DNA from: Oscillospiraceae bacterium
Lineage (GTDB): Bacteria; Bacillota; Clostridia; Oscillospirales; CAG-382
NCBI GenBank assembly: GCA_015064955.1
Contig: SVRD01000007.1
Span: forward strand, 47,189-111,188
Direction of reading: 5' to 3'
Length of the DNA stretch: 64,000 nucleotides
Part shown: positions 1 to 64,000 of the stretch, piece by piece
Position numbering within the stretch: the stretch's first letter is position 1
Layout of the letters: the number at the start of each line of letters is the position of its first letter
Made by a program: the position numbers and the translations under genes
Notes under the pieces: model-generated
Databases searched by the model: none
What the model was told of the DNA's origin: nothing
The model's input: the letters and a program-made list of their open reading frames with translations, nothing else

Positions 1-1552
1 CGGTGATGACGACACCCGAGGCGTGCGTGCTTGTGTTGCGCGGTCTGCCCTCGAGCTTCATCGCGTAGTCAATAAGCTTTTTTGCCGTCGGGTCGGATTC
101 CGCTCTGCTCTTGAGCTCGGGATTCTCCTTGAGCGCCGATTCAAGAGTAACGTCGAAATACCGCGGTATCATTTTTGCGATCTCGTCGACTGCCGAATAG
201 CTCATACCCAAGGCTCTGCCCGCATCGCGCACTGCCTGACGTGCGGCAAGCTTACCGAACGTGATGATCTGCGCAACGTGCGCTCTGCCGTATTTCGATG
301 CGACGTATTCGATGACCTCGCCTCTGCGCTCGTCGCTGAAGTCGATATCAATATCGGGCATACTTACGCGCTCGGGGTTCAAAAACCGCTCGAACAGCAG
401 ATGAAATCTTATCGGGTCGACCTGTGTGATTCCCAAAGAATAGGTACAAAGGCTTCCGACCGCACTGCCTCTGCCCGAGCCGACGGGGATACCGTTGCGG
501 CGGGCATAATTCACGAAATCCCAGACGATAAGCATATAATCGTCGAATCCCATACTGTGAATGATGCCGAGCTCGTGCTCGATTCTTTCGGTGTATTCCG
601 AAAAATCCGCGGACAAAAGATTGTTGGCTTTGAGCTTTTCAAGTCCGTCGTAGCACAGCTTGCGGAGATATTGCTCGGAGTTGTAGGGAACAGGCGGACG
701 GAACGCGGGCAGGTGCATATTCTCGAAATCGAAGCTAAAATTGCACATTTCCGCGATTTTTACAGTGTTTTCCACCGCCTCAGGCAGATCGTAGAACAAC
801 GCGCCCATTTCAGAGGCGGATTTTATATAGTGCTCGCTGCCCTGCATACCGAAACCGACGTCGTCGACGGTGTTGCCGGTGGAGATAGCTGATAAAAGCT
901 TTTGGACCGACGCGTCCTCACGTGTGGTGTAGTGTGCGTCGTTGGTAGCGGCGAGCGGTATCCCAAGCTCACGCGAGAAGCGGACAAGCGCGCGGTTGAC
1001 CTCTTCCTGACCCTCGATCCCGTGGCGCTGAAGCTCGAGATAAAAGTTATTTCTGCCGAAAATACGGTCGAAAATTATTATACGTTCTCTTGCAAGCGAC
1101 ATATCGTTTGCAAGTATCGCTTTCGGAATACTGCCCGAAATACAGCCTGAAAGAGCAACAATGCCCTCGGAATATTTTGTGAGAGTTTCGATATCGGTTC
1201 TCGGCTTGGAATAAAAGCCGACAGTGAATGCCTTTGATACTATCGCGACGAGGTTTTTATAACCGACGTCATTTTTTGCAAGGAGCACAAGATGCGAATA
1301 ATCGGAGTCCAAAAGTCTGTCCTTTTGCTCCATCGAGCGCGGCGCAACGTACACCTCACAGCCGATGATCGGCTTTACACCCTTTTCGGTGCAGGCTCTG
1401 AAGAATTCGACTGCGCCGTACATAACGCCGTGGTCGGTTATGGCGACAGCATTCATACCTCCGTTCAACACCGCATCGGGTATCGAGGCAATTCTGCATT
1501 CGCCGTCGAGCAGGCTGTATTCGGTGTGAAGATGAAGATGAACGAAGCCCAT
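1..1552 (-). CDS. dnaE: DNA polymerase III subunit alpha, N-terminal portion (runs off the left edge)
   Basis: Reverse-strand reading from ATG at 1552 gives MGFVHLHLHTEYSLLDGECRIASIPDAVLNGGMNAVAITDHGVMYGAVEFF..., the PHP domain of DnaE, then GSGRGSAVGSL and MPDIDIDF motifs. Missing from the ORF track because there is no stop inside the window. Confidence 0.95.
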   Translation of the reverse strand, partial: MGFVHLHLHTEYSLLDGECRIASIPDAVLNGGMNAVAITDHGVMYGAVEFFRACTEKGVKPIIGCEVYVAPRSMEQKDRLLDSDYSHLVLLAKNDVGYKNLVAIVSKAFTVGFYSKPRTDIETLTKYSEGIVALSGCISGSIPKAILANDMSLARERIIIFDRIFGRNNFYLELQRHGIEGQEEVNRALVRFSRELGIPLAATNDAHYTTREDASVQKLLSAISTGNTVDDVGFGMQGSEHYIKSASEMGALFYDLPEAVENTVKIAEMCNFSFDFENMHLPAFRPPVPYNSEQYLRKLCYDGLEKLKANNLLSADFSEYTERIEHELGIIHSMGFDDYMLIVWDFVNYARRNGIPVGSGRGSAVGSLCTYSLGITQVDPIRFHLLFERFLNPERVSMPDIDIDFSDERRGEVIEYVASKYGRAHVAQIITFGKLAARQAVRDAGRALGMSYSAVDEIAKMIPRYFDVTLESALKENPELKSRAESDPTAKKLIDYAMKLEGRPRNTSTHASGVVIT

Positions 1553-1590
1553 TTTGTGTCCTTTAGATATTTGATGAGTGAAATACGATA
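1496..1590. repeat. Direct repeat copy A (native dnaE 5' end)
   Basis: gcattcgccgtcgagcaggctgtattcggtgtgaagatgaagatgaacgaagcccattttgtgtcctttagatatttgatgagtgaaatacgata; matches 1770-1864 at 93/95 positions. Confidence 0.95.
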
Positions 1591-1769
1591 AGAATTATAT
1601 ATTTTTCAAGGACATGTACCTTGAAAAATATACCTATGATGAACGAGTGCACGGACAAGAAGCAGTAGGCTTCGCGCACGTGCACTGCGCGAGCGAACGT
1701 TCATCTCAACTCTTCGCCGCGCGATGTTCGATGAAAAACGGGTTTTTCATCGGGAGCGAAGCGACATTG
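1591..1769. other. Palindrome-rich insert between the two dnaE 5'-end copies
   Basis: Contains a perfect 14-bp inverted repeat TATATTTTTCAAGG/CCTTGAAAAATATA (1598-1632), nested GATGAACG..GTGCACG/CGTGCAC..CGTTCATC, and CGATGAAAAAC/GTTTTTCATCG (1729-1752). Confidence 0.7.
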
Positions 1770-1864
1770 GCATTCGCCGTCGAGCAGGCTGTATTCGGTG
1801 TGAAGATGAAGATGAACGAAGCCCATTTTGTGTCCTTTAGATATTTAATAAGTGAAATACGATA
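1770..1864. repeat. Direct repeat copy B (truncated dnaE 5' fragment between whiA and dnaE)
   Basis: 93/95 identity to 1496-1590 with constant offset 274; on the minus strand encodes MGFVHLHLHTEYSLLDGEC, then diverges and stops. Confidence 0.95.
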
Positions 1865-1870
1865 CGTTAT

Positions 1871-2551
1871 TTATGAATTTTCAAGCATTTCGGCGATCTC
1901 AACCAACTTTTTAAAACGGTGGTTAAGACCGGATTTGCTGACCGGCTCGCGCAGCAGTCCGAGAAGCTGGGTAAGGCTCATATCGGGGTTGGCAAGTCTC
2001 AATTCGGCACATTCGCGCAGCTCCGCGGGGAGATTGTGCATCGCGCCGTGCTTTTGAATTATTTTTATCGCCTCGTTTTGCTCTGCGGCAGCACGTGCGA
2101 TTCTGTCAAGATTGGCGGTTTCGGCGTTGCAGAGACGGTTGGTGCTGTTGCGCACGTCGCTCATAACCTTTTCGCTGATTATATCGAGCGCCGCCTTGGT
2201 CGCGCCGATATAAGAAAGCAGATCCTCGATGCTTTCGCTCGCCTTGTAATACAAAACCGGCTTGCCCTTTCTGATGCTTCTTTTCGGAGGCAATCCGATC
2301 GATTCGAGAATGGCTTCGAGTGTTTTTGCGTCATTCTCGTCGTTCATAACGAAGGAAAGCATAAAGTTGCGGCCGGGCGATGAGATATTTCCGAAGTGCA
2401 GAAACGCTCCGCGGAGATAATAGCCTCCGTCCTTGCTGCATTTTTCCTCGAGTGGCAGAAGCTCGTATCCGCTGCTCCAAGCCGATTTACAGCAATCCTT
2501 TTTCGGAATCGTTTCGATGAGCTGGTCTTTTACGGTGGAATTGAATGACAT
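1871..2551 (-). CDS. whiA: Sporulation/cell-division regulator WhiA, shortened form
   Basis: YYLRGAFLHFGNISSP, SDVRNSTNRLCNAETANLDRI and SKSGLNHRFKKL are WhiA signatures; adjacent to murB. Only 226 aa. Confidence 0.88.
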   Translation of the reverse strand: MSFNSTVKDQLIETIPKKDCCKSAWSSGYELLPLEEKCSKDGGYYLRGAFLHFGNISSPGRNFMLSFVMNDENDAKTLEAILESIGLPPKRSIRKGKPVLYYKASESIEDLLSYIGATKAALDIISEKVMSDVRNSTNRLCNAETANLDRIARAAAEQNEAIKIIQKHGAMHNLPAELRECAELRLANPDMSLTQLLGLLREPVSKSGLNHRFKKLVEIAEMLENS

Positions 2552-3414
2552 TATAAAATTATCCTTATTTCAGGTTCGAGCCTTACGCCCGTTTTTTCAA
2601 AAACAGTGTCCGAAACGAGATTCAGCAATTCGATCACGTCGTCCGCGCTCGCGTTGCTGCGGTTGATAATAAAGCCCGCATGCTTTTCCGAAACCTGCGC
2701 ACCGCCGACAGTCAATCCCTTCAATCCGCATTGTTCGATCAATGCGCCCGCATAGTGTCCGACAGGGCGCTTGAATGCGCTTCCGCAGCTGGGGTATTCG
2801 AGCGGCTGGCTTGCCTTGCGCTTCGCCATAAGCTCATCCATTCTCGCACGGATATCCTCCTTGTTGCCGACAGAGCACTCGAACTCTGCGGACAGGAGAA
2901 TCAGAGATCTGTCCGCCATAACGCTGTGACGGTATGCAAAATCCATTTCGTTTGCGTTAAGAACGATTATATCGCCGTTTTCGTCGATAAATTCACCGCG
3001 AACGAACACCTGAGAAAGCTCTCCGCCGTATGCGCCTGCGTTCATATAAACGCCGCCGCCGACAGTACCGGGGATACCGTAGCAGAATTCAAGACCGGTA
3101 AGCGAGCTGTCGCAAGCCGCTCTCGCGAGAGTCGAAAGCGTTTCACCGCAGAATGCTTTTAAACGATTTCCGTTTACCTCAACACCGCGCATACCCGAGG
3201 TGATGATAACTGCGCCGTCAAAACCGCTTTCGGAAAAGAGGAGATTCGAGCAGTTGCCGACAACGATGTATCTTTCGCCGCTTTTTTTGAATTCGGCGAC
3301 TGCCGAAACAAGCTCCTCCTTGGTTTTGGGAAGCAATATGTATTTTGCCCTGCCGCCCGCTTTCATCGAGCAATATGGGGCAAGGGATTCGTTTTCAAAA
3401 CAGGTGATATTCAT
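2551..3414 (-). CDS. murB: UDP-N-acetylenolpyruvoylglucosamine reductase
   Basis: SMKAGGRAKYILLPKTKEEL, GNCSNLLFSE, GIPGTVGGGVYMNAGAYGGE, YPSCGSAFKRP; ATG at 3414 (GTG at 3423 is an alternative). Confidence 0.95.
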   Translation of the reverse strand: MNITCFENESLAPYCSMKAGGRAKYILLPKTKEELVSAVAEFKKSGERYIVVGNCSNLLFSESGFDGAVIITSGMRGVEVNGNRLKAFCGETLSTLARAACDSSLTGLEFCYGIPGTVGGGVYMNAGAYGGELSQVFVRGEFIDENGDIIVLNANEMDFAYRHSVMADRSLILLSAEFECSVGNKEDIRARMDELMAKRKASQPLEYPSCGSAFKRPVGHYAGALIEQCGLKGLTVGGAQVSEKHAGFIINRSNASADDVIELLNLVSDTVFEKTGVRLEPEIRIIL

Positions 3415-3564
3415 ATCTGTCACTCGCTTATATAATTACTCACCTTATATTATACTACATATCATCTTAAATTACAATAAAAAGTAATAAAATTTTTCAA
3501 ACGTATTGACCTTTGCTGATTATTTTGATAAAATTAACGCAGTATATTCAGAAGGGAATTGTGT

Positions 3565-5025
3565 ATGAAAAAGCTTATTTCGTTATTGATGTCTCTTTTA
3601 ATGATATTCACTTTTTCGGTTTGCGTTTTTGCAGAGGGCGAAGGGGAGTCGACCGATGAACCCGCCGAAGTTGTAGAAACCGCACTTGAAATAATTGCCA
3701 AAACCTCGAATCCTTACGGCACCTTCAATGAGGGCGGTAAGCTAAGCTTTGAGATCAGCCTCGATATTTTGTCTGTGCCCGAATCCTCGAGCGGCGTTTC
3801 GATAGTTGTTTTCGAGCTTATATATGACGAGGCATATCTTGCGCCCGGTGCCGAGCCCGCACCCGATGAAGACGGCGACGAATGCGATTATTCCTCGCTT
3901 TTGAAGTTCGGCCCTGAGGGCTGGGGCGTGATCGGACGTCCGCTTGACGGGGTTTTCGAGCTTGCAGTTTGGGACGTGAATGACGATAAACCTGTCACGG
4001 AGCTCAGCAACATAACCATTAAAGTTCCCTTTGACGTGCTTACGGATATCCCGACCGACACGATCACGGTCGGCATCAACGCTGTTGTTTACGACAGAGT
4101 TGCCAACGAATGCGCTGTTTATGCTACCGAGAATTATTCCTTCGAGCGCGCATATCAGCCCGACGAGATCGTTAATTGTCCCGAGAACTTCATTCCGCTC
4201 AATACAGCCGGCTATCTGCACGCGGCAAACAACGTAATCTATTATGCCGAAGAGGATATTACCATCGGCGAATATATTATGTCCTATATGGAAATAACCA
4301 ACAACCAGCAGGATATGAACTATTTTGCAATCGCTATCGTTGATGCCGAAACCAACAAGGTCGTTTATTGCGACACTGTTATCGGCAGACCGCAGAGCGA
4401 CAAATCGGGTGTCGTTATCCCTGCGGGACACTATATTATCGGCGTAAACGGAAATCTCAGCGGCGATTTCAAGACCTTTACCGAAAGCGTCAAGGTCGGT
4501 ATGAACGTCGAGCTTTTTAACGTCAACGTTACTGCTATGGACCCTTCCGAGCCGGTCACACTCGAGGAAGCAGGCTTCAGACTTGTTCCCAACGAGCCGG
4601 TATTGAAGGAAAACGCAAATGCGGTTTACGACCGTGAAAACGCGACTCTTATGGTTTATGACAACGATATTACCGCAGGCGAGCTTACCGATATGTTTGA
4701 AAACGATATCGCCGTAAAGGACGTTAACGGAAACGTGCTCGGTGACGACGACAAGGTTGCTACCGGTTCGTATCTTCCTTTCACCGAGGTTGCGGGAATG
4801 GGAATCGCGATTATTATCGCGGGCGACGTAAACTCCGACGGTGTCGTAAACCAATACGACTATATTCTCGTCAAGCGTCATTATTTCAAAACCTATACCT
4901 TAACGGGACATCAGTTCAAGGCGGCTTGTCTTAATAATGGCGAAAGCATTGTTATTTACGACTATATCTATATCAAGCGCTTCTATTTCGGAACTCTCAC
5001 TCCCGACGCGATCATGCCGAGGTAA
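3565..5025 (+). CDS. Secreted protein with beta-sandwich (cohesin-like?) region and C-terminal dockerin-like repeats
   Basis: Signal peptide MKKLISLLMSLLMIFTFSVCVFA; C-terminus GDVNSDGVVNQYDYILVKRHYF...SIVIYDYIYIKRFYFG resembles duplicated type I dockerin repeats. Confidence 0.7.
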   Translation: MKKLISLLMSLLMIFTFSVCVFAEGEGESTDEPAEVVETALEIIAKTSNPYGTFNEGGKLSFEISLDILSVPESSSGVSIVVFELIYDEAYLAPGAEPAPDEDGDECDYSSLLKFGPEGWGVIGRPLDGVFELAVWDVNDDKPVTELSNITIKVPFDVLTDIPTDTITVGINAVVYDRVANECAVYATENYSFERAYQPDEIVNCPENFIPLNTAGYLHAANNVIYYAEEDITIGEYIMSYMEITNNQQDMNYFAIAIVDAETNKVVYCDTVIGRPQSDKSGVVIPAGHYIIGVNGNLSGDFKTFTESVKVGMNVELFNVNVTAMDPSEPVTLEEAGFRLVPNEPVLKENANAVYDRENATLMVYDNDITAGELTDMFENDIAVKDVNGNVLGDDDKVATGSYLPFTEVAGMGIAIIIAGDVNSDGVVNQYDYILVKRHYFKTYTLTGHQFKAACLNNGESIVIYDYIYIKRFYFGTLTPDAIMPR

Positions 5026-5030
5026 AGAAC

Positions 5031-5516
5031 ATGCTCAATTATCTTTTTGTCTTTCTTTTGAGTATGGTTCCGGTTATAGAGCTTCGCGGTGCGATTCCTT
5101 TGGGGCTTTACGGCTTTGAGGAGGCTTTGCCGATCGTTCCGGTTGCGATCATTTCTATAATCGGCAACTTGGTTCCCGTGCCCTTTCTCGTTCTTTTCGG
5201 AGGAAAGGTGCTCAGATATTTCGCAAAATTCGAAAAGCTCGGAAAGCCGTTCCGCAAAATACTCGAGATTGGCGAAAAAAAGGTTGCGAAAATGAACAGA
5301 AACGCACAACGGGCGCTTTTTTGGGGCTTGTTTGCGTTTGTTGCAATTCCGCTTCCCGGCACAGGTGCCTGGACGGGTGCGCTCATCGCGATAACGCTCG
5401 GACTCGATATCAAAAAAAGCTTCCCGCCCATAGTGCTCGGCGTGCTCGGTGCGGGTGCGATAATTATTACTTTGTTCTATTTTGCCCCCGAAGTATTCAA
5501 AATGCTCGTGGGTTAA
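5031..5516 (+). CDS. Small multidrug export protein family (COG2426) membrane protein
   Basis: MVPVIELRGAIPLGLY, PLPGTGAWTGALIA, multiple hydrophobic segments. Confidence 0.8.
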   Translation: MLNYLFVFLLSMVPVIELRGAIPLGLYGFEEALPIVPVAIISIIGNLVPVPFLVLFGGKVLRYFAKFEKLGKPFRKILEIGEKKVAKMNRNAQRALFWGLFAFVAIPLPGTGAWTGALIAITLGLDIKKSFPPIVLGVLGAGAIIITLFYFAPEVFKMLVG

Positions 5517-5545
5517 ATAATAAAAAGTTTTTCATGAGGTGAATT

Positions 5546-6427
5546 ATGGCTCAGTTCAAAATAGGTGTAATGACCGACTCCTTCAAGCTTCCCTTTGAAG
5601 AAGGTCTTGCCAAGGCGGCGGAGGTTGGAGCACAGGGTATCCAGCTTTACGTTGTTGAGGGCGAAAACAAATACGATACCTTTGACGATGCAAAGGTTGC
5701 ACGTGTGAGAAAGCTTCTTGCCGACAACAATCTCGTTATTTCCGCAGTTTGCGGCGATTTCGGCGGCCACGGCTTCGAGCGTGTTGATGAAAACGAATGG
5801 AAGATCCCCGCCTCGAAGGCTGTTGCGGATCTCGCGGTTCGCTTGGGCACAAGCGTAGTAACCACTCATATCGGTGTTGTTCCCGAAAACAAGGAAGATC
5901 CTCTCAAGGCAGACACCGAATGTGAAGCTTATAAGAATATGGTCAACGCCTGCCGTGAGATCGGCGAATATGCGGCAAGCATCGGCGTTACCTTCGCTAT
6001 CGAAACCGGTCCCGAGCCTGCAGAGCGTCTCAAGGCTTTCCTTGATGACATAAACTCCAAGGGCTTCGGCGTAAATATGGACCCCGCAAACCTTGTAATG
6101 TGCTGCGGTACCGATCCCGTTGCTTCGGTATACACTCTCGGCAGCTATATTGTTCACACTCACGCAAAGGACGGCAAGGGCTTTATTATCGATCCGAGAA
6201 AGGTTTATACCTTCTTTGCAGAGGGCGGTATCGAGGACCTTCGCCTTTCCGATTACTTCCTCGAGGTTCCTCTCGGAGAGGGCAACGTTGACTTCGACGG
6301 ATATCTGAAGGCACTTTCGGATATCGGATACAACGGCTTCCTTACGGTAGAACGCGAATGCGGTGCAGATCCCTATGCCGACATTCAGCTTGCAGTAAAC
6401 TTTCTTAAAAACAAGATCGGAGAATAA
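5546..6427 (+). CDS. Sugar phosphate isomerase/epimerase (AP endonuclease 2-like TIM barrel)
   Basis: MTDSFKLPFEEGLAKAAEVGAQGIQLYVV, VVTTHIGVVPE, FAIETGPE, VNMDPANLVM, VHTHAKDG, PLGEGNVDFDGYL. Confidence 0.85.
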   Translation: MAQFKIGVMTDSFKLPFEEGLAKAAEVGAQGIQLYVVEGENKYDTFDDAKVARVRKLLADNNLVISAVCGDFGGHGFERVDENEWKIPASKAVADLAVRLGTSVVTTHIGVVPENKEDPLKADTECEAYKNMVNACREIGEYAASIGVTFAIETGPEPAERLKAFLDDINSKGFGVNMDPANLVMCCGTDPVASVYTLGSYIVHTHAKDGKGFIIDPRKVYTFFAEGGIEDLRLSDYFLEVPLGEGNVDFDGYLKALSDIGYNGFLTVERECGADPYADIQLAVNFLKNKIGE

Positions 6428-6432
6428 GAAAA

Positions 6433-7266
6433 ATGATTAAGATCGGCTTTATTGATTACTATCTCGACGAATGGCACGCACTCAACTATCCCAAATTTAT
6501 CAAGGCTCAGTTCGGCGACGAATTCAAGGTTGCTTATGCTTACGCCGAAAAGGATAAAGAGGGCGGAATGACTACTGACGAATGGTGCAAGGAATTCGAC
6601 GTAGAACGTTGCGATTCTATCGAAGAGGTCGTTGAAAAGAGCGACTGCATCATCGTTCTTTCTCCCGATAACCCCGAACGCCATCTCGATCTTTGCCGTA
6701 TTCCTCTCGCAAGCGGCAAGCGTGTTTACGTAGACAAGACCTTTGCGCTCACCAAGGATATTGCAAAGGAGATCGTTGCTATCGGCGAATCGAACAACAC
6801 TCCCTTCTTTTCTACCTCCGCACTCCGCTTCTCGAACGAATTGGCTGACGTTCCCCGTGAAGGCATCTGCTTCATCAGCTCGCGCGGCCCCGGCAGATTC
6901 GACACCTACGCTATCCACCAGATCGAGCCTATCGTTGTTCTTATGGGCAGCAAGGTAAAGAGAATCATGTCGGTCGGCAGCGGATATGAAACTATGGTTA
7001 TCGAATTCGAGGGCGGCAGACGCGCTGTTATGGGTCACTATGACTGGAAGGGCGTCGACTTTGAAATGATCGTCAACTACGAGGACGGCTCTATCTACAA
7101 GGTACCCCAGATGACCGGTTATTTCGATAACTTCATCAACAAGCTTTGCACCTTCTTCAAGACCGGCGAAACCTTTGCCGACCACGACGAAACTATTTCG
7201 GTAATGGGTATTATCGAAGCAGGTAACAAGGCTATCAATAACCCCGGCGAGTGGATCGAGGTTTAA
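6433..7266 (+). CDS. Gfo/Idh/MocA-type oxidoreductase-like protein
   Basis: CIIVLSPDNPERHLDLCRIPLASGKRVYVDKTFALTKDIAKEIVAIGE pattern; directly downstream of the isomerase gene. Confidence 0.65.
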   Translation: MIKIGFIDYYLDEWHALNYPKFIKAQFGDEFKVAYAYAEKDKEGGMTTDEWCKEFDVERCDSIEEVVEKSDCIIVLSPDNPERHLDLCRIPLASGKRVYVDKTFALTKDIAKEIVAIGESNNTPFFSTSALRFSNELADVPREGICFISSRGPGRFDTYAIHQIEPIVVLMGSKVKRIMSVGSGYETMVIEFEGGRRAVMGHYDWKGVDFEMIVNYEDGSIYKVPQMTGYFDNFINKLCTFFKTGETFADHDETISVMGIIEAGNKAINNPGEWIEV

Positions 7267-7288
7267 TCTGATTTTTGGAGGCGGTTAT

Positions 7289-7828
7289 ATGAAAAAAATC
7301 AAATGTGCTGCGGCGCTGCTTGCCTGTGTTATGCTCATTTCTGCATTTTTCACCGGTGTATCCGCAGAAACACTTGAATTTGTCCCCGAAACAAGAAACG
7401 GCAAAATTTACGGCATCCCCGCAGGCTCGACCGAAACACAGGTGGCACTTGCATACTTTAACGCTGTCGTAGACGTTCTCGATGCCGACGGAAAAGCGGT
7501 TGGTAAAAGCACGCTTATCGGCACCGGCTTTACCGTTAAGCTCAACAGCATCGCATATACCGCGGTGGTAATGGGCGACATTGACGGCGACGGAAAGATA
7601 ACCTCCTACGATTACGTTGCAATAAAACGCGCATATCTCGGCAATTTAAAGCTCAGCACCATCGCACTCGAGGCGGCAGGTGTGAGAGCGGGTGACAGGA
7701 TCAGCGCACTCAACTACGTTATGGTGAAGCGTGCATATTTCGGCACCTACGATATCAATAACGAGTACACCTGCGATCCCTACAATCCCGCAGTGGGCGA
7801 ATCCGGCTGGACTTCCGGTTGGGTATAA
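7289..7828 (+). CDS. Small secreted protein with dockerin-like repeats
   Basis: Signal peptide; GDIDGDGKITSYDYVAIKRAYLG...GDRISALNYVMVKRAYFGTY duplicated repeat. Confidence 0.75.
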   Translation: MKKIKCAAALLACVMLISAFFTGVSAETLEFVPETRNGKIYGIPAGSTETQVALAYFNAVVDVLDADGKAVGKSTLIGTGFTVKLNSIAYTAVVMGDIDGDGKITSYDYVAIKRAYLGNLKLSTIALEAAGVRAGDRISALNYVMVKRAYFGTYDINNEYTCDPYNPAVGESGWTSGWV

Positions 7829-7899
7829 TACCAAAAACCGATTCGTGATGAATCGGTTCAAGACTGAGAATAACTCATTCTTTTCGCTCTGAATAAAAA

Positions 7900-7942
7900 G
7901 AAAAATCGAGCTTCAATTTTGTATTGAAGCTCGATTGTTTTT
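7900..7942. terminator. Rho-independent terminator (bidirectional)
   Basis: AATCGAGCTTCAAT-tttgt-ATTGAAGCTCGATT, 14-bp perfect stem flanked by A-rich and T-rich tracts. Confidence 0.9.
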
Positions 7943-7948
7943 TATCGT

Positions 7949-9052
7949 TTATTCGGAAATGTATTCAAGCTTGACGCGGTGCTTTAACGAGCAAAGAATT
8001 TCGTAATTTATCGTTCCGAGCGCGCTTGCGAGCTTGTCGATATCCTCGCTTGTTTCAAATATTACCGCCTCGTCACGTACCGAGCATTCAAAATCGAGCC
8101 CGATATCGACCATACACATATCCATACAGATTTTGCCGACTGTTGCAAAGCTTTTGCCGTTTATTCGTATAAGCTCTTTGCCGGAATATACCCGTGAGAA
8201 TCCGTCGGCATAGCCGATCGCGATAACTGCAACGCGGGTATCCGACTTTGCGCGGTAACCGCACCCGTAGCTTACGCAGTCTCCTGCTTTGAGCGTATGA
8301 ACGGCACAAACACGTGCCGAAAGGCGCATTGCAGGGCGGATATTTTCGTCCTGTATGTTCGCAGAGGGCATAAGACCGTACAGTATGATACCCGCACGCA
8401 CCATATCGAGATGCATTTCGGGGTATCTGATCGTCGCCGCGCTGTTGCAGCAATGGCGGATGCCAACGCTTATATTGCGCGATTCGAGCTCTGAAAGCAG
8501 AGCGCTGAATATTTTGTATTGCCATCTTGTGAATTGCTCGCCATCGCCGTCACTGTCGGCAAAGTGAGTGAATATTCCCTCGATGGATATATTTTCAAGC
8601 GATGCAATACTGCTTATTTCATCCGCGCAGGGAGAAACAAACGCTTCGCTGTGGCAATAGATGCCGAGACGCGACATACCCGTATCTACCTTTATATGCA
8701 CGCGTACACAGCCGTATTTCGAAAGTGCCTTTGCATATTCGAAGCTATCTACTGTCTGGATAAAATCGCCCTCGATAACCTCGTTGATCATTTTGGCGTC
8801 GGTCGGGCCGAGGATAAGAATATTGCCCTTTACACCCGATGCGCGAAGCTCCTGCGCCTCGCTCAAGCAGGCAACGGCAAAGTCCGTGCAGCCGATGCTT
8901 TCGAGCATATTGCTCACAATTCCCGCGCCGTGCCCGTATGCATCTGCCTTGACGACAGCCATAACACGTGCCGAGCCGACAAGCGAACGTATGTAATTGT
9001 AGTTTTGCGCGATGCGATCAAGATTGACCTGCGCCGTTACTCTGTGTTTCAT
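7949..9052 (-). CDS. alr: Alanine racemase
   Basis: RIAQNYNYIRSLVGSARVMAVVKADAYGHGA (PLP-lysine motif), HIKVDTGMSRLGI, VAVIAIGYADGFSR, GKICMDMCMVDI. Start taken at ATG 9052. Confidence 0.95.
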   Translation of the reverse strand: MKHRVTAQVNLDRIAQNYNYIRSLVGSARVMAVVKADAYGHGAGIVSNMLESIGCTDFAVACLSEAQELRASGVKGNILILGPTDAKMINEVIEGDFIQTVDSFEYAKALSKYGCVRVHIKVDTGMSRLGIYCHSEAFVSPCADEISSIASLENISIEGIFTHFADSDGDGEQFTRWQYKIFSALLSELESRNISVGIRHCCNSAATIRYPEMHLDMVRAGIILYGLMPSANIQDENIRPAMRLSARVCAVHTLKAGDCVSYGCGYRAKSDTRVAVIAIGYADGFSRVYSGKELIRINGKSFATVGKICMDMCMVDIGLDFECSVRDEAVIFETSEDIDKLASALGTINYEILCSLKHRVKLEYISE

Positions 9053-9536
9053 ATGGTTCAAACGAGGCGAAGCTGAATTTAAACCGCCGCCCGTTTTCCT
9101 CCGTTCCGATACCGAGAATAGCTTCGGTATCCTTATCATAATACACTATAATCGTCATTTCGTCAATAGTGTACTTTGCTTCTCCGTCGGAATAAATCGC
9201 CTTTTCGTCGCTCTGCGCAAGCAATTTCACAGCCTTTACCAGCGCCTCTTGTGCAGGGAAGGTGCCCTTTTTTACCTCACGCGTGAATATGCCGTCAACA
9301 CTTGCGGTGTGCTTTTCTTCGCTGAAATTCAGCCTTGTCCCAGCAAGAATATGGCCGCTTCCGAAGCTGATCTCGCTGACTGCTTCGGTTATTACCGCAT
9401 CGAACGGTGAATCGCTTCCATCGAGAGCGGCTGTTATTTTCAGCGGCAAAGCAAATTGCTCCTTCGGGTCGGGCTGCGCTTGGCAGGAAGCAAACGGCAA
9501 AAGAATTACGACGAGTAAAAATAATATTTTTTTCAA
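9018..9536 (-). CDS. Putative lipoprotein, function unknown
   Basis: MKKILFLLVVILLPFASCQAQ signal with lipobox-like ASC; upstream of and slightly overlapping alr. Confidence 0.65.
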   Translation of the reverse strand: MKKILFLLVVILLPFASCQAQPDPKEQFALPLKITAALDGSDSPFDAVITEAVSEISFGSGHILAGTRLNFSEEKHTASVDGIFTREVKKGTFPAQEALVKAVKLLAQSDEKAIYSDGEAKYTIDEMTIIVYYDKDTEAILGIGTEENGRRFKFSFASFEPYETQSNGAGQS

Positions 9537-9565
9537 AGCTTCTCCGTCCTTTCCGGAGAAAAGGC

Positions 9566-10378
9566 TTACCCGAGTATCCTGCCGATCTCCTTTGGCAGAT
9601 CAGACGGCAAAACACCGCTTTTTCCAAGCGTTTTTTCTAAATTATCTCCCGCAAGACCGTGGACGTAAACGGCGATTTTTGCCGCGTCGGCAATTTCATA
9701 TCCCTGGGCAACAAGCGATGCGGTGACGCCTGCCAGAACGTCGCCGCTTCCGCCCTTTGCGAGCGCGCTCGAGCCGCTTGTGTTGATATAAGCATCTCCG
9801 TTGCTTGTCGCAATTACCGTGTTTTTGCCCTTGAGAACGAGAACACAATTATACTTGGTTGCAAATTCAAGCGCGGTTTCTACGCGTGCCGATTGAACAT
9901 AGGAAATACTTTTGCCGATAAGCCTTGCCATTTCGGCGGGGTGAGGAGTCAGTATTTTCGGGCAATCCATTCTCTCCAATACATCAATATGCATAGAAAG
10001 GAAATTTATGCAATCGGCGTCAAGAACTGCGGGAAGTGTACAGTTTGTGAGCACTGCTTCGAGAATATCATCGTAGACTCTGCCGATACCGCAGCCGCAA
10101 AGAAATGCTGTGCTTTTTTCAAAGCTTATATCCGCAATCGGAACAAAGACAGGCTCGAACAGTATTCTGCGTATTTCGGAAAGCGTCGATTCGTTTCCGC
10201 AAAAGCGCATCAAGCCCAATCCGCTTCGCAGTGCCGCGATCGCGGCAAAGCACGCCGCACCTGTCATATTTTCGCTTCCGACGAGTGTTAAAAGCGTTCC
10301 GAAATCGCCCTTGCAGGAGTCTTCCTTGCGGGGACGTATCAGCTTGAGTATATCGTTTGTTATAAATTCACTCTTCAT
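9566..10378 (-). CDS. nnrD: ADP/ATP-dependent NAD(P)H-hydrate dehydratase (YjeF C-terminal/carbohydrate kinase family)
   Basis: GDFGTLLTLVGSENMTGAACFAAIAALRSGLGL, LTPHPAEMARLIG, VLKGKNTVIA, GSSALAKGGSGDVLAGVTASLVAQG. Start taken at ATG 10378. Confidence 0.9.
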   Translation of the reverse strand: MKSEFITNDILKLIRPRKEDSCKGDFGTLLTLVGSENMTGAACFAAIAALRSGLGLMRFCGNESTLSEIRRILFEPVFVPIADISFEKSTAFLCGCGIGRVYDDILEAVLTNCTLPAVLDADCINFLSMHIDVLERMDCPKILTPHPAEMARLIGKSISYVQSARVETALEFATKYNCVLVLKGKNTVIATSNGDAYINTSGSSALAKGGSGDVLAGVTASLVAQGYEIADAAKIAVYVHGLAGDNLEKTLGKSGVLPSDLPKEIGRILG

Positions 10379-10412
10379 CTTTCTTGACAGTCCTCGGCTC
10401 TTTTTTGCTATT

Positions 10413-11168
10413 TTAGCACGAGAAGCAGGAATTTTCAATAGCCGTTTGCGGAAGCGTAAGTATCCCCGATGAGTATATCGGAATGATTTTGTTGTAAATA
10501 TAATGCTGACCGAAAAGACCGTAGACAACTTCGCCGTGGAAAAACAGCATACGAAGCGAAAATGCACTGTCCAAACACGCACTTTGGGTGTTGCCGCTGT
10601 CGTAGACCGTTACAGTCTGCCTGCCGTCACAAACCGATCCCATCGCATAGCGTTCACTGCCGAAAGCAATAAAATCGGTCAGAAATTCGTTTCTGTGTGC
10701 TTCGCAAAGCAACGAAATGCAGACTCCGCTTGAGTCGAACAAAAAGGCTTTGTCGTTAAACGACGCCGTGATATAACAGCTTCCGCCGATAATCACCGTC
10801 ATGGCATCGGTCAACGCGCCCGTACACGAATTGCAGGATCGTGAGCAAGAACAAGAGCAAGCGCAAGCGCTCGGGCAGAGATCTATATATCCTTGCTCGT
10901 TGAAGCAGGAATCGAGAAAATACATTCTTCTGCCGTTACATTCAGCCAATGCGGTATATCCGTTGCCGCAGGCGTTTTTTCGCAAACGCATATAAGGTCT
11001 TGCCGTCGGGGTGCAGTCGCAAGTGCGGCAGTGCTCCGGGCAGACAGAATATATCGTTCGGTTGATGCCGTCCGTTGCCAGAATGCTTTCGCCGCAAATC
11101 GTTGCCGATAACGCCGCGAGCGAATTGTTCAAGGTAAAGCTTTGGGTTTTGTTTGCCAAAATTATCAC
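10413..11168 (-). CDS. Cysteine-rich protein of unknown function
   Basis: 251 aa ORF with about 22 Cys, including CPSACACSCSCSRSCNSC and CPEHCRTCDC; no signal peptide seen. Confidence 0.7.
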   Translation of the reverse strand: MIILANKTQSFTLNNSLAALSATICGESILATDGINRTIYSVCPEHCRTCDCTPTARPYMRLRKNACGNGYTALAECNGRRMYFLDSCFNEQGYIDLCPSACACSCSCSRSCNSCTGALTDAMTVIIGGSCYITASFNDKAFLFDSSGVCISLLCEAHRNEFLTDFIAFGSERYAMGSVCDGRQTVTVYDSGNTQSACLDSAFSLRMLFFHGEVVYGLFGQHYIYNKIIPIYSSGILTLPQTAIENSCFSC

Positions 11169-11292
11169 CCTCCACTTGAATTATATTCCTATTTGTGCGG
11201 TAATGTAACAGATATCCTCTTGATTTTTTTACTAAGTATAAATATAATAAAAAAGTGAATAATCTTCAGTACTGACATACGGGGGATTTATT

Positions 11293-12381
11293 ATGAAAAA
11301 CAGCTTGATTTATATACTTTGCGTCTGTATTTGCGTTCTTGCCTTTTGCGCCTGCTCGCAATCGGAGCAGACAAGCGGCTCGCCGCTTGCCGAGAGCGAA
11401 TCTTTTTCTGCCGACGCAAATTCCGATTCATCGGATAAAGCCGCGATGACCGATATTTCGATAGATTTTTCGGAGCCCGAATCGTTTTCCGAGCCCGAAA
11501 CGAGCATTCCGCCGAAATACGGCGAATCGAGCAGAAAAAGCATTGTGGTGCTCGGCGATTCGATCGCGCGGGGATATGGGCTGAAAAATATCGAAAAGGA
11601 GCGCTTTTCCTCGCTTCTTGCCGAATCGCTGAAAGCCGATTACGGAAAGGTGAGCGTTCAAAACTACGGCGTTGACGGTATGACGGGGCGCGAATTGGCA
11701 GAGCTTTTAAAGGAAAGACGGATAAAGGAGCTTTCCAAATGCGACACCGTTATCATCAGCATCGGCGGGAACAATATTTTACAGCATATCACCGACGGCG
11801 AAACACTTTCGGGAATGATAACCGATTTCGACCCCGTCGCGCTGATCGACTATTTCCGCTATCTCAAAACCGAAAATCCCGAGGAAAAAAGCAAGCTTTC
11901 CTATGCGGTCGATGCGGTAGACGTGTTGATCGATTCGATCATCGCCGCGTTTGAGGGCGACGCGTTTGCAAAGCTTATCGAAACAGCGGGGCATGATCTC
12001 CGAAAGGAAATACCCGAAATAATCGGCGAGATAAGAAAGGTGAATAAAACTGCTGACATTTATATCCAGACGGTATACAATCCCTTTAAGGGAGTTGTGG
12101 TCGAGCTTGAGGATATAACCGAAACACCGATAGATCTCGGCATTTACGGTGAAAATGCCGTTTCGGCGCTCAATACGCCGATATTAGAGCTTGCGGACGA
12201 ATACGGATACACCGCCGTTGAGGTCCACAGTCTTTTCGAGGAATACGAAACAGGGCTTACAAACGCTGTTTTTGATCTTTTGACTCTGAATCTCAGCTTT
12301 GACCCTCACCCGAATCTTAGAGGGCATTTGCTGATTGCCGATCTTTATTACAAAATTATGTCGGAGGACAACGATGATTAA
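11293..12381 (+). CDS. SGNH/GDSL hydrolase lipoprotein
   Basis: Lipobox (CVLAFCACS), SIVVLGDSIARGYGLKN (block I), VIISIGGNNIL (block III), DPHPNLRGHLLIAD (block V). Confidence 0.85.
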   Translation: MKNSLIYILCVCICVLAFCACSQSEQTSGSPLAESESFSADANSDSSDKAAMTDISIDFSEPESFSEPETSIPPKYGESSRKSIVVLGDSIARGYGLKNIEKERFSSLLAESLKADYGKVSVQNYGVDGMTGRELAELLKERRIKELSKCDTVIISIGGNNILQHITDGETLSGMITDFDPVALIDYFRYLKTENPEEKSKLSYAVDAVDVLIDSIIAAFEGDAFAKLIETAGHDLRKEIPEIIGEIRKVNKTADIYIQTVYNPFKGVVVELEDITETPIDLGIYGENAVSALNTPILELADEYGYTAVEVHSLFEEYETGLTNAVFDLLTLNLSFDPHPNLRGHLLIADLYYKIMSEDNDD

Positions 12382-14494
12382 ACGATTTGCCGCACTTTTT
12401 CTGCTTTGCGTGCTTTTGTGTGCCGCACTGCCTGCTTCGGCGTCCGAAGTCGAGAATCTGGTGCTCGGTCTTGAATATACCGTCGAAACGGGTGAGCCGG
12501 TTACCATGTCGCACCTTAATTTCAGCGAAGCGGGTACCAAGTTCGACCTCGACAACGGTCAGCTGACCGACGGAAAAACCGCGACAAATTCGCCCTCGGC
12601 TGACGGCTGGTATTGCGCGTTCCGCGGTCAAAGCCGTATAATCGGCTTTGATTTGGGAAGCGTTTGCGCGGTGTCGGGGATAGAAGCAGGCTTCCTCCAC
12701 GCGAAAGCCCCCGCTGTTTATGCCCCGAGATACGTAAGAGTTTATATTTCGGAAAACGGAACCGATTATATGACGGTATGCGATCATCTTACGGGATATG
12801 ATCTTACCGATACTGCTGTAAGCCGCAAGGAGCTTTCGCTTGCTTTTGACAATATTTACGCGGCGCGCTACGTTAAGGTGGAGTTTTGTTGCGATATCTT
12901 TGCTTATTGCGATGAAATTCGCGTTTTGGGAAGCAAGGAAACCGACGGAAGCGAAAAAAGCATTACTCCCGACAAAAAACCGACAGAAAAGGGATACTTA
13001 AAATCGCTTGGCGGAAGCAGCAACATAATAAAGCTTTACAACGGATATTATAACCACGACACAAATATCGGGATCCTTTACGAGAATGAGATCCTTCCAT
13101 ACGTAGCATATCTTGACACCAACGGAAACATAGCGGGGAAGATGTTCGATGCTATCGCGCTCGTGCCCTGCCACGGCGATTATCCCTCGGGGGGAAGATT
13201 GGTAAAGACCAACGGAAAGCCCGGCGCGGTGATGAGCGATTGGGAGCTCTATTTTGAATACACCTTCAGAGACGGGCAGGATCTTTATGCGATAAACAAC
13301 GTTGCGGGCAGAGTTAACGAGGCACTCTCGCTGAAGGATAAATATCCTGTATATCTCACGATACCTTATCCCACCGTGTTGAGCGATAAGCCGTTCGGCG
13401 ATATCGACGGTGACGGCGAGGAGGAAAGCTGTCAAACCTTGGAAGAGCGTTTGGCAATAGTCAAATGGTATATCGATAAATGCATCGAAAAGTTTGAGTC
13501 AAAGAACTATGCAAATATCGAGCTTGCCGGCTTTTATTGGCTTCGCGAGGAAGTGAATTACAGCGATTCCGACCACGAGGATATTCTTGTTATCGAGGCT
13601 AACGAGTATATCGAAAAGAAACGACTCGATTCGATCTTCGATCCGTTTTATCTCTCTGTCGGCTTTGACGAATGGGAATATCTCGGCTTTGACGGCGCGG
13701 TAATGCAGCCGAACCTTGCGTTTTCCGACGTATACAGCTATTTCGAAGCGGGAATGCTCGAGGAGTTTGCACAATCGGTATACGATAATAATCTCGGTGT
13801 TGAGATCGAAACAAACGAGCCCTCATTTTTCAGAGGCGACGATTATTTAAAGGCAGGCTTTAATTACGAAAGCTATCTCTATTACGGCAGTAAGACGGGA
13901 TATATGAACAGCCTGAAGACCTATTATCAGGGTGCCGGCCCCGGAAGCTTTTATGATTTCTGCTATGCCGATATCAGCACACCGAAGGGAATATATCTGC
14001 GCAGGCTTTACGATATCACCTATTCGTTCATTCACGGCGTTTATAAAAACCTTGCACCGATCGTCGAAATCGGCGACATCGAGCTTTTGGCGGGCGATAC
14101 TCGCGCTATGGCGGATATTTCGATAACCGATTCCGATTCTTATTGGGGCGATATCGCTGTAAGCTTCCCGACCGAGCCGTCACACGGAAAGGTGACTGTT
14201 GCGGCGAGCAAGAAAACGCTTGTCTACCGTCCCGACGATAATTTTGTCGGCGAGGATTCGTTTACCGTATGCGTGAGCGACGGATTCAATAAATCCGAGG
14301 AAATTACTGTAACTGTTACAGTGAACGAGGCGGAAATATCGGAAATCGAAGCGACCTCGGAGGTAAGCGACGATACATCAAAGCCCGACGTCGAGGAAAA
14401 TCCTGTTCCTGTCTGGCTTATCGCGGTTTTGTGTATTCTCGGCGGCGCGGTGGTATTGACCGCAGTTATAATGATAGTAAAGCGTAAAAAATAA
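12374..14494 (+). CDS. DUF4855-type secreted protein with Ig/cadherin-like domain and C-terminal membrane anchor
   Basis: Signal peptide MIKRFAALFLLCVLLCAALPASA; discoidin-like N region; DUF4855-like core (GFYWLREEVNY...); GEDSFTVCVSDGFNKSEEITVTVTV; C-terminal TM and KRKK. Confidence 0.7.
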   Translation: MIKRFAALFLLCVLLCAALPASASEVENLVLGLEYTVETGEPVTMSHLNFSEAGTKFDLDNGQLTDGKTATNSPSADGWYCAFRGQSRIIGFDLGSVCAVSGIEAGFLHAKAPAVYAPRYVRVYISENGTDYMTVCDHLTGYDLTDTAVSRKELSLAFDNIYAARYVKVEFCCDIFAYCDEIRVLGSKETDGSEKSITPDKKPTEKGYLKSLGGSSNIIKLYNGYYNHDTNIGILYENEILPYVAYLDTNGNIAGKMFDAIALVPCHGDYPSGGRLVKTNGKPGAVMSDWELYFEYTFRDGQDLYAINNVAGRVNEALSLKDKYPVYLTIPYPTVLSDKPFGDIDGDGEEESCQTLEERLAIVKWYIDKCIEKFESKNYANIELAGFYWLREEVNYSDSDHEDILVIEANEYIEKKRLDSIFDPFYLSVGFDEWEYLGFDGAVMQPNLAFSDVYSYFEAGMLEEFAQSVYDNNLGVEIETNEPSFFRGDDYLKAGFNYESYLYYGSKTGYMNSLKTYYQGAGPGSFYDFCYADISTPKGIYLRRLYDITYSFIHGVYKNLAPIVEIGDIELLAGDTRAMADISITDSDSYWGDIAVSFPTEPSHGKVTVAASKKTLVYRPDDNFVGEDSFTVCVSDGFNKSEEITVTVTVNEAEISEIEATSEVSDDTSKPDVEENPVPVWLIAVLCILGGAVVLTAVIMIVKRKK

Positions 14495-14497
14495 TAA

Positions 14498-14540
14498 TAA
14501 ACGCTTCTCATAAGCCCTTGCTTCTGAGAAGCGTTTTTGT
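14498..14540. terminator. Bidirectional Rho-independent terminator
   Basis: AACGCTTCTCA...TGAGAAGCGTT followed by TTTTG, between convergent genes. Confidence 0.85.
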
Positions 14541-14541
14541 A

Positions 14542-14928
14542 TTAAGTCAGCCCGAAGCTTATGCCGATGGCGCTGTTTACCTGCTGCATAGTGGTGTCGT
14601 CGAGCTTGCCCATTCGCTCCTTCAGTCTGCGCTTGTCGATCGTGCGTATCTGCTCGAGCAATATCACCGAGTTTTTTGCAAGGCCGCAATCGGTATCGCC
14701 CGAAAGCGAGTGCGCCGCGGTCACCTCGATGTGTGTAGGAAGCTTTGCTTTGCCGGTGCGGCTTGTTATTGCCGCGGCGATAACTGTCGGGCTGTATTTG
14801 TTGCCCATATCGTTTTGTACGATCAGCACGGGGCGTATCCCGCCCTGCTCCGAGCCGACGACAGGACTGAGGTCGGCGTAGTATATGTCGCCTCGGCGGA
14901 TTCCTTCCTCGCCGTTTTGTGTCTTCAA
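14542..14928 (-). CDS. mazF: Type II toxin endoribonuclease MazF/PemK family
   Basis: [47 protein letters not shown]...[32 protein letters not shown]. Proposed TTG start at 14928 behind AGAAGGAG. Confidence 0.9.
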
Positions 14929-15011
14929 TGTTGAACACTCCTTCTGATGTAAGTATATGTTTACATACAATAGTGTTGCCAACATCGCATTGTTTATATC
15001 ACAAAAACAAA

Positions 15012-15055
15012 AAATCACCCTGCCGACTTTATGGACGGCGGGGCGATTGGTTTAC
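15012..15055 (-). terminator. Rho-independent terminator of the 15060-16112 gene
   Basis: AATCACCCTGCCG...CGGCGGGGCGATT stem; T-tract on the minus strand. Confidence 0.7.
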
Positions 15056-15059
15056 ATAA

Positions 15060-16112
15060 TCAATTCTCGATTATAGCTTCTTTAATGTATTTGTTGAAGA
15101 AATTCGTTGTTCCCGAGTTTACGTAGTCGAGCTCGATATCGACCATTCCGAGAGGATGGTTTTTATCGACTGTGACCGAGCGTCTTTGCCAGAATCCGAT
15201 ACCGCTCTTGAAGGTGAGAGAGGCGTAACCCTTGCAGTGTCGGTCGATAACCTTCAGATACTCCTCGCAACGCTGCTTCATCGCTTCGCCGCTTTGAATT
15301 CCGCTTATCGTTATTTCACAGCAGATGTTGTTCCAAAGTGCATCGGGCGCTGAGGAGAGTATTGCTTCTCCGCGGCGGTTTACGAATCTGTCGAATGTCA
15401 CAATAAAGCCGTCGTCGGGGAATGCTTCGCGCAAAACACTTGTGATTTCAAGGATATACGGCTCGCATATCTTGCGCTCCATCAATCTTTGAAAGCCGTC
15501 GGCTATAACGTCGTCACCGAGCGTTATCGAGGCGGTTTCGGTGGGGTAAACACTGCTCGATGCATCGACTGTGTAAGCCCCCGTCTGATAGCGGTAGTAA
15601 ATGCTCGAAAACTCGAAATCGCCGAGTGCGGCGTTTTCGGATTCGGGATAGATCGTATTCGTATATTCGGTGATCTTGTTTTTTGCGCCGATTGCCGTTA
15701 TGGGATTGCCGACAAATATTATTCCGAGCGCGAACGACAGTAAAGCACCGGCGGTGATGATCGAGATCCCTTTTGCCTTGCTCTTTTTCAGCGCTTTGAA
15801 GCCGAGATTGAACGCGAGCACGGCAAGTAGACATAATGCGGTGAACATTATTGCGACCGATGTGTCTGCGGTTTCGGTTGTGTTGAAAATAAACACGGTA
15901 ACACCGAACAAAACGCATTTGTACATAAGCTCGAGCTTTAAAAATACACTTGCGGCGCACAGAAGCAACGAAAGCGGAGTCATCGCAATAATTCCGGCAG
16001 AGCGTCTGAAGCAAAGCGCGCAAAGGAACGCCAGAATCGCGGTAAGAACGAGATTTACGGCATATTTCAGGGTTTCGTTATTCTTTTTGCCCTTTGTTTT
16101 GGTGTCGCTCAT
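15060..16112 (-). CDS. Hypothetical membrane protein (DUF6057-like architecture not verified)
   Basis: 350 aa ORF with about 5 N-terminal TM segments and a soluble C-terminal domain; family not recognised. Confidence 0.6.
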   Translation of the reverse strand: MSDTKTKGKKNNETLKYAVNLVLTAILAFLCALCFRRSAGIIAMTPLSLLLCAASVFLKLELMYKCVLFGVTVFIFNTTETADTSVAIMFTALCLLAVLAFNLGFKALKKSKAKGISIITAGALLSFALGIIFVGNPITAIGAKNKITEYTNTIYPESENAALGDFEFSSIYYRYQTGAYTVDASSSVYPTETASITLGDDVIADGFQRLMERKICEPYILEITSVLREAFPDDGFIVTFDRFVNRRGEAILSSAPDALWNNICCEITISGIQSGEAMKQRCEEYLKVIDRHCKGYASLTFKSGIGFWQRRSVTVDKNHPLGMVDIELDYVNSGTTNFFNKYIKEAIIEN

Positions 16113-16438
16113 TCATATTCCTCCAGATTGTAGGGGTTGGTAAGCTTAATAAGAAGCGCGGTATCGTCGTCGGATTGCATTTTGTTGTTGCGTTCGGCAC
16201 CGCATTTTGTGCATTTATGGGTGATGATAAAGCCTTTTTTTGAATTCACGGTAACTGCGCTCGGACGCATCATCGCACCGCATTCCGACGCACGATCGCC
16301 GGGGTTTACGTCGACGTGCTTTGAATAAAGGCAATATGGGCAGTGATTGCGTGAGCTGTATCCGAGCGGTGAGACCTCTTTTCCACAATGGCCGCAGATA
16401 AATCCACTATCATTCTTGGTAAAAATTTTGTTTTCCAT
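16109..16438 (-). CDS. RNHCP domain protein (zinc-ribbon)
   Basis: FICGHCGKEVSPLGYSSRNHCPYCLYSKHVDVNPGDR, ITHKCTKCGAERNNK. Confidence 0.88.
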   Translation of the reverse strand: MENKIFTKNDSGFICGHCGKEVSPLGYSSRNHCPYCLYSKHVDVNPGDRASECGAMMRPSAVTVNSKKGFIITHKCTKCGAERNNKMQSDDDTALLIKLTNPYNLEEYE

Positions 16439-16546
16439 ATGTAAATTCCGTTAAAGCTGTGTAAATTTTAAAAAAGGGGTTTAAATTTGGATTTTTTTAT
16501 AGTATAATACAAAAACATAAGAAAATCAACTGTAAGTGAGGATAAA

Positions 16547-17680
16547 ATGAGCGAAAACAGCAATATGCCCGAAAAGAGCGGCTGCGATATTTCTGCACGC
16601 AGAGGCACTGTCGGCGGTCAGGCAATCATCGAGGGCGTTATGATGCGCGGCAAAAAGCACACCGCGATCGCAGTACGCAGAATGGACAATAAAAAAATCG
16701 CGGTATCGAGAAAGGGAAACACCTCGATATCCGATAAGTACAAATTTTTGAAGTGGCCGTTGATACGCGGCGTGGTCAACTTTATCGAATCTATGAAGAT
16801 GTCCTTCACGACTATCACCGAGGGTACCGATATGCTCGGTCTCGACGTTGCCGAGGAGGAGCAATCGAAGCTCGACAAATGGCTCGAGGAGCATTGCGGC
16901 AAATGGCTTATGGGCGTTATCTCCGTGATTTCGCTTATATTGGGAGTTTTGCTCGCCGGTGCACTCTTTATTTTCCTGCCCACTTTTTTGGGCGATCTCA
17001 TCGTTGATGATCTTTTGAATCTCCGCGGTGCCGCAGAGGATATCTGGCGTAACGTCGTAGAGGGTATTTTAAAGGTTATAATCTTCATCGTTTATATCTG
17101 GCTGACCGCGTTTATTCCCGATATGAAACGTGTTTATATGTATCACGGCGCAGAGCATAAGAGTATTTTCTGCTACGAGGCGGGCGAGGAGCTTACCGTC
17201 GAAAACGTAAAGAAGCATTCCCGCTTCCACCCCCGTTGCGGAACGAGCTTTATGTTCTCGATGATAATCCTTTCCATCGCAGTCGGCATAATCTTCCTTT
17301 GGGCTGTCGAAACGGTTTGGCTCCGCAGTCTGTTGAAGATCGCACTGCTTCCTCTCACCGTCGGTATCGGTTATGAATTTATCCGTTATGCCGGCAGACA
17401 CGACAACAAGGTTATTCAGCTGCTTTCGAAGCCGGGTCTTTGGATGCAGAATCTCACCACCCGCGAGCCCTCGGACGATATCATCGAGGTCGGTATAACC
17501 GCGCTTAAATGTGCACTTCCCGACGATTTCGAGGGATTTTACGAGGAATGTCTTGAAAAGCTCAAGGACGAGGAAGAAAGCACCGAGTCGGAAAATGCAC
17601 CTGCTGCCGAAACTGCTTGCTCCGATGAGCAGACCTGCGAGTCGGTACAAGAAAGCGAGGTTGACAGCGTTGACGCTTAA
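16547..17680 (+). CDS. DUF1385 family membrane protein (COG3872)
   Basis: VGGQAIIEGVMMRGKK, YMYHGAEHKSIFCYEAGEELTVENVKKHSRFHPRCGTSF. Confidence 0.92.
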   Translation: MSENSNMPEKSGCDISARRGTVGGQAIIEGVMMRGKKHTAIAVRRMDNKKIAVSRKGNTSISDKYKFLKWPLIRGVVNFIESMKMSFTTITEGTDMLGLDVAEEEQSKLDKWLEEHCGKWLMGVISVISLILGVLLAGALFIFLPTFLGDLIVDDLLNLRGAAEDIWRNVVEGILKVIIFIVYIWLTAFIPDMKRVYMYHGAEHKSIFCYEAGEELTVENVKKHSRFHPRCGTSFMFSMIILSIAVGIIFLWAVETVWLRSLLKIALLPLTVGIGYEFIRYAGRHDNKVIQLLSKPGLWMQNLTTREPSDDIIEVGITALKCALPDDFEGFYEECLEKLKDEEESTESENAPAAETACSDEQTCESVQESEVDSVDA

Positions 17681-18518
17681 AACGTACAGAACAAAGCTTC
17701 GCGAGATGCTTTGCGAGATATCGCCCGACGAGGGCGACGTTATCGCCGATATGCTTTTGTGCGAGGCACTCAAGACCGAGCGCGGATATCTGCTTGCTCA
17801 TCTTGACGACGAAACTCCCCGTTCGATCGACCCGTTTATCAGCGGCGCTGTGTTTGAGCTTTCGCTCGGCAAGCCGTTGCAGTACGTGCTCGGAAAATGT
17901 AATTTCTACGGCTATGAAATTGAGGTCGGCGACGGAGTATTTATTCCGCGAAGCGACACCGAAATCGGCGTAAAGGCGGCACTCGGTGTATTGAAGGACG
18001 GCGATCTTTTTGCCGATATCTGCAGCGGAAGCGGCTGTATCGCCAAAGCTATCGCTTCCGAAAAGCCGACGGTAAGCGGCTATGCTCTCGAGCTTTCGCG
18101 CAAGGCTTTGCCCTATACCGAAAAGAACCTTTCCGATTGCAGAAACGTTTCGGTCCGCCGCTTCGATGCGCTTGACGAGGACGATTATATCGACCTTGCA
18201 TCTATAATCGAGCGCCCGCTCGACCTTGTTATCTGCAACCCGCCCTATATTCCGACAGAGGATATCAAAACTCTTTCTCCGCAGGTCGGATTTGAGCCCG
18301 AAACCGCGCTCGACGGCGGCGAGGACGGATTGAGATATTACCGTATCGTAACCTCGCTCGTGCCCCATATTCTCAAAAAAGACGGCATACTTATTTTTGA
18401 GATAGGCATCGGTCAGTGCGAGGACGTATCGCGTATTTTACAGGACAACGGCTATTCGGTTGCGGTATTGCGCGATTACGGAAAGATAGACCGAATACTT
18501 CTTGCAAAAAAATATTAA
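17661..18518 (+). CDS. prmC: Peptide chain release factor N(5)-glutamine methyltransferase
   Basis: QYVLGKCNFYGYEIEVGDGVFIPRSDTE, DICSGSGCIAKAIA, LVICNPPYIPT. Proposed TTG start at 17661 inside the upstream gene. Confidence 0.93.
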   Translation: MTALTLKTYRTKLREMLCEISPDEGDVIADMLLCEALKTERGYLLAHLDDETPRSIDPFISGAVFELSLGKPLQYVLGKCNFYGYEIEVGDGVFIPRSDTEIGVKAALGVLKDGDLFADICSGSGCIAKAIASEKPTVSGYALELSRKALPYTEKNLSDCRNVSVRRFDALDEDDYIDLASIIERPLDLVICNPPYIPTEDIKTLSPQVGFEPETALDGGEDGLRYYRIVTSLVPHILKKDGILIFEIGIGQCEDVSRILQDNGYSVAVLRDYGKIDRILLAKKY

Positions 18519-18527
18519 ATAAGTGTA

Positions 18528-18558
18528 TTGACAACAAAGAAAATCCGTACTATTATTA
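18528..18558 (+). promoter_or_regulatory. Candidate sigma-A promoter upstream of the TrmH-family gene
   Basis: TTGACA (18528-18533) with about 18-nt spacer to TATTAT (18552-18557). Confidence 0.55.
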
Positions 18559-18593
18559 TATAATATAATGGTATGGATTTTTTTGGTGCGTAT

Positions 18594-19409
18594 ATGAATA
18601 TAAAACGTATAGAATCGCGTAACAATCCCACAATAAAAAGCATAACCGCACTGCGCGACAGGAAAGCAAGAGAAAGCGAGCGCCTTTTCTATTTCGAGGG
18701 AGTGCATCTTCTGGAGGAATATCTGCGCGCGGGCTACCGTCCGAAGTTTTTGTTTCTCCGCGAGGACGTGACGGATAAATACCTTTCGCTTGCCAAAAAG
18801 GCAGAATGCGAGATATACGAGGTGACCGAATCGGTCTATTCCAAGCTGAGCGAGGAAAAAGCACCGCAGGGAATATTTACTGTGTCGGAGCTTCTCCCGA
18901 ATCTGCATTATGCAAGAAATGAAAACGAGCTGGAACAAATGGCGGGAGAGCTGAACGGCAATTCGATAATGCTTGTCGATATGCAGGATAACGGCAACGT
19001 CGGCACTGTGATAAGAACCTCTGCCGCGCTTGATTGCAAGGTTTTGCTTTGCGGTAATTGTGCCGACGTTTATTCGCCGAAAACGGCACGTGCGACAATG
19101 GGCGCGCTTTTCACCAACGATATTTATATCTGCCACGATACATTGAAGGCGATAGCGGCTCTTCGGAATAAACAAATCCGCGTTATCGCTTCCGCGCTTG
19201 ACGAAAGGGCACAGAAACTCGGCGAATATGAAATAAACGAAAACGATTGCTTTGTCGTCGGAAACGAGGGCAAGGGGCTTCCGCAGACGGTTATCGAAAA
19301 ATGCGATATGACCTGCTTTATCCCGATGACCGCAAAGACCGAAAGTTTGAACGCCGCTTCTGCGGCATCGGTGCTGCTCTGGGAGGCTAAACGAGGTAAG
19401 CTGAAATGA
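18594..19409 (+). CDS. TrmH/SpoU-family RNA methyltransferase
   Basis: IESRNNPTIKSITALRDRKARESERLFYFEGVHLLEEYL, DMQDNGNVGTVIRTS, VVGNEGKGLP, IPMTAKTESLNAASAASVLL. Confidence 0.92.
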   Translation: MNIKRIESRNNPTIKSITALRDRKARESERLFYFEGVHLLEEYLRAGYRPKFLFLREDVTDKYLSLAKKAECEIYEVTESVYSKLSEEKAPQGIFTVSELLPNLHYARNENELEQMAGELNGNSIMLVDMQDNGNVGTVIRTSAALDCKVLLCGNCADVYSPKTARATMGALFTNDIYICHDTLKAIAALRNKQIRVIASALDERAQKLGEYEINENDCFVVGNEGKGLPQTVIEKCDMTCFIPMTAKTESLNAASAASVLLWEAKRGKLK

Positions 19410-20656
19410 AGGACGCTTTGTTTTATATCTGGCTTCAGCAGGCGTTGGGCTTATACAGCCGCAACGTAAAGGATATTTTCGCGAGGTTTGACAGCATTAC
19501 AGAGATTTATAATTGCGATGATTTTTCGTTTTTGGGCGAAAAACGCGATAAGTATATCAAGCGTCTCGAGAATAAGGATACCTCGGCGGCGTTTGAGATC
19601 CTCAAGCGCTGTGAAGCGATGGGTGTGAATATTACGGGATATTACGATGAGCTTTACCCGAAGGGACTGAAGAGCATCGATGCACCGCCCGCGGCGCTTT
19701 ATTCGATCGGCATCTTAAAAGACCTTAACAAGATTCCCTGTGTTGCGATAGTCGGAACGCGCGATATGTCCGAGCGCGGAAAAACGACTGCCGAAAAGCT
19801 TGCCTATACCTTTGCGAAAAGCGGTGCCTGCGTGGTCAGCGGTCTTGCAAAGGGAATAGATACCGCCGCACACAGAGGTGCGATTATGGCAGACGGATTT
19901 ACAGTCGGCGTTCTCGGCAACCCGATCGGTGATATCTATCCGAAGGAAAACATAAAAGCGTTTGAAACGCTGTATAAGCGCGGGCTTGTAATAAGCGAGC
20001 TATATCCCAGTGCTCCGCGCACAAGGGCGGATTTTCCGAACCGAAACCGAATCATAAGCGGTCTCTGCTCGGCGGTGGTTATTGCCGAGGCTGGCGAAAA
20101 GAGCGGTGCGCTTATCACTGCGCGCCACGGAATCGCACAGGGCAGAAGCGTTTTTGCCGTTCCTGCCGAAATCGGATCAGAGGCTGTCGGAACAAACGCA
20201 TTGATAAAGCAGGGGATCCCGCCGCTTTTGGATCCGAACGACGTGCTCAACGTGCTCTCTCTCGGCTATCCCGACGGCTGTGAAATTTATGAGCCGGCTG
20301 TAACCGAACAGCTTCGCTCATACGGCAATAAATCAAAAGGCGGGGAAGCAAAGCCAAAGCAAGCGCCGAAGCCGAAGCAAGCGCCGAAGTCCGAGCAAAA
20401 GAAAACGCAGATTCCCGAAACAATCCCCGAAATAACGGTTGAGGAAAGCGACGAAGCACAGGAACGCTTTGCGGGCGCATGCTCCGAACGGATACTCGCG
20501 GTGCTCAGGGGAGTAAAACCGTTAAGCATCGATGAGATAGTGCATTTGACGGGAATTCCGGTTTCCGAGGTCATGGCAGAGCTTACGCTGATGGAAATAG
20601 ACGGAAGCGTGATTTCTGCGGTAGGCGGAAGATATATATCCGCGCAATTTAACTGA
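19406..20656 (+). CDS. dprA: DNA-processing protein DprA
   Basis: VAIVGTRDMSERG, VVSGLAKGIDTAAHRGA, YPKENIKAFETL, NRIISGLCSAVVIAEAGEKSGALITA, C-terminal winged-helix-like region. Confidence 0.95.
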   Translation: MKDALFYIWLQQALGLYSRNVKDIFARFDSITEIYNCDDFSFLGEKRDKYIKRLENKDTSAAFEILKRCEAMGVNITGYYDELYPKGLKSIDAPPAALYSIGILKDLNKIPCVAIVGTRDMSERGKTTAEKLAYTFAKSGACVVSGLAKGIDTAAHRGAIMADGFTVGVLGNPIGDIYPKENIKAFETLYKRGLVISELYPSAPRTRADFPNRNRIISGLCSAVVIAEAGEKSGALITARHGIAQGRSVFAVPAEIGSEAVGTNALIKQGIPPLLDPNDVLNVLSLGYPDGCEIYEPAVTEQLRSYGNKSKGGEAKPKQAPKPKQAPKSEQKKTQIPETIPEITVEESDEAQERFAGACSERILAVLRGVKPLSIDEIVHLTGIPVSEVMAELTLMEIDGSVISAVGGRYISAQFN

Positions 20657-20718
20657 TAACGCCTTTTGCGCAAATAAAAAAGGGGCGCAGGGCTTAAAAC
20701 TCTTCAAGGAGATATTTG

Positions 20719-22953
20719 ATGAACACACTGGTAATAGTAGAGTCGCCTTACAAGGCGAATACGATCAAGAGCTTTCTCGGCAAGGGATATAAGGTCAAGT
20801 CGTCTAAGGGGCACGTACGCGATCTTCCCAAAAGCAAGCTCGGTATCGACATTGAAAACGACTTCGAGCCGCAATATATAAACATTCGCGGTAAGGGCGA
20901 GCTTATCAACGAGCTCCGCAAGGAAGCAAAGTCGGCAGACCGCGTATTTCTCGCAGCCGACCCCGACCGCGAAGGCGAAGCGATAAGCTGGCATCTTGCA
21001 AACGTTCTTGCGCTCGACCCCTCAAAGACAAAGCGCATAACCTTTAACGAGGTCACAAAGAACGCGGTTAAGGAAGCGATAAAGAACCCCCGCGATATCG
21101 ATATGAATCTTGTGAACAGCCAGCAGACAAGACGTATTCTCGACCGTCTTGTCGGCTATAAGATAAGCCCGTTTTTGTGGCGTCATATCAAAAACGGTCT
21201 TTCGGCAGGACGTGTTCAGTCGGTCGCTACAAGAATAGTTGTCGAGCGTGAGCAGGAAATAGATGCGTTCGTGCCCGAGGAATTCTGGGTCATCGGCGCA
21301 CTTTTCGTCACCGATAACGGCGAGGTGTTCAAGGCGAAGTATTTCGGCCGCGACGGCAAAAAGACAGAGCTTCAAAGCGAAGCACAGGTCAAATCGGTTT
21401 TGGAAGCTATCGCAAACGGCGATTTTATAGTAACCGACGTGAAGCGTGCGCTCAAGCTCCGCCGTCCCGCACCGCCCTTTATCACCTCCACTCTTCAGCA
21501 GGAGGCAAACAGAAAGCTTTCGTTCCAGTCTCAAAAGACTATGCTTATCGCCCAAGAGCTTTACGAGGGTGTAAATATCGGTGAAAAGAGCACTCACGGT
21601 CTTATTACCTATATGCGTACCGACTCGTTGCGTATTTCCGATGAAGCTCGCGAGGCTGCAAAGAACGTTATTATCAATAACTACGGCAGTGAGTATTATC
21701 CTCAAACGCCCAACAAATACAAGCTTAAAAAGAACGCGCAGGACGCGCACGAGGCGATCCGTCCCACCGATCCCTCAATCACTCCCGATTCGTTGAGAGG
21801 CAAGATCTCCAACGACCAATACAAGCTTTATAAGCTTATCTGGGAACGCTTTATCGCTTCTCAGATGTCTCCCGAGCAGCTCGATACCGTTTCCGCTGAT
21901 ATCGTTTCAAACGGAGTTATATTCCGCGCAAACGGCCATACCGTAAAGTTCAAGGGCTTTGCGGCGGTCTACGGTGATATCGCCGACGATTCGGGCGAGG
22001 AGGAAAGCGGTGCTATGCTTCCCGAGCTTGTCAAGGGCGAAAAGGTTATTGCCAATTCTATCGAGCCCGAGCAGAAGTTCACCCAGCCCCCCGCAAGATT
22101 CACCGAAGGCTCGCTGGTAAAGGTGCTCGAGGAAAAGGGAATCGGCAGACCCTCTACCTACACCGCGACCATTACCACGATAATTTCGAGAGGCTATATC
22201 CGCAGAGAAGGAAAGTTTTTGCTTCCTACCGAGCTCGGCGTAATAACCACCGAAACGATGAAAAAGGCATTTTCGCACATTGTCGACTATAAATTCACCG
22301 CCGAAATGGAGGAGGATCTCGATAAGATCGAGGACGGCACGAGCGAATATATCGCGGTGCTTCACGAGTTTTACCGCCATTTCAGCAAACAACTCGAAGA
22401 GGCGGAAAAGACACTCGGAAGCGAAAAAATCGAGCTTCCCAAGGTCGAAACAGGCATAATTTGTGAAAAGTGCGGTGCGGTGATGGTCGAAAAAACCGGA
22501 CGCTACGGCAAATTTGCCGCTTGTCCCAACTATCCCAAGTGTCGCAATACCAAGCGTTTGGACACGGTTGCCGAAAAGGAAGAGTCCGAAAAGAAGACCG
22601 CCGAGGTCATCGCCGACGAAAAATGCTCCAAGTGCGGAAGCGATATGGTTCTGCGCAAGGGACCCCACGGCAATTTCTTCGCTTGCCGCAACTATCCCGA
22701 ATGTAAGACCGCGATCCCCTATCGCCGTGACAGCGGTATAGCTTGTCCCGATTGCGGAAAGCGCATTATGATAAAACAGACCAAGAGCCGAAAAACTTAT
22801 TATTCCTGCGAGGATTACCCGACTTGCGGATTCTCCTCCTGGGACCTTCCCACCGAACGCAAATGCCCCCAGTGCAACGCGGCGGTGCTGAAGAAAAAGA
22901 ACCGAGAATTTTACTACTGCAAGAACGAATGCGGCTGGACCGAGGGCAAATAA
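20719..22953 (+). CDS. topA: DNA topoisomerase I
   Basis: LVIVESPYKANTIKSFLGKGYKVKSSKGHVRDLP, AADPDREGEAISWHLA, LITYMRTDSLRIS, and C-terminal Cys4 zinc ribbons. Confidence 0.98.
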   Translation: MNTLVIVESPYKANTIKSFLGKGYKVKSSKGHVRDLPKSKLGIDIENDFEPQYINIRGKGELINELRKEAKSADRVFLAADPDREGEAISWHLANVLALDPSKTKRITFNEVTKNAVKEAIKNPRDIDMNLVNSQQTRRILDRLVGYKISPFLWRHIKNGLSAGRVQSVATRIVVEREQEIDAFVPEEFWVIGALFVTDNGEVFKAKYFGRDGKKTELQSEAQVKSVLEAIANGDFIVTDVKRALKLRRPAPPFITSTLQQEANRKLSFQSQKTMLIAQELYEGVNIGEKSTHGLITYMRTDSLRISDEAREAAKNVIINNYGSEYYPQTPNKYKLKKNAQDAHEAIRPTDPSITPDSLRGKISNDQYKLYKLIWERFIASQMSPEQLDTVSADIVSNGVIFRANGHTVKFKGFAAVYGDIADDSGEEESGAMLPELVKGEKVIANSIEPEQKFTQPPARFTEGSLVKVLEEKGIGRPSTYTATITTIISRGYIRREGKFLLPTELGVITTETMKKAFSHIVDYKFTAEMEEDLDKIEDGTSEYIAVLHEFYRHFSKQLEEAEKTLGSEKIELPKVETGIICEKCGAVMVEKTGRYGKFAACPNYPKCRNTKRLDTVAEKEESEKKTAEVIADEKCSKCGSDMVLRKGPHGNFFACRNYPECKTAIPYRRDSGIACPDCGKRIMIKQTKSRKTYYSCEDYPTCGFSSWDLPTERKCPQCNAAVLKKKNREFYYCKNECGWTEGK

Positions 22954-22980
22954 GCCGGATTCTCGCAACAGGAGAAAATT

Positions 22981-23991
22981 ATGAAGATAACCATAGCAGT
23001 TGATATAATGGGAGGCGACAATCCCGCAAGCGAGCTTGCTTTGGGTGCTGTCAGTGCGGCAAGGATGTTTGCTGCCGATGGGCTCGAGCTTATACTCGTT
23101 GCGACTCCCGAAGCGGCAAAAACGCTTCCCGAGCTTCCCGCAAACGTCAGCGTTCGTACCGCGGAGGGTGTTGTCGAAATGACAGACGACCCCGGTATCG
23201 TTATGAAGGATAAAAAGGATTCAACACTTGTCCTCGCCTGCAATCTTTGCAAGGAGGGTATCGCGGATGCGGTAGTCAGCGCGGGAAATACAGGCGCACT
23301 GTTCACCGCCGCTTCGCTGATAATCCGAAGAATCAAGGGTGTCCGCCGTGCCGCACTCGGCTCGGTGATACCGCTCGAAAGTCCGTTTGTGTTGCTCGAT
23401 TGCGGTGCGAATCTGGACGCGACCCCCGAGGTGCTCTTGCTTTATGCGAAGATGGGCGCTATCTATGCCGAAAACGTGCTCGGAGTGGAAAATCCGCGTG
23501 TTGCACTGCTCAATAACGGCACCGAATCGCACAAGGGTACACCGCTTTACAGCGAGGCTTATAAGCTTTTGTCGGCGGAGGAAAGCTTGAATTTTGTCGG
23601 AAATTGTGAGGGCAAGGCGGTTCCGTTCGGAGCCTGCGACGTTTTGGTTTGCGACGGATTTACCGGTAATATCGCGCTCAAGCTTATCGAGGGAATGGGC
23701 AAGTTTATGTCCAAATCGATAAAGGATATATTCCACGCCACGACTGTTGCCAAGGCTGCGGGCGCGATGACGTTTAGACACACCAAAAAATTAAAGAAAA
23801 AGCTCGATCCCGCAGAATACGGCGGAGCGCCGTTTCTTGGACTTAAAAAGCCTGTTATCAAGGCGCACGGAAGCTCGGATGCACATTCCTTCTTCTCTGC
23901 GATAAAGCAGGCGTTGATGTATTGCCAAGGCGGAACGATCGAAAAGATAACGGAAGGTCTTGCGAAAAAGACCGAGGAGACTGAAGAATGA
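22981..23991 (+). CDS. plsX: Phosphate acyltransferase PlsX
   Basis: IAVDIMGGDNPASELALGAV, VSAGNTGALFTAA, VLLDCGANLDATPE, VCDGFTGNIALKLIEG, GGAPFLGLKKPVIKAHG. Confidence 0.97.
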   Translation: MKITIAVDIMGGDNPASELALGAVSAARMFAADGLELILVATPEAAKTLPELPANVSVRTAEGVVEMTDDPGIVMKDKKDSTLVLACNLCKEGIADAVVSAGNTGALFTAASLIIRRIKGVRRAALGSVIPLESPFVLLDCGANLDATPEVLLLYAKMGAIYAENVLGVENPRVALLNNGTESHKGTPLYSEAYKLLSAEESLNFVGNCEGKAVPFGACDVLVCDGFTGNIALKLIEGMGKFMSKSIKDIFHATTVAKAAGAMTFRHTKKLKKKLDPAEYGGAPFLGLKKPVIKAHGSSDAHSFFSAIKQALMYCQGGTIEKITEGLAKKTEETEE

Positions 23992-24707
23992 GTGAGGAAA
24001 AGGATTTTTCACTTCTTGAAAACCGAATAAAATATATCTTCAAGGACAGTCGTCTGCTCACGGTTGCGCTTACCCATTCGTCCTATTGCAACGAAAATCG
24101 CAAAAGAGGCTTTTCGGTAAGCAACGAGCGCAGTGAATTTTTGGGAGATTCTATTCTTTCTGTCATAACTGCGGAATTTTTGTTCAATAAATTCCCCGAA
24201 GCCGACGAAGGATTTTTGACAAGGACGCGTGCCGCGCTTGTTTGCGAGGATACTCTTGCGAAATTCGCAAACAGTATCTCGCTCGGCGATTTTATGCTTT
24301 TCGGCAAGGGAGAATCGGTGCCGTCGGGCGGCCGCCACAGAAAAAGCACTATCGCCGATGCGTTCGAGGCACTTATCGCGGCGATATATCTCGACGGCGG
24401 TATGGAAAGCGCGAAAGCGTTTGTTCTTCCCTTTATTACGTCATCGGTCGACAGTGTTATAAAGGCGGGAACAGAGGATTACAAATCGCGTCTTCAGAGA
24501 ATTGTCCAGCAAACACCCGAGGAGGTGCTTTCCTATACCCTTGTCGGTGAGGAGGGCCCGCCACACGACCGTACCTTCAGCTATGAGGTATATCTGAATT
24601 CCAACCTTTTGGGCAAGGGCAAGGGCCGCTCGAAGCGCGAAGCCGAGCAGGTCGCGGCGAGAGAAGCTTTGATCCTTTTGGGAGAGCTTGATGAATCCGA
24701 TGCGTAA
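23988..24707 (+). CDS. rnc: Ribonuclease III
   Basis: THSSYCNENRKRGFSVSNERSEFLGDSILSVI, IADAFEALIAAIYLDGG, dsRBD (DYKSRLQRIVQQ...GKGKGRSKREAEQVAAREAL). Confidence 0.97.
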   Translation: MSEEKDFSLLENRIKYIFKDSRLLTVALTHSSYCNENRKRGFSVSNERSEFLGDSILSVITAEFLFNKFPEADEGFLTRTRAALVCEDTLAKFANSISLGDFMLFGKGESVPSGGRHRKSTIADAFEALIAAIYLDGGMESAKAFVLPFITSSVDSVIKAGTEDYKSRLQRIVQQTPEEVLSYTLVGEEGPPHDRTFSYEVYLNSNLLGKGKGRSKREAEQVAAREALILLGELDESDA

Positions 24708-25698
24708 TTTCCCATTTTTCGTGCCGCACGCGGGTTGTCCGAATTGCTGTGTTTTTTGCTCGCAAACCAAGATAACCGGCGAAAAGTGCGAAAAGGATAT
24801 AAATACCGAGCTTGCCGAGCTTCGCAATATGCTCGACGCGGTTAAAGACGGCAACGAAAACGACCGTATCGCTTTTTTCGGCGGGAGCTTTACCGCTATT
24901 GCATATGAGCGAATGACGACTCTGCTCGAAACCGCAAACGAATATATAAAGCAGGGTGTCGCAGGGGGGATACGTATCTCCACAAGACCCGATTGCATCG
25001 ACTCGGAAATACTCGGCGTTTTAAAAAAATACAACGTGACGAATATCGAAATCGGGGTGCAGTCGGTCGACGACAGAGTGCTCGCCTCCTCGGCGCGCGG
25101 ACACAGCGCGGAGGATAGCTATAAGGCGGCGGAGCTGATAACGAAAAACGGTTTTGTGCTTTGCGGGCAAATGATGATCGGGCTTCCCGATTCCGACTTG
25201 GAAAGCGAGCTTTCAACCGCGAAAGCGATATGCGCGATGGGCGCTTCCGAGGCGAGAATTTACCCGACGGTTGTTTTCGAGGATACCGAGCTTCTTTCGA
25301 TGACCGAAAGAGGTGAATATAAACCGCTTTCGCTTGACGAAGCGGTTGAACGCAGTGCGAAATGCTACCGTGTCTTTTTGGAAGCGGGTGTCAAGCTGCT
25401 GCGTATCGGACTGCATTCGTCCGAAAACCTGAAAAATGCGCCCTACGGGGCGAACCACGCGGCTATCGGCGAATTGGTCAAAAGCCGTGTTTATACAGAT
25501 ATTATTTGCGAAGCGGCGGGCGATTGCCGCGGCAAAAGGATTATTATCGGCATCAGAAAAGAGGATATTTCGATGCTGTGCGGACATAAAGGCTCCGCAA
25601 TAAAACGGCTAAAGGAGCAGACGGGCTGTGCCGACGTTGAAATTGTCGGCTCGGAGCTTGAGCAATTCTGCCCGACAGTCAGAATAAGGAGTGTATAA
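24688..25698 (+). CDS. Radical SAM protein (Elp3-like, between rnc and smc)
   Basis: FFVPHAGCPNCCVFCSQTKITG (CxxxCxxC-type cluster region), FFGGSFTAI, ISTRPDCID, IEIGVQSVDD. Confidence 0.88.
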   Translation: MMNPMRNFPFFVPHAGCPNCCVFCSQTKITGEKCEKDINTELAELRNMLDAVKDGNENDRIAFFGGSFTAIAYERMTTLLETANEYIKQGVAGGIRISTRPDCIDSEILGVLKKYNVTNIEIGVQSVDDRVLASSARGHSAEDSYKAAELITKNGFVLCGQMMIGLPDSDLESELSTAKAICAMGASEARIYPTVVFEDTELLSMTERGEYKPLSLDEAVERSAKCYRVFLEAGVKLLRIGLHSSENLKNAPYGANHAAIGELVKSRVYTDIICEAAGDCRGKRIIIGIRKEDISMLCGHKGSAIKRLKEQTGCADVEIVGSELEQFCPTVRIRSV

Positions 25699-25701
25699 AA
25701 T

Positions 25702-28700
25702 ATGCGCTTAAAGGCAATAGAAATGCAGGGCTTTAAATCCTTCCCGGACAAGACCCGCATCACCTTTGACAGCGGAGTTACCGCCATTATCGGCCCTAAC
25801 GGAAGCGGCAAATCGAATATTTCCGATGCTATCCGCTGGGTTTTGGGCGAAATGAGCGCAAAATCTCTGCGCGGCAGCAGAATGGAGGACGTAATATTCA
25901 ACGGTACCGCCTCGCGTACTGCCGCAAATTGCGCCTCGGTAACGCTTTGTATCGACACCGAGGAGGAATATAACCGCGCAAACCACATCACTATCGAAAC
26001 CGACGCGGAGGCAGCAGAGCAGGAGGCGGCAAAGGGTAACGGCTACCGTTTGTCCGACGCTGCAGAGGTGAACGTCACCCGTAAGCTATACCGCAGCGGT
26101 GAAAGTGAGTATTATATAAACAAAAAACAGGTTCGTTTGAAGGATATCTACGAGCTGTTTTACGATACCGGTATCGGCAGAGAGGGCTATTCGGTTATCG
26201 GTCAGGGCAAAATCGCAGAGGTTCTTTCTCAAAAGGACGACGAGCGCCGCAGTATTTTTGAAGAGGCGGCGGGAATCTCGAAGATCCGCTATAAAAAATT
26301 AGAGGCGGAAAGAAAGCTCCGCGATACCGAAAACAACCTTGTCCGCGTGAACGACATCCTTTCGGAAATTTCCTCGCGCATCGGCCCGCTTGCAAAGGAA
26401 GCCGAAAACGCAAAGCAGTATCTTGTTCTGAGCGAGGAAAAGAAGGGAATTGAAATAACGCTTTGGCTTGACAGGCTCGATTATCTCCGTGCAAGACGAG
26501 TTGAATGCGAAACCGATCTTGCTGCCGCAAGGCTTGCGCTCGAAAAGGCAGAGCGTGAGGTTGCCGAATGTGATTCCGCAACCGACAGAATACTTAACGA
26601 AACCTACGAATATTCGCGTATGATGAGCGAATGCGAGCGCGAAAAGACCGAGGCTGTTCATAAAAAGGGCGAGGCAGAGGGCAGAAAGGCGGTTTGTGCA
26701 AACGATATCGCGCATGCCAACGAATCTGCTTCCGATGCGAGAGCACAGATCGCAGCATCTCTTGCCGAAAAGGAAGAGGCGGAAAAGATTACCGCCGAAT
26801 GTATCGCACTCAAGGAATCGCTTTCCGAAAAGCTGAAAAACGCCGAAGCCGAATCGGTAAATGCCGAAAAGGCTTACGAATCGGCAAGACAGGCATCGCT
26901 TGCCGCAGACCGCGAAAGCAATAATTCCGCCGCAAGACTCGAAATGCTTGTCGGCGACAAGGCAAAGCTTTCCGCACGTGAGGCGGGCTGTACCGCATCG
27001 CTCGAGGCAGAGCGCCGCTCGGCAAACGAAAACGCCGACAGACTCACCGCCGCGCGTGAGCGCTTGGCGGCACTCGAAGGCGAATTGACCAAGGTCGACG
27101 CCGAATTGGAAAAGGTAACAAAGCTTATCAACGGCACCGAAAACAAGATCGTTTCGCTCGATTACGAGCGAGTATCGCTTATGCAAAGCCTCCGTACCGC
27201 GAGCGAGGAGATAACCGCCGAAAAAATTGCGATTTCGGGTGAGGAGCAGCGCCGCGAGCAGCTGATGAGACTCGAAAATCTTTTGGAGGGCTATTCCGAA
27301 AGCGTAAAGAGAGTTATCAACGATTGCACATCGGGCGAGATACTCAACAACGGCGAAAAGATCGGACTATACGGCACCGTTTCAAATATCATTTCCTCCG
27401 ACAGCGAATACGTTATCGCGTTGGAGACCGCGCTTGCCGCTTCGGTGCAGTTTATTGTCGTCGACAAGGAATCCGATGCAAAGACGTGTATCCGCTATCT
27501 TAAAGAAAACAAGCTCGGCAGAGCGACATTCCTCCCTCTGCAAAGCGTAAACGGCAAAAAGAGCGACGTTTCGGCTATCAAGGATATGAAGGGGTATATC
27601 GGCATCGCGAGTGAGCTTGCAAAATACGATGAGCGCTTCGAGGGGGTTGTAAACGATCTGCTCGGAAGAACTGTTATTGCCGACAATATCGACTCGGCAT
27701 CGGCTATTGCAAGAAAGAGCGGATTCAAGATAAAGATAGTCACCCTCGACGGACAGATAATCAACGCGGGCGGCAGCTATACAGGCGGCTCCTCGGCTGT
27801 AAAGGTCGGCGTGTTTACACGTGCTATGGATATCGAGCGTCTCGCCGAATCCATAAAACAGCGTGAGGAAAAGATCGCGCAGATCGAAGAAAAGCGCCAA
27901 AAGCTCACTTCCGATTGCGAAAAGGCGGACAACGAGCTCGAGGAGCTCCGTTCCTCGCTTGCCGATGCAAATACCGCAAAGGCGGCTCACAGCGCGACAA
28001 GAGAATCGCTCGGTGTGCGTATCGAGGAGGAAAACAACCGTATCTCCTCGCTTTCTCTCGGCGATGAAATGCTTTTGAAGCTCACAAACGAGCTCGAAGA
28101 AATAAACAAAGAAATGAGTGCGCTTGAATCGGCGATAGCTTTGGCTTCCGAGGCAAGAGAAAAGGCGCGCAACGACGGCGAAGCACTCAAAAAATCCGAG
28201 GAATCGGCGTTTGCCACCGTCAGCGAGGCGAGAATGGCGCTCTTCTCGGTAAAGAACGAATTCGGCGTTGCGGAGGAAAGACTCGAGCTTTCGCGCCGCC
28301 GCGAAACCGAGCTTCAGGCGCGTATCACGCTTGGCAACTCAGCTATCGAAAAAGCCGATGCCTTGATTGCGGAACGCACCAATGAAACCGGACTGCTTAA
28401 TGCCGAATGTGCCGAATGTGACAACGTTATTGCAAATTGCGATAAACGCTTGGCAACGCTTATGAGCGACCGCGAGGGCAAGGAAAAGCAGCTCGGCGAA
28501 ATGAGAACCAAGCAAAAGGCGGTTGCTTCCGCGAAGGAGGAAGCATTCCGCGCGGTTACCGAAGCGGAAATGAAGTCCACCTCGGTGAACACCGAATACG
28601 ATACCGTTACCTCAAAGCTTTGGGACGAATACGAGCTCACCTATTCCGATGCCGTACGCTTCCGTCTGCCCAAGGAACAAATGGAAAAGGGCGCATCGAG

Positions 28701-29358
28701 GCTCGCAACGCTCAAGGCGAAGATTCGTGCGATGGGAGTTATCAACGTAAATGCAGTTGAGGAATACCGCGTAACAAAGGAACGCTACGATTTCCTCACC
28801 GCACAGACCGACGACTTGAACAAAACCCGTCTCTCGCTCGACAAGACCATCACAAAGCTTGCATCGGGTATGAAGGAGACCTTCCTCGAATGCTTCGAAA
28901 AGATAAATACCGAATTCAATGCCGTGTTTACCGAGCTTTTCGGCGGCGGCAGTGCGAGAGCCGAGCTTACCGATCCGATGCTTCCGCTCGAATGCGGTAT
29001 AGATATCGTGCTCAAGGTACCGGGAAAGAGCGTTCGCTCGATTTCGCTGCTTTCGGGCGGCGAGCAGTCGTTTGCGGCTATCTCGCTCTATCTTGCGCTC
29101 CAGCGCGTAAACCCCAGCCCGTTCTGTGTATTCGACGAGATCGAATCTGCGCTTGACGACGTGAATATCGTAAAGCTCGCGTCCTACGTGCGCCGCAACA
29201 GCGATAAGACACAGTATATTCTTATCACTCACCGCCGCGGCACTATGGAGCGTGCCGACACTATCTACGGCATCACAATGCGTCAAAAGGGTATTTCCGA
29301 CTATATGAAGCTGAATATGGCGAAGCTGGATGATATCATCAAAGAATACGCCGAATAA
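25702..29358 (+). CDS. smc: Chromosome segregation protein SMC
   Basis: AIEMQGFKSFPDKTRITFDSGVTAIIGPNGSGKSNISDAIRWVLGE; hinge; SLLSGGEQSFAAISLYLALQRVNPSPFCVFDEIESALDD. Confidence 0.98.
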   Translation: MRLKAIEMQGFKSFPDKTRITFDSGVTAIIGPNGSGKSNISDAIRWVLGEMSAKSLRGSRMEDVIFNGTASRTAANCASVTLCIDTEEEYNRANHITIETDAEAAEQEAAKGNGYRLSDAAEVNVTRKLYRSGESEYYINKKQVRLKDIYELFYDTGIGREGYSVIGQGKIAEVLSQKDDERRSIFEEAAGISKIRYKKLEAERKLRDTENNLVRVNDILSEISSRIGPLAKEAENAKQYLVLSEEKKGIEITLWLDRLDYLRARRVECETDLAAARLALEKAEREVAECDSATDRILNETYEYSRMMSECEREKTEAVHKKGEAEGRKAVCANDIAHANESASDARAQIAASLAEKEEAEKITAECIALKESLSEKLKNAEAESVNAEKAYESARQASLAADRESNNSAARLEMLVGDKAKLSAREAGCTASLEAERRSANENADRLTAARERLAALEGELTKVDAELEKVTKLINGTENKIVSLDYERVSLMQSLRTASEEITAEKIAISGEEQRREQLMRLENLLEGYSESVKRVINDCTSGEILNNGEKIGLYGTVSNIISSDSEYVIALETALAASVQFIVVDKESDAKTCIRYLKENKLGRATFLPLQSVNGKKSDVSAIKDMKGYIGIASELAKYDERFEGVVNDLLGRTVIADNIDSASAIARKSGFKIKIVTLDGQIINAGGSYTGGSSAVKVGVFTRAMDIERLAESIKQREEKIAQIEEKRQKLTSDCEKADNELEELRSSLADANTAKAAHSATRESLGVRIEEENNRISSLSLGDEMLLKLTNELEEINKEMSALESAIALASEAREKARNDGEALKKSEESAFATVSEARMALFSVKNEFGVAEERLELSRRRETELQARITLGNSAIEKADALIAERTNETGLLNAECAECDNVIANCDKRLATLMSDREGKEKQLGEMRTKQKAVASAKEEAFRAVTEAEMKSTSVNTEYDTVTSKLWDEYELTYSDAVRFRLPKEQMEKGASRLATLKAKIRAMGVINVNAVEEYRVTKERYDFLTAQTDDLNKTRLSLDKTITKLASGMKETFLECFEKINTEFNAVFTELFGGGSARAELTDPMLPLECGIDIVLKVPGKSVRSISLLSGGEQSFAAISLYLALQRVNPSPFCVFDEIESALDDVNIVKLASYVRRNSDKTQYILITHRRGTMERADTIYGITMRQKGISDYMKLNMAKLDDIIKEYAE

Positions 29359-29489
29359 AAGCTCCGCTTTCGACAAAAAACACAAGTTTTTGTCGGAAAC
29401 CGCTGCGGCGGGTTTGTGAGCACCGTTCGTTCGCACAGCATTTGTGCGCGGCACTTTGTGCCTTGTCCAAATGCTCGGCGCTCTAATGA

Positions 29490-29522
29490 ATAAAAATCCA
29501 CGCACATGTCGCGGATTTTTAT
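29490..29522. terminator. Terminator-like hairpin downstream of smc
   Basis: TAAAAATCCaCG-cacatgt-CGcGGATTTTTA. Confidence 0.7.
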
Positions 29523-29637
29523 GAGATTTTATGGTATGAGATGTGGCTTTGAATCTGCGCTCGCCACAAACTTTTTAAAACGTCCGTGACGGCGCATACC
29601 GCCCAACACCAAAAACACCTGAAATGAGGTTATTTCA

Positions 29638-30552
29638 ATGAGTTTTTTCGATAAATTAAAAAACGGCTTAAAAAAGACAAAGGATGCGCTTTTAAAGCCG
29701 GTAAACGATCTGTTTTCGTCCTACGACAAGGTTGACGATGACTTTTACGATGAGCTTTGCGATCTGCTTATTATGGCGGACGTCGGAGTTGAAACCTCGG
29801 ATTATCTTGTAAACGAGCTCAGAACTCGTTTGAAGGAAAAAAAGATAAAGGACGCGAATATCGCACGTGACGAATTTCGCGATATTCTCAAAGAGGCAGT
29901 CGGCGAAAGCGGGGAATTGACATTCGGCGACGGCTTGAACGTCATTCTCGTTATCGGCGTAAACGGTGTGGGCAAGACCACGTCTATCGGTAAGATAGCG
30001 CATTGTCTTTGCGAACAGAACAAAAAGGTTATGCTTGCCGCCGCAGATACATTCCGTGCCGCCGCTGCCGAGCAGCTTGCGATCTGGGCGGAGCGAAACA
30101 ATACCCAGATAATCCGTCAGAACGAGGGAGCAGACCCTGCCGCAGTTGTTTTCGATGCGGTTGCCGCCGCTAAAAAGGCGGGAAGCGACGTGCTTATCGT
30201 TGACACCGCAGGCAGACTTCACAACAAGAAAAACCTTATCGACGAGCTTGCGAAGATAAACCGTGTTATCGACCGCGAAGCACCCGGTGCAACACGTGAA
30301 ACGCTTCTTGTGCTCGATGCATCGACAGGTCAGAATGCGCTTATTCAGGCAAAGGAATTCGGCCGTGCGGCGAATATCACCGGTCTTGTGCTCACCAAGC
30401 TCGACGGAACCGCAAAGGGCGGTATCATTCTTGCGATCCGCCGCGAGCTCGGTATTCCCGTCAAATTTATCGGTGTGGGCGAGGGAATCGACGATTTGCG
30501 CCCCTTCGACCCGAGTGAATTTATCGATGCCTTCTTTGAGGACGAAAAATAA
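29638..30552 (+). CDS. ftsY: Signal recognition particle receptor FtsY
   Basis: VILVIGVNGVGKTTSIGKIA, DTFRAAAAEQL, VDTAGRLHNKKNLIDEL, TKLDGTAKGGI, GVGEGIDDLRPFDP. Confidence 0.98.
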   Translation: MSFFDKLKNGLKKTKDALLKPVNDLFSSYDKVDDDFYDELCDLLIMADVGVETSDYLVNELRTRLKEKKIKDANIARDEFRDILKEAVGESGELTFGDGLNVILVIGVNGVGKTTSIGKIAHCLCEQNKKVMLAAADTFRAAAAEQLAIWAERNNTQIIRQNEGADPAAVVFDAVAAAKKAGSDVLIVDTAGRLHNKKNLIDELAKINRVIDREAPGATRETLLVLDASTGQNALIQAKEFGRAANITGLVLTKLDGTAKGGIILAIRRELGIPVKFIGVGEGIDDLRPFDPSEFIDAFFEDEK

Positions 30553-31154
30553 TGATAAAGATCGTTTTTGCAACAAACAATTCTCACAAGGTGGCTGAAT
30601 TTTCCTCCTGCTTTGAACAAATGGGGGTAGAAGCCGAAATTATCACGATAAAGCAAACCGGCTTTACCGGCGAAATCATCGAGGACGCCGACAGCTTCGA
30701 GGGCAACGCATTTATCAAGGCAAAGACTCTTTGCGACTATACCGGTCTTATTTCGGTTGCCGACGACAGCGGACTCGAGGTAGATGCTCTCGGCGGTGCG
30801 CCCGGAGTTTATTCGGCGCGTTATTCGGGTGAAAATGCGACCGACAGAGAAAATATCGACAAGCTTCTTTTTGAGCTTTCAAAGCTTCCGAATGCCGACA
30901 GAAGCGCAAGATTCGTCTGCTCGCTCTGTGTTTGCCGTCCCGACGGCGAAACACTCTACGTGCGCGGCGAGAGCGATGGAATTATAATCGACGAGCTCCG
31001 TGGAGAAGGCAGGTTCGGCTATGATCCCGTATTTTATTATCCTCCGATGGATAAGACCTTTGCCGAAATGAGCTCCGAGGAAAAGAACTCGGTCAGCCAT
31101 AGAGGAAGGGCTATTGAAAAATTGTTGAAGCACAAGGATTTTTTCACCGAATAG
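30552..31154 (+). CDS. rdgB: XTP/dITP diphosphatase (HAM1/RdgB)
   Basis: IVFATNNSHKVAEF, VADDSGLEVDALGGAPGVYSARYSG, GFGYDPVFYYPPMDKTFAEMSSEEKNSVSHRGRA (here GRFGYDP). Confidence 0.96.
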   Translation: MIKIVFATNNSHKVAEFSSCFEQMGVEAEIITIKQTGFTGEIIEDADSFEGNAFIKAKTLCDYTGLISVADDSGLEVDALGGAPGVYSARYSGENATDRENIDKLLFELSKLPNADRSARFVCSLCVCRPDGETLYVRGESDGIIIDELRGEGRFGYDPVFYYPPMDKTFAEMSSEEKNSVSHRGRAIEKLLKHKDFFTE

Positions 31155-31167
31155 ACACCTCACGCCG

Positions 31168-31196
31168 TTGACACGGTGTACATAATATGTTAAAAT
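31168..31196 (+). promoter_or_regulatory. Candidate sigma-A promoter for cdaA
   Basis: TTGACA (31168-31173), 17-nt spacer, TAAAAT (31191-31196). Confidence 0.7.
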
Positions 31197-31244
31197 GTTT
31201 TAATTAATCCATTACATTTGTTTGCCCGAAGGGAGAGCGAGAGA

Positions 31245-32120
31245 ATGAACGCGTTCCTTGATTATCTCGAATACGTCTGGAACCAGCTTGCAAGCATTCG
31301 TATTATTGATATTTTGGATATTATGATCGTTGCTTTGCTGCTGTTTTGGCTTATAAAATTTGTCCGCGGACGCCGTGCGGGCAAGCTTTTGCTCGGCGTC
31401 GGCGTGCTGTTTTTGCTTTTGCTTGTAAGCAGTCTTTTGGATATGCGTGCGCTCAACTTTATATTGAACAGCGTGGTCTCGGTCGGCTTGATAGCGATAG
31501 TTATCGTTTTTCAGCCCGAATTGCGAAGCGCGCTCGAAAAGGTGGGCGGACTCAGCGACAACTTCAAGGGCAGAATGGATAGCGACGAGGCGTCTGTTGT
31601 CCGATCGGCTATCGGCGAGATAAGCGTTGCAGCAGAAGAGCTTTCAAAAACGAAAACCGGCGCGCTGATAGTTTTCGAGCGCAACACAAGACTCGGCGAT
31701 GTTATACGTACCGGTACGACTGTCGATGCGGTCGCATCGTCATTCCTCTTGGGCAACATATTTTATAATAAAGCACCTATGCACGACGGCGCGGTTATTA
31801 TCCGCAAGGGCCGTGTGCACGCCGCAGGCTGCTTTCTTCCGCTTTCGGCAAACAGCAATATCGTAAAAGAGCTCGGAACAAGACACCGCGCCGCGATCGG
31901 TATGAGCGAAAACAGCGATGCGATCGTTTTGGTCGTTTCCGAGGAAACGGGCGGAATCTCTGTCGCAGTCGACGGCAATCTCAACCGCAATATTTCGAGA
32001 TCCGAGCTTGAGGAATACCTTGTTTCTCAGCTCCTTGACGAAAATAAAAAGAATATTACTCAGGTGGTAAAGGGAAAATTCTTCAAAAAGGGCGGTGACG
32101 GCAAGGATGAACAAAAATGA
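31245..32120 (+). CDS. cdaA: Diadenylate cyclase CdaA
   Basis: TM segments then DAC domain: GALIVFERNTRLGDVIRTGTTVDA, NKAPMHDGAVIIRKGRVHAAGCFLPLS, LGTRHRAAIGMSENSDAIVLVVSEETGGISVA. Confidence 0.97.
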   Translation: MNAFLDYLEYVWNQLASIRIIDILDIMIVALLLFWLIKFVRGRRAGKLLLGVGVLFLLLLVSSLLDMRALNFILNSVVSVGLIAIVIVFQPELRSALEKVGGLSDNFKGRMDSDEASVVRSAIGEISVAAEELSKTKTGALIVFERNTRLGDVIRTGTTVDAVASSFLLGNIFYNKAPMHDGAVIIRKGRVHAAGCFLPLSANSNIVKELGTRHRAAIGMSENSDAIVLVVSEETGGISVAVDGNLNRNISRSELEEYLVSQLLDENKKNITQVVKGKFFKKGGDGKDEQK

Positions 32121-33396
32121 TATGATCGGATCGGGCACAAAGCAGACCGAGCGTATGACACGTTCAAGCAGAATTGCACTTCTCCTTGTTTCGATCATCG
32201 GCGGATTTGTCCTCTGGGTTTATGCGATCGGCTACGACAGCACTCTGTTCGAGCGCACATTTGACGGTGTCGCCGTTGAAATAGAGGGCGAATCGAGACT
32301 CGTTACCGAAAAGGGATTTACTCTTGCGGAGGGTCAGACATTTTCATCGGTAACGATCGTGGCAAAGGGCAAGCGAAGCGAGCTGAACGAGCTTGATGCA
32401 TCGGATTTCCGCGCAGTTATCGACGTTTCTCAGGCAACCGGCGCGGGCAATCAGCATTTGAATATCGTTGTATATTCGCCCAACGGTATCGAGGTCGTTT
32501 CACAGTCCTCGACTACCGCGACCGTGTTTGTTGACGAATTTACCCAGCGCAACGAGCTTATATCGGTTTCGGTCGAAACGGGAAGCAATTACGTTATGTC
32601 CGAGGGAGTTACTTTTGTAAACGCGGTTGCAAATCCGCTGACTGTTCTTGTGAGCGGACCTGCGTCGGTGCTTGATTCCATCGACAAGGCGATTGTGAGA
32701 TTCAATCTCGACGGACAGTCTATAAACGATAATATCTACGGTTACGGCGCGATCGAATTGCTTGATAAAAACGGCAAAGTGATCGAAAATCCCTATATTA
32801 CCGTTTCTGAAACGACAGCATACGTCAGTATAACCGTAACAAAGCAAAAAACCGTTCCGGTAAAGGTTGCGTTCACCGGCGGAATATTTGATCCGAGCGA
32901 GGTTGATATTCAGCTTTCGGCGGCATCGGTTATCGTTTCGGGCTCGCCCGAGGCATTGAAGGGAATCGACGAGCTTGTGCTCAATATCGACGAAACGACG
33001 ATAAACGGCGAAGGAACTTTTGAATTCCCGGTAAGCGCGATGCTCCCCGACGGTGTTAAAAACGATTCGGGTGTGTCGAAGATAAGCGCAAATGTGGTTT
33101 TGCCGAAGCTTGCCGTGCGCGGATACCACATCAAAGAAAAGAATATTACCGTTATCAATCTTCCCGAGGGAAGCGAATTTACGATAAACAACGGATTGGA
33201 TATAACCCTCATCGGCCCGCGTGATGCGTTTGATGATATAGACCGCGGCGCGATAACCGCGACTGTCGATTTCTACAACGTTACCGTCGAGTCCGACGGA
33301 AGCTACACCGCGGAGGCGACTATATCGCTCGGCGGCGAATATCCCTTGATTTATCTGCAAAATATTTCTTATAAAGTGAACTTTACAGTCGAATAA
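32107..33396 (+). CDS. cdaR: YbbR-like/CdaR domain protein
   Basis: One N-terminal TM plus repeated YbbR-type segments (VLVSGPASVLDSIDKAIVRFNLDG; VIVSGSPEALKGIDELVLNIDE); downstream of cdaA. Confidence 0.9.
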   Translation: MNKNDMIGSGTKQTERMTRSSRIALLLVSIIGGFVLWVYAIGYDSTLFERTFDGVAVEIEGESRLVTEKGFTLAEGQTFSSVTIVAKGKRSELNELDASDFRAVIDVSQATGAGNQHLNIVVYSPNGIEVVSQSSTTATVFVDEFTQRNELISVSVETGSNYVMSEGVTFVNAVANPLTVLVSGPASVLDSIDKAIVRFNLDGQSINDNIYGYGAIELLDKNGKVIENPYITVSETTAYVSITVTKQKTVPVKVAFTGGIFDPSEVDIQLSAASVIVSGSPEALKGIDELVLNIDETTINGEGTFEFPVSAMLPDGVKNDSGVSKISANVVLPKLAVRGYHIKEKNITVINLPEGSEFTINNGLDITLIGPRDAFDDIDRGAITATVDFYNVTVESDGSYTAEATISLGGEYPLIYLQNISYKVNFTVE

Positions 33397-33401
33397 GGTT
33401 T

Positions 33402-35537
33402 TTGGCTGTTACCTATAATCTCAAAGACAGAGAGGTGAGCAAATTGAACAACCGTGAATGGCTCGTGCGTAAGCCCGACGAAGCACTTGCGGCAAAAATC
33501 GCCAAGGAATGTGCTTTGCTTCCGCTTACCGCAAAAATACTTATCAACCGCGAGCTTACCGACAAGAAATCGGTGCTTGCATTTCTCGATAAGGATTCTA
33601 TGCCGCTTTACGATCCGTTTCTTTTAAAGGATATGGACAAGGCGGTGGACCGCATTAAAGCGGCGATATCCCAAAGAGAACGTATTTGCATCTACGGTGA
33701 CTATGACGTTGACGGTGTTACAAGCACGGTTATGCTCTATCTCTATCTTTGCTCCAAAGGGGTTGAATGCGAATATTTTATCCCCGAGCGTATTTCCGAG
33801 GGCTACGGTCTGAGTCTTCCGGTTATTGAAAAGATGAAGGGCAAGGTAGACCTTATCATCACCGTTGATACCGGTGTGACTGCTGTTGCAGAAGCCGAAT
33901 ATGCTAAAAGCGTGGGAATAGATATGGTCATTACCGACCACCATTCCTGCCGTGAAATACTTCCCGATGCTGTGGCGGTAGTAAACCCTCACCGCGAGGA
34001 CAGCGAATACCCCTTCCGCAATCTTGCGGGTGTCGGCGTTGTGTTCAAGCTGCTTTGCGCGCTCGAGGGTAATACCGACCGAATACTCGAGCTTTATTCC
34101 GATATAATCGCTGTCGGTACTGTTGCCGACGTTATGCCGATAATCGACGAAAACCGCCGCATTACCGGAATCGGACTCAAAAGACTTGCCGAAACCGACA
34201 ATCTCGGTCTGCTTGCACTTATGCGCCGTGCAGGTATTGTAAAATACGGCAAAAGAGTCAAAAAGATCACCTCCGCAACGGTCGGCTACGTGCTTGCGCC
34301 GCGTATCAATGCGGCGGGCAGAATCGCCTGTGCGTCGCGCGCGGTCGAGCTTCTGCTTACAAAAGACAACGACGAGGCGGATGCTATTGCCGAGGAGCTT
34401 TGCGAGATAAATAAGCTCCGTCAGGCGACCGAGCAAAAAATTTACGAGCAGGCTGTCGAGATGATCGAGGAAAGATTCCTCGACGACCGCTTCCTTGTGC
34501 TTTCCTATGACGGCTGGCATCAGGGAGTTATCGGTGTCGTTGCATCGAAGATAGCCGAGCGCTATTCGAGACCCTGCATACTTTTCTCGCTTGACGGCGA
34601 CACTGCAAAGGGCTCGGGCAGAAGCATAAAGGGCTTTTCGCTTATGGATGCGCTTTCCTCCTGCGGTGATCTTTTGATCGAATACGGCGGGCATGAATTG
34701 GCTGCGGGTCTTTCGATAGACGGTGCGAATATCGATGCATTCCGCGAAAAGCTTAATGAATATGCGACTCCGATACTTACCGCGAGCGATTCGGCTGTTC
34801 CGTTGGACGTCGAATGTGTTGCAAGCTTTTCCGACCTTACCGAAAAGGGTATCGAGGAGCTTCTGCTTCTGGAGCCGTTCGGTCTTTCCAATCCCCAACC
34901 GGTTTTTGTTCTTCGCAACGCGGTATTGCGCGATATTGTTCCGCTTTCTCAGGGTAAGCACGTGAGATTCCGCATAACCGGCTATGAAAACGGCAAAAAC
35001 CATTCTTTGAACGCCGTTTGCTTCGGAGTTCCGTTTGACAGCTTCGCTTATTGCGAGGGCGATATCTGTGATTTGGTGTTCACTGCGGACATCAATGAAT
35101 ATATGGGGGCGCGCACTCCTCAGCTGTTTATAAAGGAGATGAAGCTTTCGGAAAAGGAGCAGAACGATATTTCTGTCTGCAACGAAAGGTTCGGAATGCT
35201 TTTATCGGGCGAGAGATACGACGGCTTTGAAAACGACATTCCCGATCTTGCCGAATTTCGTAATATTTTCCGCTATATCCGCAGAGAAGCGGGCCACGAG
35301 GGAAGAAATCTTTCGATAACCTCGGCGGTCAGAACTCTCGCGCAGGGATTTGAGATTTCGGTTTCTCACTGCAAGTTCAAAATTATTCTCGAGGTATTGA
35401 GTGAGCAAGGGCTCATCTCCGTCGAATACCGCAAAGGCGGTAACAGCTTCTTCCTGAAGATGCAACCGTCCGGCGGGAAGATCAATATTGATGAATCGCC
35501 TCTCCTCCGTGCTATCCGCTCGGGGAGACAAGGGTAA
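33402..35537 (+). CDS. recJ: Single-stranded-DNA-specific exonuclease RecJ
   Basis: ICIYGDYDVDGVTSTVMLY, VITDHHSCREILPDAVAVVNPH, LAPRINAAGRI, YGGHELAAGLSI. A TTG start near 33444 is also possible. Confidence 0.95.
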   Translation: MAVTYNLKDREVSKLNNREWLVRKPDEALAAKIAKECALLPLTAKILINRELTDKKSVLAFLDKDSMPLYDPFLLKDMDKAVDRIKAAISQRERICIYGDYDVDGVTSTVMLYLYLCSKGVECEYFIPERISEGYGLSLPVIEKMKGKVDLIITVDTGVTAVAEAEYAKSVGIDMVITDHHSCREILPDAVAVVNPHREDSEYPFRNLAGVGVVFKLLCALEGNTDRILELYSDIIAVGTVADVMPIIDENRRITGIGLKRLAETDNLGLLALMRRAGIVKYGKRVKKITSATVGYVLAPRINAAGRIACASRAVELLLTKDNDEADAIAEELCEINKLRQATEQKIYEQAVEMIEERFLDDRFLVLSYDGWHQGVIGVVASKIAERYSRPCILFSLDGDTAKGSGRSIKGFSLMDALSSCGDLLIEYGGHELAAGLSIDGANIDAFREKLNEYATPILTASDSAVPLDVECVASFSDLTEKGIEELLLLEPFGLSNPQPVFVLRNAVLRDIVPLSQGKHVRFRITGYENGKNHSLNAVCFGVPFDSFAYCEGDICDLVFTADINEYMGARTPQLFIKEMKLSEKEQNDISVCNERFGMLLSGERYDGFENDIPDLAEFRNIFRYIRREAGHEGRNLSITSAVRTLAQGFEISVSHCKFKIILEVLSEQGLISVEYRKGGNSFFLKMQPSGGKINIDESPLLRAIRSGRQG

Positions 35538-35543
35538 ATAACG

Positions 35544-37757
35544 ATGCTTAAACAAGCCGAAGCCCTGTTTGCCAGAATAAAGGAAGCAGGCAACTACGAT
35601 TACGATAAAATTTATAAAGCATACGAATATGCAGATAAGCTTCACGAGGGGCAAAAGCGTATCTCGGGCGAGGATTATATCGTCCATCCGCTTTCGGTAG
35701 CCGAGGAGGTATTGAACCTTCAGCTCGATACCGATTCTATCTGTGCGGCGTTTCTTCACGATACCGTGGAGGACTGCGCCGACAAGATCGACCTTGCCCT
35801 TATCCGCAAGGAATTCGGCGCCGACGTTGCAGAAATCGTCGACGGCGTTACGAAGCTTGTCCATATTCCGTTTGAAACAAAGCAGGATGAAAGCATAGAG
35901 AATCTGCGCAAGATGTTTCTGGCGATGAGCAAGGACCTGCGAGTTATCTTTATCAAGCTTTGCGACAGACTGCATAATATGCGTACGCTCGACGTGCGCT
36001 CGCCCGAAAAGCAACGCTCCATCGCGCTCGAAACGATGCACGTTTATGCTCCGCTTGCGCACAGACTCGGTATCCAGAAGATCAAAAACGAGCTCGAAAC
36101 GCTTGCGCTTTATTATCTCGACCCGATCGGATATAACGAGGTTTCGGAGGACATCGGCAAGCGATACGGCGAAAGCAAGGACTTTCTCGATCACGCAACC
36201 GAAAAGGTGGCGGAAAGCCTTCGCAATTACAATGTGAAATTTACTCTCTCCGGAAGAGTAAAGACGATATACAGCATCTATAAAAAGATGTATAACCAAA
36301 GCAAGCAGTTCGATGAGATATACGATTTTTATGCCTTGCGCATAATCGTCGACACCGAGCTTGACTGCTACACCGCGCTCGGTATAATCCACGAGCAGTT
36401 CAATTCGATCCCCGGCAGATTCAAAGACTATATTTCCACTCCGAAACCCAATATGTACCGCTCGCTTCATACGACGGTTATCGGTAAGGAGGGCATTCCC
36501 TTTGAGGTTCAGATAAGAACCTGGGAAATGCATCAGGTTGCCGAATACGGTATTGCGGCGCACTGGAAATATAAGACCGGCGAGCAGGTCAAGGCGGATA
36601 TCGACGCAAAGCTTCAATGGATCCGCACTCTCGTCGAAACCGAAAAGGATATCGACGATCCCGACGAATTCTTCCGTCCGCTGAAGATAGACTTGTTCGA
36701 GGACGAAATTTTCGTCTTTACTCCCAAGGGCGACGTTGTCAATCTTCCCAACAACAGCACCCCGATCGACTTTGCCTATGCGATACACTCTGCTGTCGGC
36801 AACAAAATGGTCGGCGCAAAGGTCAACGGAAGTATCGTTCCTATCGATACGATACTCGAAACCGGTCAGATCGTAGAGGTTCTGACGAGTGCATCATCAA
36901 AGGGACCCTCACGCGATTGGCTTAAAATAGTACGCTCGGGCGAAGCCCGCAACAAGATAAGACAGTATTTCAAAAAAGAGCTCCGAAGCGAAAACATCGT
37001 TGTCGGCAAGACTGAGCTCGAACGCGAAATAAAGCGCTACGGCAGACAGTATACCGAAGCACAGAAGGTCGAGGTTATGAAAAACCTCGCAAATCGACTT
37101 TCGCTTCCCGACGTAGACGATCTTTACAACAACATCGGCTACGGCGGACTTTCGGTGTCGAAGATTGCCGTTAAGCTTCGCGAGGAGTTTATGCGTGTCG
37201 TTTCACCGCAAAGCGAAACTCCTTCGATGCCCACCTCCGAGCAGCTCAAAACAGCGCGTCACGAAAAGAACTCGCGTACCAACGCCGAAAGCGTTATCGT
37301 CGACAGTGTAGAGGGCTGTACGGTTAAGTTCGCGAAATGCTGTAATCCGCTTCCCGGCGATAATATAATCGGCTATATCACGAGAGGCTACGGCGTCTCG
37401 ATCCATAAATACGATTGCGTGAACGCACAAAACGGACTTTCCAACCCCAACGACAAGGATCGCTGGGTGGTTGCCTCGTGGTCGGAAAAGATCAACCGCC
37501 ATACAGGCGGAAGCTTCGAGGCTGCGCTTTCGATCATCGCAGAATATTCACCGCATCTTATTGCCGACATCACACTCGCGCTTACCGATATGAAGGTGGC
37601 GGTCACCGCTATCGCAACTCGTGAAAATGCGGGCGAAATGATTATTTCGGTCGGTATAAAGTGCAGCGGCGTAGAGCATCTTAGAAACATCACAGCGGGA
37701 CTTCACCGAATCAAAGGCGTGCGTGAGGTAAACCGCGGCAGTATAGGTAATTTATGA
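35544..37757 (+). CDS. relA: Bifunctional (p)ppGpp synthetase/hydrolase RelA/SpoT
   Basis: HD domain (AAFLHDTVEDC), synthetase (NMYRSLHTTVIG), TGS (FVFTPKGDVVNLPNNSTPIDFAYAIHS), ACT. Confidence 0.97.
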   Translation: MLKQAEALFARIKEAGNYDYDKIYKAYEYADKLHEGQKRISGEDYIVHPLSVAEEVLNLQLDTDSICAAFLHDTVEDCADKIDLALIRKEFGADVAEIVDGVTKLVHIPFETKQDESIENLRKMFLAMSKDLRVIFIKLCDRLHNMRTLDVRSPEKQRSIALETMHVYAPLAHRLGIQKIKNELETLALYYLDPIGYNEVSEDIGKRYGESKDFLDHATEKVAESLRNYNVKFTLSGRVKTIYSIYKKMYNQSKQFDEIYDFYALRIIVDTELDCYTALGIIHEQFNSIPGRFKDYISTPKPNMYRSLHTTVIGKEGIPFEVQIRTWEMHQVAEYGIAAHWKYKTGEQVKADIDAKLQWIRTLVETEKDIDDPDEFFRPLKIDLFEDEIFVFTPKGDVVNLPNNSTPIDFAYAIHSAVGNKMVGAKVNGSIVPIDTILETGQIVEVLTSASSKGPSRDWLKIVRSGEARNKIRQYFKKELRSENIVVGKTELEREIKRYGRQYTEAQKVEVMKNLANRLSLPDVDDLYNNIGYGGLSVSKIAVKLREEFMRVVSPQSETPSMPTSEQLKTARHEKNSRTNAESVIVDSVEGCTVKFAKCCNPLPGDNIIGYITRGYGVSIHKYDCVNAQNGLSNPNDKDRWVVASWSEKINRHTGGSFEAALSIIAEYSPHLIADITLALTDMKVAVTAIATRENAGEMIISVGIKCSGVEHLRNITAGLHRIKGVREVNRGSIGNL

Positions 37758-38203
37758 GAGCAGTAGTACAGCGCGTCCACGGTGCAGAATGTGTTGTGGA
37801 CGGAGAAGTTGTGTCGAGGATAGGCGTCGGACTCGTCGCCTATATCGGTGTATTTGACGACGACACCGAGGACGACCTTTTGAAAATGGCGAATAAAATA
37901 ACCGGTCTGCGCGTTTTCCGCGACGAATCGGGTAAGCTTTCGCTCAATGCATCTGCGGTAGACGGAGAGCTGATGCTGATATCGAACTTTGTCCTTGCCG
38001 GAAGAGTGAATCGCGGCTTCCGTCCCGACTGCACTCACGCGGCAAAATACGAAATGGGCAAGCAGATGTTCGATTCTCTTGCCGAGCTTTGCGGCAAGAC
38101 TCTGCCTACCGTAACGGGTGTTTTCGGTGCACATATGGATATTACGGTGCATAACGACGGACCTATCAACGTTATAATAGATACACGGGAGCTCCGCAAA
38201 TGA
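37754..38203 (+). CDS. dtd: D-aminoacyl-tRNA deacylase
   Basis: MRAVVQRVHGAECVVDGEVVSRIGVGLVAYIGV, LMLISNFVLAGRVNRGFRPDCTHAA, TGVFGAHMDITVHNDGPINVIIDT. Confidence 0.96.
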   Translation: MRAVVQRVHGAECVVDGEVVSRIGVGLVAYIGVFDDDTEDDLLKMANKITGLRVFRDESGKLSLNASAVDGELMLISNFVLAGRVNRGFRPDCTHAAKYEMGKQMFDSLAELCGKTLPTVTGVFGAHMDITVHNDGPINVIIDTRELRK

Positions 38204-39690
38204 AATTAGTGATAGATAATCGAACGGGTTATCTTAACGATTATTACTTTCAAACGCTTTGCCTGCTTTATTTCCCCGGAGAAAAGTTCAAGGAAGGCTA
38301 TGAAAGCGAAAATTACGCATATTTTTATCTCGAGGAGACCGAAAAGCATTGTTTCGTTTCGCGGGTGAAGCTCGGCTCGGGTGATTTGAGCGCCGAGGGA
38401 AGCTTTGTCGGCGGATATGAGCCGTCGATTCCGATGAACGACGATTTTTATGCTATGAATGCGCTCGGAAAAGCGTTTTTGGAGGCGGGGAAAAAGCTTT
38501 TCGGCTTCGGCTTGCCCTGGGGCTATATTACAGGCTTGCGCCCCGTAAAGCGAGCGAAGTATTATCTCGACAGAGGATATACCGCCGAGCAGGTAATAAC
38601 GCTTTTTAACCGCGATTACGACGTTTCCTATGAAAAATCCGACCTTTCGGTCGAAACAGCGCTTACACAGCAAAAAATGCTCGCCGATATCGGCAAAAAC
38701 GATTGCGGACTTTACGTTTCTATACCGTTTTGCCCGACGAGGTGCGATTATTGCTCGTTTGTTTCATACAGCAACGCAAGACTGTTTTCGTTAATTCCCG
38801 AATATCTCGAAAAGCTTATGCGCGATATAAGCGCGACGGGCGAAATGATAAATCGCTTGGGAATGCGTCTGCGCGCGGTATATATCGGCGGCGGCACTCC
38901 CTCGATACTCGATGAATTTCAGATCGACCGCCTGCTTTCCTGTATAAATAAAAGCGTGTCGATATCGCCGTCGGTTGAATATACCTTCGAGGCGGGCAGA
39001 CCCGACACGATTACGAAAGCCAAGCTCGATGCCGTTGTGTCAAACGGTGTAAGACGTGTCAGCATAAACCCTCAGACAACGAGCGATTACGTTCTTACAC
39101 AGATCGGCAGAAAGCATACGGCAGATCAGTTTTTCGAGGCGGCTGCGCTTGCGAAAACGATCGGATTCGATTGCATAAACGCCGACCTTATCGCAGGCTT
39201 GCCGGGCGACACGCGCGAAAGCTTCGCGATGAGCTTGGAGGACGTTATAAATATCGGATTTGAAAACATCACGGTACATACGCTTTCTATCAAGAACGCC
39301 GCAAACATTCGCTTTGTCGGCGACGGATACTATGATCCGCAGGGCGATCTTGCGAGAGCGAGCGTTGAATATGCCCGTGCGCGCTTGAAGAGCGCGGGAT
39401 ATTCGCCGTATTATCTCTACCGTCAGAAGAACACCGTCGGCAACGCCGAAAATACCGGCTATACTGTCGAGGGCAAGGAAAACCTTTACAACGTTCTTAT
39501 GATGGAGGAACACTCGACAGTGTTTGCATGCGGCGCGGGCTCGATAACAAAGCTTGTCAGCCCCGACCGAAGCGATATATTGCGCCATGCATTTCCGAAA
39601 TATCCCTATGAATATCTCAGTATGGAAAAGGGATTGGGCTATGAAGAGGCAAAAGCCTTTTTCTCAAAGCATCGAAAGGATGAATTATAA
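38200..39690 (+). CDS. hemZ: Coproporphyrinogen dehydrogenase HemZ-like radical SAM protein
   Basis: LYVSIPFCPTRCDYCSFVSY, AVYIGGGTPSIL, RVSINPQTTSDYVLTQIGRKHT, ADLIAGLPGDTRESF. Confidence 0.9.
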   Translation: MKLVIDNRTGYLNDYYFQTLCLLYFPGEKFKEGYESENYAYFYLEETEKHCFVSRVKLGSGDLSAEGSFVGGYEPSIPMNDDFYAMNALGKAFLEAGKKLFGFGLPWGYITGLRPVKRAKYYLDRGYTAEQVITLFNRDYDVSYEKSDLSVETALTQQKMLADIGKNDCGLYVSIPFCPTRCDYCSFVSYSNARLFSLIPEYLEKLMRDISATGEMINRLGMRLRAVYIGGGTPSILDEFQIDRLLSCINKSVSISPSVEYTFEAGRPDTITKAKLDAVVSNGVRRVSINPQTTSDYVLTQIGRKHTADQFFEAAALAKTIGFDCINADLIAGLPGDTRESFAMSLEDVINIGFENITVHTLSIKNAANIRFVGDGYYDPQGDLARASVEYARARLKSAGYSPYYLYRQKNTVGNAENTGYTVEGKENLYNVLMMEEHSTVFACGAGSITKLVSPDRSDILRHAFPKYPYEYLSMEKGLGYEEAKAFFSKHRKDEL

Positions 39691-40542
39691 TTGAAATCAG
39701 AACTTATTGAACAGATCCGCAGAGACGAGCTCAGCTACGAAACGGCAATTAATAATATTGCCGACAGAATCGTGCGCGACTATGGGATAAAGCTTGTGCT
39801 TATTGCAGGGGGCTCATGCGCGGGCAAGACCACGACGACAAGAAAGCTCGGCGAGCTTATTTCGGCATCGGGCAGAGTTGCTCACACCGTCTCGCTCGAT
39901 GATTATTATCGCAATCTTGACGAAAGCGTTTATCTTCCAGACGGCACGCGTGATATCGAATCTATAAACAGTCTCCGTGTTGACCTCATACGCGAATCCT
40001 TCCGATGTCTGCTCGAAGGCAGGGAAGCGAAGATACCCTATTTCGATTTCAAAACAAAAACACGTACAGACGGCTACCGCACGATAAAGCTTGCCGAGGG
40101 CGACGTTGTTCTTATCGAGGGCTTGCACGCCTTGAATTTGGAGCTGTTCGGCGAATCGCCCGACGAAAGCTCGATCTATCGCGTTTATCTTTATGCCGAC
40201 GCAGGCGACGGCGCGGATTGTCGATTCGTTCGCAGAATGGTGCGCGATTCACGCCACCGCAACGCTTCTGCCGAGTATACCTATAATCTTTGGGACAACG
40301 TAAAGAAGAACGAATATGCTTCTATTGACCCCTTCAGAAAGTACGCCGACGTTACGATAAACACCTTCTTCCCCTATGAACGCAGTATCCTGAACGACGA
40401 CGGCATCAAGCTTCTCGCAACGGTCGAGCCCGAAAGCGCGCATTATGAAAACGCGCGTATGCTTATTTCGATATTGGAGCCGTTTCCCCAGATAACCGAC
40501 GACTATATACCCGGAAATTCTTTACTCAGGGAATTTATTTAA
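39691..40542 (+). CDS. Uridine kinase-like nucleoside kinase (P-loop)
   Basis: LVLIAGGSCAGKTTTTRKL, VSLDDYYRN, DVVLIEGLHALN, RRMVRDSRHRNASAEYTYNLWDNV; TTG start. Confidence 0.88.
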   Translation: MKSELIEQIRRDELSYETAINNIADRIVRDYGIKLVLIAGGSCAGKTTTTRKLGELISASGRVAHTVSLDDYYRNLDESVYLPDGTRDIESINSLRVDLIRESFRCLLEGREAKIPYFDFKTKTRTDGYRTIKLAEGDVVLIEGLHALNLELFGESPDESSIYRVYLYADAGDGADCRFVRRMVRDSRHRNASAEYTYNLWDNVKKNEYASIDPFRKYADVTINTFFPYERSILNDDGIKLLATVEPESAHYENARMLISILEPFPQITDDYIPGNSLLREFI

Positions 40543-40548
40543 TCAAAA

Positions 40549-42267
40549 ATGAACGAAGAAGTTAAAAACAGCGTTACCCGACAGGGTAAAAGCTTTCTGC
40601 GCGAGGCGGTGATTCTTACCGTTGCCAGCTTTGCGGTGAAAATAATAGGTGTGGTATTCAAAATACCGCTTACCAACATATTGGGCGAAAGCATCGGCAT
40701 ATTCAATGCCGCATATTCGATCTATGCGATGCTGTTTATGCTCAGCACGAGCGGACTTCCCGTTGCGGTGAGTAAGCTTGTTGCTGCAAGCAACGAGCGC
40801 GGAAGAGGCCGCGAGGCAAAGCGTATCGCTATGCTTGCGACGCTGGTATTCGGCGTTATCGGATTGGTGTTCGCTGTTGCGCTGTTTGTGTTTGCTCCCG
40901 ATATTGCAAGACTTACGGGGCACGCCGACAGTGCCGTTGCGATGCGAACGATCGCGCCCGCGCTGTTCTTTATCTGCGTGTGCGCGTCGGTGCGCGGCTA
41001 TTTCCAAGGTTTACGCAATATGTTCCCGACAGCGATATCGCAGTTTATCGAGGCATTTTTCAAGCTCACTGTCGGTATGGGCGCGGTTATGTATGCGCAC
41101 AGCAAGGGAATGAGCACGGCTGTTCAGGCGGCGTGTGCAATAAGCGGTGTTTCGGTCGGAACCTTTTTTGCGATGGTCTACGTTTTGCTTTGCAGACGCT
41201 TTTCCAAAAAATCGCGTCCGAACGAGACCGACAACGAATCCGACAGCGACAAAAAGCTGATGAAGCTTATCGTTCTCGTTGCGCTTCCCGTCACTCTTAC
41301 CGCCGCGGCGCTCTATTTCTCGCAGTTTCTCGATACCGTTATCGTTGTTAACTGTCTTGTCGATTCGGGCGAATCGCAAAGCGTTGCCGATACTCTCTAT
41401 TCGGCATATACCGGGCTGTCGGTTCCTATTTATGACCTTCTCCCCGCAACTCTTGTATTTCCTATCGCTACAAGTATTCTGCCCGCGATCTCGGGCGCGC
41501 GCGCTGTTAACAAGGAACGCCGTGCCGCCAAGCTCACCGAGCAGGCAATAAGAATATCGGGCATTATCGCAGTTCCCTGCGGAGCGTTCTTGTTCGTTAC
41601 GGGCCGCCATTGTATCTCTTTGCTTTACGGCGCGGATAAATGGTCGGGCTCGATGTCAATGGCGGACGGAAGCAGTCTTGTCCCGCTCGATGCGGCGACA
41701 GAATCGCTTGCGATATTGGCATTTGCGGTGTTCTTTATCTCTATTGTTTCGACCTGTAACTCATTGTTGAATGCATACAGCAAGCCTCATTTGCCGTTTA
41801 TTGCCGTTCTGATCGGAATTACGGTATTGACTTTGAGTGAGATAGCTTTGCTTTACAGCCCGCTCGGAATACAGGGCGCACCGTTGAGCTCGGTTATCTG
41901 CTATTGCATCGTTATGCTTATCGATATCTATTTCCTGCGCAAAAGGTGCGGTGTGCGCTTGAAGCTTGCGGGAATGTTTGCGCGCCCCGTTGCTTGCGGA
42001 ATCATTTCTGCGGCGGGTACATACGGCGCATATATCGGCGCAAAGGCGCTGTGGAATATGCTTGTCGGAACAAGCACCGATACCCGCGCCGCGTCGCTGT
42101 TCATTTTGCTTATTTCGGGAATCGCGCTTGTGATATGCTATGTTGCATCGTCGCTTATTTTGCGCGCGATAAAGGAAGACGAGATCAGATTGCTTCCGAT
42201 GGGCAACAAGCTCGCGAAAATACTTTTGAGGCTTGGCTGGCTGAAGCCCGAGCCTGTCGAGGAATAA
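40549..42267 (+). CDS. SpoVB/MurJ-like polysaccharide transporter (MOP superfamily)
   Basis: Polytopic membrane protein; KIIGVVFKIPLTNILGESIGIFNAAYSIYAMLFMLSTSGLPVAVSKLVA, RGYFQGLRNMFPTAISQFIEAFFKLTVG. Confidence 0.9.
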   Translation: MNEEVKNSVTRQGKSFLREAVILTVASFAVKIIGVVFKIPLTNILGESIGIFNAAYSIYAMLFMLSTSGLPVAVSKLVAASNERGRGREAKRIAMLATLVFGVIGLVFAVALFVFAPDIARLTGHADSAVAMRTIAPALFFICVCASVRGYFQGLRNMFPTAISQFIEAFFKLTVGMGAVMYAHSKGMSTAVQAACAISGVSVGTFFAMVYVLLCRRFSKKSRPNETDNESDSDKKLMKLIVLVALPVTLTAAALYFSQFLDTVIVVNCLVDSGESQSVADTLYSAYTGLSVPIYDLLPATLVFPIATSILPAISGARAVNKERRAAKLTEQAIRISGIIAVPCGAFLFVTGRHCISLLYGADKWSGSMSMADGSSLVPLDAATESLAILAFAVFFISIVSTCNSLLNAYSKPHLPFIAVLIGITVLTLSEIALLYSPLGIQGAPLSSVICYCIVMLIDIYFLRKRCGVRLKLAGMFARPVACGIISAAGTYGAYIGAKALWNMLVGTSTDTRAASLFILLISGIALVICYVASSLILRAIKEDEIRLLPMGNKLAKILLRLGWLKPEPVEE

Positions 42268-42268
42268 T

Positions 42269-43060
42269 ATGTCAAAAGAAACGCTTCTTCAAAAACAGAA
42301 TTACAGCTTTGATGATCTTTGCGAGATAATGGATATCCTTCGCGCTCCGGGCGGTTGCCCTTGGGACGCCGAGCAGACACATCAAAGCATTCGCCGCGAT
42401 CTGCTCGAGGAGACGTATGAGCTTATCGAGGGGATCGACAAAAACGACCCCGAAATGATGCGGGAGGAGCTTGGCGACGTTTTACTTCAGGTGGTGTTCC
42501 ACGCAAATATCGCAAGCGATTTCGGCATCGACGAGGTATGTAACGATATCTGCAAAAAGCTTATTGTCCGCCATCCGCACGTGTTTGGCGACGTTATAGT
42601 GCGCGGTACCGAAAACGTGCTTGCAAATTGGGATAAAATAAAGAAGGAAACCAAAAAACAGCAAAGCGACACCGAGGTATTACGCTCTGTTACAAGCTCG
42701 CTTCCCGCGCTTATGCGTGCCGAAAAGCTTGGCAAAAAGGCGAGAAAGCTTGGATTTGATTTTGACGATGCCGAGGAGGCTATGCAAAAGGTTTACGAGG
42801 AAGCCGACGAGGTAAAGGCGGCGCTGTCCGGTGGAAATCAGGACGAGATCCACGAGGAATTCGGCGATCTGCTGCTTTCGATAGTCAACGCCGCGCGTCT
42901 TGCGGGTGTCGATGCCGAGAAGGCGCTTTACGATGCGAACGAGAAGTTTCTTTCGAGATTCGAGCGTGTTGAATCGCTTTGTCTTGCTTCGGGAAAGACC
43001 GTGACCGAGGCGAGCCGAGAGGAAAAAGAATATTTTTGGCAGGAATCTAAGAAAAATTAA
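42269..43060 (+). CDS. mazG: Nucleoside triphosphate pyrophosphohydrolase MazG
   Basis: LRAPGGCPWDAEQTHQSIRRDLLEETYELIEGID, MREELGDVLLQVVFHANIA, and a second MazG repeat EEFGDLLLSIVNAARL. Confidence 0.96.
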   Translation: MSKETLLQKQNYSFDDLCEIMDILRAPGGCPWDAEQTHQSIRRDLLEETYELIEGIDKNDPEMMREELGDVLLQVVFHANIASDFGIDEVCNDICKKLIVRHPHVFGDVIVRGTENVLANWDKIKKETKKQQSDTEVLRSVTSSLPALMRAEKLGKKARKLGFDFDDAEEAMQKVYEEADEVKAALSGGNQDEIHEEFGDLLLSIVNAARLAGVDAEKALYDANEKFLSRFERVESLCLASGKTVTEASREEKEYFWQESKKN

Positions 43061-43112
43061 CAAAAAATCGTCACAAAAAGCTGTATTATGACGAAAAAAG
43101 TGCAAAAAACCC

Positions 43113-43141
43113 TTGCGAATAGGGAAAAATGATGATATAAT
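43113..43141 (+). promoter_or_regulatory. Candidate sigma-A promoter for hup
   Basis: TTGCGA (43113-43118), 17-nt spacer, TATAAT (43136-43141). Confidence 0.7.
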
Positions 43142-43180
43142 AACACCAAGAATTTTTTATTTGAAAGGAATATACATTTT

Positions 43181-43456
43181 ATGAACAAGTCCACACTCGT
43201 AGAAGCAGTAGCAGCTAACGCTAACCTCAAGAAGAAGGATGCTGAAGCAGCAGTTAACGCAATGTTTAAGGCAATCGAAACCGAGCTCGCAGCAGGCGGC
43301 AAAGTTCAGATCGCAGGCTTCGGTTCTTTCAAGGTTAAGGAAAGAGCTGAAAGAGTTGGCCGTAACCCCAAGACCAAGGCTGCTATCACCATTCCCGCTT
43401 CCAAGGCTCCCGCATTCGTTGCAGGCAAGGATCTTAAGGACGCTGTAAACAAATAA
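43181..43456 (+). CDS. hup: HU family DNA-binding protein
   Basis: [77 protein letters not shown]. Confidence 0.98.
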
Positions 43457-43469
43457 GAATGTTTTCGAT

Positions 43470-43495
43470 CAAGGCAGGGTAACCCCCTGCCTTAT
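43470..43495 (+). terminator. Rho-independent terminator after hup
   Basis: AAGGCAGGG...CCCTGCCTT stem. Confidence 0.7.
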
Positions 43496-43514
43496 TGGTC
43501 ATTTATCGGTAGGT

Positions 43515-43757
43515 ATGAGATTAGACAAATATCTTAAGGTATCACGCATTATCAAGCGCCGCACCGTAGCGAACGAAGCATGCGGCGAAAACCTCGTTTC
43601 TGTAAACGGCAAGGTTGTCAAGCCCTCCTATGACGTTAAGATCGGGGACGTAATCGAGGTCAAATACGGTAGCAGAAGCACCAAATTCCGCGTCGTTTCG
43701 ATTATGGAAACAACAAAAAAGGCAGAAGCCTCGGAAATGTACGAGGTAGTGGAATAA
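43515..43757 (+). CDS. rqcP: S4-domain RNA-binding protein RqcP (YabO)
   Basis: MRLDKYLKVSRIIKRRTVANEACGENLVSVNGKVVKPSYDVKIGDVIEV. Confidence 0.93.
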   Translation: MRLDKYLKVSRIIKRRTVANEACGENLVSVNGKVVKPSYDVKIGDVIEVKYGSRSTKFRVVSIMETTKKAEASEMYEVVE

Positions 43758-43805
43758 AACCGTTTCTGTTTTCATATCATCAAGTATGAAAACGGAGGAA
43801 CGGGT

Positions 43806-44069
43806 ATGAATTCAAAAAGACATACACTCTCGCTTGATTCGAGATCGAGCTTGAAAATAACCGCTGCAAACGAAGTGATCAGCTTTGACGAAACGCTTAT
43901 CAGCCTTTCGGTCGGTGAATCGGTGCTTAATATAAGCGGCAACGGGCTTTCGATAAAGAATCTCTCGCTCGAGAACGGCGATATCGAAATCGACGGAAAT
44001 ATCACGGCGGTCGTTTATTTTGACGAGGACCGGCGTAAAAAGAAAAGCCGTTTTTTCGGACGCGCGTAA
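43806..44069 (+). CDS. yabP: Sporulation protein YabP
   Basis: HTLSLDSRSSLKITAANEVISFDETLISLSVGESVLNISGNGLSIKNLSLENGDIEIDGNI. Confidence 0.92.
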   Translation: MNSKRHTLSLDSRSSLKITAANEVISFDETLISLSVGESVLNISGNGLSIKNLSLENGDIEIDGNITAVVYFDEDRRKKKSRFFGRA

Positions 44070-44546
44070 GTGCAAAACGAATATTCACTCCATTTCGCGC
44101 TGGCGCTGTGGTCGGTAATACTCGGTGCGTTCCTTTGCTCCGTTTACGATATTTTCAGATTGTTTCGGCTTAATAAAAGGCAAAATAACGTGGTATTGTT
44201 TATAAACGATATTTCGTTTTGCCTGATTGCAACGCTGTGCTTTATGCTGCTGTTTTTCAATCTTTCCCACGGCAGAATGAGAGCGTATGCATTCGTATTG
44301 GCGGTTGTCGGCTTTCTTATATGGCGCTTTACTGTCAGCTACGTCGTTATGAATGTGATGCAAAGGCTTTTTGATTTCGTTTCAAAATGTTTAAATTCGG
44401 CAAAAATGCGCGTGCGCAAGGCTTTGGCGTTGCTTTCGCGCCGTATATATACAAGGTTTTATTGCCGTAGGAGCATATCCGCGGTGTACAAATTGGCTTT
44501 AAAGAGAAAGGAAGATAATAATGGCAAAGAAACCGATACGCAGTAA
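44070..44546 (+). CDS. yabQ: Spore cortex biosynthesis protein YabQ-like
   Basis: Several hydrophobic segments, VYDIFRLFRLNKRQNNVVLFINDISFCLIATLCF, immediately after yabP; GTG start. Confidence 0.85.
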   Translation: MQNEYSLHFALALWSVILGAFLCSVYDIFRLFRLNKRQNNVVLFINDISFCLIATLCFMLLFFNLSHGRMRAYAFVLAVVGFLIWRFTVSYVVMNVMQRLFDFVSKCLNSAKMRVRKALALLSRRIYTRFYCRRSISAVYKLALKRKEDNNGKETDTQ

Positions 44547-44805
44547 TATCGTTATCAGGGGCGCGTTCCTTTTTATTTTCATATTCCTTTTTGTTTCGGT
44601 TATTAACCTTCAGGTTCAGATGAACGATTTGCGCAACGAGCGCGATAAGCTTGTCGAAGCCGTTCAGGATAAGCAAGACGCTATCGACGAGCTTGAATTG
44701 CGTATTGCCACCCCGATAGATGATGAATTTATCGAGCGAATCGCAAGAGAACGCGGCTACCGCAAGCCCAACGAGCTTATTTTCAAGAATAATATTGCAG
44801 GTTAA
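44521..44805 (+). CDS. divIC: Septum formation initiator DivIC/FtsB family
   Basis: Single TM followed by coiled coil (QVQMNDLRNERDKLVEAVQDKQDAIDELELRI) and FIERIARERGYRKPNELIF; in yabP-yabQ context. Confidence 0.88.
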   Translation: MAKKPIRSNIVIRGAFLFIFIFLFVSVINLQVQMNDLRNERDKLVEAVQDKQDAIDELELRIATPIDDEFIERIARERGYRKPNELIFKNNIAG

Positions 44806-44820
44806 CGGAGGTTTTGATAT

Positions 44821-45189
44821 ATGTCATATACGGTCGGCGAATCTGTCAGCGGCACCGTTTCGGGAGTGACCGATTACGGAGCGTTTGTAAAGCTCGGAGA
44901 CGGCAGTACCGGTATGATACATATTTCAAAGCTTTCGCGTGATTTTGTTTCGGATATCCACAGCGTTATCAAAAAGGGCGACAGCGTTACGGCAACGGTG
45001 ATATCGCTCGACAATAACAAAATCGCGCTTTCGCTTATCGGCGATAGCTTCAATAAAAGGGATCAAGGCTTTTCGCCACGCAGACAGAGCGTACAAAAGA
45101 CCGATTTTGAATCTATGCTTTCCTCTTTTAAATCTGCAAGCGACGAAAGACTTTCACATATTCCGCGCGAGAAAAGGAAAAGACGCTGA
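44821..45189 (+). CDS. yabR: S1 RNA-binding domain protein (YabR-like)
   Basis: VGESVSGTVSGVTDYGAFVKLGDGSTGMIHISKLSRDFVSDIHSVIKKGDSVTATVISLDNNKIALSL. Confidence 0.88.
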   Translation: MSYTVGESVSGTVSGVTDYGAFVKLGDGSTGMIHISKLSRDFVSDIHSVIKKGDSVTATVISLDNNKIALSLIGDSFNKRDQGFSPRRQSVQKTDFESMLSSFKSASDERLSHIPREKRKRR

Positions 45190-45261
45190 TGTGTTTGAGC
45201 ATCAAAGCGCTTGTTAACGGCGGCGGTATCTGCCGCACAAACAAATAACAGTATAAAGCAG

Positions 45262-45322
45262 GCCTCGGGATTAGCGTGATACTCCGCTTTGGAGTATCAC
45301 GCTAATCCCGAGGCTTTATTTT
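45262..45322. terminator. Rho-independent terminator with unusually long perfect stem
   Basis: GCCTCGGGATTAGCGTGATACTCC-gcttt-GGAGTATCACGCTAATCCCGAGGC (24-bp stem, 45262-45314) then TTTATTTT. Confidence 0.9.
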
Positions 45323-45377
45323 ATATTTAAAAATTTGTGAATAATTTACAAAATAATCCCACTATAATAAAATATGC

Positions 45378-45406
45378 TTGACATAAGCGTGTATATGTGA
45401 TAATAT
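45378..45406 (+). promoter_or_regulatory. Candidate sigma-A promoter for hpf
   Basis: TTGACA (45378-45383), 17-nt spacer, TAATAT (45401-45406). Confidence 0.7.
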
Positions 45407-45456
45407 AAAGACAGACAGGAAACTGTCATTATATAAATTAAATAGGAGATGGCGTT

Positions 45457-45978
45457 ATGAAGACAAGAATCATCACCAAAAAGTTCACCCTTACCGATGA
45501 CGTACGCGAATGGATCGAGAAGAAGCTCAAGAAATTCGACAAATTCTTCTCCGAGGATACCGAGGCAACTGTCGCCTTAAGCAGTACGAAGCTCGGCGAA
45601 AGGATCGAACTGACCATCTACCGTAACGGCTCGATTTTCCGTTCTGAAGTGTCGGATAAGGATTACAAATGCGCACTTGACACTGCGATGGAGAATATCG
45701 AGCGTCAGATCAGAAAGAACCGCACAAGGCTCGAAAAGAAGATTCACGTCAAGAAGGAATTGTTTGCTGACGTTGATATCGCAGAGGCAGAGGACGAGAT
45801 CGCAATCGCAAAGGTAAAACGCTTTGAGATGCAGGCGATGACGGTAGAGGAAGCGATTCTGCAAATGAATCTGCTCCAGCACAGCTTTTATATGTTCCTC
45901 AATTCCGAAAGCGGCAGATACAACGTTGTATACAAGCGTGACGATAATCAATACGGCGTGATTGAGCCTATTGAATAA
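45457..45978 (+). CDS. hpf: Ribosome hibernation-promoting factor, long form
   Basis: Lrts N-terminal domain (KKFTLTDDVREWIEKKLKKFDKFF) and C-terminal dimerisation domain (KVKRFEMQAMTVEEAILQMNLLQHSFYMFLNSESGRYNVVYKRDDNQYGVIEP). Confidence 0.96.
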   Translation: MKTRIITKKFTLTDDVREWIEKKLKKFDKFFSEDTEATVALSSTKLGERIELTIYRNGSIFRSEVSDKDYKCALDTAMENIERQIRKNRTRLEKKIHVKKELFADVDIAEAEDEIAIAKVKRFEMQAMTVEEAILQMNLLQHSFYMFLNSESGRYNVVYKRDDNQYGVIEPIE

Positions 45979-46001
45979 ACGAATAATAAATAAAAGCCCG
46001 A

Positions 46002-46278
46002 GGGCGATGCGTCACAGTGATAAATCGCCTTAAAACTGCCATTTTTGCACAATACTGCATCAAAAAACTGCGATATACACTCGTATTATCGCAGTTTTTT
46101 TCTTTGTCTTGTAACAAAACTATCAGGTTTTAAGGTGCAAAGCAGTTTTGACCGTATCCGATTTGCCTTGCAACGACGGCAAAAAACGAAGGAATACGTC
46201 CGTATTTCAAGGCTTTTTGACTATGTTGCAGGGTGAAGCGGTAGGACAAAACCGTTTTCTCACTATGACGCATCGCCC
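46002..46278. mobile_element. MITE-like inverted-repeat element (non-coding)
   Basis: Left end GGGCGATGCGTCACAGTGA (46002-46020), right end TCACTATGACGCATCGCCC (46260-46278), inverted with 1 mismatch in 19; left 28 nt recurs at 62382. Confidence 0.75.
46062..46100. terminator. Strong internal hairpin of the MITE-like element
   Basis: AAAAAACTGCGAT (46062-46074)/ATCGCAGTTTTTT (46088-46100) with nested ATAC/GTAT. Confidence 0.6.
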
Positions 46279-46308
46279 AATTGCGGGCTTTTTTGTTTTG
46301 TCTTGATT

Positions 46309-46983
46309 TTAAGGCTGTGAAAGGTTTGCGTTCGGGTCGCCGTAATATTTGTAGGAATCGGGGAAATCGGCGGGCTCCATATCCTCGGGAAGAAGCAGAG
46401 TGAGCGCGATATCCGATTTGCCGATATCCGAAACGACACTGCAGATCATCTTTTCGTCGTCGTAAATGACGTCGAGCCCGGTCACGTAGTTCTCGATAAG
46501 CATAACCGGAATGAGATATTCGCCGTTTTCATAAAGCACGGGGGAGGACATTCTTATAGGGTTATCGTTAATAACGATAAGCGAGGAGTTTTTGGTGCAT
46601 TCGATTCGGTTATCTGTTCCGATAAGGAAAAGAGTGATTTCGTTATCGTCGCCCGCAAGTCCGAACGAGGCGATTTCCGCAAGATAGGAAAAGGGGATAT
46701 ACAATCCGTATTCGTTGTTCGCGTCCTGCGCGGTGACCTTGTGAAGAACACGTTCGTCATAAACCACGTTGAGCGAATAAATTTCGGTGTTTTTCGCGGT
46801 GGAATTGAAGGAATAATATATCAAACCGGCGATAAAAAGACTAATCACAAGATAAAATGCCAAGAATACGATAAGCACCGCAAGTATCGACGATGCCGCG
46901 CTTGATCTGCGTCTGCGCTTTTTGGCGGCTTTTTTTACTATCGGGTCCTTTTGCGGCGTGGTCTGAACGTTGTTTTCTTCCAA
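46309..46983 (-). CDS. Hypothetical single-TM extracytoplasmic protein
   Basis: Basic N-terminus KKRRRRSS + TM (ILAVLIVFLAFYLVISLFIAGLIYY) + soluble domain; TTG start at 46983 behind GGAGG. Confidence 0.65.
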   Translation of the reverse strand: MEENNVQTTPQKDPIVKKAAKKRRRRSSAASSILAVLIVFLAFYLVISLFIAGLIYYSFNSTAKNTEIYSLNVVYDERVLHKVTAQDANNEYGLYIPFSYLAEIASFGLAGDDNEITLFLIGTDNRIECTKNSSLIVINDNPIRMSSPVLYENGEYLIPVMLIENYVTGLDVIYDDEKMICSVVSDIGKSDIALTLLLPEDMEPADFPDSYKYYGDPNANLSQP

Positions 46984-47149
46984 AACGGCTTTCCTCCTTC
47001 CTTGTAAACTGCTAAACACAGTATAACACAACAATTCCGAAAAGGGAAGAGGGATAATAACCTTTTTTGATTTTTTAACATAATATATTCAGGTAGGGCT
47101 TTATAAAAATTCTGTCATCACATACATAACGATCGGAAGGGGATATTTA

Positions 47150-49396
47150 GTGAGCGAGATCACAAAGCGTTTTTCCGACGGAGCAAAGAGGGTCATCACC
47201 TCCGCACTGCTTGCCGCGCGAGAAATGGGCCATACCTATGTCGGAAGCGAGCATTTACTGCTCGGTATTCTTAAAGAGGAATCAACGCCGAAAAGACTGC
47301 TTGCCGAGCGCGGTGCTGAGTACGGCGAGATAAAGCAGAAGATAATCGGAATAGTGGGAATGGGGAGCAAATGCCTGCTTTCAGCCGACGATATGACGCC
47401 GATATGCAGACGGATAATATTGCGAGCATCGTTTATTGCATCTGCCGAGGATTCGATAAGCGTCGGGACAGAGCATATCCTTATGTCAATGCTGCGCGAG
47501 GAATGTGTGGCAACAAGGCTTCTGCACGAGCTCTCGATAGACACCGAGGAGCTCCACAGCGTGCTTTACGAGCTTTATTGTGACAACGAATATATATATG
47601 AAAGCGACGAGGAGGAAGAAATGCCTCAGATCAAGGAAAAAAGGATAAGGTCGACACCGCTTCTCGATGCAAACGCACTCGACCTTACCGAAAAGGCGAG
47701 GAAAAAGAGAATAGACCCCGTTATCGGCAGGGAAAGCGAGCTCGGGCGAATGATATCGATATTGCTGAGAAGGACTAAAAACAACCCCTGCCTTGTGGGC
47801 GAGGCGGGGGTTGGAAAGACGGCTATCGTCGAGGCGCTTGCACAGAAGATCGCCGATTCCGACGTGCCCGACGAGCTTTTGAACAAGCGGATTATGAGTT
47901 TAGAGCTTTCTATGGTGGTGGCGGGTACGAAATACCGCGGTGAATTCGAGGAGAAGATCAAAAAGATATTGGACGAGGTCCGTGACGACGGCGAGGTGAT
48001 TTTGTTTATCGACGAGATGCACACGATAGTCGGCGCGGGCGGTGCGGAGGGAGCGATAGATGCCTCGAATATTTTAAAGCCGGCGCTTGCGAGAGGCGAA
48101 ATAAGACTTATCGGCGCGACAACGCACGATGAATACCGTGAAAGCATCGAAAAGGACAAGGCGCTCGCAAGACGGTTTCAGCCGGTAACGGTCGACGAGC
48201 CGAGCGAGGAGGAATGTCTGGAGATGCTTCGCGGAATAAGGAAGAAATATGAAAGCTACCACGGCGTAACGATAAGCGATGAGGCGATAAACGCCGCGGT
48301 GTCGCTTTCGGTGCGATATATTGCCGACAGAAGTCTTCCCGACAAGGCGATCGACCTTATCGACGAGGCGGCGGCAAGGCTTAAGCTGACTGCGCGCGGA
48401 CGGAAAAAGCCCTGCTTGAAGGTATCGGATATCGCCTCGGCGGCAGAACAGCGCACGGGAATACCTTTGACAGATATAGATATTAACGGGCGCGAGCAGT
48501 TGGATATGCTTGAGGAAACGCTGAAAAAGAGAATAATCGGGCAGGACGGCGCAATAAGCTCGCTTTGCAAGGCGGTGAGGCTGTCGCGCTCGGGAATAAG
48601 ACACGGCGGCAGACCGAACGCATCGTTTTTGTTCATCGGCAAAAACGGAGTGGGCAAGACCGAGTGTGCAAAGGTATTGGCTTCTGCAGTGTTCAAAAGC
48701 GAAAAATCGTTTATACGGCTTGATATGTCGGAGTTTTCGGAGCCGCACAGCGTTTCGAAGCTTATCGGATCGCCGCCCGGATACGTCGGCTTCGGAGAGA
48801 AAAATTCGCTCACCGAGCGGGTGAAGCGGAGCCCCTATTCGCTTGTCCTTTTCGACGAGATAGAAAAGGCGCACCGCGATGTTCATTCGCTGCTTTTACA
48901 GATTCTCGACGAGGGGCGTCTTACCGATTCAACGGGACAGACGGTGCGGTTCGATAATACTATCATTATTATGACGGCGAACGGCGGCAAGGGTTCCGGC
49001 GGGATAGGTTTCGGCGCAGAAGCGTCGCAGAGCGCGGCGACGGAGGCGGCAAAGCTTCTCGCGCCCGAGATCGTCGACCGTGTTGACGAAACGGTCTGGT
49101 TTAAGCCGCTTACGCGAGAAGAGCTCTGCGAGGTGGCGAGCCGTTCGCTTTCGGGCTTTGCCGAGCAGATGAATAAGGCGGGTTATACGCTTGCTCTTGG
49201 CGACGGACTTGCCGAGCAGATAGTTGAAATGAGCGCTTCGGCAAGTGCGCGGGCGGTTTCGAGATGTGCTCTGCGGATTGCCGAGGAGGCGATTTCGCCG
49301 CTGATTCTGGGTGAAACGCTTGCCGAGGGCGAAAAACTGACAATTTTCATAGAAAACGGCGCTCCGATAGCCAAAATTAATCAAAACAGCTATTGA
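47150..49396 (+). CDS. clpC: ATP-dependent Clp protease ATP-binding subunit (ClpC-type)
   Basis: Clp N repeats; GEAGVGKTAIVEALAQ; LFIDEMHTIVGAGGAEGAIDASN; GKNGVGKTECAKVLA; SKLIGSPPGYVGFGE. Confidence 0.93.
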   Translation: MSEITKRFSDGAKRVITSALLAAREMGHTYVGSEHLLLGILKEESTPKRLLAERGAEYGEIKQKIIGIVGMGSKCLLSADDMTPICRRIILRASFIASAEDSISVGTEHILMSMLREECVATRLLHELSIDTEELHSVLYELYCDNEYIYESDEEEEMPQIKEKRIRSTPLLDANALDLTEKARKKRIDPVIGRESELGRMISILLRRTKNNPCLVGEAGVGKTAIVEALAQKIADSDVPDELLNKRIMSLELSMVVAGTKYRGEFEEKIKKILDEVRDDGEVILFIDEMHTIVGAGGAEGAIDASNILKPALARGEIRLIGATTHDEYRESIEKDKALARRFQPVTVDEPSEEECLEMLRGIRKKYESYHGVTISDEAINAAVSLSVRYIADRSLPDKAIDLIDEAAARLKLTARGRKKPCLKVSDIASAAEQRTGIPLTDIDINGREQLDMLEETLKKRIIGQDGAISSLCKAVRLSRSGIRHGGRPNASFLFIGKNGVGKTECAKVLASAVFKSEKSFIRLDMSEFSEPHSVSKLIGSPPGYVGFGEKNSLTERVKRSPYSLVLFDEIEKAHRDVHSLLLQILDEGRLTDSTGQTVRFDNTIIIMTANGGKGSGGIGFGAEASQSAATEAAKLLAPEIVDRVDETVWFKPLTREELCEVASRSLSGFAEQMNKAGYTLALGDGLAEQIVEMSASASARAVSRCALRIAEEAISPLILGETLAEGEKLTIFIENGAPIAKINQNSY

Positions 49397-49483
49397 CAAT
49401 GGAGGTCAATCGGTGTATAATACGGCCTGTAAAGAAAAATGCTTTACAGGCTTTTTCACTTCGATGGCAAAGGAGGCAGTGCC

Positions 49484-49804
49484 GTGAACGAGGACAGAGC
49501 ATATATCTGCCGTCTGATCGACATTTACGGCAACGCGCTTTCCGAACGTCAAAAGGACGTTGTCGATCTTTATTATAACGAGGATCTTTCGCTCACAGAA
49601 ATAAGCGAAAATTGCGGCATCACCCGTCAGGGCGTGCGCGATGCAATACGTCACGGAGTGGAAACGCTTCATTCGCTCGAAAAGGAGCTCGGCATATTTG
49701 TAAAGAACGAACGAATCGCAGCACTTGCTTCCGAGCTGAAGACTGCTTGCGATAACGAACGGGTTGCAAGTATTGCCGACAAAATCATCGCCGAAGTGCT
49801 TTAA
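49484..49804 (+). CDS. ylxM: YlxM-family putative DNA-binding protein
   Basis: LIDIYGNALSERQKDVVDLYYNEDLSLTEISENCGITRQGVRDAIRHGVETL; GTG start; directly upstream of ffh. Confidence 0.92.
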   Translation: MNEDRAYICRLIDIYGNALSERQKDVVDLYYNEDLSLTEISENCGITRQGVRDAIRHGVETLHSLEKELGIFVKNERIAALASELKTACDNERVASIADKIIAEVL

Positions 49805-49828
49805 TAACACCTCGGAAGGAGAAATCTG

Positions 49829-51151
49829 ATGTTTCAAAGCTTAGTCGAAAAGATGCAGACCGCCTTTTCGAAGTTTCGCAACAAGGGCAAGCTTACCGAA
49901 GCCGACGTCAAGGCAGGTATGCGCGAGATAAAGCTCGCGTTGCTCGAGGCGGACGTAAACTTCAAGGTGGTAAAGGAGTTTGTCGCACGTGTTTCCGAAC
50001 GCGCTGTCGGCAGTGAGGTTCTCGAAAGCCTGCTCCCTGCACAGCATATAGTAAAAATCGTAAACGAAGAGCTTGTCACCCTTATGGGCGGTACCAACCA
50101 AAAGCTTACGGTAGCGTCCAAGCCCCCCACAGTAATTCTTATGTGCGGTCTTCAGGGCTCGGGTAAAACCACTCACTGCGGTAAGCTCGCACGTATGCTT
50201 AAAAAGCAGGGCAAGAATCCCTTGCTCGTCGCGTGTGATATTTATCGTCCTGCGGCTATTACACAGCTTCAGGTTGTCGGAGAAAAGGTCGGCGTTCAGG
50301 TATTTGAGCGCGGCACCAACGATCCTGCCGATACAACAAAGGACGCTCTCAAGCACGCTATCAAATACGGCTTTGATACCGTTATAATCGATACGGCGGG
50401 CAGACTTCACGTTGACGAGGAGCTTATGAACGAGCTTAAGCGAGTCAAAGAGGTTGCCAACCCGACCGAAATTTTGCTTGTTGTCGATGCGATGACAGGT
50501 CAGGACGCAGTAAACGTCGCAAAAAGCTTCAACGACCTGCTCGATATTTCGGGCGTTATACTTACCAAGATGGACGGCGATACCCGAGGCGGCGCCGCGC
50601 TTTCGGTCAAGTATATCACCGGAAAGCCGATAAAATTTATCGGTACGGGCGAAAAGCTCGATTGTATTGAGCCCTTCCACCCCGACAGAATGGCATCTCG
50701 CATACTCGGTATGGGCGACGTACTCACTCTGATCGAGAAGGCGGAGCAGCAGATCGACGAAAAGAAGGCTATCGAAATGGAACGCAAGTTCCGCGAGCAA
50801 AGCTTCACGCTTACCGATTTTCTCGACCAGCTTGCAACGATCAAGGATATGGGCCCGATGGATTCGCTTTTGGGTATGATGCCCGGCATAAAGCCCTCTG
50901 CGCTTAATAACGCCCAGATCGACGAAAAGGCGCTCGCACATACCGAAGCAATCATTCTTTCGATGACACCCTACGAAAGAAATCACCCCGACGTTTTGAA
51001 TTCCTCGCGCAAGCGCCGTATTGCCGCAGGCAGCGGACGCAGCGTCGAGGAGGTAAACCGATTGCTCAAGCAATACGAGCAAACAAAGCAGCTTATGAAG
51101 CAGTTCATGGGCAAAAAAGGTAAAAAAGGGAAGCTCAGATTCCCCTTTTAA
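49829..51151 (+). CDS. ffh: Signal recognition particle protein
   Basis: MCGLQGSGKTTHCGKLARMLKKQGKNPLLVACDIYRPAAITQL, IDTAGRLHVDEELMNEL, TKMDGDTRGGAALS, M domain. Confidence 0.98.
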   Translation: MFQSLVEKMQTAFSKFRNKGKLTEADVKAGMREIKLALLEADVNFKVVKEFVARVSERAVGSEVLESLLPAQHIVKIVNEELVTLMGGTNQKLTVASKPPTVILMCGLQGSGKTTHCGKLARMLKKQGKNPLLVACDIYRPAAITQLQVVGEKVGVQVFERGTNDPADTTKDALKHAIKYGFDTVIIDTAGRLHVDEELMNELKRVKEVANPTEILLVVDAMTGQDAVNVAKSFNDLLDISGVILTKMDGDTRGGAALSVKYITGKPIKFIGTGEKLDCIEPFHPDRMASRILGMGDVLTLIEKAEQQIDEKKAIEMERKFREQSFTLTDFLDQLATIKDMGPMDSLLGMMPGIKPSALNNAQIDEKALAHTEAIILSMTPYERNHPDVLNSSRKRRIAAGSGRSVEEVNRLLKQYEQTKQLMKQFMGKKGKKGKLRFPF

Positions 51152-51186
51152 TAAATTAAGTAATAATTTTTTTGGAGGCTATTAAA

Positions 51187-51432
51187 ATGGCAGTTAAGAT
51201 GAGACTCAGAAGAATGGGCGCGAAGAAGGCTCCCCACTACAGAATCGTTGTTGCGGATTCCCGTTACCCCCGCGACGGCAGATTTATCGAAGAGGTAGGC
51301 TACTACAACCCCATGACCAACCCTGCAGAAGTTAAGATCGATGCAGAAAAGGCAAAGAAGTGGATCAGCAACGGCGCTCAGCCCACTGACACCGTAAGAG
51401 ATCTTCTTAAGAAGAGCGGAGTATTGGATTAA
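51187..51432 (+). CDS. rpsP: 30S ribosomal protein S16
   Basis: [78 protein letters not shown]. Confidence 0.98.
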
Positions 51433-51659
51433 TGAAACAGATTCTTCTCGATATCACTAAAGCTATCGTCGAAGATCCCGATTCGGTATCGGTGACCGAA
51501 AAGGTCAGCGGTGACACCGTTGTTCTCGAGCTTTCGGTGGCGAAGCACGATATGGGCAGAGTCATCGGCAAGGAAGGCAAAATCGCGAAGAGCATTCGTA
51601 CAGTAATGCGCGCGGCAGCTTCTAAAGAGAACAAGCGTGTAATCGTTGATATTATCTGA
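51432..51659 (+). CDS. khpA: KH domain RNA-binding protein KhpA (YlqC)
   Basis: KH motif VAKHDMGRVIGKEGKIAKSIRTVMRAAASKENKRVIVDII between rpsP and rimM. Confidence 0.95.
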   Translation: MKQILLDITKAIVEDPDSVSVTEKVSGDTVVLELSVAKHDMGRVIGKEGKIAKSIRTVMRAAASKENKRVIVDII

Positions 51660-52147
51660 TGAAGCGATTTCTTGAAGCGGGCAGACTCAACTCTCCACGC
51701 GGACTTAAAGGCGAGCTCCGGTTTGATTGTTGGTGCGACAGCATCGAATTTCTTTCCGGAGTCAAGCACCTTTATCTCGATTCCGAGGGAAAGCGTCCGT
51801 TGGAGGTAAAGAGCTTCCGCGAAACTGTTTCGACCGTTATTTTTGTCGGATATGAGGACAGGAACTCCGCCGCCTCGCTTACCGGCAGAACGGTTTATTT
51901 CGACCGTGAAGATATCGCACTCCCCGAAGGAGTTTTTTATAACGACGACCTTATCGGCGCATCGGTAAAGGACGAAAATAGCGGGGACACGGTCGGCACT
52001 CTCGTCAAGATCGAAGAGGGTGTTGCCTCGGATATTTACTATGTCGAGGGCGAAAAGAATTATATCGTGCCTGCGGTAGATGAATTTATCGTGAGCGCGA
52101 ACCCACAGGAAATTATAATCCGTTTTATCGACGGCTTGGAAGCGTAG
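51659..52147 (+). CDS. rimM: Ribosome maturation factor RimM
   Basis: AGRLNSPRGLKGELRFDCWCDS, LTGRTVYFDREDIALPEGVFYNDDLIGASV, IVPAVDEFI. Confidence 0.94.
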   Translation: MKRFLEAGRLNSPRGLKGELRFDCWCDSIEFLSGVKHLYLDSEGKRPLEVKSFRETVSTVIFVGYEDRNSAASLTGRTVYFDREDIALPEGVFYNDDLIGASVKDENSGDTVGTLVKIEEGVASDIYYVEGEKNYIVPAVDEFIVSANPQEIIIRFIDGLEA

Positions 52148-52157
52148 GAGAAGAATT

Positions 52158-52871
52158 ATGAACTTCGAGGTACTTACGCTTTTTCCTGATTCTCTTGAAC
52201 CGATATTCGCTTCGAGTATTATAGGCAGAGCGGTCTCAAAGGGTGTTATCTCGGTCAACTGTACCGATATAAGAGATTACACCAAGGACAAGCACCGCAA
52301 GGTCGACGATGCACCCTATGGCGGCGGCTACGGAATGGTTATGATGTGCCAGCCCGTCGTGGATTGCATACGTGCGGTAAAATCGAAGCTTAATGGTTCG
52401 ACAAGGGTTATCTATATGTCGCCTCAGGGCTCGCTTTTTAATCAAAAGAAGGCAGAGGAGCTCACGGGGTACGATAACCTTATTCTGCTTTGCGGTCATT
52501 ACGAGGGTATTGATGAGCGCATTATCGAGCTCGAGGTGGACGAGGAGCTTTCGGTCGGAAATTATGTTCTGACCGGCGGTGAATTACCCGCCGCGATCGT
52601 TGTCGATTGCGTTTCACGGCTTATCGACGGTGTGCTTCCTTCTTCGGAATGCTATTCCGAGGAAAGCTTGCAAAATGGGCTTCTGGAGCATGCACAGTAT
52701 ACAAGACCGCGCGTATTTGAAGGGCTCAGCGTGCCCGAGGTGCTTATTAACGGCGACCACGCGAAGCAAAAGCGTTGGAAGGAAGAGCAAAGCCGTATGC
52801 GCACCGAAAGCAAGCGACCCGATTTGATTGTGGAGAATACAAATGAACAAGGCGAGGAAAAAAACGTATAA
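52158..52871 (+). CDS. trmD: tRNA (guanine-N1)-methyltransferase
   Basis: MNFEVLTLFPDSLEPIFASSIIGRAV, DIRDYTKDKHRKVDDAPYGGGYGMVMMCQPV, LLCGHYEGIDERI, SVGNYVLTGGELPA. Confidence 0.97.
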   Translation: MNFEVLTLFPDSLEPIFASSIIGRAVSKGVISVNCTDIRDYTKDKHRKVDDAPYGGGYGMVMMCQPVVDCIRAVKSKLNGSTRVIYMSPQGSLFNQKKAEELTGYDNLILLCGHYEGIDERIIELEVDEELSVGNYVLTGGELPAAIVVDCVSRLIDGVLPSSECYSEESLQNGLLEHAQYTRPRVFEGLSVPEVLINGDHAKQKRWKEEQSRMRTESKRPDLIVENTNEQGEEKNV

Positions 52872-54627
52872 GCACGGAACGTGGAAGCGGCTCGTAAGAG
52901 ACAGCTTCATTTTGTCGTGCACGCGTTCACTTTCCTCGCGTTTTGTCCGTTTCTTTGAAAACGGCCCTGCAAAGATGTTGTTTTCCTCTGCAAAAAAGGT
53001 CGACTTTTTTGTGCGCGACCGTGTTACCGGTCCCTTGTTCAAAAAAATCGGCATACGTAAAAGCTTTACTATGCCCGCTCGCAACGCTATCGCTTCGTTT
53101 ATCGAGCACAACCCTGCCGCCAAGAGCCTGTCGTCATTAAGAACCGCGTTTCTGAATACATCTATGCGCTCTGTCGGTATTTTTCTTCTTACCTTCGGTA
53201 TCTATGCCGCGGCGATTTTTTTGCTTAAAAGCTATATCTCGCTCACACTCGGCAGCGCGGCGAATACCGACGATTTCGCAGTAAGTGCAATGTTTGTGCT
53301 TATAGGCTTGCTTCTTACCGCGTTTGGTGAGAAGAGTATTTTAAGAACTATTGGCAACAGCAAAATAATCGGCTCGCTGCTTTCAAACTGCTTGGGCGTC
53401 AATGATTCGTCGTTTGATCGTTATAAAGTCGGCGCGAGCGGCACGGCGGTCGGCATTTCGTTCTTGCTCGGCTCGCTGTTCGGTGTTTCCACTTTGTTTT
53501 TTGCTCCCGCGAGCGTGATGCTTCTTTTAGTGCGTATTATTACGATTGTTGCAATACTTCATATTCCCGAATTCGGTTTGCTTTTGGGCATCTTGTCGGT
53601 TTCGTTTATCCCCGTGGGAACCGTTTCTGTGTTGATGCTCGTTACCTTTGTATCGTATTTTATTAAGTGTATCAGATTAAAACGAAATTTCCGTTTCGGC
53701 ACAGCAGACGCGGCTATGCTTTTGGTATTTATTGCGGTGTTTATTTCCTGCGCCGTATCGGAAAGCTCATTTTCGCTCGGAGAGCGCTATTTGCTTTGCT
53801 TTACTGCAGTATATTTCCTTGCGAAAAACCTTTTATGCTCGGAAAAGCTCGTCAACCAGACGTTCAATGCGCTGACTGTCGGCGCAAGCGTCGGAATGGC
53901 GTTATATATACTCGGCGATTTCGCCACCCTTATCCCGCAGCAGCATTTGCGTAATGCGGCGCTGTCGCTCAGTCGGCACACACTCGAGCCGAATATGCTC
54001 GCTATGCTTGTTTCGGCTTTACTGCCTTATGTGTTGTCTTCGCTTTCCCGTGGAAATTCGGGCAAAAGACGCAACGGATTTGTTTTGCTCGCGCTTGCCT
54101 GCGCGGTGTTTGTCGACAGTACACTTTTCTGGATACTTCTGATCGTCTCGACGTTTGTATATATTGCATTCGTTTATAAAGCACCCTTCGGCGCATTGTT
54201 GGGCGCAGCGGTGGTCATTCCTCCGGTTGCGGTGCTTGCAAACGATTACACTCTTTCCGGTGCCGTTTCCTTCGGAACGAGAGGTATTTACGATTCGGCG
54301 TTCAATATGGCGACCGATTCGGGAAGACACAGCTTCTGGGGTTCGTTCGCAGAGGTCGGCGGAATAATCGGATTGGTGCTTTTAGTTGTCGGATTGCTTC
54401 TTGTATTTCAAAGATTGCTTGCATATATGTCGGGTGTGCCCGGCAGTAAAACGGTACGTTACGGCGGTATCGTTGCCGCCGAGGCGGTGATGATGCTTAT
54501 CTGCGGCTCGATATTCAATCCCTTTTCCGATCTCCGTATTTATGCGGCGATGTGGTTTATATTCGGTCTTTGCGGCGCGATGTATAAGGTCATCTCTCTG
54601 CCGCAAAACGATTCGGAGGTGTCATAA
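52843..54627 (+). CDS. Polytopic membrane protein, O-antigen ligase/polymerase (Wzy/WaaL)-like
   Basis: About 12 hydrophobic segments; large loop GTRGIYDSAFNMATDSGRHSFWGSFAEVGGIIGLVLLVVGLLLV resembles ligase/polymerase proteins. Confidence 0.6.
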   Translation: MNKARKKTYKHGTWKRLVRDSFILSCTRSLSSRFVRFFENGPAKMLFSSAKKVDFFVRDRVTGPLFKKIGIRKSFTMPARNAIASFIEHNPAAKSLSSLRTAFLNTSMRSVGIFLLTFGIYAAAIFLLKSYISLTLGSAANTDDFAVSAMFVLIGLLLTAFGEKSILRTIGNSKIIGSLLSNCLGVNDSSFDRYKVGASGTAVGISFLLGSLFGVSTLFFAPASVMLLLVRIITIVAILHIPEFGLLLGILSVSFIPVGTVSVLMLVTFVSYFIKCIRLKRNFRFGTADAAMLLVFIAVFISCAVSESSFSLGERYLLCFTAVYFLAKNLLCSEKLVNQTFNALTVGASVGMALYILGDFATLIPQQHLRNAALSLSRHTLEPNMLAMLVSALLPYVLSSLSRGNSGKRRNGFVLLALACAVFVDSTLFWILLIVSTFVYIAFVYKAPFGALLGAAVVIPPVAVLANDYTLSGAVSFGTRGIYDSAFNMATDSGRHSFWGSFAEVGGIIGLVLLVVGLLLVFQRLLAYMSGVPGSKTVRYGGIVAAEAVMMLICGSIFNPFSDLRIYAAMWFIFGLCGAMYKVISLPQNDSEVS

Positions 54628-55077
54628 ATGCAAAAGCGAAAATTCAAGCTTAATATTATTGACATTGTGATATTTATCATTGTGATCTGCTCGGTTGCGA
54701 TAATCGCATTCCGCGATACGATCAATGAAGCACTCACCAAGCCCGAAATCGAAAAGGTTCGTGTTACCGTTTCGGTTTACGGTTCGGTCAATGTCGAACG
54801 CCTTGCCGATTCGAAGGGAACCGTTGTTGTCTACCAGCCCAACACCGAAAACGACGTTACGTTTGAAATGAATATTGTTGCCGTCGATATCGAGGAAAAC
54901 TTATATACCGCACCCAATCACGTTGAAATAACACTGGAATGCAGCGGATATAAGAAATTCGGCCGCTTCTACACCGAAAGCGGCGAACGTGTTTATATAA
55001 ATACCAAATGCGCCTTTACATACGGTGAGGTGATAATCACCGGAGACGCTGTTTCCGCAGAGGTTTTGAGTAATTAA
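54628..55077 (+). CDS. DUF4330-like membrane-anchored protein
   Basis: N-terminal FKLNIIDIVIFIIVICSVAIIAF and one extracytoplasmic domain; abuts the ligase-like gene. Confidence 0.65.
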   Translation: MQKRKFKLNIIDIVIFIIVICSVAIIAFRDTINEALTKPEIEKVRVTVSVYGSVNVERLADSKGTVVVYQPNTENDVTFEMNIVAVDIEENLYTAPNHVEITLECSGYKKFGRFYTESGERVYINTKCAFTYGEVIITGDAVSAEVLSN

Positions 55078-55153
55078 GGGCGGAATAGATATAATCGACA
55101 AAAAAACACAGACTACATTTCTGTATTTTGTAGAAACGACCATTATTTTACTA

Positions 55154-55182
55154 TTGATTTGCTTTTGTCGGTTTGGTATAAT
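55154..55182 (+). promoter_or_regulatory. Candidate sigma-A promoter for ptsH
   Basis: TTGATT (55154-55159), 17-nt spacer, TATAAT (55177-55182). Confidence 0.65.
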
Positions 55183-55205
55183 ATGATTAGTATGGGGGTA
55201 TTTAT

Positions 55206-55469
55206 ATGACTACTAAGAATATAGAAATCCAAAACGAAGTAGGACTTCACGCAAGACCTGCGACATATTTTATTCAGAAGGCCAACTCCTTCCGCAGCTC
55301 GATCTGGGTCGAAAACAGCGACAGACGTGCAAATGCGAAGAGCTTGTTGGGTGTTCTTTCGCTCGGCATTTCCAAGGGTGATATCATCACGATTCTTGCC
55401 GACGGTGTTGATGAAGAAGCGGCTGTTGACGGTCTCGTTGCGCTTATTCTCGGCGGCTTCAACGAATAA
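55206..55469 (+). CDS. ptsH: HPr family phosphocarrier protein
   Basis: EVGLHARPATYFIQKANSF (phospho-His site) and NAKSLLGVLSLGI (Ser-46 region). Confidence 0.93.
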   Translation: MTTKNIEIQNEVGLHARPATYFIQKANSFRSSIWVENSDRRANAKSLLGVLSLGISKGDIITILADGVDEEAAVDGLVALILGGFNE

Positions 55470-55530
55470 TTGAACAAAATAAATCGCCTTGAGCTATGTC
55501 AGTTCAGGGCATTTTTTGTAGGTATTTACG

Positions 55531-57393
55531 ATGACACGCGAAGAACTTTTTGAAAAAGCAAAGCTTTTGCCGGCAACCCCCGGTGTTTATATAATGCGAA
55601 ACCGCTCGGGTCGTATAATCTACGTCGGCAAATCCAAGGCACTGAAAAACCGCGTTTCGAGCTATTTCTCCCCATATTCCGATCACCACGGAAAGACCAG
55701 ACGAATGGTCGATTCTGTGCACGATTTCGAGGTTTATTATACCTTGACCGAGCTCGAGGCACTTATTCAGGAAAATCAGTTTATAAAGCAGTTTCAGCCG
55801 CGTTACAATATCAAGCTCAAGGACGGCGGAGGCTATCCCTATATAAAGCTTTCGAATTCGGCTTACCCCGAGTTTTCGATCGTCTATAAACGTACCGCGG
55901 GTAACGATAAATATTACGGGCCATATTCATCCTATCACGTTGCGCGGGATATTCTCGAAACAGTGAGAAAGGCGTTTTCGCTTCCGAGCTGTAACAAGGA
56001 ATTCCCAAAGGATATCGGAAAGGGAAGAGCCTGCTTGAACTATCACATCGGCAGATGCTGTGCCCCCTGCATAAAGGGAAACGTATCCGCCGACGAATAC
56101 AAGGAGCTTACCAACCGCGCGGCTTCACTTTTGAAGGGTGACGGCAAAAAGCTGGTCGCTTCGCTTGAGGAGAGTATGGAGATTGCCGCGGAGGGCTTGA
56201 ATTTCGAGCTTGCCGCAAAGCTGCGTGATTGTATTTACGCTGTTAAAAAGCTGAGCGACAAGCAGCAGATCGTCTGCTCGCCCGATATCGAGGCGGACAT
56301 TATCGGTCTTTATGCCGACGACCTCGGGAGTGCGCTTTCGCTTTTGTTCATACGCGGCGGTGCGATAGTCGACCGTGAAAATTTCTTTTTCGGCGCGGAC
56401 GAAATCATAAACAGCTCTGCGTTGGTATCGTTTTTTCAACGCTATTATGAGCTTCGCGGATATATACCGAAGCGGATTTATATTGACTATTCGCTCGATG
56501 ATGCCGACAGCGAGCTTTTCACCGAATGGCTCTGCGATAAGGCGGGATTCAAGGTCAGGCTGATAAAAGCCGAGCGAGGCGATATGCGTGCGCTTACCGA
56601 AAGAGCGAGCGAAAACGCAAAGCAGTTGATGCTCCACAAGCGCAAGAGCGAGGATAGGAAAAAGGATTTTCTTATTTCGCTGGCAAAGCTTTTGGGGCTG
56701 GAAACGCTGCCCGACAGGATCGAATCCTACGATGTTTCTCATTCCTCGGGCGAATTTACAAGCTGCGGTATGGTCGTGCTTGAGCACGGAAGCTTTGCAA
56801 AGCGCAAATACCGCGGGTTCAATATACGCACGGTAAACGACGGAAACGACCTTGCCGCGCTTGAGGAATGTATCAGACGCAGATTCTCGCACGATCCCGA
56901 TGAATCGGGCTGGGAATACCCCGATCTGCTGCTTATCGACGGCGGCGACAATCAGGTCAAGCGTGTGAGAAGCGTGCTTGACGAGCTCGGAATCGGCATC
57001 GCCGTTTTCGGAATGGTCAAGGACGAGCATCACAAAACACGAACGCTGACCGACGGCGAGAACGAAATATCGCTTATAACACGTCAGGACGCATTTGTAT
57101 TTATATATAAAATTCAGGAAGAGGTACACCGCTATTCGCTTTCGTTGATGGACGCAAAGCGCAGAAATGCAGTCAAAAAGAGCTCTTTGACCGAGATAAA
57201 GGGTGTCGGGAACGCCAAGGCAAACGATCTTATGCTTCATTTCGGTACGCTTGCGGCGCTGAAAAGTGCGAGCAAGGAGCAGATTTTGGAAGTAAAGGGC
57301 ATAAACGATGCCGTTGCCGACGCGATAATAGAGTACTTCGGAAAGGAACAAAATGAGAATAATAACCGGAACAGCAAGGGGAACGAAGCTTAA
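55531..57393 (+). CDS. uvrC: UvrABC system protein C
   Basis: PATPGVYIMRNRSGRIIYVGKSKALKNRVSSYF (GIY-YIG), ESYDVSHSSGEFTSCGMVV, C-terminal HhH region. Confidence 0.97.
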   Translation: MTREELFEKAKLLPATPGVYIMRNRSGRIIYVGKSKALKNRVSSYFSPYSDHHGKTRRMVDSVHDFEVYYTLTELEALIQENQFIKQFQPRYNIKLKDGGGYPYIKLSNSAYPEFSIVYKRTAGNDKYYGPYSSYHVARDILETVRKAFSLPSCNKEFPKDIGKGRACLNYHIGRCCAPCIKGNVSADEYKELTNRAASLLKGDGKKLVASLEESMEIAAEGLNFELAAKLRDCIYAVKKLSDKQQIVCSPDIEADIIGLYADDLGSALSLLFIRGGAIVDRENFFFGADEIINSSALVSFFQRYYELRGYIPKRIYIDYSLDDADSELFTEWLCDKAGFKVRLIKAERGDMRALTERASENAKQLMLHKRKSEDRKKDFLISLAKLLGLETLPDRIESYDVSHSSGEFTSCGMVVLEHGSFAKRKYRGFNIRTVNDGNDLAALEECIRRRFSHDPDESGWEYPDLLLIDGGDNQVKRVRSVLDELGIGIAVFGMVKDEHHKTRTLTDGENEISLITRQDAFVFIYKIQEEVHRYSLSLMDAKRRNAVKKSSLTEIKGVGNAKANDLMLHFGTLAALKSASKEQILEVKGINDAVADAIIEYFGKEQNENNNRNSKGNEA

Positions 57394-57904
57394 AACACTC
57401 CCCGGTAACGATACACGACCCACGACCGAGATCTGCAAGGAGGCGGTCTTTTCGGCAATTCAGTTCGAGCTACACGACAGAGTCGTGCTCGACCTTTTCG
57501 GCGGCTGCGGTCAGATGGCGCTCGAGGCACTTTCACGCGGTGCGGAGCGCGCGGTAATTAATGATTCTTCGCGTGCGGCTTGCGAGATAATAAAGGAAAA
57601 CGCGACAAAAACCAAGCTTATGAAGCAGTGCAGGGTAGTTACTTCCGATTGGAAGGAATATCTCCGCGGTGCTTCGGGCAGGGAAAAGTTTGGATTGGTA
57701 TTTCTCGATCCGCCCTATCAGGAGGGTATACTTGACGAGATACTTCACCGTATTCTTTATTCGGATATACTCGAAAAGGGCGCGATAATTATCTGCGAAT
57801 CCGACAAAGACGGTATCCCGAACGAGATCGAGGGATATACAAGCAAGCTTTACAGATACGGCAAGACCTACGTTACGATAATTCGTGTTCCCGAGGAGGA
57901 ATAA
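57353..57904 (+). CDS. rsmD: 16S rRNA (guanine(966)-N(2))-methyltransferase RsmD
   Basis: MRIITGTARGTKLKTLPGNDTRPTTEICKEAVFSAI, VLDLFGGCGQMALEALSRGA, FLDPPYQEG. Confidence 0.95.
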   Translation: MRIITGTARGTKLKTLPGNDTRPTTEICKEAVFSAIQFELHDRVVLDLFGGCGQMALEALSRGAERAVINDSSRAACEIIKENATKTKLMKQCRVVTSDWKEYLRGASGREKFGLVFLDPPYQEGILDEILHRILYSDILEKGAIIICESDKDGIPNEIEGYTSKLYRYGKTYVTIIRVPEEE

Positions 57905-57907
57905 AAA

Positions 57908-58393
57908 ATGAAAACAGCAATAGTTTCGGGCACGTTCGATCCGATCACAGTCGGACATCTCGACGTTATTGTACGCGCAAGCAAGCTTTTTGACCGAGTC
58001 GTTGTGGCGGTTTCCTCGAACAGCGAAAAAAAGGGACTTTTCTCCGACGAGGCTCGCGTTGCGGCGGCAAAGGCTTCGGTTGAGGGAATAGAGAATTGCT
58101 CGGTAGCGCTTTGCGAGGGTCTGCTTGCCGAATTCTGCAAGCGCTACGAAAACCCCGTTATCGTGCGCGGCGCGCGTACGGGAAGCGATTTCGACTATGA
58201 GAGAAGTATGTTCGTTATAAATAAAGAGCTTGCTTCGGTCGATACGGTGATTTTCCCCTGCGAAAGCGGTATGGACCACATCAGCTCGACCTACGTGCGC
58301 GAGCTTATCAAATACGGAAAAGATATTTCAAATGTTGTACCGCTTGGAGCAAAGGCGGTTATAGAGGATTATTTTTCCAATGAAAAGCATTAG
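57908..58393 (+). CDS. coaD: Phosphopantetheine adenylyltransferase
   Basis: AIVSGTFDPITVGHLDVIVRASKLFDRVVVAVSSNSEKKGLF, VRGARTGSDFDYE, HISSTYVREL. Confidence 0.97.
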   Translation: MKTAIVSGTFDPITVGHLDVIVRASKLFDRVVVAVSSNSEKKGLFSDEARVAAAKASVEGIENCSVALCEGLLAEFCKRYENPVIVRGARTGSDFDYERSMFVINKELASVDTVIFPCESGMDHISSTYVRELIKYGKDISNVVPLGAKAVIEDYFSNEKH

Positions 58394-59675
58394 AATAAAG
58401 AATACCGATATAAGATTCCTGCGCGAGCCTCTGCTCGCGCCTTTCGGATTCAAGGGTAAATATCTTACAGAGCTTTGGCAAACGGTAGTACTTATCGAAA
58501 GCGACAATTATAAATCCGCCTGCCCGACAACGATTTCGGTGCTTTGGTCGGATGCCTCTGTGTTTGTCGAGCACAGCCCCGAGGAATCGAGCGCGCTTAT
58601 GCGCGACGTGACTGCCTATGCGCTCGAAATGATAAGGGGCGAGAGCTTTGTATATCCTTATGAGCTTATAAACGGATTCTTCCTCGAGCTGAAAAGATAT
58701 GCCGATAAGATTTGTAACCGCGAGGTTGCCGAAACCTTTGTGCTCAATTCGCTTGTGGGTGTCGATTATGCGCTCTGGTCGCTTTATGCGCTCGAAAACG
58801 GCATTGACGATTTCGACGGTATAATTCCGAATCACGCGGCGCAAGCGCTTTCGAGCAAGCATACGCGGCTTGCCCATATTCCGCTTGTCAGCTATGCGGT
58901 AGGTGAGGAAAGCCTAAGAACTCTGCTCGATTCGGGCACGGGACTGCTGAAAATAAAGATCGGAAAGTCTTGCGGCGAGAATCTTACCAAGCAAGAGGAT
59001 ATGAAGTCGATGCTCGAATGGGATAAGGCGAGATTGACCGAGATCCATTCGCTCGCAAAGCGATATACGACCGATCTTTCAAACGACGGAAGAATAAAAT
59101 ATTATCTCGACGCCAACGGAAGATACGACAGCATCGAAAGGCTTTCGTCGCTTCTCGAGCACGCGGACCGAATCGGTGCTCTCGATTGTATCGAGCTTTT
59201 GGAGGAGCCGTTTTCGCCCGAAAACGAAGCCTTTGTCGGAGATTTGCCGATAACCGTAAATGCCGACGAATCGGCACATTCGCTTGCCGACGTTCAAAAA
59301 AGGCTCGCGCTCGGCTATAAAGCGGTTGCGCTCAAGCCGATTGCAAAAACAATGTCGGTTTCATTCGATATGGCGGCGGCGGTTCACAGTGCGGGAGCTT
59401 CCTGCCTTTGCGCCGACCTCACGGTAGTTCCTCTGCTTGCCGAATGGAACAAGCAGTTCGCCGCGCGTATAAATGCGTTAGGCGGTATGAATTGCGGCTG
59501 TATCGAGATAAACGGCAACCAGAACTATACAAATTGGAATTCGCTCTGCCGAATGCTTCCGAACGAGCTTGAATATGTCCCCGAGAAAAACGGAAGATTC
59601 GAGTTGGACAAAAAATTTTACGAAAACGGCGCAAGGCTGTTTGATTGCAACGGATATTTTGAATTATTCAAATAG
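58380..59675 (+). CDS. Enolase-superfamily (mandelate racemase/muconate lactonizing-like) enzyme
   Basis: GLLKIKIG, YYLDANGRYD, CIELLEEPFSPENE, ITVNADESAHSLADVQKRLALGYKAVALKP; metal-ligand spacing typical of the family. Confidence 0.82.
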   Translation: MKSIRIKNTDIRFLREPLLAPFGFKGKYLTELWQTVVLIESDNYKSACPTTISVLWSDASVFVEHSPEESSALMRDVTAYALEMIRGESFVYPYELINGFFLELKRYADKICNREVAETFVLNSLVGVDYALWSLYALENGIDDFDGIIPNHAAQALSSKHTRLAHIPLVSYAVGEESLRTLLDSGTGLLKIKIGKSCGENLTKQEDMKSMLEWDKARLTEIHSLAKRYTTDLSNDGRIKYYLDANGRYDSIERLSSLLEHADRIGALDCIELLEEPFSPENEAFVGDLPITVNADESAHSLADVQKRLALGYKAVALKPIAKTMSVSFDMAAAVHSAGASCLCADLTVVPLLAEWNKQFAARINALGGMNCGCIEINGNQNYTNWNSLCRMLPNELEYVPEKNGRFELDKKFYENGARLFDCNGYFELFK

Positions 59676-59688
59676 AAAGGCTACTGCT

Positions 59689-60675
59689 ATGAAAATCGCG
59701 CTTCTTCTTGATCCCGCAACAAGAAATATGGTGTTTAACGAAAAGTGTCTCAAAAGGCTCGAAAAAAGCGGTGAGGTCGTTATCAATGAAAACGGCACCG
59801 ACTTTGACTCTGTCGCGCCGATTATCAAGGACGCCGACGTTGTCGTTACCTCTTGGGGCAACAAGCCCATCGACGAGGAATATCTCGCACTTTGTCCCAA
59901 CCTCAAGCTTCTGATCCACGCAGCAGGCTCGGTCAAGCCGGTTGTTTCCGATGCGCTGTGGAAAAAGGGCGTTCGCGTTACTGCAAGCGCAAACGTTTTG
60001 AGTATGGGTGTTTCCGAAACCGCACTCGGTTTTACTATTGCGGCATCGAAAAACTTCTTTGCACATAACGAAAATATCCACAACGGCGGCTGGGCAGAGG
60101 GCAAAGAGAACATTCGCGAGCTTTATGACCTCACTATCGGCGTTGTCGGCGGCGGTTGGGCAGGAAGACATTATATCGAGCTTATGCAGTCGTTTGACGT
60201 TGATATAGTGCTCTACGACCCGTTTATTAGCGAGGAACGTGCCTGCGAGCTTGGTGTCCGCAAGGCTGATTTCGAAACCTTGCTCAAGGAAAGCGATATC
60301 GTTTCGATACACGCACCTCAGATTCCCGAAACCTACCATATGTTCAATGCCGAAACACTCAAGCTTATGAAAAAGGATGCTGTCCTTATCAATACCGCAC
60401 GCGGCACGATCATCGACGAAAATGCACTCTACAATCATATGCTCGAGGGCAATCTTAAATATGCCTGCCTCGACGTTACCGATCCCGAGCCCCCCGCGGC
60501 AGACAATCCTTTGCGCAGTATCAAAAACTGCATAATGACTCCTCACCTTGCGGGACTTGCAAACAACGGTCTTAAAAAGATCGGTCAGCACGTTTGCGAG
60601 GAGCTCGAGCTGTTTATTTCCGATGGCAAGCTCGAAACCGAGGTTACCGAGGAAATGCTCGCGCGTATGGCTTAG
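59689..60675 (+). CDS. D-isomer specific 2-hydroxyacid dehydrogenase family protein
   Basis: DLTIGVVGGGWAGRHYIELMQSFDVDIVLYDPF (Rossmann), LKLMKKDAVLINTARGTIIDENALYNHML, ACLDVTDPEPPAADNPLRSIKNCIMTPHLAG. Confidence 0.92.
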   Translation: MKIALLLDPATRNMVFNEKCLKRLEKSGEVVINENGTDFDSVAPIIKDADVVVTSWGNKPIDEEYLALCPNLKLLIHAAGSVKPVVSDALWKKGVRVTASANVLSMGVSETALGFTIAASKNFFAHNENIHNGGWAEGKENIRELYDLTIGVVGGGWAGRHYIELMQSFDVDIVLYDPFISEERACELGVRKADFETLLKESDIVSIHAPQIPETYHMFNAETLKLMKKDAVLINTARGTIIDENALYNHMLEGNLKYACLDVTDPEPPAADNPLRSIKNCIMTPHLAGLANNGLKKIGQHVCEELELFISDGKLETEVTEEMLARMA

Positions 60676-60704
60676 TTGACAGATGCAGTTTTATATGATA
60701 TAAT
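60676..60704 (+). promoter_or_regulatory. Candidate sigma-A promoter for the 60735 gene
   Basis: TTGACA (60676-60681), 17-nt spacer, TATAAT (60699-60704). Confidence 0.75.
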
Positions 60705-60734
60705 TAACCATAAATTTAATTTGGAGGCAAAACA

Positions 60735-61538
60735 ATGAAAAAGATTCTTGCAATAGTTTTCGCGGCAATCTTTTGCGTCGCTTGCGCTGTTACTGCATTC
60801 GCAGGCGAATATACCGTTGGCGGCGATGGCAACGCTGTTTATGACAACGCTATCGGTTACGTTTTTGACATTCAGGACATCAACGGCACTATCGAAGGTG
60901 AAGACGCTACTATCGTTACCTCGGTAGACAACCTCTCGAAGTGCGGCTCTTGGGCTATCTGGCTTGTTGCTGAAGAAATCGGCGACACCGGCGTTTACAA
61001 GGCTGTTACCGACGGTGCGGCTATGGGCGGCTCTTCTCCCTCCGTTACTCTCGAGGACAACCAGATCATCATCGTAGTCCACTCTTCTTCTTCTAACCCC
61101 AACGATGCGGCTACCTATCCCAACTGGGAAGATAAGGTTGCTTGTCTCGCTATCAAGACCGGTGACTGCTTGGTATTCGACGGTATCAACATCGACGCAG
61201 GCACTTGCGTTAACGGTACTATGACTGTTGTTACTCAGGAAGACGTAGACAACGGCAATATTCCCGAAACCTCTGTTCCCGAAGCTGAAAGCTCCGAAGT
61301 AGTTGAAGAAAGCTCCGAAGCAGTTGAAGAAAGCTCCGAAGCAGAAGCAGAATCCTCTGCAACTGTTGAAGAAAGCAAGACCGAAAGCAAGGCAGAAGCT
61401 TCTGTTGAAGATCCCGACGTAAACACCTCTGACATCGAAACCGAAGACGGCGGTCTCGGCGTATGGCTCTGGGTTATCATCGGCGCGGCAGTAGTTATCG
61501 TTGCATTGGTTGTAGTTCTTGTTATCAAGAAGAAATAA
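60735..61538 (+). CDS. Secreted, C-terminally membrane-anchored protein with Ser/Glu-rich stalk
   Basis: Signal peptide MKKILAIVFAAIFCVACAVTAFAG; repeats SSEVVEESSEAVEESSEAEAESS; C-terminal TM + KKK. Confidence 0.75.
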   Translation: MKKILAIVFAAIFCVACAVTAFAGEYTVGGDGNAVYDNAIGYVFDIQDINGTIEGEDATIVTSVDNLSKCGSWAIWLVAEEIGDTGVYKAVTDGAAMGGSSPSVTLEDNQIIIVVHSSSSNPNDAATYPNWEDKVACLAIKTGDCLVFDGINIDAGTCVNGTMTVVTQEDVDNGNIPETSVPEAESSEVVEESSEAVEESSEAEAESSATVEESKTESKAEASVEDPDVNTSDIETEDGGLGVWLWVIIGAAVVIVALVVVLVIKKK

Positions 61539-61553
61539 TCATTAAAAGAATAT

Positions 61554-61581
61554 AAGGGCTTGTAAATCAAGCCCTTTTTTT
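61554..61581 (+). terminator. Rho-independent terminator
   Basis: AAGGGCTTG-taaat-CAAGCCCTT followed by TTTTT. Confidence 0.9.
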
Positions 61582-61749
61582 CTTTGCTTTCGTGAAATAA
61601 TATGATTGATGCTTTTCTAAAAATGTGCTATAATGAAAACACACAGATGATATTTTGCTCTACTGCCGGTTGATTTCTCCCCACTCAACCGTTGGTATGT
61701 GGAGTTTTTTATAAAAACCGTTTATTATATAAGCGAAAGGAGGAGGTAT

Positions 61750-62361
61750 ATGGACCAAGTCAAGATCGGCAGGTTTATTGCCGAGCGAAGAAAAACAGTC
61801 GGCTTGACTCAATTACAGCTTGCCGAAATGCTGAATATCACCGACAGAGCGGTTTCTAAATGGGAAACAGGCAAAGCGATGCCGGATTCTTCGCTTATGC
61901 TCGAGCTGTGTGATATTCTGAAAATCACAGTGAACGATTTATTATATGGGGAGGTAGTTTCAATGGATAATTACAACAAGGAATTGGAAAACAATCTGCT
62001 TCAGGCGGTAAAGGACAAGGAGCAATCGGACAAAAGACTGCTGTTTATGGAAATAGTGGTCGGTGTAGCCTGTCTTGTCGTATTTCTTGCTTTATCGGCG
62101 GTTGCCACATTTGTCGAAATGGAGGAATGGCTGAAAATCCTGCTCATTTTAATCGGTCTTGCTCCTCTTTTGATTGCGACGCCGTTTATGATAAAGGTTG
62201 AGCAGACCGCGGGATATTATGAATGTGCGAAATGCGGTCACAGATATATTCCCGAATACAAAAGAGTATTTTTAGCTATGCATATCAACAGAACAAGATA
62301 TATGAAATGCCCCAAATGCAATAAAAGATCCTGGAACAAAAAGAAGATATCCAAAGAGTAA
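61750..62361 (+). CDS. XRE-family HTH regulator with TM segments and C-terminal zinc ribbon
   Basis: RFIAERRKTVGLTQLQLAEMLNITDRAVSKWETGKAMPDSSLMLELCDILKITVNDLL; CAKCGHRYIP...CPKCNKRSW. Confidence 0.9.
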   Translation: MDQVKIGRFIAERRKTVGLTQLQLAEMLNITDRAVSKWETGKAMPDSSLMLELCDILKITVNDLLYGEVVSMDNYNKELENNLLQAVKDKEQSDKRLLFMEIVVGVACLVVFLALSAVATFVEMEEWLKILLILIGLAPLLIATPFMIKVEQTAGYYECAKCGHRYIPEYKRVFLAMHINRTRYMKCPKCNKRSWNKKKISKE

Positions 62362-62363
62362 CG

Positions 62364-62425
62364 AAAAGACCGTCGTGCGAAGGGCGATGCGTCACAGTGA
62401 TAAATCGCCCAACAACGGTCTTTTT
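62364..62425 (+). terminator. Terminator with a REP-like repeat in its loop
   Basis: AAAAGACCGT (62364-62373)/ACGGTCTTTT (62415-62424) 10-bp stem; loop contains GGGCGATGCGTCACAGTGATAAATCGCCC. Confidence 0.8.
62382..62410. repeat. REP-like palindromic repeat, second copy
   Basis: GGGCGAT-gcg-TCAC-a-GTGA-taa-ATCGCCC; 28-29 nt exact match to 46001-46029. Confidence 0.85.
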
Positions 62426-62428
62426 ATA

Positions 62429-63514
62429 TTAAATCTTGGCTAATGATGCGTTTTTGTAGGAATCGTCGTCGGTGACCTCTTTGATAACCTTTATCTGCTT
62501 CGGGAAGATTATTTCTTCGTTTTCGTTGCTCAGCTCGATTTCGGCGATCGCCTTGTCGCTCCAAAACGGATATATATCGATTTCAAAGTATTTGCTTTCG
62601 TATGTAAGGCAGTACCTTGTTTTGCGTATCTGTCTTTTGGTGGTGTCCGCTTCCATCAAAAGCTTCAAATATTCCGCTTGTGACAAGCGGTTTTCGATTT
62701 CGACGCGCTTCACGTCGGACACCTTTTTCTTTGCCGTGCGGTAATATACGTAGCTTCCGTCGACACCGCGCTGACGAACTCGTATTTCCTCGCCCTCTGC
62801 GCTTTTCAGATAGGTCTGAATGATTTCTATTCTCTTGCAGGAGGGGTTGCTTTCGAGCCATTCGATATCGGGGTATTCGATCAGAAATTTACGCTCGATC
62901 TCCAGAGGCTCGGGCTCTCCGAGGAAGGAATCTATTTCTTCGATCAGCTTCCTCATCTTGTCGTCGAACGACATCGTATTGTCGATAACGCGAAGATGAG
63001 GGTGCCCGGTCCAAGCCGAGATAAGCTTGTCGTCCAGCTCCGCGGCTTCCTCGACAGTTTCGGTTCTTGCTGTATTGTTTGCGGTTGTATAGAATTCCTC
63101 TGCACCCTTCGCCGCTGTGACTAAATGGAAAACGGCATCGTAGCTGTCGCGCAGTGCGACCTCGTTCGAGCCGATAAAGCTCATTACCTCGGCGAACTCG
63201 GTTTCGGTCATATATGCCTTGTTGTCGAGCGCTCCGCGATCGCAAACAATGAGTATTTTGTCGGCTGTCATAGTGCGCGCTGCTTGCTCGAAAATCTTTT
63301 CTTTTTCGATCTGGAGTCTCATCTGGCATTTTTGATATTCGGCATTTGTACCGCAAGTCCAAGGAGCGACACCGCCCGTTATAAGCTCTGTTGCCGTTTC
63401 GGGAACAAACAGCACGGTATAACCAATTTGAGTAAATGCGTTTTGTATCCAGCTCATCGCGGTGGATTTTCCCGCACAGGGACCGCCGGTTATAACTATC
63501 TTTGTTATTTGCAT
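62429..63514 (-). CDS. AAA-type P-loop ATPase fused to CYTH (triphosphate tunnel-fold) domain
   Basis: IVITGGPCAGKSTAMSWIQNAF (Walker A), ILIVCDRGALDNKAYM, then LEIERKFLIEYPD (CYTH ExExK), EEIRVRQRG, YFEIDIYPFWSDKAIAEIELSNE. Confidence 0.88.
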   Translation of the reverse strand: MQITKIVITGGPCAGKSTAMSWIQNAFTQIGYTVLFVPETATELITGGVAPWTCGTNAEYQKCQMRLQIEKEKIFEQAARTMTADKILIVCDRGALDNKAYMTETEFAEVMSFIGSNEVALRDSYDAVFHLVTAAKGAEEFYTTANNTARTETVEEAAELDDKLISAWTGHPHLRVIDNTMSFDDKMRKLIEEIDSFLGEPEPLEIERKFLIEYPDIEWLESNPSCKRIEIIQTYLKSAEGEEIRVRQRGVDGSYVYYRTAKKKVSDVKRVEIENRLSQAEYLKLLMEADTTKRQIRKTRYCLTYESKYFEIDIYPFWSDKAIAEIELSNENEEIIFPKQIKVIKEVTDDDSYKNASLAKI

Positions 63515-63649
63515 AAGCTCTGCCTCGTTTCGCTAAAAATGTTCAGAGAAAAGCCAAATTGCTCTCCATGGTTATATTATAAACTCAAAGCGGCGGAAAA
63601 ACAAGTGTTGCTATGTCGAAACATTTCGTATTTTGCCATTCGGTAAAAA

Positions 63650-63687
63650 GAATAACCCAAGATATCTACAAATATCTTGGGTTATTT
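63650..63687. terminator. Rho-independent terminator
   Basis: AATAACCCAAGATAT (63651-63665)/ATATCTTGGGTTATT (63672-63686), 15-bp perfect stem; T-tract on minus strand (CTTTTTACC), weaker on plus. Confidence 0.85.
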
Positions 63688-63893
63688 TCGGCTTTAGTTA
63701 ATGCTCTTCATCGTGGGGAGTATGAAAGAACTTCATAACCAAAAGTAAAATATCTTACCTCATCTTGCTTTTTCGTGATTTTTACTATCCATTTCAACTA
63801 CTGCGTTTTTACCCTCGAAAAATTATCTTACCTCAAATTACCTTTTGAATTTGCAGGAACAAAGCGGTCATAGATATGCTACCTATAAATACG
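63650..63893 (-). ncRNA. Candidate small transcript (sRNA or micropeptide mRNA)
   Basis: Minus-strand promoter followed about 245 nt later by a strong terminator, with no protein gene of ordinary size between. Confidence 0.5.
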
Positions 63894-63898
63894 CATTC

Positions 63899-63927
63899 AT
63901 TATACTTCTTGTAAGACAGAAAGTCAA
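63899..63927 (-). promoter_or_regulatory. Candidate sigma-A promoter of the small transcript
   Basis: Minus strand TTGACT (63927-63922), 17-nt spacer, TATAAT (63904-63899). Confidence 0.7.
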
Positions 63928-64000
63928 TATTTAGTGTGCCTTTTGTTCCTATATATTTTTGATTTGATGTTTTTAAGATTCGCGGAAAGTTTCTAAAAAT

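Follow-up and report, generated by a model that had tools for sequence, protein, structure and literature searches.

The 277-bp element downstream of hpf in the 64,000-nucleotide stretch of Oscillospiraceae DNA analysed here (the window) is very probably one copy of a non-autonomous, MITE-like family that inserts into the loops of hairpin DNA, in practice those of intrinsic terminators. Many near-identical copies occur at unrelated sites, a pattern that shows the mobility of the family, and the family is strongly restricted to terminator loops. It is best filed as a variant form of MITE.

Anatomy of the element at the hpf site

The long form of the element (46002..46278, + strand) is a two-armed palindrome bounded by terminal inverted repeats (TIRs), delimited by sequence, BLAST copies, fold and covariance. 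The left TIR, GGGCGATGCGTCACAGTGA (46002..46020, + strand), and the right TIR, TCACTATGACGCATCGCCC (46260..46278, − strand), are each 19 bp long and, on direct reading of the sequence, complementary at 18 of 19 positions. With up to three mismatches allowed, the window contains the 19-bp end three times, against 0.01 occurrences expected from shuffles. Fold and covariation define a left arm (46026..46137, + strand), which includes an internal hairpin at about 46064-46098 with compensatory changes between lineages, and a right arm (46142..46255, + strand); the most conserved part, a central motif around AAGGTGCAAAGCAGTTTTG (approximately 46131..46150, + strand), is common to diverged relatives. 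The longest ORF, and the sole one of at least 60 aa, is 63 aa long with a TTG start. A covariance model of the superfamily, built partly from the hpf-site copy, matches 46002-46278 at 268 bits, and matches both strands of this near-palindromic element. Rfam gave no family match to the element, either in the region or in the relatives, the other matches being to neighbours.

The upstream gene (45457..45978, + strand), read as hpf from its own protein sequence, has protein homologues in 10 other genomes of the genus, and its terminator is occupied by the element. Sequence, fold and a strict terminator test identify the left arm AAAAGCCCG (45992..46000, + strand) and the right arm CGGGCTTTT (46284..46292), which pair with each other in the fold, the latter continuing into the T-tract as CGGGCTTTTTT (46284..46294, + strand). 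The left junction is GA (46000-46001) and the right junction AA (46279..46280, + strand). The stretch from arm to arm (45990-46292) folds at -126.3 kcal/mol with RNA parameters (z = -11.6; z = -10.4 with DNA parameters) in the order terminator stem, TIR stem and two arms, and the opposite strand is similar. The description in the earlier note of a 277-bp element with 19-bp TIRs differing by one mismatch, an internal hairpin and no credible ORF, placed between two terminator arms, was thus borne out in each respect.

A second copy in the window, found in the end search, is a 29-bp minimal form, GGGCGATGCGTCACAGTGATAAATCGCCC (62382..62410, + strand), and lies in a terminator loop between a left arm AAAAGACCGT (62364..62373, + strand) and a right arm ACGGTCTTTT (62415..62424, + strand), both recognised by sequence and the strict terminator test. 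Forms of 29 bp may have arisen by deletion between short repeats. These would be either ATCGCC, found close to the left end and again at the right terminus, or the TCACWGTGA boxes; the sequence of the 29-bp forms fits such an origin, although the short form may conceivably move on its own.

Elsewhere in the window, a very long perfect hairpin with the core GCGTGATACTCCGC..GGAGTATCACGC (45261-45313) forms the terminator 3′ of an S1-domain gene. The same core was seen again downstream of hpf in G005 (L182), and the hairpin may represent a second hairpin family residing in terminators.

Copies in the genus and their restriction to terminator loops

The genome containing the window (G000) is a 1.76-Mb draft, 82% complete. 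A BLAST search with the element gave 31 matches in this genome, in which the 19-bp end occurs 21 times; they comprise about 11 long or partial copies and several 29-bp minimal forms. The only complete 277-bp copy is that at hpf, the others being 29-bp forms, deletion forms of 167-168 bp, shortened copies and copies that run off the end of a contig. The 19-bp end is present in 6 of 24 genomes of the genus, and near-identical full copies, many in number, occur in three other species (G005, G020 and G022), which are Clostridia metagenome-assembled genomes (MAGs) from roe deer colon, sheep rectum and yak caecum; all carrier genomes are draft MAGs, 72-82% complete. Long copies share 97.5-97.7% identity within a genome; between genomes the identity is 97% for G005 and G020, 93% for G000 and G022, and 86% between these two pairs. 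A search for the exact TIR in 85,462 species genomes gave, outside the genus, only isolated single matches, which look like chance. The TIR had no match in 39 additional genomes belonging to the same family but not to the genus, the element had none in phage and plasmid searches, and a covariance-model scan of the extracted loci revealed no further copy. Separately, two shortened copies in G000 (L009 and L010) start at the internal hairpin directly 3′ of a gene, as if this hairpin were now acting as the gene's terminator.

Insertion sites were classified by a strict rule (a stem of at least 6, with 4 GC pairs, an A- or T-tract and a small loop), used instead of an earlier loose stem-energy test that separated the sites from random positions poorly. 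Nine of the 10 G000 copies with two flanks lay in a terminator loop (A-tract/stem/T-tract) with both arms retained, and 15 of 26 such copies over four genomes passed, against backgrounds of 5.5% for re-paired flanks, 0.59% for window positions and 2.7% for intergenic positions. Compared with the intergenic null, the G000 count corresponds to P of about 1e-13, which indicates an order of magnitude only because the coding mask is crude. The failures were mostly long copies in the fragmented assemblies of G005, G020 and G022, with only one terminator arm visible; these are either assembly chimaeras, in which the 277-bp repeat joins wrong flanks, or cases of decay of the other arm. Half-terminator composition was found in 64 of 95 single inbound flanks (background, 7%), and the junction logo, read inwards, passes from A-rich (-20..-11) through GC-rich (-10..-3) to AA/TT, which is half a bidirectional intrinsic terminator on either side of the element. 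Insertion into a terminator loop with preservation of the stem arms, read by the earlier note from the hpf site, is therefore the rule among the two-flank copies of G000.

Since both host arms and the T-tract are kept and the TIRs of the element prolong the terminator stem, a terminator with an inserted element probably still works. Of the earlier idea that terminators serve as a safe target, the targeting is observed, and the harmlessness to termination is probable only.

At five loci, a sister species has an ordinary empty terminator in the matching place. In G002, G006, G009 and G015, hpf is followed by a plain terminator, and the gene that comes next is the same; the convergent gene beside the 62382 copy has a plain terminator at its 3′ end in G020, G005 and G007; and plain terminators were again found in sister genomes at three further loci. 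G020 has apparently the same stem, ACAAGCTT..AAGCTTGT, at the L019 site with the element absent, and the L155 site in G005 is occupied by a separate insertion that points the other way. A further G020 copy lies on the upstream side of hpf, in the interval that separates it from the S1-domain gene; the hairpin at this place in G000 contains no element. These loci are orthologous, not isogenic, and the exact duplication is thus not readable from them. None of the three outcomes that the earlier note named as refuting (a lack of further copies, copies placed regardless of terminators, or sister genomes lacking an empty site) was observed. In the G020 ortholog of the L019 site (L266, G020:C43:14050-14600), the loop of the element-free terminator contains GGGCAATGCTC, possibly a relic of an element end and possibly chance.

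The left junction dinucleotide is AA in 33 of 41 cases and the right one TT (inbound) in 26 of 37, so that most copies have AA on both sides, in an orientation fixed relative to the left and right ends. Other junctions are TA/TA (L150) and AT/AT in the G014 relatives. The AA/AA junctions are compatible with a 2-bp duplication, which is the simplest reading but falls short of proof because three G000 copies (L004, L007 and L018) have AA/TT and the hpf copy has GA/AA.

A fold conserved beyond the terminal repeats

When the four species are compared, 99.2% of cells are paired, and double compensatory changes occur at 8 of the 93 pairs. Diverged relatives were taken from weak matches (E up to 0.01) with local scores 10-37 sd above shuffles, and came from G014, G015, G002 and G001 within the genus and from two genomes of other families of the order (G038 and G039). 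Their lengths are 277, 273, 282, 277, 274 and 278 (one 210); the ends of most share 28-57% with the hpf copy (79% in G038), compared with 58-82% for the central motif. In the two-armed consensus structure of the superfamily, 63 of 79 pairs show compensatory change, with 90.4% of cells paired versus at most 46% when slid, and a covariation of 0.614 versus at most 0.136. The TIR helix (helix 1) is largely complementary in all relatives, with 93% of its cells paired. Length, central motif and two-armed fold thus persist in the genus and in other families of the order while the TIR sequences differ, an observation that is new here.

Two of these relatives lie within structured host elements. The G038 copy (L037) is in a terminator loop, ACCTTTCGGCA..TGCCGAAAGGT, followed by TTTTTT, and the G015 copy (L035) splits an FMN riboswitch, the interrupted region being L035:1420-1813; the partial riboswitch matches on its two sides score 44.9 and 25.3 bits and fall short of the gathering score, and the ORF downstream looks like a riboflavin transporter from its sequence. 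Around the G014 copies, no obvious hairpin or terminator was found. As a separate observation, the ends of the G001 relative (L043:522-798) resemble a tRNA T-arm (GGGTTCGACTCCCC). We tentatively suggest that the superfamily may constitute a distinct class of small mobile elements across a Clostridia order, the machinery of which would read the fold (a length of about 277, two arms and a central motif) rather than fixed ends and would insert into hairpin loops of transcribed elements (terminators and a riboswitch stem), the stem and the host RNA element being preserved.

Possible mobilising systems and comparison with known elements

We propose the following scenario for the mobility of the family. 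A transposase or recombinase encoded outside the assembled genomes may act in trans, recognising the paired ends or the fold of the element together with a palindromic target. It would cut within the loop at a WA dinucleotide, and 2 bp would be duplicated. The long persistence of the family may result from landing where insertion is costless to the host.

No mobilising enzyme emerged from the families searched (IS30, IS1182 and Y1 transposases and serine recombinases). IS30, IS1182 and Y1 transposases are absent from the 82% complete draft of G000, and the missing IS30 transposase speaks against an IS30 derivative. No autonomous element sharing the TIRs, including the full-length transposase-bearing relative that the earlier note had suggested seeking, was found in the assembled genomes of the genus or family, which are drafts with incomplete carriers. 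A match in G018 (L083) was considered as an autonomous copy and rejected, as no transposase is present and the resemblance is confined to a short end-like stretch next to a hairpin.

The closest precedent is provided by IS1272 and TnSha1 of the IS1182 family, which insert into hairpins, many of them terminators and several of these confirmed, with little or no primary sequence specificity (PMC4923244; PMC5678879). The element may conceivably be a derivative of this type, moved by a hairpin-recognising DDE transposase whose target is either replaced or invaded, and the anatomy of the 277-bp element is that expected from a loop-duplicating pathway sketched as one possibility in PMC5678879 (Fig. 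13, pathway c). However, IS1272 and TnSha1 are autonomous elements with their own transposase, and the target stem-loop is deleted without duplication, whereas the present element has no ORF, keeps the arms and has AA on both sides. Furthermore, an IS1182-type transposase had no match in G000, G005, G020 or G022, and the single match in the genus (G016) was below the family cut-off. The hairpin target is thus shared, but neither the stem-loop deletion nor a transposase in a carrier was found, and such a derivation is rather doubtful.

It is less likely still that a serine-type site-specific recombinase moves a circular form of the element, in which an IR-AA-IR palindrome with a 2-bp core would use AA-centred terminator palindromes as targets. 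The AA on both sides with its fixed orientation relative to the ends agrees with this mechanism, and serine recombinases occur in the carriers G000, G005, G020 and G022, but in the fetched loci no recombinase lay near a matching end and the carriers were not all seen to have any one recombinase family in common. The serine recombinases of G020, G005 and G018 (L210, L211 and L212) are 96-97% identical to one another, a similarity that could reflect recent sharing of a mobile element.

The compensatory changes throughout, the constant length and the resemblance of the internal hairpin to a bidirectional terminator in the G000 lineage might instead indicate a structured RNA or terminator module that is now immobile and vertically kept for a host regulatory or stability role. 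This is improbable, considering that the copies follow unrelated genes at sites differing between sister species and are near-identical within a genome yet absent from most genomes of the genus (the end being present in 6 of 24).

A REP/REPIN-type element mobilised by a Y1 (RAYT) transposase is mostly refuted and very improbable: palindromic, extragenic 29-bp hairpin forms, a fold better conserved than the ends and movement in trans are reminiscent of such elements, but the Y1_Tnp domain is absent in G000, G005 and G020 (one was found in G022), and the unit is long, TIR-bounded and two-armed, with a different target. To our knowledge, hairpin-loop insertion is not a known REP trait. Of the earlier assignment to a non-autonomous mobile or REP/BIME-type family, the non-autonomous mobile family thus stands, and the REP/BIME part is not supported.

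The preferred reading, a MITE-like family, is in line with the definition of bacterial MITEs as intergenic, multi-copy elements of <500 bp with TIRs, no ORF and a stable fold (PMC10969869). The element agrees with it in all these features, having a size below 500 bp without coding capacity, TIRs and dispersed near-identical copies, but differs from MITEs in its restriction to terminator loops and in the conservation of interior length and fold while the TIR sequences change. The usual MITE pattern is the reverse, with conserved TIRs and a variable interior. BOX, RUP and SPRITE of Streptococcus pneumoniae are likewise structured repeats of small size that are enriched near 3′ ends, and SPRITE resembles a terminator (PMC3049150). 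Compared by description, SPRITE is itself like a terminator, whereas the present element lies inside an existing one and leaves its arms in place. Group IIC introns, which are retroelement ribozymes, also insert at terminator hairpins; the element shares this site with them but has no Rfam match or reverse transcriptase and has DNA-type TIRs.

The family offers a case, natural and countable, in which insertion is directed by structure and the arms are preserved, a mode that was proposed but not demonstrated in the cited IS1272 and TnSha1 literature, IS1272 removing its target. In practice, repeats of this kind fragment metagenome assemblies, and they could lead to errors in the annotation of terminators and riboswitches. 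A fold that outlives its own end sequences raises the question of what the mobilising enzyme recognises. Terminator loops offer a safe harbour at nearly every gene, and an element that finds its sites by shape can spread among them harmlessly.
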